From an uncultured cyanobacterium (GTDB taxonomy: Bacteria > Cyanobacteriota > Cyanobacteriia > Cyanobacteriales > FACHB-T130), in NCBI GenBank assembly GCA_936920195.1, contig CAKZHE010000115.1:1-35453 (forward strand): a stretch of DNA of 35,453 bases. The letters run 5' to 3'. The notes beneath the pieces were generated by a model, which saw only the letters and a list, made by a program, of their open reading frames with translations, ran no database searches and was not told the DNA's origin. Position 1 is the stretch's first letter; each line of letters begins with the position of its first letter. This document shows positions 1-35,453 of the stretch, in pieces. The translations under genes were made by a program, and so were the position numbers.

Positions 1-375
1 CCGCATATAGCGTTTATGGTGCGTTACGCTGCGCTAACACACCCTACTAATAGAGGTGTTGCGTAAGTCCTGATTAAGATTTTTTTGTGGTCAGTGTTAT
101 ATAGTATTCAGGAATGCCTAAGAAGTCAAGTGAAAACAAATAAATTTTAGAATTTATTCCAAATTTTAGTATATTTGCTAACATCTAAATAGATGAGGTA
201 TATGGTAGTTGAGTGAATTGATTGAGGGAGAGGCGATCCGGACAGTTTTAATCTTTTTGATGCCAAAATAGGGAAAGGAGGTCTAATTCATTCCTAAGTT
301 TAATCCCCAACTATCAACGGAATCTTGAAACCAAATTGATTGAGCAGCGTCTGGATTCCCCAAAGAGGCTTTTTT
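1..375. other. intergenic region upstream of the ABC cassette
   Basis: No credible gene is seen. A copy of the GGTGCGTTACGCTGCGC repeat lies at about 16-54. The middle is AT-rich (about 130-210) and could hold a promoter, but I cannot fix -35/-10 boxes. A perfect Shine-Dalgarno-like AAAGGAGGT sits at 274-282 without an ATG, GTG or TTG at normal spacing. I looked for a riboswitch and recognised none. Confidence 0.5.
16..54 (+). repeat. GGTGCGTTACGCTGCGC-type intergenic repeat, copy 1
   Basis: Almost the same sequence recurs at 21139-21177 and 35378-35410, and a hairpin form is at 18457-18532. All copies are intergenic, consistent with a dispersed short repeat family of this genome. Confidence 0.75.
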
Positions 376-1935
376 ATGGGCAAGCGCGACAATCCAGTAG
401 TATTAGTATTAGCGATCGCCGTCACAGTAGCGATCGCGGGCGGGGCAGTTTGGTGGCTAACTAAATTTGCACCGGGATTAGTCCCTAACAACTCTAATCA
501 ACCTGACACAAACCAGAAGCAAGTAAAACTAACAATTTTGGGAGATACCTTTAGCGGTTATAGCACCTTCCGCTCCCAGGCTTTTCAGAAGGCGATGTCT
601 GAAGTGGGAATAACGGTTAACTATCAAGATGAATTTGACCAAAAGAAACGGGCTGAACAATTAAATCAAGGCCAAGCCGATTTGATTGTTACCACTCTCG
701 ATCAATTTATCCAGCAAAAACCCCAAGGGAAAATTGTTGGATTAATCGATCGAACTGCCGGGGCAGATGCGGTAGTTTTAAATACCAAAAAGTATCCCCA
801 ACTCAAATCCTTGCTGGATTTAACCCAGTTAGTCCAGCAACAGCGCCAACAGAACCAACAACTAACTATTACCTTTGCCGGAGATACCCCTAGCGAATAT
901 TTAGCGCTAGTCTTAAGCACTAAATTTGAAGCTTTTAAACTTTCTGACTTTCAAGTAAATAAAGTTACCGATGCTTCTGATGCTTGGAAATTATTACAAG
1001 ACCCCCAGCAAAATGTGGCAGTAGCAGTGATTTGGGAACCCTACGTGACTAAGGCTAGGCAGCAGGGGTATGAGGTAGTTTTATCGAGCAAAGATGCGCC
1101 GGGAGCCATTGTAGATGCCATTATAGCTTCTGACAAATTAATTGCATCCCAACCCGCGAAAATTTCCGAATTTCTCGAAGCTTATTATCGCCGCATTGAT
1201 GCCAACGTCCGCGATGCCTCCCAGTTACAAACCCAAATTGCGGAAGATGGCAAATTATCCCCAGGAGATGCCAATGCGGTGTTGCAAGGGATTGAATTTT
1301 TTACCGCAGTGGAGGCCAAAGATTGGCTGACTAATGGTACGCTAGAAAAACGAATTGTTTCCACAGCGGCGGTACTGACGCTATCGGGCAGATTAAAGCA
1401 GGTTCCAGAAAAACCGCAAGAATTGTATTCTGGTGAAGCGATCGCTAAAGCTGCCAGCAACACCCAAACGCTCATTAGTTTAGTACGGGCAGACAATCCC
1501 GAACTAGCCGATAGACTAGCTGGGAAAGGAAAAGCGATCGCGACTAACAAGGCAATTTCCCCTAGTCAAATCAAAAAAGCTCCTAACATTGGCAACTTAC
1601 AAATCAGAGGTGAAATCAATTTCAATCTTGGCTCGGCAGAACTTACCTCACAAGGGAAAGAAACCCTAAATAAACTTGCCCAAGAAATTGATCAGTTTAA
1701 CGAAAAAACCATCGCTGTACGAGTGATTGGTCATACTTCCAAAGTTGGCGATGCTGACTTTAACCAACAATTAAGCCAACAGCGTGCCGATGCCACCGTT
1801 AACTATCTGCGAAGTCTCAAGCTCAAACAAAATATCCTTGCGGAAGGCAAAGGTTTTACCCAAACTCTCCCCGGCATTCCCCCTGAAGATCAACGCAATC
1901 AACGGACAGAAATTCGTCTAGTTCGGATTAACTAA
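376..1935 (+). CDS. ABC transporter substrate-binding protein fused to OmpA-like domain
   Basis: The 519-residue product has one N-terminal membrane segment (about residues 10-28), a periplasmic binding domain of the NMT1/SsuA-like type (about 40-330), and a C-terminal OmpA/MotB-like peptidoglycan-binding domain (about 410-519) recognised by VIGHTSKVGDADFNQQLSQQ followed by RAD and YL. In OmpA domains the HTD aspartate and the later RA arginine contact diaminopimelate; here HTD is HTS while the arginine is kept. The start is ATG 376, with AGAGG just upstream, rather than TTG 340. The next gene, a second binding protein, follows after 15 bp, then come permease and ATPase genes. The likely role is solute capture at the cell wall for this importer. 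The substrate is not evident; nitrate, sulfonate, taurine or thiamine-precursor types are all possible. Confidence 0.82.
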   Translation: MGKRDNPVVLVLAIAVTVAIAGGAVWWLTKFAPGLVPNNSNQPDTNQKQVKLTILGDTFSGYSTFRSQAFQKAMSEVGITVNYQDEFDQKKRAEQLNQGQADLIVTTLDQFIQQKPQGKIVGLIDRTAGADAVVLNTKKYPQLKSLLDLTQLVQQQRQQNQQLTITFAGDTPSEYLALVLSTKFEAFKLSDFQVNKVTDASDAWKLLQDPQQNVAVAVIWEPYVTKARQQGYEVVLSSKDAPGAIVDAIIASDKLIASQPAKISEFLEAYYRRIDANVRDASQLQTQIAEDGKLSPGDANAVLQGIEFFTAVEAKDWLTNGTLEKRIVSTAAVLTLSGRLKQVPEKPQELYSGEAIAKAASNTQTLISLVRADNPELADRLAGKGKAIATNKAISPSQIKKAPNIGNLQIRGEINFNLGSAELTSQGKETLNKLAQEIDQFNEKTIAVRVIGHTSKVGDADFNQQLSQQRADATVNYLRSLKLKQNILAEGKGFTQTLPGIPPEDQRNQRTEIRLVRIN

Positions 1936-1950
1936 ATTTGAGGAGTTGTC

Positions 1951-2985
1951 ATGAAATTTCGTTCTCTGCTATCTCTAGGTTTAATCTTTTTTACTAGCCT
2001 GCTATTAACCATTAGTTGTTCTCCCTCTCCCCAAACTTCTCCTAATCCCACAACATCAGTAACTACTACTCCTATCCGGATGGGTTTTAGTGCTTGGCCG
2101 GGATGGTTGCCTTGGCAAGTATCCCAAGAAGAAAAAATCTTTGCTGCCAATAAAGTTAATGTTGATTTGAAATGGTTTGACGGGTATTTAGATTCCATTA
2201 ATGCCCTGACTGCAAATCAACTGGATGCCAATACCCAAACCTTGAACGATACCATTAGTTCTGTGGCAGCCGGAGCAGACCAAGTAATTGTTTTAGTCAA
2301 TGATAATTCCACTGGTAATGATAAAATTATTGTCCGAGAAGGTATTCAAACCATTGCTGACTTAAAAGGCAAAAAAATAGCAGCAGAAGAGGGAACAGTT
2401 GACCATTTTTTGCTACTTTTAGGCTTGAAAAAAGCCGGGTTAACTCAAGCAGATATTAGTTTTCAACCCTTACAAACTGGAGCCGCTGCTGCTGCCTTTG
2501 TCGCTGGAAAAGTGGATGCTGTGGGCGTTTTTGCTCCCTTTACCACGAAGGCACTACAACGTCCTGGTAGTAAAGAATTATTTAGTTCCAAAGAATTCCC
2601 TGGAGCCATTCCCGATCACTTAGTAGTTAGCCGCAAAGCCCTGACAGAAAAGCCCCAACAAGTGCAAGCTTTAGTCGATTCTTGGTTTGCGACCTTAGAT
2701 TTCATTAACAAGAACAAAGAAAAGGCTTATGAAATTATGGCGAAGCGAGCCGGGGTAACGGCAAAAGAGTACCAAGAATACGAAGCTGGCACAAAAATCT
2801 TTACTTTGGCAGAGAATTTACAGGCATTTAGTCCGGGAACTAGCATGACATCTTTAACTTATGCCGCCCAGGAAATTAGTAAGTTTTTAACGGAAAGTGG
2901 GTTGGTGAAAAAAGCTCCCGACTTAAGCAAGATTTTTGACGATCGCTTTGTCAAAGCCTATGCCGAAAAATCGAAAAAATCCTAG
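1951..2985 (+). CDS. ABC transporter substrate-binding lipoprotein (NMT1/SsuA-like)
   Basis: This 344-residue protein begins with a lipoprotein signal: basic start, hydrophobic stretch, and lipobox LTISC with the acylated cysteine at residue 23. The mature part opens with IRMGFSAWPGWLPWQVSQEE, the usual first strand of the NMT1/SsuA/TauA/NrtA class of periplasmic binding proteins, and contains LKGKKIAAEEGTVDHFLL and AGKVDAVGVFAPF segments typical of that fold. The start follows GAGG with good spacing. It lies 15 bp after the OmpA-fused binding protein and 109 bp before the permease gene. Two different binding proteins feeding one permease/ATPase pair is the likely arrangement. The class is sure; the ligand (alkanesulfonate, taurine, nitrate, pyrimidine precursor) cannot be read from the sequence. 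Confidence 0.87.
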   Translation: MKFRSLLSLGLIFFTSLLLTISCSPSPQTSPNPTTSVTTTPIRMGFSAWPGWLPWQVSQEEKIFAANKVNVDLKWFDGYLDSINALTANQLDANTQTLNDTISSVAAGADQVIVLVNDNSTGNDKIIVREGIQTIADLKGKKIAAEEGTVDHFLLLLGLKKAGLTQADISFQPLQTGAAAAAFVAGKVDAVGVFAPFTTKALQRPGSKELFSSKEFPGAIPDHLVVSRKALTEKPQQVQALVDSWFATLDFINKNKEKAYEIMAKRAGVTAKEYQEYEAGTKIFTLAENLQAFSPGTSMTSLTYAAQEISKFLTESGLVKKAPDLSKIFDDRFVKAYAEKSKKS

Positions 2986-2998
2986 TTTTGTATCCTGT

Positions 2999-3080
2999 TG
3001 ACGGTGCGCGAACGTAACGCACCTTAATAACTCTTCAATTCAAAATTAATTTTGAATTTTGAATTTTGAATTTTGAATTT
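2999..3080. repeat. short hairpin and AT-rich TTTTGAA repeats between binding protein and permease genes
   Basis: GGTGCG at 3003-3008 pairs with CGCACC at 3018-3023, a shortened relative of the GGTGCGTTA repeats elsewhere in the window. From about 3036 to 3080 the unit TTTTGAA is repeated in tandem next to an inverted ATTCAAAATTAATTTTGAAT. The hairpin lacks a clear T-run, so calling it a terminator is not justified. Confidence 0.6.
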
Positions 3081-3094
3081 CACTTTATTCCCTT

Positions 3095-3925
3095 ATGACC
3101 GATCGCGATCGCTCTTCTCAATCACCCCAAATTTTATCCACCACAGTTTTTTGGCGGATTGCCGAAGATATCCCCAAATCCCTAGCTTGGACCTTAATTT
3201 CTTTATCCATCGGCATTCCTTTCTGCACTTGGTTGCTACTATCTAATTCGGGATTAGTGCCACCATTATTTCTGCCCACGCCTGCCCAAGTTTTAGCTGC
3301 CATCTCTAGTCTTTGGCAAGCTGGTGATTTACAAAAAGATATTTTCTTCAGTTTATTTCGGGTTCTCAGTGGTTTTAGTTTAGCTGCCCTCGTTTCTATT
3401 CCCTTGGGAACGCTAATGGGAACTTTTGCCAGCATTCGAGCCATCATGGAACCGATCATTGGCATTGTCCGCTATATGCCTGCCCCAGCTTTTATTCCCC
3501 TGCTAATTTTGTACTTTGGCATTGATGAGTTATCGAAAATTTTACTGATTTTCATTGGCACTTTATTTTTTAACACCTTAATGGTGATGGATGCGGTAAA
3601 ATTTGTGCCAAAAGAATTAATTGAAACTACTTACACTTTAGGGGGCAAGCGCTGGCAAGTTCTTTTGCAAGTGATTTTTCCGTTTATTTTCCCCAGCATC
3701 ATTGACGCTTGTCGGGTAAATATGGCAGCATCTTGGAACTTAGTCATCGTTTCCGAACTGGTAGCCACCACGGAAGGATTAGGGCGAAGGATTAGTTTAG
3801 GGCAGAAATTCCTCAAAACCGACGAAATTTTTGCGGGATTGATTGTCATTGGTATAATTGGGTTAATTATCGATTTATTATTCCGCCTCCTACTCCGGCT
3901 TTCTTGTCGCTGGACATCCGATTAA
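3095..3925 (+). CDS. ABC transporter permease (SsuC/TauC/NrtB type)
   Basis: The 276-residue product is an integral membrane protein with about six hydrophobic segments, in the BPD_transp_1 class. A tell-tale N-terminal phrase is LFLPTPAQVLAAI, common to SsuC/TauC/NrtB permeases. The cytoplasmic EAA-type loop is around residues 172-200 (ELIETTYTLGGKRWQVLLQV), which would dock the ATPase encoded at 4445. The C-terminal GLGRRISLGQKFLKTDEIFA is also typical. It would form the channel for the two upstream binding proteins. The ATG start overlaps a HIP1 site, and no strong ribosome binding site is visible. Confidence in the class is high; the transported solute is unknown. Confidence 0.88.
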   Translation: MTDRDRSSQSPQILSTTVFWRIAEDIPKSLAWTLISLSIGIPFCTWLLLSNSGLVPPLFLPTPAQVLAAISSLWQAGDLQKDIFFSLFRVLSGFSLAALVSIPLGTLMGTFASIRAIMEPIIGIVRYMPAPAFIPLLILYFGIDELSKILLIFIGTLFFNTLMVMDAVKFVPKELIETTYTLGGKRWQVLLQVIFPFIFPSIIDACRVNMAASWNLVIVSELVATTEGLGRRISLGQKFLKTDEIFAGLIVIGIIGLIIDLLFRLLLRLSCRWTSD

Positions 3926-3956
3926 AACCGTGCTTGATTAGGAAAACCCCAGACTT

Positions 3957-4391
3957 ATGAAAGACGAATCTTTTGGAATTGTGCCAATTTTTGCTCAGGA
4001 AAAGAGCTATTTATTTTTAGTAGTGCAGCATCATGCAGGACATTGGGGTTTTCCAAAAGGACACGCCAACCCAGGAGAGTTGCCTGTGGAAGCGGCGCGG
4101 CGGGAGTTGGAGGAAGAAACAGGTATCCAAGATTATCGCCTGCTAGATGACACGCCGCTGGTGGAAAGTTACACTTTTATTAAAGGTGAAAAAACTGTTG
4201 AAAAAACAGTGACTTATTTTCTCGCTCAAGTGAATGCCCAGAATATTAGTTGCCAAGAAGCAGAAATTCAAAACTACTCTTGGGCGAATTTTGATGAAAC
4301 TCTGCAATTAATCACTTTTGAACAAGGGAAGAAAATATTAGTTGAGGCGCAAAAACGATTGAAAAGTTTGGGTTTAATTGCGGGTGAATAA
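3957..4391 (+). CDS. Nudix hydrolase
   Basis: The 144-residue protein carries a perfect Nudix box (GX5EX7REUXEEXGU) at residues 35-57: G35, E41, R49-E50-L51, E53-E54, G56-I57. These bind the metal and cleave nucleoside diphosphate linkages. The small size and the start DESFGIVPIF resemble bis(5'-nucleosyl)-tetraphosphatase (asymmetrical) and related housekeeping Nudix enzymes; substrate assignment is inference. It sits 31 bp after the permease gene and 53 bp before the ATPase gene, so it interrupts an otherwise ordinary transporter operon and is probably co-transcribed. A functional link to the transporter is not shown. Confidence 0.88.
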   Translation: MKDESFGIVPIFAQEKSYLFLVVQHHAGHWGFPKGHANPGELPVEAARRELEEETGIQDYRLLDDTPLVESYTFIKGEKTVEKTVTYFLAQVNAQNISCQEAEIQNYSWANFDETLQLITFEQGKKILVEAQKRLKSLGLIAGE

Positions 4392-4444
4392 TATTTTTAC
4401 CACCAAGATACAAAGGAATTTACTGATTACAGATTCAAAATTCG

Positions 4445-5218
4445 ATGAAATACTTGGAAGTTGCCCTTGTTAGTAAGTTATTCCCTAGTCGCCGGGGTTC
4501 GCTAACTGTTCTCAAAGATATTAATTTATACGTTGAAAAAGGCGAGTTTGTCTGCGTTGTCGGTCCTTCTGGTTCGGGCAAATCTACCCTATTGCGATTG
4601 ATTGCGGGATTGGATAATCCGACATCGGGAGAAATTTTGGTAGATGGCGATCGCGTTTTTAGTCCCGGCAGCGATCGCGGCATGGTCTTCCAAAATTATA
4701 CCCTTTATCCCTGGATGAATGTCACCGATAATATTGGGTTTGGGTTGAAATTGCAGGGAGCATCCAAAGCTGAACAACAGCAACAAGCCGCTTATTATTT
4801 AGAAATTGTGGGTTTAACCCAATTTGGGCGATCGCTCCCCAAGGAACTCTCCGGCGGCATGAAACAACGAGTGGCGATCGCGCGCGCCTTAGCTTCTCGT
4901 CCCAAAATCCTGTTAATGGACGAACCTTTTGGCGCTTTAGATGTGCAGATGAAAGAAACCATGCAGCAGTTTCTTTTGCAAATCTGGCGGCAAACAGAAA
5001 CCACTATTTTAATGATTACTCACGATGTGGAAGAAGCTGTTTTCCTTTCCCAACGGGTTTATGTGATGACAGCCAGCCCTGGAACAATTCAAAAAGAAAT
5101 GGCATTGGATTTGCCCAGCGATCGCGTTTATGCGCTCAGGCGATCGCCCCAATTTCAAGATTATAAATACGAAATTGTCGGACTTCTGCGCGGCGAAGAA
5201 GCCATTTTAGTTAGCTAA
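4445..5218 (+). CDS. ABC transporter ATP-binding protein
   Basis: The 257-residue ATPase has every expected motif: Walker A GPSGSGKST (residues 40-48), Q-loop Q83, signature LSGGMKQR (135-142), Walker B ILLMDEP with catalytic E160, D-loop GALD, and H-loop H193. The sequence resembles SsuB/TauB/NrtD ATPases, consistent with the upstream permease and binding proteins. It energises import on the cytoplasmic face. The ATG is preceded by AT-rich sequence without a good Shine-Dalgarno. A repeat-rich gap follows, so it is probably the last gene of the cassette. Confidence 0.92.
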   Translation: MKYLEVALVSKLFPSRRGSLTVLKDINLYVEKGEFVCVVGPSGSGKSTLLRLIAGLDNPTSGEILVDGDRVFSPGSDRGMVFQNYTLYPWMNVTDNIGFGLKLQGASKAEQQQQAAYYLEIVGLTQFGRSLPKELSGGMKQRVAIARALASRPKILLMDEPFGALDVQMKETMQQFLLQIWRQTETTILMITHDVEEAVFLSQRVYVMTASPGTIQKEMALDLPSDRVYALRRSPQFQDYKYEIVGLLRGEEAILVS

Positions 5219-5300
5219 AATCCAATACAGTTCAGTAAGTAGGTGGTCATCAATAAAAGAACGCAAAAGTTTGTAGTTAACTGGTTCCCAGGCTCTGCCT

Positions 5301-5344
5301 AGGCTGTTGACTTTGTGCCTTTTTATGGGGTTTCTGTTCATGCA
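5301..5344 (+). repeat. AGGCTGTTGACTTTG...TTCATGCA repeat, copy 1
   Basis: Starts AGGCTGTTGACTTTGTGCC and ends TTCATGCA. Relatives are at 28643-28688, 33626-33668 and, on the minus strand, 33809-33852. It is nearly identical to the minus-strand copy that forms one arm of the element in front of the DNA methyltransferase gene. Confidence 0.75.
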
Positions 5345-5370
5345 GTTTCTAGGTAATTAATCAACCAATA

Positions 5371-5493
5371 TCAAGTCCTTTTGATTGATAGTGATTTATG
5401 TAGGGGCGGGTTTAGGGACTAATTTTAATATTCACCAATAACCTAAATAAACCCGCCCCGCACACCCATCGAGCAAGTCAATTAATGGTAAAT
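5371..5493 (+). repeat. dispersed 123-bp element with GGGGCGGGTTTA inverted ends, copy 1
   Basis: A second copy at 18318-18442 matches over nearly its whole length. Shared blocks include TCAAGTCCTTTT, ATTTATGTAGGGGCGGGTTT, CATTCACCAATAACCTAAAT or close variants, and AAGTCAATTAATG. GGGGCGGGTTTA at 5403-5414 is inverted as TAAACCCGCCCC at 5448-5459. A further GGGGCGGGTTTA / TGAACCCGCGCC pair follows at 5507-5562. It has no coding capacity and fits a MITE-like repeat. Confidence 0.75.
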
Positions 5494-5604
5494 TTGGGGG
5501 TGTATGGGGCGGGTTTAGATCATTTGTCGGTGGGCATTAAAGATCTGAGTGAACCCGCGCCTACAAAATTGGGAACGAGTAAAAATAAAAGAACGCAAAA
5601 GTTT

Positions 5605-5651
5605 GTAGTTGGGCTTCAGCCCTCTCCGGATTAGGGCTGAAGCCCAACTAC
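5605..5651. repeat. perfect 19-bp inverted repeat hairpin
   Basis: Arm GTAGTTGGGCTTCAGCCCT at 5605-5623 is matched exactly by AGGGCTGAAGCCCAACTAC at 5633-5651 around a 9-nt loop. It lies 40 bp past the 3' end of the lipoprotein gene. It is not followed by a T-run, so a dispersed palindromic repeat is likelier than a classical terminator. Confidence 0.85.
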
Positions 5652-5691
5652 GAACTTAAGTTCAAATCCAAAATTCCAAATTCACCAGATT

Positions 5692-6303
5692 TTATTCCAG
5701 TTTGAAAGTCTTGCTTTCAGTTGCCCGACCCTTGCCAATCTTGTCATAAATAGTTAGCTTAATCGTATAATCTCCCGACTCTAGTTTAGTCACAGCAGTA
5801 TCTATGGAGCCGTAGGGACTTTCAGCAATATCCTTTGGTAAAGTTATATTTCCGCCCGCTCCGAGGAGTCCTTCCTTTTTACCCAAAACTTTGCCTTTAC
5901 CATCGGCAACTTCCATATCCATATCAAACTTATGGTTGCCGTCCTCACCTTTCTTAAATTTCCCCGCATTAATCAGCACTAAAGCGACAACATCGCCTTT
6001 CTTGAATGTGCCGCTAGTAACCGGATCGATTTTGTCAGTAGTTTTATTTTTCTTGCCTAAAACTACTTTTTCAATTGTTAAACCCTGAGACTCAGACGCA
6101 GGAGAAGATTTAGGAGATTCTGATTTTTCAGTTGTTGCAGCCGGGGACTTTTCAGTTGTTGCAGCCGGGGATTTTTCAGTTGTTGCAGCCGGGGATTTTT
6201 CAGGCGGTTTCTCAGTTGTGCTATCGCCTCCACAACTAGCCAAAAAAGTCATTAAAGTGATGGAAGCAAGTAAAGTGGGAACCCATTTTAGAGACTTTTT
6301 CAT
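5692..6303 (-). CDS. lipoprotein with EKSPAATT tandem repeats
   Basis: The 203-residue product has a lipoprotein signal with lipobox FLASC and acylated Cys24. A low-complexity linker follows with three copies of EKSPAATT (about residues 36-59), encoded by 24-bp direct repeats near 6127-6200. The rest (about 75-203) looks like a compact beta-rich periplasmic domain (LTIEKVVLGKKNKTTDKIDP and later LESGDYTIKLTIYDKIGKG), but I do not recognise the family. ATG 6303 is chosen over TTG 6318 because it begins with the normal MKKS signal start. It is divergent from miaB. The repeat number could vary between strains by slippage, which is inference. Confidence 0.75.
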   Translation of the reverse strand: MKKSLKWVPTLLASITLMTFLASCGGDSTTEKPPEKSPAATTEKSPAATTEKSPAATTEKSESPKSSPASESQGLTIEKVVLGKKNKTTDKIDPVTSGTFKKGDVVALVLINAGKFKKGEDGNHKFDMDMEVADGKGKVLGKKEGLLGAGGNITLPKDIAESPYGSIDTAVTKLESGDYTIKLTIYDKIGKGRATESKTFKLE

Positions 6304-6609
6304 TTTTTTGCTTTTCAATTAATTACAATCGATCAAATGCCAGACAGAGGTAATGATAGCCTATTACAGAAAATTCTTAATGTCAAGTGTACTTCTGGTG
6401 CTATTCTATCAGTAGAAGATTGGCAACTTTAGTCGTTAAGATACTCAACAGTAAGTTTATATCTATGCCCATAAAATTGGTTAATTAAACCATTGAAAGG
6501 GATCTTACTGGGGCATTTGAGGAATTATTAACTAAACATTGTCGCTACTACCCGCTCCGGATAGTTAACATAGTATAGAGATTGCACATTGATTTTAGCT
6601 TTGCCGCCC
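6304..6609. promoter_or_regulatory. divergent promoter region between lipoprotein gene and miaB
   Basis: The 306-bp gap separates two divergently read genes and must hold both promoters. TAGTATAGAG at about 6571-6580 contains a plausible -10 for miaB, giving a leader of about 25-30 nt. I could not place a convincing -35 or a minus-strand promoter. No gene or repeat was seen. Confidence 0.35.
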
Positions 6610-7950
6610 ATGACTACCTCCCCTCGCCGCTATCACATCACCACCTTCGGCTGTCAGATGAACAAAGCCGACTCAGAACGCATGGCTGGCATCCTAGAGG
6701 AGATGGGCTTTGCGGGTACTGAAGACCCCAACAGTGCCGACCTAATTTTATACAACACTTGCACCATTCGGGACAATGCCGAGCAAAAAGTTTATTCCTA
6801 CCTAGGCAGACAAGCTAAACGCAAGCACGAACAACCAGATTTAATGTTAGTGGTGGCTGGCTGTGTTGCCCAACAGGAAGGAGAAGCCCTACTGCGGCGA
6901 GTGCCAGAAATCGATTTAGTTATGGGACCGCAACACGCCAATCGCCTGCAAGAACTGCTAGAACAGGTGCTGGCAGGCAGTCAGGTAGTGGCAACTGAAC
7001 CAATTCAAATTATTGAGGACATTACCAAACCCCGCCGGGATAGTGCGGTGACAGCCTGGGTAAATGTAATTTATGGCTGCAATGAACGCTGTACCTATTG
7101 CGTAGTGCCAAATGTCCGAGGGGTAGAACAATCGCGATCGCCTGCCGCTATTCGGGCTGAAATTGAAGTATTGGGGCAGCAGGGCTATAAAGAGATTACC
7201 CTGTTGGGGCAGAATATTGATGCCTACGGACGGGATTTACCTGGCTCTACCCCAGAAGGTCGTCACCAACATACTTTAACGGATTTACTCTACTACATCC
7301 ATGATGTGCCGGGAATTGAGCGAATTCGCTTTGCCACCAGCCATCCCCGCTACTTCACCGAGCGGCTGATTCGAGCTTGTGCGGAATTGCCCAAGGTTTG
7401 CGAACTATTTCATATTCCCTTTCAATCGGGGGATAACGAGATTTTGAAGGCGATGGCGCGGGGTTATACCCAAGAGAAATATCGCCGGATTATCGACACC
7501 ATTCGCCACTATATGCCCGATGCTGCCATTAGTGCTGATGCCATTGTGGGTTTTCCGGGGGAAACGGAAGCCCAATTTGAAAAGACTTTGCAACTGGTAG
7601 AAGATATTAGTTTCGATCATCTGAATACAGCGGCTTATTCTCCTCGCCCAAACACTCCTGCTGCCCTATGGGAAAATCAGTTGAGTGAAGAGGTAAAAAG
7701 CGACCGATTGCAGCGGCTAAATCACTTAGTTTCAGTTAAAGCTGGAGAGCGATCGCAGCGCTATTTAAACCGGATCGAAGAAGTGTTAGTGGAAGGCAGC
7801 AACCCCAAAGATCCCAATCAAGTTATGGGCAGAACGCGGGGCAATCGCCTCACCTTTTTCCCCGGCAATATTGCCGAACTCCAAGGTCAAGCGATCAAAG
7901 TGAAAATTGTGGAAGTTCGTCCTTTTAGTTTGACAGGAATTCGGGAATAG
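6610..7950 (+). CDS. miaB: tRNA-2-methylthio-N6-dimethylallyladenosine synthase
   Basis: MiaB is a radical-SAM enzyme that methylthiolates i6A37 in tRNAs reading UNN codons. In the 446-residue product the N-terminal UPF0004 domain supplies auxiliary cluster cysteines C15 (FGCQMN), C51 (NTCTIRDNA) and C85 (AGCVAQ). The radical-SAM CX3CX2C motif is C157, C161, C164 ([10 protein letters not shown]). A TRAM domain for tRNA binding occupies the last 65 or so residues. NTCTIRDNA is the MiaB signature as opposed to RimO or MtaB. Start ATG 6610 is preferred to TTG 6589 because the conserved part begins directly after it. The gene stands alone between the divergent lipoprotein gene and the DUF433 pair. 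Confidence 0.95.
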
Positions 7951-8015
7951 AGAATGCCAATGTTGCCTATTCTGGCGACAAAGCAATCATCAAAATTTCC
8001 CAGGAGTCTTTAAGA

Positions 8016-8387
8016 ATGATCGAAACAACTACTCAACAGCCAACGATTGTGCGGACAGAGCGGGGACTAACAATTTCCGGTACGCGCATCACCCTCTACG
8101 ACGTGATGGACTATGCGGCTCAATATCCCCGCAAGTTTATTCAAGGATTATTTGATCTGACTGAAGAACAAATAAATGTGGCTCTAACTTATATTGAGGA
8201 TCATCGTGCCGCAGTCGAAGCCGAGTACCAGCAAGTTCTCCAAGAAGCTGAGGAACTACGGCAATATTACGAAGAGCAAAATCGCGATCGATTTGCCAAA
8301 ATCGCTACACAGCCGCCTAAGCTTGGCACTGAATTCGCTTGGGAAAAACTTCGTGCAGCTAAAGCAAAACGTGAAATTCGAGTATGA
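8016..8387 (+). CDS. DUF433-type protein, probable antitoxin-like partner
   Basis: This 123-residue acidic, helical protein contains a DUF433-like segment at about residues 14-60 (GLTISGTRITLYDVMDYAAQ, then LFDLTEEQINVALTYIEDHR), a small helix-turn-helix fold often encoded beside PIN-like genes. The C-terminal half is charged and probably coiled (VEAEYQQVLQEAEELRQYYE). AGGAG at about 8002-8006 gives good start spacing. The stop overlaps the next start (ATGA at 8384-8387), indicating translational coupling, as is common for toxin-antitoxin pairs. The family call is by motif recall; the antitoxin role is inference. Confidence 0.72.
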   Translation: MIETTTQQPTIVRTERGLTISGTRITLYDVMDYAAQYPRKFIQGLFDLTEEQINVALTYIEDHRAAVEAEYQQVLQEAEELRQYYEEQNRDRFAKIATQPPKLGTEFAWEKLRAAKAKREIRV

Positions 8388-8779
8388 TTTTTCTGATCGA
8401 TCATAACCTTAAAGGTCATTCTCTAGTGTTTTTTGGCGCGATCGCCAGCCAAGGATGGATTGATATTGTCTCGATTAGATTTGTGACATTTTCAGAAATA
8501 AATCTATCAGTTGACAGCAATGACAGAACAGTGTGGCGACTCGCCCAGAAAAATGAAATGATCCTGCTGACTGCAAATCGTAGCATGAAAGGTAAAGATT
8601 CGCTAGAACAAGTCATGCGTGAAGAAAACACCTCAACCTCATTACCTGTAATCACAATTAGCAATGCCGATCGGTTACTCAATGATTATGATTATCGAAA
8701 TCGGTGTGTTGAAAAACTAATTGAAATTGTGCTTGATATTGATAATTATCGAGGTGCAAAGCGAATCTTTATTCCATAA
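8384..8779 (+). CDS. PIN-like (DUF5615-type) protein, probable toxin-like partner
   Basis: The 131-residue product begins MIFLIDHNLKGH, matching the first strand and acidic residue of PIN-like/DUF5615 (Mut7-C-related) proteins. It has the later LAQKNEMILLTANRSMKGKD segment, where such proteins normally show 'iltaD.df' (here AN replaces the usual acidic position). The C-terminal helix has CVEKLIEIVLDIDNYRGAKR. It overlaps the DUF433 gene by 4 nt. In cyanobacteria this pairing is commonly read as a toxin-antitoxin or RNA-processing module. The altered acidic position leaves nuclease activity uncertain. Confidence 0.6.
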   Translation: MIFLIDHNLKGHSLVFFGAIASQGWIDIVSIRFVTFSEINLSVDSNDRTVWRLAQKNEMILLTANRSMKGKDSLEQVMREENTSTSLPVITISNADRLLNDYDYRNRCVEKLIEIVLDIDNYRGAKRIFIP

Positions 8780-8780
8780 T

Positions 8781-9722
8781 TTATTCTCTATTTCCCGACA
8801 GAATTTCCTCATCCGTCGAGAAATCGATCTCAGATTTACCGCGCCCAGAGGGTAAATAATCATTCTGGAAGGAATCCTTTAAACCAGAAATCAAATCAAA
8901 TTTAGGCTGCCAATGTAACTCCTGCACTGCCTTATTGACTGAGGCAAAAAAGTGTTGGACTCGCATTGGGAAAGCCTTGCGCTTACCAAAATCAAACTTT
9001 TTGGGGTCATAATGGATGATTTTCAAATCTTCTGGGGCTTTACCCGCTGCCACGGCACAAGCTCGCGCCAACCCGTCGAAAGTCACAAAGCGATCGCCCG
9101 ATACATTATAAACTTTTCCAAAAACCTGTTGATTGCCCAACACTGCCGCCATAGCATAAGCCAGATCTTCGCAATGTCCTAATTGGGTAATATGCGCCCC
9201 ATTGCCGGGAATGGGAATGGGTTTATCCCGCACGATCCGATCAAAAAACCAAGCTTCTAAATCGTTATAATTTTGCGGTCCATAAATATAAGTGGGGCGA
9301 ATGGCTGTCCAAGGTAAACCCAATGCGGCTAAGGCAGTTTCAGTATCATGCTTGCCTTTATGACGGCTTTTGGGATCGATGGCATCGCCTTCTACATGGG
9401 GCAATTGATCGGATTTTAAATATACTCCCGCCGAACTCATATAAATAAAATGCTGGATACGACCTTGAAAAATTTCGGCTAAAGGTTGGGTATCGCCTAA
9501 TTCTCGTCCATTGTTGTCAAAAATGGCATCAAAGCTTTCTCCCGCCAACTTTTCTTTGAGTTGTTGTGGATCGGTGCGATCGCCATGAATTTGCCTGATC
9601 CCTGGAACAGGGGCAGGATGATTACCGCGATTAAATAATACCACTTCATGGCCTTGATTTACCAAAATCTTAGTTAGATAAACTCCAATAAATCTAGTAC
9701 CGCCGATCATTAAAACTCGCAT
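8781..9722 (-). CDS. NAD-dependent epimerase/dehydratase, CSP41b-like
   Basis: The 313-residue protein is an extended short-chain dehydrogenase fold. The N-terminal MRVLMIGGTRFIGVYLTKIL carries the GGTRFIG version of the Rossmann GxxGxxG motif that is typical of the CSP41 (chloroplast stem-loop binding protein) branch. YMSSAGVYLKS lies where the catalytic serine and a tyrosine are found, but the YxxxK is not standard, as in CSP41. IRPTYIYGPQNYNDLEAWFF is a further family segment. Plastid relatives bind and cleave RNA and associate with ribosomes and polymerase, so a role in RNA metabolism is possible. ATG 9722 is chosen over ATG 9746 because GGAG is well spaced and the fold starts there. It converges on the PIN-like gene with 1 bp between stops. 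Confidence 0.8.
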   Translation of the reverse strand: MRVLMIGGTRFIGVYLTKILVNQGHEVVLFNRGNHPAPVPGIRQIHGDRTDPQQLKEKLAGESFDAIFDNNGRELGDTQPLAEIFQGRIQHFIYMSSAGVYLKSDQLPHVEGDAIDPKSRHKGKHDTETALAALGLPWTAIRPTYIYGPQNYNDLEAWFFDRIVRDKPIPIPGNGAHITQLGHCEDLAYAMAAVLGNQQVFGKVYNVSGDRFVTFDGLARACAVAAGKAPEDLKIIHYDPKKFDFGKRKAFPMRVQHFFASVNKAVQELHWQPKFDLISGLKDSFQNDYLPSGRGKSEIDFSTDEEILSGNRE

Positions 9723-9756
9723 TCCTCGATCTCCATTAATTAACATTCAGCAAATC

Positions 9757-9818
9757 TGTAGGGGTAGCGCCCCCGTGCTGCACTCAGACGGGGCAACCAC
9801 GGGGGGATTGCCCCTACA
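9757..9818. repeat. TGTAGGGG...CCCCTACA hairpin repeat, copy 1
   Basis: TGTAGGGGTAGCGCCCCCGTG is followed by an imperfect inverse CACGGGGGGATTGCCCCTACA. The family recurs at 31016-31051 (one arm) and 35221-35286 (whole). The copies are intergenic and non-coding. Confidence 0.8.
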
Positions 9819-9965
9819 AAAATCCGACTCTACTCGTTTCTAGACTCTGCCTGCGAACGCCTATCGAGAGGCTCTTGATGTTTCCAGACGGGAGCCTAGG
9901 AACCAGTTTAATCCCATCCAACGCTAATATGAATTTCTCAGGTTGTGATTGGGTAGTGAATCGCC

Positions 9966-11087
9966 CTAATAATCAATCATACCAAAGGAGAAGGCCGGAT
10001 GTTCTCCGCCAATGGTTTTATTCACCACTTCTGGGGCAATTCGCAAACCATTTTGGGCATTGGTTAAAATTACAATGGCAGTTTGCAAGCTTCTGGAGCC
10101 AAAGGTAAAACTTTTATAAATGCCGCTGTCTCCCCAATGCCAAAAAAAGTCACCATTCGGAGTCTTTTCAATTCCCCACCCTAATCCCCAAGCCAAAGAT
10201 TGACTGATTTTGATATGGGGTTTAGTCATTAAGTTGAGATTAGCTTCATCTAGTAAAAAACTTTCTTTGGTTCCTGGTTGCAACATGGCAATCAAGAATT
10301 TAGCGTAATCATTGGCAGTGGTTCGCAAACTGCCTGCGGAAACAGCTTTAGATGGTCTTCTCAAAGGTTCGGGATTGCCATCCTCATCGTGACCATTGGC
10401 AGCGACATTTTCAAACCGATTCTGCCAAATATAGCTACTGCTGGTCATATCTAAAGGGGCAAAAATATGACGATTCATGTAGTCATTTAAAGGCTGTTGG
10501 GTAATCTCCTCGACAACAGATTGGAGATAGAGAAATCCTTCACTGGAATATTGAAATCTACTACCGGGAGTAAAGTCAATCCAAACAGGTTGATCGCCAC
10601 TCCAGTTGGGAAAACCTGTCGTATGACTCAGAACCATTCTGGTCGTAATTAATTTAATTCTGGGGTCGGAAATATAAGGTTTAGCAGTATATTCAGTTAA
10701 GGGAGTATCGAGATTTAATAAACCACTAGCGGACATTTTCATCGCGGCATAGGCAAATAAGGGTTTGCTGAGAGAGGCACAGGCAAACACAGTTTGATTG
10801 TTCACAGGAGCTTGGGTGTTAGTATTCCTGACTCCGAATCCCCGACTCCAGACTAATTGAGAGTTTTGGATCAGCGCGATCGCTGCCCCCGGCACTACTT
10901 TTTTCTGCATCAAAGCAGAAATTTCTGCTTCTATCTTTGGGCTGGTGTTATCTGCTAAAATAATACTTTTCAAAGTTTGGGCAAGTCCAGTATAACCCCA
11001 AGCACTAGCCATCCCCAGAGTAGAAAAGCCTAAAAAAGCGGCTTGACTATGCTTAAAAAACTGTCGGCGCGAAAAGTGATTTGACAT
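9966..11087 (-). CDS. Tat-exported serine hydrolase of the class C beta-lactamase/PBP4B fold
   Basis: The 373-residue protein starts with a twin-arginine signal, SRRQFFK (residues 6-12), followed by a hydrophobic stretch to about residue 36 ending GLAQ. It is therefore likely exported folded. The serine beta-lactamase-like core has S105-L-S-K108 (SxxK nucleophile motif), Y180-S-S in place of YxN, and H317-W-G as the third box. This class includes esterases, D-aminopeptidases and peptidases as well as AmpC, so drug resistance must not be assumed. It diverges from folP with 89 bp between starts. The ATG is sure; the substrate is unknown. Confidence 0.87.
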   Translation of the reverse strand: MSNHFSRRQFFKHSQAAFLGFSTLGMASAWGYTGLAQTLKSIILADNTSPKIEAEISALMQKKVVPGAAIALIQNSQLVWSRGFGVRNTNTQAPVNNQTVFACASLSKPLFAYAAMKMSASGLLNLDTPLTEYTAKPYISDPRIKLITTRMVLSHTTGFPNWSGDQPVWIDFTPGSRFQYSSEGFLYLQSVVEEITQQPLNDYMNRHIFAPLDMTSSSYIWQNRFENVAANGHDEDGNPEPLRRPSKAVSAGSLRTTANDYAKFLIAMLQPGTKESFLLDEANLNLMTKPHIKISQSLAWGLGWGIEKTPNGDFFWHWGDSGIYKSFTFGSRSLQTAIVILTNAQNGLRIAPEVVNKTIGGEHPAFSFGMIDY

Positions 11088-11176
11088 TTTTGGACAAGTA
11101 ATAGCAAAATTATTGGGTCTGTGTCAATTCTAAGCGATGTCCATTGGGCTTAAATCAACCGTATTGCAATAGAGCA

Positions 11177-12052
11177 ATGACCAGTTTTTCTAGTTCTAGT
11201 TCCCATCCTACTCCTTGGCAAATTGGCGATCGCGTCTTTCTTTGGGGACAGCGCACCTATTTGATGGGAGTCCTCAACGTTACTCCCGACAGTTTCAGCG
11301 ACGGCGGCGATTTCCACAACCTGGATGCCGCCTTAAAACAGGCACAGGAAATGGCAGCAGAGGGAGCCGATCTGATTGATATTGGTGGTCAATCCACTAG
11401 ACCAGGAGCAAAAGAAATTTCTTTAGCTGAGGAGCTAGAACGAGTCATTCCGGTAGTAGAACAGTTGCACCGACAACTATCTATTCCGATTTCAGTAGAT
11501 ACAACTAGAACCGCAGTCGCTGAGGCAGCAGTAGCCGCTGGAGCCAGTATCATCAATGATATTTCGGGGGGGACTTTCGATCCTCAAATGTTGTCTGTAG
11601 TAGCTAAATTAGGTATTCCCATAGTTTTAATGCACGTCCGGGGAACGCCGCAAACTATGCAAAAATTGACAAATTATCAAGATTTAATCGGTGAGATTTA
11701 TCAGTTTTTGGCAAGTCGCGTACAGGCAGCGATCGCCGCTGGAATTAACCGCCATCAGATTGCCATTGACCCCGGCATTGGCTTTGCCAAAACTGGCGAA
11801 CAAAATCTGGAAATTTTGCGGCGCTTGCCCATCTTTCGCTCCCTAGAATGTCCAATTTTAGTTGGACCTTCCCGAAAAAGTTTTATTGGCAAAATTTTAG
11901 ACCGCTCTGAACCCAAAGAAAGAGTTTGGGGAACAGCCGCAGCTTGCAGTGCAGCGATCGCTGGTTCTGCTGATATTCTCCGAGTTCACGACATCCCTGA
12001 AATGCGCGATGTTTGCCAGGTTGCCGATGCCATTTTTAGGGAGAACAATTAA
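11177..12052 (+). CDS. folP: dihydropteroate synthase
   Basis: FolP condenses 4-aminobenzoate with dihydropterin pyrophosphate in folate synthesis, in the cytoplasm. The 291-residue TIM barrel shows all signature loops: LMGVLNVTPDSFSDGG, DIGGQSTRPGA, ISVDT, INDISGG, LMHVRG, DPGIGFAKT and the C-terminal VGPSRKSFIG with the SRK anion-binding motif. Start ATG 11177 is chosen over TTG 11144 because the upstream 11 codons show no conservation and contain a cysteine-rich unlikely leader. It is divergent from the beta-lactamase-fold gene and convergent with the SPFH gene (20 bp between stops), so probably monocistronic. Confidence 0.95.
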   Translation: MTSFSSSSSHPTPWQIGDRVFLWGQRTYLMGVLNVTPDSFSDGGDFHNLDAALKQAQEMAAEGADLIDIGGQSTRPGAKEISLAEELERVIPVVEQLHRQLSIPISVDTTRTAVAEAAVAAGASIINDISGGTFDPQMLSVVAKLGIPIVLMHVRGTPQTMQKLTNYQDLIGEIYQFLASRVQAAIAAGINRHQIAIDPGIGFAKTGEQNLEILRRLPIFRSLECPILVGPSRKSFIGKILDRSEPKERVWGTAAACSAAIAGSADILRVHDIPEMRDVCQVADAIFRENN

Positions 12053-12072
12053 ATCTGAGCATAGGGGAAAAC

Positions 12073-12876
12073 TTAAGGCTTATTGCCATTAGGAGGATGG
12101 TTGGGAATTTCTGGTAAGTCTTCCATTAAATTTCTGATCGCTTCGTTTAAGGTTTTTGGGTCCATAAAAATAATTTTAGAATTCGTACTATCACCAAGTT
12201 TTAAATTAGCATCTACATACTTTTGAGCCAGTAAAAACTGCAATACCTCCCTACTATTAGGATAGGTTTTCAGAATTTCTGAAATTTGTTTCATATATTC
12301 TCCGGTACTCTCCGCTTCCAATTTAGCTGCGCGTTTTTTGATTTCTGCTGCCCTTTCTTGCTCCATTGACTTCAGCACTGCTTCCGCTGGCTTAATATCG
12401 ATCACTTCCACCCGCGTTAACTTCACCCCCCAACTTTCAGTTACATCATCTAAAGACTGCAACATCAACTGATTAATTTCTTTTCGAGCCGAAAAAGTTT
12501 GCTCTAATTTCATTTCTCCCAGTTCGGCACGTAAGGCGGTGATTACCAAGTTTTTAATGGCTGATTCCAGGTCATCAATGGCATAATAAGCCCGTCTCAT
12601 ATCAAAAATTCGCCAATAGACTACGGCATTAGCTTTCACAGAAACATTATCTTTGGTAATGGCATCCTGGGGGTCAACATTCAAGATTTGTTCCCTGGTA
12701 GTTTCTTCCCAAACAATGGTGTCTAAAAAAGGCACAATGAAGCTGACTCCAGGACTCAATTTTCGCCGAAAGCGACCTAACCGTTCTACCAAGGCTTCGT
12801 AACCTTGATTAACAATTTTGGCAGAGCCAATGATGTAGCCTACAGCGATTAATAATATTGCAATAGCGATTTGCAT
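12073..12876 (-). CDS. SPFH/Band 7 membrane protein (stomatin/QmcA-like)
   Basis: The 267-residue protein has one N-terminal hydrophobic helix (residues 1-17) and a complete Band 7 domain: VNQGYEALVERLGRFRRKLS, PGVSFIVPFLD, then SVKANAVVYWRIFD and the ALRAELGEMKLEQTFSARKE segment. A charged coiled-coil follows (EQERAAEIKKRAAKLEAEST) and a conserved end with QFLLAQKYVDANLKLG. These are standard stomatin/slipin features. The proteins assemble into membrane-bound oligomers in lipid microdomains and often assist proteases. No NfeD partner is adjacent, so the QmcA-like subgroup is likelier. Start ATG 12876. Confidence 0.9.
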   Translation of the reverse strand: MQIAIAILLIAVGYIIGSAKIVNQGYEALVERLGRFRRKLSPGVSFIVPFLDTIVWEETTREQILNVDPQDAITKDNVSVKANAVVYWRIFDMRRAYYAIDDLESAIKNLVITALRAELGEMKLEQTFSARKEINQLMLQSLDDVTESWGVKLTRVEVIDIKPAEAVLKSMEQERAAEIKKRAAKLEAESTGEYMKQISEILKTYPNSREVLQFLLAQKYVDANLKLGDSTNSKIIFMDPKTLNEAIRNLMEDLPEIPNHPPNGNKP

Positions 12877-12929
12877 AGGGAGTAGGGAATGAAAGGTAAG
12901 GACAATTCAAAATTAGGACTAGCCGTAAA

Positions 12930-13613
12930 TTAGTATTCCCAAGTCACCTCAATATTTAAGGGCGTACAATAAGAACGAATCATACTCAAGAAATCCGGGG
13001 AAGTTTCCCCAAATAAATGAATCCGCTTTTGGCGATCTGGATAGGATTGACTATAGATTATCACTTGTCCTACCGCACACTTCCAACTATTGACTGATTT
13101 AACTTCAATTAGTTCTTTGGAAGTGAGAATATCAATCTTGCCAGCTAAAGTTGACACTTCTCGTTTCACTTTGCCTAAACTTTTTGCTAAACGACTTTGG
13201 ACTAATTTTTCAGTTAATTTAAACTTCCGCTCAAAGCTTAAATATTCCCAGTATTTATATGCCAGTTCGTCGCTAGCAAATGTCCCGCCATTTCTACCCC
13301 GTTTAACGATATAAATATTGCCAACGACTTGTAATTGTAGTGCTTGAATCGTGACTTTTGTTTGCTTTTGTTGCATCCAGCGCGACGGAATTTTATTTTT
13401 AGGACTGCCGGAGACTCGCCACATATCATTTAGACAAATTAGCCCATAGCTGCGGCGAACTTGGGTGCTAGGGATATTATGAGAATCTAAGAATGGATCT
13501 GCTACTTTCCATTCAAACAGGGCTAACTGTTGAAATTCGGCTTGGTTTTCCGGATCAGTAATCTTTTCGGCGATAGAATTGATAATTGGTGCGGCTTTGG
13601 GTTTAACTTGCAT
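12930..13613 (-). CDS. KilA-N-like domain plus PD-(D/E)XK-like nuclease domain
   Basis: The 227-residue product looks two-part. Residues about 55-130 (GLICLNDMWRVSGSPKNKIP, then GRNGGTFASDELAYKYWEYL) match the pattern of KilA-N DNA-binding domains of phage and mobile elements. Residues about 135-225 look like a restriction-endonuclease core: E152, D161 in GKIDIL, E170-V-K172, then Q183 in GQVIIY. This is the spacing of PD-(D/E)XK catalytic residues, where GKIDIL supplies D and IEVK supplies E and K. A DNA-targeting nuclease is therefore suggested but not proven. The start codon is 21 bp from the divergent start of the broken lprI-type gene. Function in defence or element control is inference. 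Confidence 0.6.
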   Translation of the reverse strand: MQVKPKAAPIINSIAEKITDPENQAEFQQLALFEWKVADPFLDSHNIPSTQVRRSYGLICLNDMWRVSGSPKNKIPSRWMQQKQTKVTIQALQLQVVGNIYIVKRGRNGGTFASDELAYKYWEYLSFERKFKLTEKLVQSRLAKSLGKVKREVSTLAGKIDILTSKELIEVKSVNSWKCAVGQVIIYSQSYPDRQKRIHLFGETSPDFLSMIRSYCTPLNIEVTWEY

Positions 13614-13869
13614 TATAAAGTTACCATCAGAACAATGAACAGGTCTTTACTATCAATCGCTAGTTCCTTAACTATATCAATTTTGGTAGTGACAACGGGA
13701 ACTATGGCGGCTACCCATCGAAGTAATACTGATATACTATTGACCAGAAAACTTAACTGCGATCGCCCCCAAACCCAAAGGGAAATGAATGAGTGTGCTG
13801 CTATAGCATATCAGGCCGCCGATCAAAAGCTGAATCAAGTTTACCAAGAACTCAAAGCAGCATTACCCA

Positions 13870-15223
13870 AAAAAACGGGTATAAAGCCCCGTCCTTCTAG
13901 GACGGCTTTTGATTATATTTTATCCGGCCTCCCAATGCCTTGACTATTTTCGGAATTTAAGCCATAATAGTCAGCGTAAGACTTCAATCTCCCATGCTAG
14001 TTTTTGAGTTCAAAGCCTACGGAAAACATCCCCAGTTCGCCGCCATTGACGACGCAATTCGGACTGTGCAGTTCATTCGGAATAAATGTATCCGCTTTTG
14101 GATGGATAACCCGAAGGTCAGCAAGTACGACTTGAGCAAGCAATGTGCAATTTTGGCGGCGGAGTTTCCTTTTGCTAATGAACTTAATTCGATGGCACGT
14201 CAGTCTGCCGCAGAACGCGCTTGGGCGGCAATATCTAGGTTCTACGACAACTGCAAGAAGAAAGTTTCTGGATTAAAAGGATTTCCGCAATTCCAGAAAA
14301 ATAACCGCTCAGTTGAATATAAAACCACTGGATGGAAACTTGCCGAAGATCGCAAATCAATCACCTTCACTGATAAAAAGGGTATTGGCAGACTGAAAAT
14401 GAAAGGTACTCGCGACCTAAATTTTTATCAGCCCGACCAAATTAAGCGAGTGAGGCTGGTTAAACGCGCCGATGGCTATTATGTTCAATTCTGCATTCAA
14501 GTAGAGCGGTCAGAAGTAATCAAACCAACACATCGGACTATTGGTTTAGATGTTGGTTTAGAGAGTTTCTACACTGATTCACTGGGTGACAAAGTTGAAA
14601 ATCCTCGGTTCTATCGGACTGGCGAGAAGAAGATGAAACGGTCGCAAAGACTGGTTTCTCGGAAGGTTAAAGGCTCTAGTAATAGACGTAAGGCTAGAGT
14701 GAAATTAGCTAGAATTCACCTCAAAATAAGTAGACAGCGTAAAGATCATGCCGTGAAGTTGGCGCGATGCGTAATCACATCTAACGATGTAGTCGTCTAT
14801 GAAGATTTGCGGATTAAGAATCTAGCTAAAAATCACTGTCTGGCTAAATCAATCAATGACGCGGGATGGTATCAATTTCGAGTTTGGTTAGAGTATTTTG
14901 GCAAGGTATTTAAACGGCTCACGATCGCGGTGAATCCGGCTTATACGTCCCAAGAATGCTCTAGCTGCAGCACTGTGGTTAAAAAGTCTTTGTCTACTCG
15001 TACTCACATTTGTCAATGTGGTTGTAGACTAGACCGCGACCATAACGCTGCTATAAATATCCTTAACGTAGGATTGGGTACGGTAGGGCATACCGGAACC
15101 TTGGCACTAGATGCCAGCAAAGCTTTAGGAGATTCGCCCTCTACTCTGGTTGGTGAAAACCTGCTAGGGCAAGGCGAATCATTGATTAAAGAATCCCCGT
15201 GCCTTTAGGCCGGGGAGTGTCAA
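13870..15223 (+). mobile_element. IS200/IS605-superfamily tnpB-only element
   Basis: The unit has a left-end hairpin (GCCCCGTCC / GGACGGC, about 13886-13907) and a right-end hairpin (CCCCGTGCC / GGCCGGGG, 15195-15215) followed by AGTGTCAA ending at 15223. No tnpA is present, so it would need one in trans. The right border is well fixed, because the broken gene resumes in frame at 15224. The left border is uncertain: TTAC at 13863-13866 lies just outside, and the exact first base could be anywhere from 13867 to about 13878. There are no target duplications, as expected for this superfamily. Confidence 0.8.
13994..15208 (+). CDS. tnpB: TnpB RNA-guided nuclease
   Basis: TnpB is the RNA-guided DNA endonuclease of IS200/IS605 elements and ancestor of Cas12. 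The 404-residue product looks intact. RuvC-like residues are D186 (GLDVG), E270 (VVYEDLRIKNL) and D347/D349 (LDRDHNAA). A zinc ribbon lies between the last two, with C322-x2-C325 and C340-x-C342. The helical OrfB N-terminal part covers residues 1-170. The C-terminal tail after about residue 358 (GLGTVGHTGT and on) is poorly conserved and overlaps DNA expected to encode the guide RNA. The stop codon falls inside the loop of the right-end hairpin. Confidence 0.93.
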   Translation: MLVFEFKAYGKHPQFAAIDDAIRTVQFIRNKCIRFWMDNPKVSKYDLSKQCAILAAEFPFANELNSMARQSAAERAWAAISRFYDNCKKKVSGLKGFPQFQKNNRSVEYKTTGWKLAEDRKSITFTDKKGIGRLKMKGTRDLNFYQPDQIKRVRLVKRADGYYVQFCIQVERSEVIKPTHRTIGLDVGLESFYTDSLGDKVENPRFYRTGEKKMKRSQRLVSRKVKGSSNRRKARVKLARIHLKISRQRKDHAVKLARCVITSNDVVVYEDLRIKNLAKNHCLAKSINDAGWYQFRVWLEYFGKVFKRLTIAVNPAYTSQECSSCSTVVKKSLSTRTHICQCGCRLDRDHNAAINILNVGLGTVGHTGTLALDASKALGDSPSTLVGENLLGQGESLIKESPCL

Positions 15224-15243
15224 TATAACTGTTTGAGTCAGCT
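15060..15243 (+). ncRNA. candidate omega-RNA with guide
   Basis: In studied TnpB elements the guide RNA is made from the 3' end of tnpB through the right end and into flanking DNA. By analogy the scaffold would end with the CCCCGTGCC/GGCCGGGG hairpin and AGTGTCAA (to 15223), and the guide would be the next 16-20 nt, starting TATAACTGTTTGAGTC in the broken lprI remnant. The 5' limit is a guess. Confidence 0.45.
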
Positions 15244-15410
15244 AACAGAACAGCGGACAAAGGAATTGCAGGGATATTTGGATGCCACTAGAAATTAGCT
15301 GGCGAGAAGTTTTTAGTTGAGGCGATCGCCTCAATTATTTAGCATAACTACATAGCAATGTGCTATTTTTTAATAGTCTGCTTATCGCTCCTCACGCTAT
15401 AATTCCTCCT

Positions 15411-16844
15411 ATGCTGCTATCGCCCGAAGATGCCCAGCCCAAAAAAGATCGTCGTTTCGGCCTTCTGCCTTTAGGTTGGGCGATCGCCATTAGTGCTACC
15501 ATCATGTTTCTGATTAGCTGCACCCGTCACCTGATGTTACAGTCAACGGGCTATGATTTAGGAATTTTTGACCAAGCGATTTACTTAATTAGCCAAGGAC
15601 AAACGCCTTTTAGTTCTTTAATGGGTTTCCATATTCTCGGAGATCATGGAGCTTGGATTTTTTATTTAATTGCTCTGCTGTATAAAATTTATCCCCACGT
15701 TTTTTGGTTATTTTTATTACAATCTGTGGCTTTGGCTTTGGGAGCGCTACCGATTTGGTACTTAGCAAAATTAGCGGGACTGAAAGACGATCAAAACTTC
15801 GTTGTTGTCATTGCCTATTTACTATATCCAGTAGTTTTTAATGCCAATCTTTTTGATTTTCATCCCGAAGTCATGGCAATTCCCGCCTTGGCTTGGGCAG
15901 TTTTATCAGCTAGGTTAAATAAACTGGGGCAGTTTTTGATAGCGATTGTTTTAGTCTTAGGGTGTAAAGCTGCTTTATCACTGACCGTAATTGCCTTGGG
16001 AATTTGGCTAATTTTCCTAGAAAAACGGCGAATTTATGGCGCGATCGCCCTAACTATGGGAACGGCGTGGTTTATATTTGCCACCAAATTTTTGATTCCT
16101 AGTTTTAGTGGTGCAGAAGTAGCAGCAGTATCGCGCTACAATTATTTAGGCAATTCAGTATTTGAGATTATCACCAATGTTTTCTTGCAGCCTCAGCGAA
16201 TTTTGAAAGTATTGTTTTCTTGGAATAACTTAAGATATCTTTTGTTATTACTACTGCCCGTGGCTTGGGGGTTGAGATTGCCGCAATTAACCTATTTAAT
16301 CCCTGCTGTCCCGGCTTTATTACTCAATTTACTAGCAGATTATCTACCAGAGTATCAACCACAAAAAGATATTGTTTTTCAATATTCTGTGCCAATTGTT
16401 CCCTTTTTGATCCTGGTAGTAATTCACACCTTGGCGGCGGGGAGAAGCTGGATCAAACACCAGCGGATAATCATCATCTGGTCGCTGGTATTTTTCTTGG
16501 GTTTGGCAAGGTGGAGTTATTTTATTACCAAATACCTGCCAGAAATGAAAACTTGGCAAGCAACTAAGGAAGCGATCGCGCGCGTCCCCGCCCAAGCCGC
16601 AGTTTTAGCCGATAATAATATTGTCCCCCAAATCAGCCATCGGCAAACTATCCAAAGAGTAACTTTGGATAACCTAGCTCTCTTGAACCAATATGACTGC
16701 GTGCTATTGAATCAAAATCATCAAGAATCGGGAATTCCCCAAGAGGCGATCGCCAATCGCATTAAAGATTTACAGCAAATGCCAGAATTTCACCTCGATT
16801 ATCAACGAGATGGAGTTTGGCTGTTTAAAAAAAATATTTTATGA
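15411..16844 (+). CDS. DUF2079 multi-spanning membrane protein
   Basis: The 477-residue product has about ten or more hydrophobic segments and the DUF2079 hallmarks: STGYDLGIFDQAIYLISQGQ, LGDHGAWIFYLIALLYKIYP and the later FDFHPEVMAIPALAW. Acidic residues in the first loop (YDLGIFDQ) resemble those of GT-C glycosyltransferases, so a lipid-linked sugar transferase is possible. This is inference. ATG 15411 is chosen over GTG 15360 because the fold and charged start follow it, but neither has a good ribosome binding site. The C-terminal soluble tail (about 385-477, RVPAQAAVLADNNIVPQISH and on) is typical of the family. It lies between the tnpB scar and rpsA and appears monocistronic. Confidence 0.82.
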   Translation: MLLSPEDAQPKKDRRFGLLPLGWAIAISATIMFLISCTRHLMLQSTGYDLGIFDQAIYLISQGQTPFSSLMGFHILGDHGAWIFYLIALLYKIYPHVFWLFLLQSVALALGALPIWYLAKLAGLKDDQNFVVVIAYLLYPVVFNANLFDFHPEVMAIPALAWAVLSARLNKLGQFLIAIVLVLGCKAALSLTVIALGIWLIFLEKRRIYGAIALTMGTAWFIFATKFLIPSFSGAEVAAVSRYNYLGNSVFEIITNVFLQPQRILKVLFSWNNLRYLLLLLLPVAWGLRLPQLTYLIPAVPALLLNLLADYLPEYQPQKDIVFQYSVPIVPFLILVVIHTLAAGRSWIKHQRIIIIWSLVFFLGLARWSYFITKYLPEMKTWQATKEAIARVPAQAAVLADNNIVPQISHRQTIQRVTLDNLALLNQYDCVLLNQNHQESGIPQEAIANRIKDLQQMPEFHLDYQRDGVWLFKKNIL

Positions 16845-17160
16845 CTTACGCATTGACAAAAAACATTTTCTATGTATTCTAGACTATCCCATCGCGGCTC
16901 AGGTTTGCCCAAATATGCTCGCAGACCTGGCAATTGTGGTAGATTTTTTCGTACCAGGGCGATAATTTTGCTCAAATTGCCGCAAATATGCTCTAACTGC
17001 CCCCGCAGATAAGCTATAATAGCCTGTCTGGGTACTCGCTCAACTGGCTCAAAGCTCCTACAATGGGGTAGAGAGAGGATTAAGTGTAGGCTGCACACTG
17101 CTGGCGTATTCGACAGGAGGCACAGTCACTACGGAGAAAACAACTTAGGAAATGATTCGC
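16845..17160. promoter_or_regulatory. rpsA upstream region with a -10-like TATAAT
   Basis: This 316-bp region has no credible gene. TATAAT at 17015-17020 is a consensus -10, but no good -35 is seen 16-18 bp upstream. It would give a leader of about 135 nt for rpsA. ACAGGAGGCAC (17113-17123) is an unusually strong ribosome-binding-like sequence too far from the start to serve it. AGGA at 17147-17150 lies 10 nt before ATG 17161. Confidence 0.4.
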
Positions 17161-18180
17161 ATGGTCAATCAGAAAACAACCGCTACCGTTGATATTGGCT
17201 TTAGTCACGAAGATTTTGCGGCTTTACTTGATAAATACGACTATCACTTTAGCCCTGGTGATATAGTCGCTGGTACTGTATTCAGCATTGAGCCAAGGGG
17301 CGCTCTGATTGACATTGGTGCTAAGACGGCTGCTTATATTCCGATTCAGGAAATGTCAATCAACCGGGTTGATGCGCCGGAAGAGGTGTTGCAGTCCAAT
17401 GAAACGCGAGAATTCTTTATTCTGACCGACGAGAATGAAGATGGACAGCTAACTCTATCCATTCGCCGCATTGAGTATATGCGGGCATGGGAACGAGTGC
17501 GGCAACTGCAAGCGGAAGATGCTACAGTGCGATCGCTAGTATTTGCCACCAATCGCGGTGGGGCGCTGGTACGGATTGAAGGACTGCGCGGCTTTATCCC
17601 TGGTTCTCACATCAGCACTCGCAAACCAAAAGAAGATTTAGTCAACGAAGAATTGCCGCTAAAATTCCTAGAAGTAGACGAAGACCGCAACCGCCTCGTT
17701 CTCAGCCATCGCCGTGCCTTGGTAGAACGGAAGATGAACCGCCTAGAAGTGGGCGAAGTGGTCATCGGCACAGTGCGCGGCATCAAGCCCTACGGTGCAT
17801 TTATTGATATTGGTGGTGTCAGCGGATTGCTGCACATTTCAGAAATTTCTCACGACCACATTGATACGCCCCACAGCGTGTTTAACGTCAATGATGAAGT
17901 GAAGGTGATGATCATTGACTTGGATGCAGAACGGGGTCGAATCTCGCTCTCGACTAAGCAGTTGGAACCAGAACCGGGTGATATGATCAAGAATCGCGAT
18001 CGCGTTTACGATAAAGCCGAAGAAATGGCGGCAAAGTATCGCGAGCATATGCGAGCCAGACAGCAAGGTAATTCTGTGCAACCAGCGGTAACTGTGGAAG
18101 TTCCCGTCGCAGTGGCAGTAGGAGCAGAAGATCTAGACATCCCAGAAGATTTGGAATTGCCCCCAGCAACTGAGGATTAA
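17161..18180 (+). CDS. rpsA: 30S ribosomal protein S1
   Basis: The 339-residue protein has three S1 RNA-binding domains, at about residues 30-100, 115-185 and 200-275. The third contains the canonical VIGTVRGIKPYGAFIDIGGV and GLLHISEISHDHI. The three-domain short form is the cyanobacterial/plastid type, against six in E. coli. The N-terminal FAALLDKYDYHFSPGDIVAG is strongly typical. The acidic C-terminal tail is variable. ATG 17161 (MVNQKTT) is chosen over ATG 17152 because AGGA then lies at workable distance and cyanobacterial S1 proteins begin MVNQ. S1 helps the 30S subunit bind mRNA. Confidence 0.94.
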   Translation: MVNQKTTATVDIGFSHEDFAALLDKYDYHFSPGDIVAGTVFSIEPRGALIDIGAKTAAYIPIQEMSINRVDAPEEVLQSNETREFFILTDENEDGQLTLSIRRIEYMRAWERVRQLQAEDATVRSLVFATNRGGALVRIEGLRGFIPGSHISTRKPKEDLVNEELPLKFLEVDEDRNRLVLSHRRALVERKMNRLEVGEVVIGTVRGIKPYGAFIDIGGVSGLLHISEISHDHIDTPHSVFNVNDEVKVMIIDLDAERGRISLSTKQLEPEPGDMIKNRDRVYDKAEEMAAKYREHMRARQQGNSVQPAVTVEVPVAVAVGAEDLDIPEDLELPPATED

Positions 18181-18252
18181 TAGGTTAGCAAGTTGATGGA
18201 CTTTCCTCATCGCTGTCACCTGAATTCCCCTTGTTAAGAGAGACTTCTTATT

Positions 18253-18286
18253 CCCCCCTTTTTAAGGGGGGTTAGGGGGGATCTCC
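18253..18286. repeat. CCCCCTTTTTAAGGGGG palindrome repeat, copy 1
   Basis: CCCCCCTTTTTAAGGGGGG is followed by GTTAGGGGGGATC, the same layout as 33732-33762 and, inverted, 33681-33711. It could form a stem of up to nine pairs and stop transcription from rpsA, but it is foremost a dispersed repeat. Confidence 0.75.
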
Positions 18287-18317
18287 CGAAGGTATGAAAA
18301 ATAAAATTTGTATAACA

Positions 18318-18442
18318 TCAAGTCCTTTTAATTAAACATGATTTATGTAGGGGCGGGTTTGGAAATGAATTTTAACATTCACCAATAACCTAAATAAAAC
18401 CGCCCCCGATGCACCTTTTATTTAAGTCAATTAATGCTAAAT
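18318..18442 (+). repeat. dispersed 125-bp element, copy 2
   Basis: Counterpart of 5371-5493. Matching blocks run through TCAAGTCCTTTT, ATTTATGTAGGGGCGGGTTT, TTCACCAATAACCTAAATAA and AAGTCAATTAATGCTAAAT, with scattered substitutions and two extra bases. The conservation of the loop sequence, not just the stems, argues for recent copying. Confidence 0.75.
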
Positions 18443-18456
18443 ATTCAGTAGTATTA

Positions 18457-18532
18457 GTAGGGTGCGTTAGCGATAGCGTAACGCACCGTTAAGTGGTAGG
18501 CGGTGCGTTACGCTGCCGCTAACGCACCCTAC
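18457..18532. repeat. 32-bp-arm hairpin of the GGTGCGTTA repeat family
   Basis: The left arm at 18457-18488 begins GTAGGGTGCGTTAGCGATAG. The right arm at 18501-18532 is its inverse with 2 mismatches in 32, around a 12-nt loop. The arm core is the same sequence that appears singly at 16-54, 21139-21177 and 35378-35410. Confidence 0.88.
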
Positions 18533-18586
18533 TAAATACAGATTTGTGTCAATGATTTAGACGCATTACTACGATTCACTAAATTA

Positions 18587-18859
18587 TTAAAGAGAATCGT
18601 CGAGTTCGGCTAAAATTTTGTCTAAGCGATCGTTCGCATCTTTAGCCAACTGAATGCAGCGAATACCAGAACCCATACCCACAGCCGCAGTAATTGTTCC
18701 TTCTGGAAACTTATTTAATAATAGCAGTCCAGCACCCGTCAGGCTAATGACGGCAGATACCGCTGTGGCAATCCACGCCAGGTTGAAGCTATGGCGAGCT
18801 TGGCGCAAACGTTCTTGGGCAATTCTGAGTTCAATTATGGAGTGGTAATGGTTATTCAT
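18587..18859 (-). CDS. two-helix membrane protein, CyanoTRADDas_TM-like
   Basis: The 90-residue protein has two hydrophobic helices (about residues 25-45, WIATAVSAVISLTGAGLLLL, and 50-65 around TITAAVGMGSG) flanked by charged helices (ELRIAQERLRQARHSF; AKDANDRLDKILAELDDS). This resembles the cyanobacterial 'TRADD-N-associated 2TM' family, from recall. The next gene, divergent with 182 bp between starts, encodes a TRADD-N-like domain, which supports the call. ATG 18859 is preferred to GTG 18910; neither has a clear ribosome binding site. A membrane-perturbing effector or anchor for a conflict pathway is the suggested role, which is inference. Confidence 0.62.
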   Translation of the reverse strand: MNNHYHSIIELRIAQERLRQARHSFNLAWIATAVSAVISLTGAGLLLLNKFPEGTITAAVGMGSGIRCIQLAKDANDRLDKILAELDDSL

Positions 18860-19041
18860 GGGTTTGATAGGGCTGGTTAATTTCCTATCTCCATTGTTGC
18901 CCCAAATCACTCAAATTCTTGCTGGGCAATGGTTTGGTTGTGATTGACTTGTGACCTGGCGATGAGTTGTGATTTTGATATGATTGTTTTATGCTCTAGT
19001 TATGCTTGCTGAAATAATTTTTTCCTAAAAAACTGAGTCAG

Positions 19042-20010
19042 ATGACCACAGACAGTAGCAAAGTTGGCAAAAAAAAGAGAATTCTTTGCGTAGCCTCTCT
19101 GGAAGGCATTGAGAGAGCAGAAAAAGCCCTAATGAGGCTAGGATTTGGATCGAAAACCAATTTTGCGAAATCTCAACGTTTAGGCGGCAACACAGTAACA
19201 AACTTTTTTACTCGCCAACCAATTCAGGTTGATTCTTTTAAAAAGATATGCCAAGAACTCAAATTAGATTGGGAAAAAACTATAGACATGGGAGAAGAAA
19301 AGCAATTAGAGCCATCATTAGAAATTAAACATTGCCCTAGCTCTGATCAAACAAAGGAGGTGAATTCAGTGGAAACGCATTACCGTCAAGTAACTATCAT
19401 AGACAAAGAAAATCAACAAACTAAAGCTGTAATTGAATTAGAAGGTGATATAGATACAGTCAATAAGGATTTGTCTCTAGTGCTTGAATTAGCTTTGCAG
19501 AATATTGCAGGAAATACTATGAAAATCACCAGTATTAAACCGGGCAGTATCAAATTGTTTGTAGAAGGTTCTCCAGAGGATATCGAACGGCTGATGTCTC
19601 AGTTTAATTCCGGAGAACTAACAGAATTGAGGGGCTTTCCGATTACCAATATCAAAATTTTAACTGAAGACCCAGAGGATCAAGAAAATAGAGAGCGAGA
19701 GGATAAATGGCAATTAGTGCAAGAGATTGTCAGCCAGCAAGTTCAAGACCGAAACTTGATTAATGTTGACTTAAGCGATGCTGATTTGAGCAAAGCTTTC
19801 CTATTTAGAGCCAACCTGAGTGAAGCCGACCTGAGTGAAGCCGACCTGAGTGGAGCCGACCTGATTGGAGCCAACCTGAGTGGAGCTAACCTGAGTGGAG
19901 CTAATGTAACCTACTCAAAATTTGGCAATAATGAAGGAATTTCTAGGACAGTGAAAAATGATTTAATTCGACGAGGTGCAATCTTTGGAGACTCTCCAGT
20001 ACGATTATAA
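19042..20010 (+). CDS. HTH + TRADD-N-like + pentapeptide-repeat protein
   Basis: The 322-residue product has three parts. Residues about 14-80 form a helix-turn-helix domain (EGIERAEKALMRLGFGSKTN, then SFKKICQELKLDWEK) seen at the N-terminus of cyanobacterial NB-ARC, NACHT and WD40 proteins. Residues about 113-207 (KAVIELEGDIDTV, KITSIKPGSIKLFVEGSPED, LRGFPITNIKIL) resemble the bacterial TRADD-N domain of conflict systems. Residues 239-290 are pentapeptide repeats (A-D/N-L-S-G/E), coded by 15-bp DNA repeats around 19816-19907. A death-like signalling adaptor is plausible. No NTPase is present, unlike larger relatives. ATG 19042 lacks a strong ribosome binding site. Confidence 0.65.
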   Translation: MTTDSSKVGKKKRILCVASLEGIERAEKALMRLGFGSKTNFAKSQRLGGNTVTNFFTRQPIQVDSFKKICQELKLDWEKTIDMGEEKQLEPSLEIKHCPSSDQTKEVNSVETHYRQVTIIDKENQQTKAVIELEGDIDTVNKDLSLVLELALQNIAGNTMKITSIKPGSIKLFVEGSPEDIERLMSQFNSGELTELRGFPITNIKILTEDPEDQENREREDKWQLVQEIVSQQVQDRNLINVDLSDADLSKAFLFRANLSEADLSEADLSGADLIGANLSGANLSGANVTYSKFGNNEGISRTVKNDLIRRGAIFGDSPVRL

Positions 20011-20034
20011 TCAAGTTATTTGTTTTTCATTCCT
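20001..20034 (+). repeat. 34-bp repeat spanning the end of the TRADD-N-like gene
   Basis: ACGATTATAATCAAGTTATT then TTTTTCATTCCT matches 33447-33480 with 2 differences. The first 10 bases contain the last codons and stop of the gene, while the second copy is intergenic. Confidence 0.75.
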
Positions 20035-20067
20035 TACGCAAGATTGTAAAATATTGGAGGTAGTTAA

Positions 20068-20631
20068 ATGGTACAAGCACATTTTAAAAGCCTCACCTTA
20101 GAGCAATTTCTGAACCTGCCAGAAACAAAACCAGCTAGTGAATATATCAATGGTCAAATCATTCAAAAAAGTATGCCCCAAGGAAAACATAGTATCTTAC
20201 AAGGAGAATTCGTTTCCACCGTTAATCGGGTATTGAAACCTGAATTGATCGCACGAGCATTTCCAGAATTGCGATGTACCTTTGGAGAGCGTTCGATTGT
20301 TCCAGATATTGCGGTTTTTGTTTGGGAGCGAATTCCCAGCGATGAAAATGGTGAAATCTCCAATTCATTTCTGATGACTCCAGATTGGACGATTGAAATT
20401 CTCTCGCCCGATCAAAGTCGCACCAAAGTCACGAAAAATATTTTGCATTGTCTCAAACACGGCACTCAAATGGGCTGGTTAATTGATCCAGAGGAGAAAT
20501 CAGTATTTATTTATCGTCCTAAACAAGAAATTGAGGTTTTTGACGAACTGGATGCAATTTTACCTGTGCCATCCTTTGCCAGCAGTCTAGAAATTACGAT
20601 TAGAGATTTATTTGCTTATTTGCTCAAGTGA
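20068..20631 (+). CDS. Uma2 family (DUF820) endonuclease-like protein
   Basis: The 187-residue protein belongs to the large cyanobacterial Uma2/DUF820 family with a PD-(D/E)XK fold. It has SEYINGQIIQK near the N-terminus, P79-D80 (VPDIAV), E110 in TIEILSP and K123 (RTKVTKN), then GWLIDPEEKSVFIYRP. These are the predicted metal-binding and catalytic positions. GGAGG at about 20056-20060 fixes the ATG. The family is present in dozens of copies per genome and its role is not settled; transposon or nuclease origins have been proposed. It lies 57 bp after the TRADD-N-like gene and may share its transcript. Confidence 0.88.
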   Translation: MVQAHFKSLTLEQFLNLPETKPASEYINGQIIQKSMPQGKHSILQGEFVSTVNRVLKPELIARAFPELRCTFGERSIVPDIAVFVWERIPSDENGEISNSFLMTPDWTIEILSPDQSRTKVTKNILHCLKHGTQMGWLIDPEEKSVFIYRPKQEIEVFDELDAILPVPSFASSLEITIRDLFAYLLK

Positions 20632-20674
20632 AAAATATCTGTTTCAACAATTTTAATCATGGGAGTTTTCTGAT

Positions 20675-21133
20675 ATGATTTCGCAACAAGAACATAAATT
20701 AAATCTCGGAGAATTGATTAAAGGAGATGAAATAGACAAATTATTTACCTTTGAAGAAATACTGGCCTATGGGATTGATAGAATTAAATTGCCAGATGAC
20801 TATTTTTTCAACCGGATTTCTGAATTAAAGGAATTGTGCGCTTCAGAAGAAGACTACGATCTTTCTTTGGAATCGCTTAAAACTATGTTTTTATTTATCG
20901 GCGCAATGGGGAGTATTTCTAAACCCAGCAGTTTAACCGTCAGTGAAACTGGTCTTTTTTATTTGGAATGGGAAAAAGATAGAAACAATTCAATTACCGT
21001 GCGGTTCAAAACAGATTACTTCTTGGATTATGTTATTTGCAAGCCAAGTCTGCATATCGATAAAAGAATTTTTTTCAACGGTTCAATATATGCTCTAGAT
21101 TTGACAGAATTTACACAATTAGTCCAGATATAG
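20675..21133 (+). CDS. hypothetical protein
   Basis: I do not recognise this 152-residue, acidic, soluble protein. It has a helical N-terminal half (FTFEEILAYGIDRIKLPDDY) and a beta-rich C-terminal half (FYLEWEKDRNNSITVRFKTD and CKPSLHIDKRIFFNGSIYAL) that could be an antiparallel sheet. GGGAG about 9 nt upstream supports the ATG. The start is 43 bp after the Uma2 stop, so co-transcription is likely. Lower GC than neighbouring housekeeping genes suggests accessory content. Confidence 0.55.
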   Translation: MISQQEHKLNLGELIKGDEIDKLFTFEEILAYGIDRIKLPDDYFFNRISELKELCASEEDYDLSLESLKTMFLFIGAMGSISKPSSLTVSETGLFYLEWEKDRNNSITVRFKTDYFLDYVICKPSLHIDKRIFFNGSIYALDLTEFTQLVQI

Positions 21134-21138
21134 TCTGG

Positions 21139-21177
21139 ATGGTGCGTTACGCTGCGCTAACACACCCTACCAATAGA
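21139..21177 (+). repeat. GGTGCGTTACGCTGCGC repeat, copy 3
   Basis: ATGGTGCGTTACGCTGCGCT then AACACACCCTAC, as at 16-54 and 35378-35410. It begins 5 bp after the stop of the hypothetical gene. Confidence 0.75.
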
Positions 21178-21385
21178 GATTTCAGAATTGTTAGGAGAAA
21201 CAAAACTGAATTGACAATGATGGGAATATTTCTCTTTGTGCCTTCGTGCCTTGGTGGTGCAAAAATCCTTTCACAACGGTTAACTGCGATCGCCATCCCC
21301 ATTATCAACTATTTGTAACAAAGCTCCAGGGTAATTCCTAGACAAACAAGACTAATATATGGAAAGAGAATGTCAGGATCTACCT

Positions 21386-23722
21386 ATGCAAACATTGCCA
21401 GAAACCTCGCTCGCCCAGGCTCCCCCAGCTAGAGAAACCATTGTCCTGGATGTGGCAGGGATGAAATGTGCTGGATGCGTGAGGGTGGTGGAAGAACAGT
21501 TACTTCAGTATCCCGGCGCGATCGCCGCCTGTGTTAATTTAGTGACCGAAGTGGCGGTGGTAGAGTGCGAAGCGGCAGTTAATCCGGATGCTTTGGCAGA
21601 AAAGTTAACGGCGGCGGGTTTTCCGACTCAACCCCGCAGTAGTGCCGACAGTACGAGCGAAAATGTCTTTGAACGCCGGAAACAAGAATATTGGCAGCAA
21701 ATCTGGCAATTGGCGATCGCAGGCATTCTGATTTTACTTTCCGGTGGCAGTCATTTTCTGCAAATTGGTCATGCCGAACACGATCAAATTAATCTTTGGT
21801 TTCATTGGGGATTGGCTACCTTGGCGTTGCTGTTTCCCGGTAGGGCAATGTTGGTAGATGGTTGGGCGGGAATGCGCCGCCGCGCCCCGAATATGAATAC
21901 TTTGGTCAGTTTGGGAACTCTCACAGCTTATACTGCCAGTTCTGCGGCGCTGTTGTTTCCCCAATTGGGTTGGATCTGCTTTTTTGATGAGCCAGTGATG
22001 TTGGTAGCCTTTATTTTGCTGGGGCGCACTCTGGAAATGCAAGCTAGGGGAAGGGCAACGGCGGCGTTGGAAAAGCTGTTGTCTTTGCAACCTCCCGGTG
22101 CTAATTTAATTACCGATCCGCAACGCTGGCAATTCAGCCAAAATTCTCAAGTAGTGGTGGAAATTCCTGCCGCTCAGGTAAAGGTGGGGGAATGGTTGCG
22201 GGTGCTGCCGGGGGAAAAAATGCCTGTGGATGGCACGGTAGTCATGGGGCAAACTACGGTAGATGAATCTATGTTGACGGGAGAACCCTTACCTGTAAGC
22301 AAACAACCGGGGGATATGGTAGCAGCGGGGACAATTAACCAGTCCGGAGCGATCGCCATTAGTGCAACTCGGACTGGGAAAGAAACTACTCTAGCTCAAA
22401 TTGTCGCCTTAGTGGAAGCCGCCCAAACCCGCAAAGCTCCCGTACAGCATTTAGCGGATACGGTGGCAGGATACTTTACCTACGGAGTCATGGCGATCGC
22501 CACCCTAACTTTCCTATTTTGGTACTTTATTGGAACTAATTTCTTCCTCAGTCAAGAAAATTCCCCCCTACTATTAAGTTTAAAGTTGGCGATCGCGGTT
22601 TTAGTCATTGCCTGTCCCTGCGCCCTGGGTTTGGCAACGCCTACTGCCATCCTGGTTGGTACGGGATTGGGCGCGGAAAGGGGTTTATTAATTAAAGGCG
22701 GCGACATTTTAGAGCGAGTGCATCAGTTAGATACGGCGGTGTTTGACAAAACTGGCACGCTCACTACTGGTTGCCCAAAAGTTACCGATTGTCTGTTGGT
22801 GGAAGAATGGCAAGTTGCCAATTCCGACTGGAAAATTCTCCAAATTGCTGCCGCCGTTGAAAGTGGTACTCATCATCCCCTCGCCGCTGCCATTCAACAG
22901 GCTGCCCAAGAACAAAAATTATCAATCCCCCCCGCCCAGGATTTTTATACCCAACCCGGATTAGGTATTTCGGCGGTGGTGGCAAATCAGCAAGTAATCA
23001 TTGGCAATGAAAATTGGTTGCACAGCCAAGGGATAGACATTCATGCTATCGCCGAGGAAAAAGCGATCGCCCTAGCCAAAGAGGGCAAAACTGTGGTTTA
23101 TTTGGCAGTAGATGGGGCTTTAACCGGGCTAATTGCCGTCCAGGATGCCCTGAGAGCCGATGCTAACGCCACTGTAACTAAATTACGCCAAATGGGTTTG
23201 CGAGTGGTATTGCTGACAGGCGATCGCCCTGAAGCCGCTTTAATCGTTGCCCAACAGCTAGAAATTCCCCCCGCCGATGTGCTGGCAGGAGTCACCCCCG
23301 CCGGGAAAGCCGCCGCCATTGCCGCCATCCAAGCCCAAGGCTGCCAAGTTGCCGTGATTGGGGATGGTATTAACGATGCGCCTGCTTTGGCGCAAGCGGA
23401 TGTCGGTATTGCCATGAATGGGGGTACAGATGTGGCGATGGAAGCTGCCGGAATCGTCTTGATGCGAGATCGTTTATTAGATGTAACAGCGGCAATTCAG
23501 CTTTCCCGTAGCACTTTCAACAAAATCCGCCAAAATCTCTTTTGGGCTTTTGCTTACAATGCCTTGGGAATTCCTGCGGCTGCCGGAGTGCTGCTCCCCG
23601 TCTTTGGTATCGCCCTCAGCCCATCCTCAGCCGGAGCATTAATGGCTTTTAGTTCCCTGAGTGTAGTAACCAATTCCCTGCTTTTACGAAAAACTTTTGC
23701 TACAATTTCAGATAAAAATTAA
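21386..23722 (+). CDS. ctaA: copper-translocating P-type ATPase, CtaA-like
   Basis: The 778-residue P1B ATPase moves copper across a membrane. It has an N-terminal metal-binding domain with GMKCAGC (C28, C31), eight predicted helices, the actuator TGE (298-300), the ion site C410-P-C412, phosphorylated D454 in DKTGT, H497-P498 for nucleotide binding, and [10 protein letters not shown] in the hinge. The last helix has [15 protein letters not shown], with Met and Ser as in Cu(I) pumps. GMKCAGCV is the version of the cyanobacterial importer CtaA rather than PacS, which with PacS supplies plastocyanin and cytochrome oxidase. ATG 21386 has AGGA 7 nt upstream and is favoured over ATG 21359. No chaperone gene is adjacent. 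Confidence 0.87.
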
Positions 23723-24030
23723 TGGTTGTGGTTAGTTAACCTAGGGCAAGAATCGGCAATTTGGTAAAGTTGACCGCAACCTGTGCCAAAATAGAACTGA
23801 AATCAAGTCTCACTACCAGCAGAAATATGGGCAACTACCAATCTTTTGCTGTCATTGCTCTGTGAAGAGTGGGCTATCTTTAGTTCGCTTGCTCACTAAA
23901 CCGCGAATCGCCGACAATTTTTAGGCAGTAGCCATGCTCAGTCTAGGGTTTTATGTTCGTGGTGCAACAATATCATCGGGTTAAGAGCGATCGCCGTCAA
24001 GTCCTAGTAAACGTTTTCCTATAGTTTTCA
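23723..24030. promoter_or_regulatory. gap with a possible sigma-70 promoter and long leader for the FHA gene
   Basis: The 308 bp contain no credible open frame. TTGACC at 23770-23775 and TAGAAC at 23792-23797 with a 16-bp spacer could be a promoter, leaving about 225 nt before the next ATG. TTCGC/GCGAA in the 23880-23910 area can pair. A structured leader or small RNA is possible, but no known class was recognised. Confidence 0.35.
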
Positions 24031-24459
24031 ATGCCTGCAAATCCACATCAGAACCATCTATTAATTCTTGAAGATGATAAGGGGCGCAAAGAAGTCCCCT
24101 TAGATAGCGATGTCTATTCTCTGGGTAGAGATCCCAAATGTGATATTCGCTTGTTTTCGCAATTTGTCTCCCGCCATCACGCTACCTTAGTGCGGCAATA
24201 CCGGGAAAATGGCAACTACTTTTATCGGATTGTCGATGGAGATCTCAAAGGTAAGCCTAGCGCCAATGGTTTACTAATTAACGGTCGAAAATTACAATCC
24301 CACGATCTCCAAGATGAGGACGAAATTGTTTTTGGTCCCCAAGTCCGCGCAATTTATTATTTCCTGAACCGAGATTTTGTCCCTACTGGGCCACCAGATG
24401 AATTTGATATTACTCTGATCAGCCCAGGGATGATGGACGAAGATGAAATGGATGACTAG
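24031..24459 (+). CDS. FHA domain protein
   Basis: The 142-residue protein is essentially one forkhead-associated domain that binds phosphothreonine. Conserved positions are G32-R33 (SLGRDPKCDIRL), S47-R48-H49-H50 (VSRHHATL) and N79-G80 (SANGLLINGRKL). A very acidic tail (MMDEDEMDD) ends the protein. No kinase or other domain is fused. It probably acts as an adaptor for a Ser/Thr kinase encoded elsewhere. It converges on the next gene with a 6-bp gap between stops. Confidence 0.92.
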   Translation: MPANPHQNHLLILEDDKGRKEVPLDSDVYSLGRDPKCDIRLFSQFVSRHHATLVRQYRENGNYFYRIVDGDLKGKPSANGLLINGRKLQSHDLQDEDEIVFGPQVRAIYYFLNRDFVPTGPPDEFDITLISPGMMDEDEMDD

Positions 24460-24465
24460 AAATTT

Positions 24466-24813
24466 CTAACCTGCTATGCTTTGAACTAAACGCCAGTGGC
24501 GATTATCAGCGATCGCTCTCTGGACTCTGCCAGATACTTGATGACAATGATTATCAACTTGGAGAGGCAATTCTTCGTTTTTAATCACAAAACTCATCCG
24601 TACTTCATGTTCGGTAGCAGTCGATTTGTCAATTAGCGCTTCGACTGTCACTAACTTGGCGAAGGAGACTTGACCAGGAATTTCGCGGGCCATTAAATAG
24701 TCCCCAGTATTGTAAATGATCTCAAAATGACAAGATTGCAAAACTTCAATTAACAAGTGCTGCAAGCTTTCAAGGGGGACTGCAATGACGAAAGAACAAG
24801 TATAGCGAGCCAT
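24466..24813 (-). CDS. conserved cyanobacterial-type hypothetical protein
   Basis: The 115-residue protein (MARYTCSFVIAVPLESLQHL and on) has alternating strands and helices: an N-terminal beta-alpha unit, SCHFEIIYNTGDYLMAREIP, then VTVEALIDKSTATEHEVRMS. It could be a small alpha/beta domain like the Dabb or START-like folds, but I do not recognise a named family. ATG 24813 is preferred to 24819. It is convergent with the FHA gene and divergent from tmk across a structured 316-bp gap. Confidence 0.6.
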   Translation of the reverse strand: MARYTCSFVIAVPLESLQHLLIEVLQSCHFEIIYNTGDYLMAREIPGQVSFAKLVTVEALIDKSTATEHEVRMSFVIKNEELPLQVDNHCHQVSGRVQRAIADNRHWRLVQSIAG

Positions 24814-25129
24814 ACACAACCCTGGACGTAGGATATTTCGGTCTTTTTACCATATCTAACCCTAAATAGTAGGTTAGAATCGTCAACTATCTTCACGGCG
24901 AAACTTGCGGATCGGCTTCTCCAAGCTTCAATTAAAACCCATCTCTTTCCGGACGGAAGAGATCGGTTGACTGTTTCAAATCGTGACGATAGAAAATGAA
25001 ACAGTAGGGGGTTTTGTAGTTGAGCATTAGGAAAATCCGCAAATTTTGATGACACCCTATACACCCAATGCTCGACTTATCTAATTCGGTCATTTAAACT
25101 CCTGACCTATTTAAACAATTAGCACAATA
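24814..25129. promoter_or_regulatory. divergent region with four inverted repeats before tmk
   Basis: No gene is seen. Inverted repeats: TCTAACC/GGTTAGA (24855-24878), ATCTCTT...AAGAGAT (24941-24963), ACTGTTTCA/TGAAACAGT perfect 9-bp arms (24970-25005), and GAGCATT/AATGCTC (about 25023-25073). On the minus strand the second hairpin is followed by GGGTTTTAATT, like a weak terminator. These may be operators, a small RNA or a leader structure; which is unclear. Confidence 0.5.
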
Positions 25130-25834
25130 ATGAAAAAGCAGCAAGAGCGGGGCAAGTTAATTGTATTTGAGGGCGTAGAAGGTTGTGGAAAAACAACTCA
25201 ACTGCGATCGCTGCGGGATTGGCTGATTGTCAAAGGATGGCAAGAAATTGCCAGTTTAGCAGTAAATACCAGTTCAGCGCCGAAATTTTTGGTAACGCGG
25301 GAACCGGGCGGCACGGAATTGGGGGGCAGGTTGCGCCAGCTATTGCTAGACGGACACCACCAGGAGATCCAAGAACGTGCTGAATTGTTATTATATGCTG
25401 CCGATCGCGCCCAGCACGTGGCAGAATTACTCCAACCCCATCTAGCCCAGGGAACAATCATTCTATGCGATCGCTACACTGATTCTACCGTAGCCTATCA
25501 AGGCAAGGGACGGGGCTTAAGTTTGTCTTTAATTACCCAACTGAACCAAATTGCCACGGTGGGGCTAGAAAGTGACTTGACCTTGTGGTTAGATGTGGAT
25601 GTGGAGATTGGTTTATCCCGGACTCGGCAGCGAGGGGCGGCAGACCGGATGGAAAAGGCAAATTTAGCCTTTCATCAACGGGTGCAGCAGGGTTATCAGG
25701 AGTTAGCCCAAACCTATCCCCACCGGATTGTCCGGATTGATGGGGGAGGAACTCCAGAAGGAGTTCAGCAAAAAGTTTGTCAAGTCATTAGTCAACGGTT
25801 TGCCGAATGGAATTATCCGCTTTTGCCCCACTGA
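25130..25834 (+). CDS. tmk: thymidylate kinase
   Basis: Tmk phosphorylates dTMP to dTDP. The 234-residue product shows the P-loop GVEGCGKT (residues 15-22), TREPGG (57-61 region) for substrate binding, D114-R115-Y116 (LCDRYTDSTVAYQGKGRGL) with the DR(Y/H) signature, and a lid with RTRQRGAADRME. The insert around residues 40-53 (ASLAVNTSSAPK) lengthens it slightly against E. coli. The last 28 nt overlap the start of holB, so the two are translationally coupled, a common arrangement of these replication genes. Confidence 0.95.
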   Translation: MKKQQERGKLIVFEGVEGCGKTTQLRSLRDWLIVKGWQEIASLAVNTSSAPKFLVTREPGGTELGGRLRQLLLDGHHQEIQERAELLLYAADRAQHVAELLQPHLAQGTIILCDRYTDSTVAYQGKGRGLSLSLITQLNQIATVGLESDLTLWLDVDVEIGLSRTRQRGAADRMEKANLAFHQRVQQGYQELAQTYPHRIVRIDGGGTPEGVQQKVCQVISQRFAEWNYPLLPH

Positions 25835-26778
25835 AGGGACAGTCTCAGGCAGTAGATTTATTACAAGGGGCGATCGCTCGCCAACGCCTTGCTCCCGCCT
25901 ACTTGTTTGCTGGCGCGTCTGGAGTGGGGCGAAGTTTGGCGGCGCGGTGTTTGATTAAATTACTCTTTGGCAGCGGTGCTAGCGCCTCCGGGCAGCAACT
26001 GATTGACCAAAAGTTACTCAAACGCAATCACCCAGATTTGTTGTGGGTGGAACCAACTTATTTGCACCAGGGGCAACGACTCTCGGCAGCGGAAGCCACG
26101 GAAAAAGGGTTAAAAAGAAAAGCTCCTCCCCAAATTCGGTTAGAACAAGTTCGGGAAATTGCCCAATTTCTCAGCCGTCGCCCCTTGGAAGCCTCGCGAT
26201 TAGTTGTCGTGGTGGAGCAGGCGGAGACGATGGCAGAAGCAGCGGCAAACGGGTTATTAAAGACTTTGGAGGAACCGGGACAAGCGACAATTATTTTATT
26301 GGCTTTGGATACCGAGTCAATTTTGCCTACCTTAGTTTCGCGCTGTCAGCGGATTCCCTTTTATCGCTTAAATCGGGAAAATATGACTCAAGTGCTGAGG
26401 GAAAGCGGTCATGGGGAGATTTTACAGCATCCAGAGATTTTGGCGATCGCTCAAGGTAGTCCCGGAGAGGCGATCGCGGCTTGGCAGCAACTCCAAACCA
26501 TTCCCGCCGAATTACTCCAAAAGTTAACCACCCTACCCAAATCTCTCCGCGCCGCCCTAGAATTAGCCAAGGAAATTGACAGCAAATTGGATTCTGAAAG
26601 TCAGTTATGGTTGGTTGACTATCTCCAGCATTCCTCCTGGAAAAATCAGCAACAACCAGCTTTATTAAAACTCCTAGAGCAAGCCCGACAATATTTATTA
26701 GGTTATGTCCAACCGCGCCTCGTCTGGGAAGTTACTTTAGCCCAATTTGCTCAACAGGATTTCCGCAAAATATCGTAA
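25807..26778 (+). CDS. holB: DNA polymerase III delta' subunit
   Basis: The 323-residue protein is the clamp-loader delta' subunit. It has LKGQSQAVDLLQGAIARQRL, a P-loop-like GASGVGRSLAA in which the lysine is replaced by arginine (delta' does not hydrolyse ATP), NHPDLLWVEP, then AETMAEAAANGLLKTLEEPG and SRCQRIPF with the conserved SRC motif used as arginine finger. It acts at the replisome loading beta clamps. The ATG lies inside tmk (28-nt overlap). No zinc-binding cysteine cluster is visible, unlike many delta' proteins; the short insert SGASASGQQLIDQ is in its place. Confidence 0.92.
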   Translation: MELSAFAPLKGQSQAVDLLQGAIARQRLAPAYLFAGASGVGRSLAARCLIKLLFGSGASASGQQLIDQKLLKRNHPDLLWVEPTYLHQGQRLSAAEATEKGLKRKAPPQIRLEQVREIAQFLSRRPLEASRLVVVVEQAETMAEAAANGLLKTLEEPGQATIILLALDTESILPTLVSRCQRIPFYRLNRENMTQVLRESGHGEILQHPEILAIAQGSPGEAIAAWQQLQTIPAELLQKLTTLPKSLRAALELAKEIDSKLDSESQLWLVDYLQHSSWKNQQQPALLKLLEQARQYLLGYVQPRLVWEVTLAQFAQQDFRKIS

Positions 26779-26806
26779 CAGGTAATCATCGCATTGACGG
26801 TTTACC

Positions 26807-27460
26807 TTAAGGTAACTTTCTCATAAAATCCTCATTAATAGCAGCATTTTCTACCTGATTACGAAATATATCAAGCATTGCCATAATTTCTTTATGTAAC
26901 TCTATATACTGTTCTCTATCAATCATCAAATAGTTACCGTGTGCAATTTCATTTCTTGCTTTTAAAAGCTTAGTATCGATTAATACAGACTTAGTAGAAT
27001 ATACTGAAAAATCTATTCCAAGAATACAAGTTATTTCTTCTAAAATTTCAGAAGAGAGATTGGATGCAGTAGAAATTCCATCTTTGTATGGCAGAGATGA
27101 TCTCGTAGCTAATTCAGAAAGAAAGAAATCACAGACAGGTATATATAATGACGGCTTCTTTGTATCTTTTGCTTGGTCTAATTTTGTTTTCATAGCAAGA
27201 GCTAGAAAATTGCTAGAAAGCTGATCGTAGGGAAGCTTTTTCATAGCAACATATTCTAGGTAAGAGTTTGATGCTAATTTAACAAAACCTTCCCAATGAG
27301 CATAGAGAATACATACTCCACTGCGAATTAAAGCATTATGCTTTGAAGAAGAAACATCTTTCGCTTCTATCAAAGATTTTACTTCTGAAAGTTCTTTTTT
27401 CCGCCAAATAAGATCTTCTGCAAGTTTAGCATTTAGTTGTTCAGCTGTTCGGACACTCAT
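26807..27460 (-). CDS. HEPN RNase-like protein (MAE_28990/MAE_18760 type)
   Basis: The 217-residue helical protein has the HEPN catalytic motif R169-N-E-I-A-H174 (RNxxxH, LKARNEIAHGNY) and the family-typical YAHWEGFVK at 53-61. These are marks of the MAE_28990/MAE_18760 HEPN family, named from Microcystis proteins. HEPN proteins of this kind cleave RNA and act as toxins or effectors. Its start overlaps the stop of the DUF262 gene (ATGA, 27457-27460), so it is translated with it. The intact motif suggests an active enzyme. It may have been acquired with its partner, as the region is lower in GC than holB. Confidence 0.82.
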   Translation of the reverse strand: MSVRTAEQLNAKLAEDLIWRKKELSEVKSLIEAKDVSSSKHNALIRSGVCILYAHWEGFVKLASNSYLEYVAMKKLPYDQLSSNFLALAMKTKLDQAKDTKKPSLYIPVCDFFLSELATRSSLPYKDGISTASNLSSEILEEITCILGIDFSVYSTKSVLIDTKLLKARNEIAHGNYLMIDREQYIELHKEIMAMLDIFRNQVENAAINEDFMRKLP

Positions 27461-28563
27461 AGGGGAGAAAATACTCCTCTACCAAGCGGAATTAGGTATG
27501 GTAAACGTCTTGCAGCATTCACGCCTGCTCCAGACCATTTTTGATAATCTGGATTTGACCAAATACTTTTTATCCGATCAGATATTTGATTTGCTGAAGG
27601 TAGATGTTGATAGTGGTATCCAATCCCTAATGCTACAACTTCATAGGCAGATAATAGAAAACCACCAAGAAACCTGTTGTGTTCAGATTTATATCTTTTG
27701 AAACTATCATCACCTGTGGTTTCATTAAGCAAATCAAATGTTGTTTTAAATGCTGTCTCTATATGGCTATAATTTAACCCTTTATTAACAGCCATTATCC
27801 GCATTTCATTTGTCAAAAAAACGCTAACATCACCTAATTTATCAAGATTTTTGTTATCTCGATCGAATAAAAGTATGAAACGCAATACCAATTCCATATC
27901 ATACTGTTCTTCATAGAGTCTATCGCTCAAAGCAATACAGCTTTTAAATGCTTCATAATCCGCAAGTGAACGCATTAAATGATACAAATCTTTATTCAAC
28001 ATCAAAAGAATGCAATTTCTGACTTCTTGAGGCGTAGCAACCGATCCTCCTGTATTCAGTCGCTGAAATAGCTCATATTTAATCATTTCATCGCTTTCTT
28101 TTTCAACAATATTGACTGCGATTTTTGCTCGCTTAATCAATAAGCGCTGTGTGGGAGTGAGAGAATTATCTTTATCATTTGGATCGTCCCATTTTTTGCC
28201 CTCTAAGGAAGGTAAGTATGTAGTCTTTTTTAAAGCTACTGGATGTACATCATTTTCTGATTCACCTTTTTTTAAAATACCGAAAAACTCATATATAGTT
28301 GAGAGTCTTTGAACACCGTCTACAACATCCCAAACACCATCATCTCGTTGACTAACGAAAATTGGTGGAATTGGTATGCCTAGTAGAATTGATTCTATAA
28401 AAGTTGATTTTTGGTGATCTGACCAACGAAAAAACCTTTGAAAATCTGGGTGAATATCGATCTCATTATTTTGATAAAGGCTCACCCACTCCCCAATAGA
28501 CATTGAGTAGCCGTCTGTCCGAATTTCTTGCCTTGTTTTGTCAATTTCTTCTTGTAGGGGCAT
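27457..28563 (-). CDS. DUF262 (GmrSD N-terminal/ParB-like) protein
   Basis: The 368-residue product carries the DUF262 pattern at residues 30-95: HPDFQRFFRW (38-47), FIESILLGIPIPPIFV (55-70) and DVVDGVQRLSTI (79-90), where DG(Q/V)QR is the predicted nucleotide-handling motif. In GmrSD systems DUF262 is joined to DUF1524 (HNH) and restricts modified phage DNA. Here there is no HNH domain; the partner is the HEPN RNase encoded downstream. The C-terminal half is helical and variable. ATG 28563 is preceded by a weak Shine-Dalgarno. The proposed role is sensing or switching for the HEPN effector. Confidence 0.85.
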   Translation of the reverse strand: MPLQEEIDKTRQEIRTDGYSMSIGEWVSLYQNNEIDIHPDFQRFFRWSDHQKSTFIESILLGIPIPPIFVSQRDDGVWDVVDGVQRLSTIYEFFGILKKGESENDVHPVALKKTTYLPSLEGKKWDDPNDKDNSLTPTQRLLIKRAKIAVNIVEKESDEMIKYELFQRLNTGGSVATPQEVRNCILLMLNKDLYHLMRSLADYEAFKSCIALSDRLYEEQYDMELVLRFILLFDRDNKNLDKLGDVSVFLTNEMRIMAVNKGLNYSHIETAFKTTFDLLNETTGDDSFKRYKSEHNRFLGGFLLSAYEVVALGIGYHYQHLPSANQISDRIKSIWSNPDYQKWSGAGVNAARRLPYLIPLGRGVFSPL

Positions 28564-28642
28564 TATATCATGTCCGGTTGATTAATGGTTTTAAACTGGT
28601 TCCCAGGCAGAGCCTAGGAACAGACCTCAAGACGCTCTGCCT

Positions 28643-28688
28643 AGGCTGTTGACTCTGGGAGTTTTTGGACAATCTTATTCATACAATA
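28643..28688 (+). repeat. AGGCTGTTGACTTTG...TTCATGCA repeat, copy 2
   Basis: AGGCTGTTGACTCTGGGAG, then TTCATACAATAAG, a diverged relative of 33626-33672 and of 5301-5344. Confidence 0.65.
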
Positions 28689-28770
28689 AGTAGGGCTTGC
28701 TGAAAAAAGTGGGAAATGGCTCTTTTAACATTCCGTGGTAAAAGAGCCATTTCAATAAGCCGTACTTATC
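28686..28770. repeat. 85-bp inverted-repeat element (MITE-like)
   Basis: Perfect inner arms AAATGGCTCTTTTA (28714-28727) and TAAAAGAGCCATTT (28739-28752) surround an 11-nt loop. The outer arms AATAAGTAGGGCTTGCTGAAA and its near-inverse TTTCAATAAGCCGTACTTA continue the pairing. The ends resemble insertion-sequence termini without a transposase. Confidence 0.8.
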
Positions 28771-28862
28771 ACCGCAGGGGCGAGAGAGCCAAAATGCACA
28801 GATTTGAGGTAAAATCACCAAAAAGCCTTGCACCATCACAAAGTTAAATTGTTTAAATCACG

Positions 28863-29333
28863 TTAACAGCAATTAGACCACCGATATTCACCGTTGCTAA
28901 AATATTCCTTTTTCCAAATCGGGGCGTTTTGCTTGAGGGTATCAATAGCATACTGGCAAGCGGCAAAAGCTTCCGAACGGTGCGGACAACCAACGGCAAT
29001 TAAAACGCTGATTTCCCCAATTTCTAAACGTCCAGTACGATGATGAATGATCGTGCGGTTTACGTCTGTCCATTGCTGGCGAATATCGGCAGCGATTTGA
29101 CTGAATACCCGCAGTGCCATAGGAGTATAAGCTTCATATTCTAGGGCAATTACTGGTTCACCCCCGGTTTGATTGCGAACTGTGCCGCTAAAGACGACTA
29201 CGGCTCCATTGGCAGGGTCATCGGCTAGCTGGTAAACTTCTTCTAGTGCCAAGGGAGCAAATCTGATGGCAAAGCTATCTTTGGGGTAAGATGGTGGAGG
29301 AGTAGTAAGGGGAGCGATCGCACTGTTAGTCAT
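28863..29333 (-). CDS. moaE: molybdopterin synthase catalytic subunit
   Basis: MoaE converts precursor Z (cPMP) into molybdopterin with MoaD. The 156-residue product shows GAVVVFSGTVRNQTGG near the N-terminus, VIALEYEAYTPMA, IHHRTGRLEIGEISVLIAVG, HRSEAFAACQYAIDTLKQNA and the C-terminal PIWKKEYF whose lysine is catalytic. The first 20 residues are extra against E. coli. The stop is followed by repeats. MoaD is not in the window. The start is 22 bp from the 3' end of the LprI-like gene on the same strand, so the two are possibly one transcript. Confidence 0.95.
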   Translation of the reverse strand: MTNSAIAPLTTPPPSYPKDSFAIRFAPLALEEVYQLADDPANGAVVVFSGTVRNQTGGEPVIALEYEAYTPMALRVFSQIAADIRQQWTDVNRTIIHHRTGRLEIGEISVLIAVGCPHRSEAFAACQYAIDTLKQNAPIWKKEYFSNGEYRWSNCC

Positions 29334-29355
29334 AGGGAATTGGTTTTTAAAAACT

Positions 29356-29769
29356 TTAATCTAGTTGTAGTTCTTGAGTGCGATCGCGAGTCATTCTTGC
29401 CAGACAGCTATACTGGAATGCCACTCTTTGTACTCCACCCCATTTACCACTACGATAATCGCAATTAGCATCTCGATATTTGATCCAAGCTTGTTCGGCT
29501 CGAATTAATCTCTGTTTAGATTCTCCCTCTAAACCGGAAATCACCTGTTGATAAACTTCGTTTAACTCTTTATCTGCCTCTTCATATTCCCGAATAAAGC
29601 ATTCCTTAGCTTCAATCAAGGTTTTGGCATCGCCACAATCCACAGCTTTGAGAACCTGGTTTTTTGAAGTTAGGGAGTTTTGGGCAGATAATCCCCCAGT
29701 TCCCAAACCTATTATTCCCAAACAACTGAGCGCTATCGCTATATTTTTCCACCAGCCACTTGTTTTCAC
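29356..29769 (-). CDS. LprI-like (DUF1311) exported protein
   Basis: The 137-residue protein has a signal peptide (WKNIAIALSCLGIIGLGTGG, cut near LSAQ) and a complete DUF1311/LprI domain: four cysteines (C45, C57, C99, C121 by count), LNEVYQQVISGLEG, QRLIRAEQAWIKYRDANCDY and CLARMTRDRTQEL. Relatives inhibit lysozyme in the periplasm, but the family role is broader and unproven here. The start is GTG 29769 with AGAGGTG at good distance. The second copy at 13635-15298 is broken, so this may be the sole working one nearby. Confidence 0.88.
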   Translation of the reverse strand: MKTSGWWKNIAIALSCLGIIGLGTGGLSAQNSLTSKNQVLKAVDCGDAKTLIEAKECFIREYEEADKELNEVYQQVISGLEGESKQRLIRAEQAWIKYRDANCDYRSGKWGGVQRVAFQYSCLARMTRDRTQELQLD

Positions 29770-29800
29770 TTTAAAACACCTCTTTACACAATCCTATTCC

Positions 29801-29960
29801 CTATCATTCTCTCTCTTCCCTATCATTCCCCTATTCTCTCTCTTCCCTATTCCCTATTCCCCATTCCCTATTCCCCATTCCCCATTCCCTATTCCCCATT
29901 CCCCATTCCCCATTCCCTGTTCCCTGTTCCCTGTTCCCTGTTCCCTGTTCCCTGTTCCCT
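29801..29960. repeat. heptamer tandem array (STRR-type)
   Basis: A run of 7-bp units, first ATTCCCC/ATTCCCT mixtures and then six consecutive CTGTTCC units, occupies this stretch and stops 2 bp from the pyrB stop. This is the cyanobacterial 'short tandemly repeated repetitive sequence' style. A reading frame through it gives Ser/Phe/Pro-rich repeats and is not a gene. Confidence 0.9.
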
Positions 29961-29962
29961 TC

Positions 29963-30961
29963 TTAAGCTTTCCCACCCCCCATGAGATACAGCAAAGCCA
30001 TTCGCACTGCTACCCCGCTAGTTACTTGCTGAGAAATTAGACTAAACTGGGGATCGTCCATCAGATCGGAACTAATTTCAACGCCGCGATTTACTGGTCC
30101 TGGATGCAATAGTTTGACTTCTGGTTGGCAAAGTCGCAGGCGATCGCGCGTAATCCCAAACAAGCGATGATATTCTCGTAAACTAGGCAGTAAATGCTGC
30201 GTCATCCGCTCCTTTTGCAAGCGCAATGTCATCACAAAATCGGCATTGACTAAGGCTGGCTCCAGTTGCCAATGAATAAATAGTTTCTGATTTGGTTGCC
30301 CCGATGAATGACTATACTCGGCAAATAACTTGGGGAGTAGGGTAGGCGGGGCGGCAAGATGGACTTCTGCACCGCTGGCGGTTAAACTCCAGATATTCGA
30401 GCGAGCCACCCGCGAATGTAAGATATCTCCTACAATGGCGATTTTCTTTCCTGCCAATAATTCTAACCGAGGACGGTCGGTATCGAGTAGGGAACAGATG
30501 GTAAATAAGTCTAGTAAGGCTTGGGAAGGATGTTCGTGTTGTCCATCTCCGGCATTGAGAACGCCAACCCGCGATCGCAGTCGATCTAATTCTAAAGCGA
30601 TCGCTTGCGGAACTCCCGCTTCTCGATGGCGAATTACCATCATATCTGCCCCCATCGCCAAATAGGTTTTTGCCGTATCTAGAATCGTTTCTCCTTTAGT
30701 TAAGGAAGAAGTCCCCGGCGTAAAGTTGAGGGTGTCGGCAGAGAGGCGTTTGGCTGCCAATTCAAAACTGCTGCGGGTGCGGGTAGAAGATTCAAAAAAC
30801 AAATTGGCAACTACTTGCCCCTGCAATGCTGGCACTTTCTTGGTGCGCCGAGACAGGACTTCTCGAAAACTCGCCGCCGTTTGCAAAATGGTGTTGTATT
30901 CCGCCGGAGTGAAATCAGCTAGGGACAGGATATGACTGCGATGCCAAGTAGTTGTCGTCAT
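29963..30961 (-). CDS. pyrB: aspartate carbamoyltransferase catalytic subunit
   Basis: PyrB joins carbamoyl phosphate to aspartate in pyrimidine synthesis. The 332-residue product has the carbamoyl-phosphate loop S59-T60-R61-T62-R63 ([13 protein letters not shown]), SLTKGET (86-92), the H144-P145-S146-Q147 motif, and [13 protein letters not shown] near the C-terminus. No regulatory PyrI is adjacent, as in many cyanobacteria. The ATG is clear. On the left it ends at the heptamer array; on the right a 301-bp gap separates it from the DegT gene, which is divergent. Confidence 0.95.
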
Positions 30962-31262
30962 TTCTAGGTCAAAAAGAATTTAGAACAGGACTTATGCAGA
31001 GCCTCTATAGCGGTTTGTAGGGGCAATCCCCCCGTGGTTGCCCCGATTTCCAGGTATAGTTGCGTAAGTTCTGTAGAAGTTCGCATATTTTGGAAAAATA
31101 CCCTTCCAACCTGAATTTAACCCTTTAAGTTGAATAATATTTCAGCTATATGAGCGCACCTTTCCCATTATCAAATTATAGTATCATCAGAGCAGAATTT
31201 TTGCAAGGGGTGAAGATGGCTTTTTTGAGCTAATTGGGAAAAATTAAAATAATTAACGATCG
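30962..31262. promoter_or_regulatory. divergent region between pyrB and the DegT aminotransferase gene
   Basis: No gene is seen. A single-arm copy of the TGTAGGGG repeat lies at 31016-31051. Promoters for both genes must be here; AT-rich stretches at about 31130-31190 are candidates, but no paired boxes were fixed. Confidence 0.4.
31016..31051 (+). repeat. TGTAGGGG repeat, single arm
   Basis: TGTAGGGGCAATCCCCCCGT then GGTTGCCCC is the exact inverse of the right arms at 9794-9818 and 35257-35285. Confidence 0.7.
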
Positions 31263-32393
31263 ATGATTATGAGCCAAGTCCCATTTGTAGACCTTTCCTG
31301 GCAACATGAACCCATACTCGCCGAAATTACCCAAGCGATCGCTCAAGTCATTGAACAGGGAGATTTCATCTTAGGTCAAGCGGTAACAGAGTTGGAAACC
31401 GCCTTTGCTCAAGCTAGTGGCGCAGAATTTGGGATTGGGGTAGCATCAGGAACAGATGCGATCGCCCTAGGTTTGCAAGCCTGCGGTATTGGTGTCGGCG
31501 ATGAAGTGTTAGTTCCTGCCAACACTTTTGTAGCAACTCTGATTGGGGTACTCCACAGCGGAGCCAAACCAGTTTTAGTTGATTGCGAAGCCAGCACCGC
31601 CCTAATTGATTTAGCCGCCGCCGCCCAAGCCATTACACCCCAAACCAAAGCAATTATTGCCGTTCATCTTTACGGACAAATGGTGTCTCCTAAAGAGTTG
31701 CGCGACTTTGCCAGTACCCACAATCTCCTGATTTTTGAAGATGCTGCCCAAGCCCATTTAGCCGAAAGAGAAGGCGATAGCGCTGGCTCGATTGGCATGG
31801 CTGCGGCCTTTAGTTTTTATCCTAGTAAAAATTTAGGCGCAATGGGCGATGGAGGGATGGTGATTACCAGTAATCCTGATGTTGCCAAAAAAGTGCGATC
31901 GCTTCGTAACTATGGCGCGCATCGGAAATACTTCCATGTCGATCTTGGCACGAATAGTCGCCTTGATACCCTGCAAGCCGCTATCCTCAACATCAAATTA
32001 CCCCACTTACCTACTTGGAATCAAGCCCGCAACCGCGCCGCCCAAACCTACGATCATCTCCTGCAACCCCTAAAAAATAAAGAGATTTTTCCCCTAGAAA
32101 ATCAGAGCGCCAACGGACATATTTATCATCTCTACGTGATTCGGATTGCTCAAAACTGCCCCCTCAGTCGGGAAACCATTCAAGAACAACTTTCTGCTCA
32201 AGGCATTCAAACAGGCATTCACTATCCCATTCCCTGCCATCTGCAACCCGCCTTCGAGTATTTAGGCTATAAACATAGCGATTTTCCCCAAGCCGAGATA
32301 TTATCCCAAGAAATTTTATCTTTGCCTATGTATCCCGGCATCAGCGACAGTCAACTGCGTCAAGTCACCGATGCCATTCAAAACCTCTTTTAG
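31263..32393 (+). CDS. DegT/DnrJ/EryC1/StrS family aminotransferase
   Basis: The 376-residue PLP enzyme transfers an amino group to a keto sugar nucleotide. It has SGTDAIALGLQACGIGVGDE, PANTFVAT, ED160-AAQAH for the pyridine nitrogen, Schiff-base lysine K189 in FYPSKNLGAMGDGGM and the later GIHYPIPCHLQ. Close relatives make amino sugars for O-antigen or exopolysaccharide. It is followed after 12 bp by an exosortase gene, tying it to surface polysaccharide export. ATG 31263 or ATG 31269 are both possible; neither has a clear ribosome binding site. Confidence 0.92.
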   Translation: MIMSQVPFVDLSWQHEPILAEITQAIAQVIEQGDFILGQAVTELETAFAQASGAEFGIGVASGTDAIALGLQACGIGVGDEVLVPANTFVATLIGVLHSGAKPVLVDCEASTALIDLAAAAQAITPQTKAIIAVHLYGQMVSPKELRDFASTHNLLIFEDAAQAHLAEREGDSAGSIGMAAAFSFYPSKNLGAMGDGGMVITSNPDVAKKVRSLRNYGAHRKYFHVDLGTNSRLDTLQAAILNIKLPHLPTWNQARNRAAQTYDHLLQPLKNKEIFPLENQSANGHIYHLYVIRIAQNCPLSRETIQEQLSAQGIQTGIHYPIPCHLQPAFEYLGYKHSDFPQAEILSQEILSLPMYPGISDSQLRQVTDAIQNLF

Positions 32394-32405
32394 ATATCTA
32401 GAAAT

Positions 32406-33290
32406 ATGCAACTAATTCCCAAAATACCCATTCCCCTGGAACGCTACTTATTAAGTGGTGCGATCGCTCTTTTATTCTCCATCATGTACGCGCCCTTAAT
32501 CCTATATTGGTACGATGGCTGGTTGAAAAAAAGCATCAGCATCGAACACGAATATTTTAGTCATGGTTTAATCGGATTGCCCTTTGCCGCCTATATTGTT
32601 TGGCTCAATTACCAACAATGGCGACAGCTACCAGATCGTTCCCATCCCCTCGGTGCCGCCTTACTGCTATTAGGAGGAATCCTCTATTTTAGCGGTTTAC
32701 CTGAACCTGTAAATTTATCCTTTCCTGCCATCCTCACCGGACTTTGCCTATGGTTCAAAGGCATCCCTGGCTTCAAACTACAACGATTTCCCCTGCTGTT
32801 AATTGTGTTAGCCACTCCTAACGCTATTCCCTATTTAATTGCTCCCTATACCTTGCCCCTGCAAGAATTTATTGCTGGCACTGCCGGATTTATTCTCAAT
32901 CAACTGGGCTTAAAAGTTACCGTCGTCCAAATTTACTTGTATGTCGGCGGACAAATTGTCGAAGTTGCTCCTTTTTGTGCTGGATTGAAAATGCTCTTTA
33001 CCTGCATCTATGTCAGCCTGATGCTACTTTATTGGACTGGAAATTTAGATTCTCGAATTAAAACCAATTTATTAATTATCGGAGCAATCATAATTAGTGT
33101 AGCTGGCAATATTGTTCGCAATACTCTCCTGACATATTTCCACGGCACTCACCAGGAAGCCGCCTTTAAATGGTTGCATGAAGGCTTGGGCGGCGATATT
33201 TATTCCGCCTGTATGTTAGGATTAATTGTAGTTTTGCTGAATCTGATTGATAGATTGATTATCCAAGAGGAAGCTGTAGAAGAAAATTGA
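32406..33290 (+). CDS. exosortase, cyanoexosortase B-like
   Basis: The 294-residue polytopic membrane protein is an exosortase, proposed to cleave PEP-CTERM-type sorting tags. The catalytic-type residues are all present: C191 in APFCAGLKML, R238 in NIVRNTLL and H258 in WLHEGLGGD. EHEYFSHGLIGLP near residue 50 is also typical. The CAGLKMLFT wording suggests the cyanobacterial 'B' subgroup, from recall. The usual small associated protein gene is not directly downstream, nor is any PEP-CTERM target in the window. The ATG lies 12 bp after the DegT stop, likely in one operon. Confidence 0.87.
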   Translation: MQLIPKIPIPLERYLLSGAIALLFSIMYAPLILYWYDGWLKKSISIEHEYFSHGLIGLPFAAYIVWLNYQQWRQLPDRSHPLGAALLLLGGILYFSGLPEPVNLSFPAILTGLCLWFKGIPGFKLQRFPLLLIVLATPNAIPYLIAPYTLPLQEFIAGTAGFILNQLGLKVTVVQIYLYVGGQIVEVAPFCAGLKMLFTCIYVSLMLLYWTGNLDSRIKTNLLIIGAIIISVAGNIVRNTLLTYFHGTHQEAAFKWLHEGLGGDIYSACMLGLIVVLLNLIDRLIIQEEAVEEN

Positions 33291-33367
33291 ACCAAAGTAA
33301 ATTTCAACTTATTGATATAAGGAATGAGAAACCAATAAAATGACTAATTGCAGCACTGATAATACCT

Positions 33368-33448
33368 GTAGGTTGGGTTGTAACGATAGTGAAAACCCAA
33401 CATTTATCAATGGTTTGTTGGGTTTTGCCCTCTAGCAACCCAACCTAC
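33368..33448. repeat. GTAGGTTGGGTTG...CAACCCAACCTAC inverted-repeat element
   Basis: The 13-bp terminal arms are perfect inverses. Inside, AAAACCCAACA (33392-33402) and TGTTGGGTTTT (about 33415-33425) form a second pair. It is an 81-bp hairpin without coding capacity. Confidence 0.85.
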
Positions 33449-33480
33449 GATTATAATCAAGTTATTGATTTTTCATTCCT
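33447..33480 (+). repeat. 34-bp repeat, second copy
   Basis: Matches 20001-20034 with 2 differences. Here it directly follows the GTAGGTTGGGTT hairpin and is non-coding. Confidence 0.75.
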
Positions 33481-33615
33481 AAATAGACAGAGCAGATGCT
33501 ATTTGGTAAGATTAATAGTATCAGATTTTGCCTAGTCGCAGATTTACACATAATGATTCAGACTCGCCATATATGAAAACAGTCAATATCAGCAATCAAA
33601 TAGAGTTATTCAACA

Positions 33616-33861
33616 CCTTGAAGCTAGGCTGTTGACTTTGCGAGTTTTTCAGCAATTTGGTTCATGCAATAACCGTGTTTGATCCCCCCTAGCCCCCCTT
33701 AAAAAGGGGGGAACCGGAAAATTCTTCAAAGTCCCCCTTTTTAAGGGGGATTTAGGGGGATCGAAACTTAGGACGGTAGTCATAAAAGCTAATTGACAGA
33801 TCGGAAACTGCATGAACAGAAACCCCCTAAAAAGGCACAAAGTCAACAGCCTACCTTGAAG
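33616..33861. mobile_element. nested inverted-repeat (MITE-like) element
   Basis: The outer arms are AGGCTGTTGACTTTG...TTCATGCA at 33626-33668 and its inverse at 33809-33852; CCTTGAAG or its near-inverse lies just outside each arm. Inner arms are GATCCCCCCTAGCCCCCCTT (33681 on) and its near-inverse at 33732-33762. The arms belong to repeat families found alone at 5301, 28643 and 18253. No transposase is encoded. The right arm covers the first codons of the methyltransferase reading frame. Confidence 0.75.
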
Positions 33862-35187
33862 CCCCTGAATCTAACCTTTATTAAAACTAGATTTACCTTT
33901 GTCGATCTTTTCGCTGGCATTGGGGGATTCAGAATTCCCTTAGAACAGTTAGGGGGAAAATGTCTAGGGTATTCAGAAATTGATAAAGCTGCCATTAAAG
34001 TGTATCAAAATAATTTTATCCGCTATTGCAATCAAGATGAAAACAATTTAGGCGATATTCGACAAATCGGCAAACTACCATTTGATATTGATCTTATTGT
34101 CGGGGGTGTACCTTGTCAATCCTGGTCAGTGGCAGGGAATCTGCAAGGATTTAAAGATCCTAGAGGTCAACTTTGTTTTGATGCCATTAGAGTTGTCCAA
34201 GAAAATCAACCGAAAGCTTTTATCTTTGAAAACGTCAGAACTTTAATTAGCAACGCTCATAAAAGCAGTTTAAATTTATTAATCCAAGAATTTCATAAGC
34301 TTGGTTATATTGTCCATGTCAGTTTGTTAAACTCCTATGATTTTGGAGTACCTCAAAACCGAGAACGGATGTTCTTAGTCGGGATTAAAAACGATCTAGA
34401 TAGATGTCACGAATTTAAATTTCCCCAGCCTGTGACAACTAAGCCCAAATTAATTGATATTTTAGACGATATTCAAAATTATTCGTCAGTAGTTAAACCA
34501 AAAATCAAACCAGAAATTTTATTTGGCGATAAAATCCCTTATTCCAGAAACAGATTTCAAAAAAATGATGAGTTTAACGACTTTTTTGTTTTCTGCGATA
34601 CCAGGGCAGGGCATACCACTATTCATTCTTGGGATTTGATCAAAACTAGCTCCAGAGAAAAGCAAATTTGTTATACGCTGCTCAGAAACCGAAGAAAGAA
34701 AAAGTACGGAGCTAAAGACGGTAATCCCCTATCATTTCAAGATTTATCGGCATTAATTTCTGCATTGCAACTAACGGAAATTGAGCAATTAATCGCCAAA
34801 AATATTTTACGCTATGTACCCAATATTGGCTATGAGTTTGTAAATTCCAAAAATTCTGCTGGCATCAACGGAGTCTATCGAGTATTCTTACCTTCCTGTG
34901 ATGCTATCCCTACCTTAACTGCTAGCGGGATGAATGATTTCATTGCCACTATTCATCTAGATAGTAGTGAAGATCCTGAAACTTATAAAAAGATGTTTAT
35001 TCAAGAAATTTATCGCAAAAAATGTTATCGTCCCATATCGGCTCAAGATGCTAAAAGATTGCAAGGATTTCCAGAATGGTTTCAAGCCCATGAATCTGAA
35101 AGTACAGCTAAACACCAGTTTGGAAACTCTGTTTCTTTACCAGTTATTTATCATTTAGCCGAATCTTTACTGAAAATAATACTTTGA
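33793..35187 (+). CDS. C5-cytosine DNA methyltransferase
   Basis: The 464-residue (or shorter) enzyme has motif I FAGIGGF (40-46), motif IV with catalytic C108 (GGVPCQSWS), motif VI E146-N-V, motif VIII QNRER (188-192) and motif X QFGNSVSLPV near the C-terminus. The target-recognition region is about 250-400. TTG 33793 opens the frame inside a repeat arm and TTG 33856 is the next usable start; no in-frame ATG precedes motif I, so the native start may have been displaced by the repeat. No restriction endonuclease gene is seen in the 266 bp downstream, so it may be solitary or its partner lies outside. Confidence 0.9.
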   Translation: MTDRKLHEQKPPKKAQSQQPTLKPLNLTFIKTRFTFVDLFAGIGGFRIPLEQLGGKCLGYSEIDKAAIKVYQNNFIRYCNQDENNLGDIRQIGKLPFDIDLIVGGVPCQSWSVAGNLQGFKDPRGQLCFDAIRVVQENQPKAFIFENVRTLISNAHKSSLNLLIQEFHKLGYIVHVSLLNSYDFGVPQNRERMFLVGIKNDLDRCHEFKFPQPVTTKPKLIDILDDIQNYSSVVKPKIKPEILFGDKIPYSRNRFQKNDEFNDFFVFCDTRAGHTTIHSWDLIKTSSREKQICYTLLRNRRKKKYGAKDGNPLSFQDLSALISALQLTEIEQLIAKNILRYVPNIGYEFVNSKNSAGINGVYRVFLPSCDAIPTLTASGMNDFIATIHLDSSEDPETYKKMFIQEIYRKKCYRPISAQDAKRLQGFPEWFQAHESESTAKHQFGNSVSLPVIYHLAESLLKIIL

Positions 35188-35220
35188 AAATATAGCGCGT
35201 CTGAATCATTTGTGTAAATC

Positions 35221-35286
35221 TGTAAGGGTAGCGCCCCCGTGCCTACCCCTACACATCGGGGCAACCACGGGGGGATTGCCCCTACG
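35221..35286. repeat. TGTAGGGG...CCCCTACA hairpin repeat, copy 3
   Basis: GGGTAGCGCCCCCGTG followed by an inverse ending GGGGGGATTGCCCCTAC, as at 9757-9818, with a small extra block CCTACCCCTACACAT in the loop. Confidence 0.75.
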
Positions 35287-35377
35287 GGATTGCTTATGAG
35301 GTACAGGAGTGAATCGCTAACCCTTGGGTAGCGCAGTCAAAGTGTACCTCACAACAGTGGGATACGCTATAGCTTGG

Positions 35378-35410
35378 ATGGTGCGTTACGCTGCGCTAAC
35401 ACACCCTACT
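35378..35410 (+). repeat. GGTGCGTTACGCTGCGC repeat, copy 4
   Basis: Same core as 16-54 and 21139-21177, in the same orientation. The remaining bases to the end of the window (35411-35453) show nothing further. Confidence 0.75.
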
Positions 35411-35453
35411 GGCGTGGCAAGGCTAAAATGTTGCAATAGAAAAAGTCAAAAAA

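Follow-up and report, generated by a model that had tools for sequence, protein, structure and literature searches.

A miniature inverted-repeat element parts a cyanobacterial cytosine-C5 methyltransferase gene from its native start and a likely clamp-docking tail

Protection of newly replicated, half-methylated DNA in the hosts of restriction-modification systems is usually put down to the kinetics of the enzymes involved. Ties between methylation and replication are described for the plasmid-borne, single-strand-specific methyltransferases M.EcoGIX and M.BceJIII, for which the portion of PMC7736820 drawn on here names the sliding clamp as possibly linking them to DNA polymerase I. Among the matches listed, we found in open-licence PMC papers no report of a clamp-docking peptide on a restriction-modification methyltransferase. 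Prokaryotic miniature inverted-repeat elements (MITEs) inactivate genes, also in cyanobacteria, according to the sections of PMC10969869 cited here. The locus described below lies near the right end of a stretch of 35,453 nucleotides from an uncultured cyanobacterium (contig CAKZHE010000115.1), referred to throughout as the window. We consider it highly probable that a MITE hit codon 18 of a methyltransferase gene in this genome, severing the native start together with a 17-residue tail that is likely to dock on the clamp, and that silence of the enzyme is likelier than its useful expression.

The window protein is a cytosine-C5 methyltransferase by its matches to PF00145 (E 1.7e-81) and TIGR00675, with sequences that we take to be motifs I, IV (PCQ) and VI (ENV). 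The features of the gene and of the element within it are the following, in window coordinates.

33573..33624, + strand: severed 5' gene end, consisting of ATG 33573, 17 codons (MKTVNISNQIELFNTLK) and the first base of codon 18, in frame and sequence like the start of L071/L156
33597..33611, + strand: codons for QIELF, a motif like those that dock on sliding clamps
33616-33624, no strand: left copy of the target-site duplication, CCTTGAAGC
33625..33853, no strand: miniature inverted-repeat element, 229 bp, with perfect 16-bp terminal repeats (left TAGGCTGTTGACTTTG, right CAAAGTCAACAGCCTA)
33678..33765, no strand: inner inverted repeat (GATCCCCCCTAGCCCCCC...), present in 9 of 9 aligned element copies
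33786..33815, + strand: remnant of the gene end of the donor insertion sequence, KLIDRSETA-stop, by comparison with the donor's KLVDDTETA-stop and by alignment of the end DNA
33793..33795, + strand: TTG within the element, first possible start of the present frame
33854-33862, no strand: right copy of the target-site duplication, CCTTGAAGC
33856..33858, + strand: TTG, native codon 16 (Leu), second possible start
33863..35187, + strand: intact remainder of the gene (PF00145), with motif I at 33898-33930, PCQ at 34111-34119, ENV at 34228-34236 and the stop at 35185-35187

The frame as it stands today opens at TTG 33793, right after a stop at 33790, and remains open over 464 codons to 35187. The closest orthologue, L071/L156 (86% identical), starts MKTATASNQIELFNILKPLNLTF and reads on MKTATASNQIELFNILKPLNLTFIQTKFTFVDLFSGIG; in the window, MKTVNISNQIELFNTLK starts at ATG 33573 to the left of the element, and PLNLTFIKTRFTFVDLFAGIG follows to its right. 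The same holds at the DNA level, where the orthologue presents an empty site: window 33573-33624 corresponds to L071 1459-1510 and the window from 33856 onward to L071 from 1504, and joining the flanks of the element restores an in-frame reading. The net insert is 238 bp, a multiple of three plus one, so that the frame is shifted, and reading from ATG 33573 today yields 20 residues before a stop at 33633. Because this ATG and 17 codons survive on the left, and because the orthologue has the empty site, the native start was severed rather than replaced. The preliminary description, made from the window's letters, had allowed that the repeat replaced the native start; it was right that the start is displaced, but ATG 33573, which lies beyond the element, escaped it, as did the 9-bp target duplication, and the gene is in fact interrupted and frame-shifted. 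A further possible start, TTG 33528, lies upstream in the same open frame, and we favour the ATG over it because the orthologue supports the ATG. As judged from sequence, the locus no longer holds the native uninterrupted gene, the start being both separated and out of frame. The empty site attests a past insertion and says nothing on present mobility.

Right of the element, the frame has gained an N-terminal extension of 20 element-coded residues, the right arm spanning its codons 1-20 as had been noted. In the comparison with orthologues that the preliminary description had proposed, these residues recur in none of the N-termini read. Homology to the orthologues begins at window residues 20-25 in 82 of 115 non-self matches (later in 20, earlier in 13), which is about where the DNA of the element ends.

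That an inverted-repeat, nested MITE-like element lies here had been seen before; its arms were found again independently, and its borders, fixed by script, enclose 229 bp between perfect 16-bp terminal repeats. The perfect 9-bp duplication stands on both sides, and such identical flanking 9-mers are the footprint of transposition. The outer inverted-repeat arms (33608-33649 and 33829-33870) agree at 79% over 42 nt and the inner arms (33678-33710 and 33733-33765) at 85%. Since the inner repeat occurs in every one of the nine aligned copies, its nesting did not arise at this locus; the inner-repeat part alone is also matched elsewhere in the genome. A separate inverted repeat with 24-nt arms (83%) occupies window 33357-33459, between the cyanoexosortase B gene and the methyltransferase.

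The 16-bp end has 314 matches in its own genome at no more than one mismatch, against 0 for a reversed control pattern, and the stretch 33617-33862 has 70 own-genome matches to parts or the whole of it, fragments and inverted self-matches of the inner repeat included, so the element is not a product of chance. The family is greatly expanded in this genome: exact ends were found in 4 of 100 genomes, with 226 in the window's own and one or two in each of three others. Among 16 copies picked by length from 30 fetched, the window copy included, the target duplication is an exact 9 bp in eight, has one mismatch in two and is lacking in six, and several of the duplicated targets resemble GGCNNNGCC. 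Elsewhere in the window, in the parts 5300-5360 and 5600-5660, a second terminal repeat of the family (TAGGCTGTTGACTTTG at 5300) has no exact right end nearby and lies about 300 bp from an inverted repeat of the GGGCTTCAGCCC type.

In the genome G019 a 1,687-bp relative has these ends too, is bordered by a 9-bp duplication (GGCTAGAGC) and includes a gene of 431 codons; the donor insertion sequence is placed at L155:447-2151, with an open reading frame at 809-2104 that ends KLVDDTETA. Both ends of the 1,687-bp version align with both ends of the window element, and the 3' end of a donor-type gene occurs at contig ends in three places of the window's own genome (74-79% identity); the window element is for these reasons most simply an internally deleted derivative. 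We infer that the 431-codon gene encodes a transposase. Comparison with Pfam and NCBIfam at E 0.01 gave no match that would name the donor insertion sequence; among the 15 listed of 16 records of plasmid relatives (Nostoc, Calothrix and others), 13 are hypothetical proteins and 2 are unannotated. The donor possibly belongs to an undescribed family. Many terminal repeats, among 100 matches listed in the window's own genome (G000), lie less than 200 bp from the start of a contig, and contigs C117 and C154 start within the donor gene; it was probably full-length copies of the donor that interrupted the assembly at those contig ends.

With terminal repeats, a target duplication, a high copy number, ends in common with a longer element and no transposase (for which 229 bp is too short), these comparisons show the element to be a MITE that arrived by ordinary insertion, a non-autonomous deletion derivative of a cyanobacterial insertion sequence. 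It is the nearest to the consensus among nine aligned copies, with 10 differences of which 4 are private. Of 15 copies tested for insertion into genes, the window copy is the only one far within a long frame (473 codons when read across the empty site); a second copy, in L011, sits 13 nt after the start of a possible frame of 503 codons or more, and for the other 13 the longest frame has 61 codons or fewer. The L011 copy (L011:1501-1764), at the very start of that possible frame, has an exact duplication of GCTTCAGCC.

Matches to the methyltransferase were found in 104 of 388 genomes of the order, the window's own included (E 1e-100), and 13 loci lie in named genomes, two of them distant. Five other genomes of the same family gave none (0 of 5 at E 1e-60), as expected for a gene moving between lineages. 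Every best match in plasmids and phages, among the 5000 and 1581 records listed, is below 60% identity. Six orthologues (G281:C1, G378:C1, G122:C57, G195:C96, G313:C19 and G359:C146) have between 1 and 16 stops inside the match, and by these sequences the methyltransferase seems to decay repeatedly.

The gene adjoining the methyltransferase carries the Pfam domain RE_TdeIII in L040 and RE_EcoO109I in L157, and because of these nuclease neighbours we place the family at least partly in Type II restriction-modification systems; the single neighbours scanned in L039, L158 and L156 include no nuclease. The window's genome gave no TdeIII-type match; a search for EcoO109I was likewise without a match, as were its own controls. 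The contig ends 266 bp past the methyltransferase gene, with no nuclease in that remainder. From the names TdeIII and EcoO109I we take the core specificity of the nucleases to be GGNCC, and the neighbours suggest that this is probably the recognition core of the family. It is plausible that an orphan methyltransferase, free to decay, is why the insertion was tolerated. On the same contig, a protein with a GmrSD N-terminal domain (window 27457-28563, - strand) is by name a Type IV restriction candidate. An identity as the CGATCG (HIP1) methyltransferase was considered and is unlikely, given the distribution of the family over 104 of 388 genomes and nuclease neighbours that point to GGNCC; CGATCG enzymes are almost coextensive with the overrepresented HIP1 in the part of PMC4390886 cited here.

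The severed tail was compared in an orthologue set of 113 rows, 107 of them distinct, made up of 99 of the 115 non-self order-wide matches and of 10 and 4 loci from two further searches; the 16 matches left out include ones with stops or without the N-terminal part. A strict Q[LIMVF]xLF is present in 59 of the 107. Motif I was located by script in 100, the seven dropped having QLELF (six) or QLEFF (one), and within these 100 Q[LIMVF]xLF occurs in 53, QxxLP[LIV] in 23 and either form in 76, although the 76 carriers are not independent events because the orthologues are related. Shuffled tails gave a mean of 1.1 and a maximum of 7 over 1,000 rounds, and the reversed pattern was found in 1 of 100. 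The motif, Q[LI]xLF or QxxLPL, starts 14-23 residues before motif I; the first 14 residues of L040, for example, are MKPGIYGQQLELFQ. Many of the 24 orthologues without a strict form have near-variants (QLSFF, QLDIF, QIAVPL, QLEIF), the tails of L054, L075 and L152 are more degenerate, and L064, L065, L095, L111 and L124 either lack a motif of this kind or have hardly any frame upstream. An alignment not anchored on the motif has Q in 99 of 102 orthologues at its column and the second L in 88 of 103, and the columns before Q are highly variable.

Outside the family the motif is rare. From 39 control rows of other cytosine methyltransferases, two of the same family and one duplicate were removed, and it was found in one of the remaining 36 (L184, QLDLF), two others (L035 and L037) being unreadable at the N-terminus. 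The 30 other frames of the window (about 9,100 residues) contain it once, as QLALF at residue 29 of a KilA-N domain protein (window 12930-13613, - strand). L184 belongs to another subfamily (36% identity to the window's enzyme) and has its QLDLF near the N-terminus; going by this sequence, tails that resemble clamp-docking ones may not be confined to a single methyltransferase family.

QIELF and the motifs of the orthologues resemble sliding-clamp docking motifs, and binding to the clamp is what this resemblance leads us to infer. QL[S/D]LF is the bacterial docking consensus, given there for C-termini, in the portion of PMC9690074 used here. The window's genome has a DnaN gene. The hexapeptide QLSLPL is presumably a second docking form, and the finding of two docking forms alternating at one place is hard to explain otherwise than by the clamp. 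A peptide like QL[S/D]LF or QLSLPL outside the catalytic domain, as would be expected of a clamp client, is what the 76 of 100 orthologues have. Two AlphaFold models built on a 7-row alignment were too poor to use (mean pLDDT 45.8 and 41.8).

A doubtful alternative is that the N-terminal motif belongs to the folded structure, or that it contacts the partner nuclease or DNA. A conserved proline after it in the alignment (93 of 103) would suit such a role, as would the nuclease gene that adjoins the methyltransferase in two orthologues. Yet the residues before the motif vary while Q, L, L and F are kept, the motif alternates between a pentapeptide and a hexapeptide, both forms known for clamp partners as set out above, a few members do without the tail, and the partner nucleases are of two Pfam families, TdeIII and EcoO109I. 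Docking on the clamp is the reading we prefer. As to the broader proposal, that restriction-modification-type cytosine methyltransferases in about a quarter of the searched genomes of the order would be clamp-tethered, and that the MITE would have cut the tether here, leaving a 20-residue frame with QIELF, we hold its chances to be evenly balanced.

The catalytic domain is complete and its frame intact, and in comparison with L156 dN is 0.082, dS 1.031 and dN/dS 0.08, with 17 nonsynonymous and 54 synonymous changes on the window branch and 21 and 24 on that of L156. This absence of decay says little because the insertion looks young, the element being so near the consensus, and the same dN/dS is expected for a recent insertion and for a gene still in use. 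We take the undecayed frame to reflect a young insertion, a truncated enzyme made from TTG 33856 or 33793, or both. Silence or poor expression is, from the sequence features of the locus, most likely, and silence likelier than useful expression. No ATG, as the preliminary description had noted, and no GTG precedes motif I (33898) in frame, and the in-frame start candidates are five: TTG 33793, TTG 33856, CTG 33808, CTG 33865 and ATT 33880. The silent alternative that the preliminary description allowed is the simplest. Between 33291 and 33960 there are three promoter-like sites (mean of shuffles 1.8), none of them inside the element, and the only match resembling a ribosome site near either TTG is AGGA at 33770. 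A transcript initiated upstream is predicted to fold strongly (-116.1 kcal/mol, z -8.5), with a paired probability of 0.37 for TTG 33793 and a mean of 0.89 for TTG 33856 and the region upstream of it, which would be buried in a hairpin.

A truncated active enzyme, transcribed from the original upstream promoter and restarted at TTG 33856 as a tailless methyltransferase of 443 residues, is in our view unlikely. Motif I follows 14 codons on with the catalytic domain complete, the substitutions of the window branch look constrained, and two distant plasmid methyltransferase genes (about 32% identity) are annotated with a start 3-6 codons before the match, without room for a tail. Against this, TTG 33856 lies in the predicted hairpin, and some 220 nt separate it from the upstream stop at 33633, with no ribosome site found. 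Such an enzyme, if produced, would act as an uncoupled methyltransferase.

That the element donated a working start, a promoter or both, so that the enzyme is made with a new 20-residue N-terminus, is very improbable, even though the 464-codon frame from TTG 33793 is undecayed, the strong part of the predicted hairpin does not extend to this TTG and MITEs are reported with promoters and in-frame fusions (sections of PMC10969869 cited here), since the element has no promoter-like site and no convincing ribosome site, TTG 33793 lies in the end of the donor gene read in another frame, the native start is beyond the element, and four private differences suggest little time for adaptation. The earlier proposals that the element supplies the start codons or became the promoter find no support, TTG 33856 being a native leucine codon within the target duplication and TTG 33793 a leftover of the 3' end of the donor gene; the element as the source of a selected start is rejected in view of the empty site and of the N-termini of the orthologues.

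In the course of events that we favour, the comparison with the empty site shows a MITE with its 9-bp duplication to have transposed into codon 18 of an apparently restriction-modification-type cytosine-C5 methyltransferase gene, and the 238 bp added to have shifted the frame and left the catalytic domain without its native start and its 17-residue tail. Through the tail the enzyme would most likely dock on the sliding clamp of replication and methylate new DNA behind the fork. Genome decay through a MITE, as seen in the insertion, is ordinary; the severed tail matters more. If the proposal is true, a conserved clamp peptide would be a direct and testable coupling of the methyltransferase to replication, by which methylation of new DNA would come ahead of cleavage by the partner nuclease, as a bacterial equivalent of the coupling of DNMT1 to PCNA, and this genome, in which the frame of an untethered enzyme is left, would be a natural uncoupling experiment.

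Compared with the prokaryotic MITEs described in the cited sections of PMC10969869, the window family is alike in length, terminal repeats, target duplication, copy number, lack of a gene of its own and origin from an insertion sequence, and differs in its TAGGCTGTTGACTTTG ends, its 9-bp duplication and a donor gene without a Pfam or NCBIfam match at E 0.01. The methyltransferase shares the PF00145/TIGR00675 domain of GGNCC-type Type II enzymes and, in two orthologues (L040 and L157), TdeIII or EcoO109I neighbours; unlike them, the window gene is interrupted, and its family has the N-terminal docking-like motif. M.EcoGIX and M.BceJIII are also bacterial methyltransferases tied to replication, and the portion of PMC7736820 drawn on here makes no mention of an N-terminal clamp motif in them. 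The closest parallel in design is the animal DNMT1-PCNA coupling, in which, according to the portion of PMC9690074 used here, a cytosine methyltransferase likewise has its clamp peptide outside the catalytic domain. The likeness is one of analogy, and we claim no homology of the peptides; here the enzyme is bacterial and probably part of a restriction-modification system, and the clamp would by analogy be DnaN.
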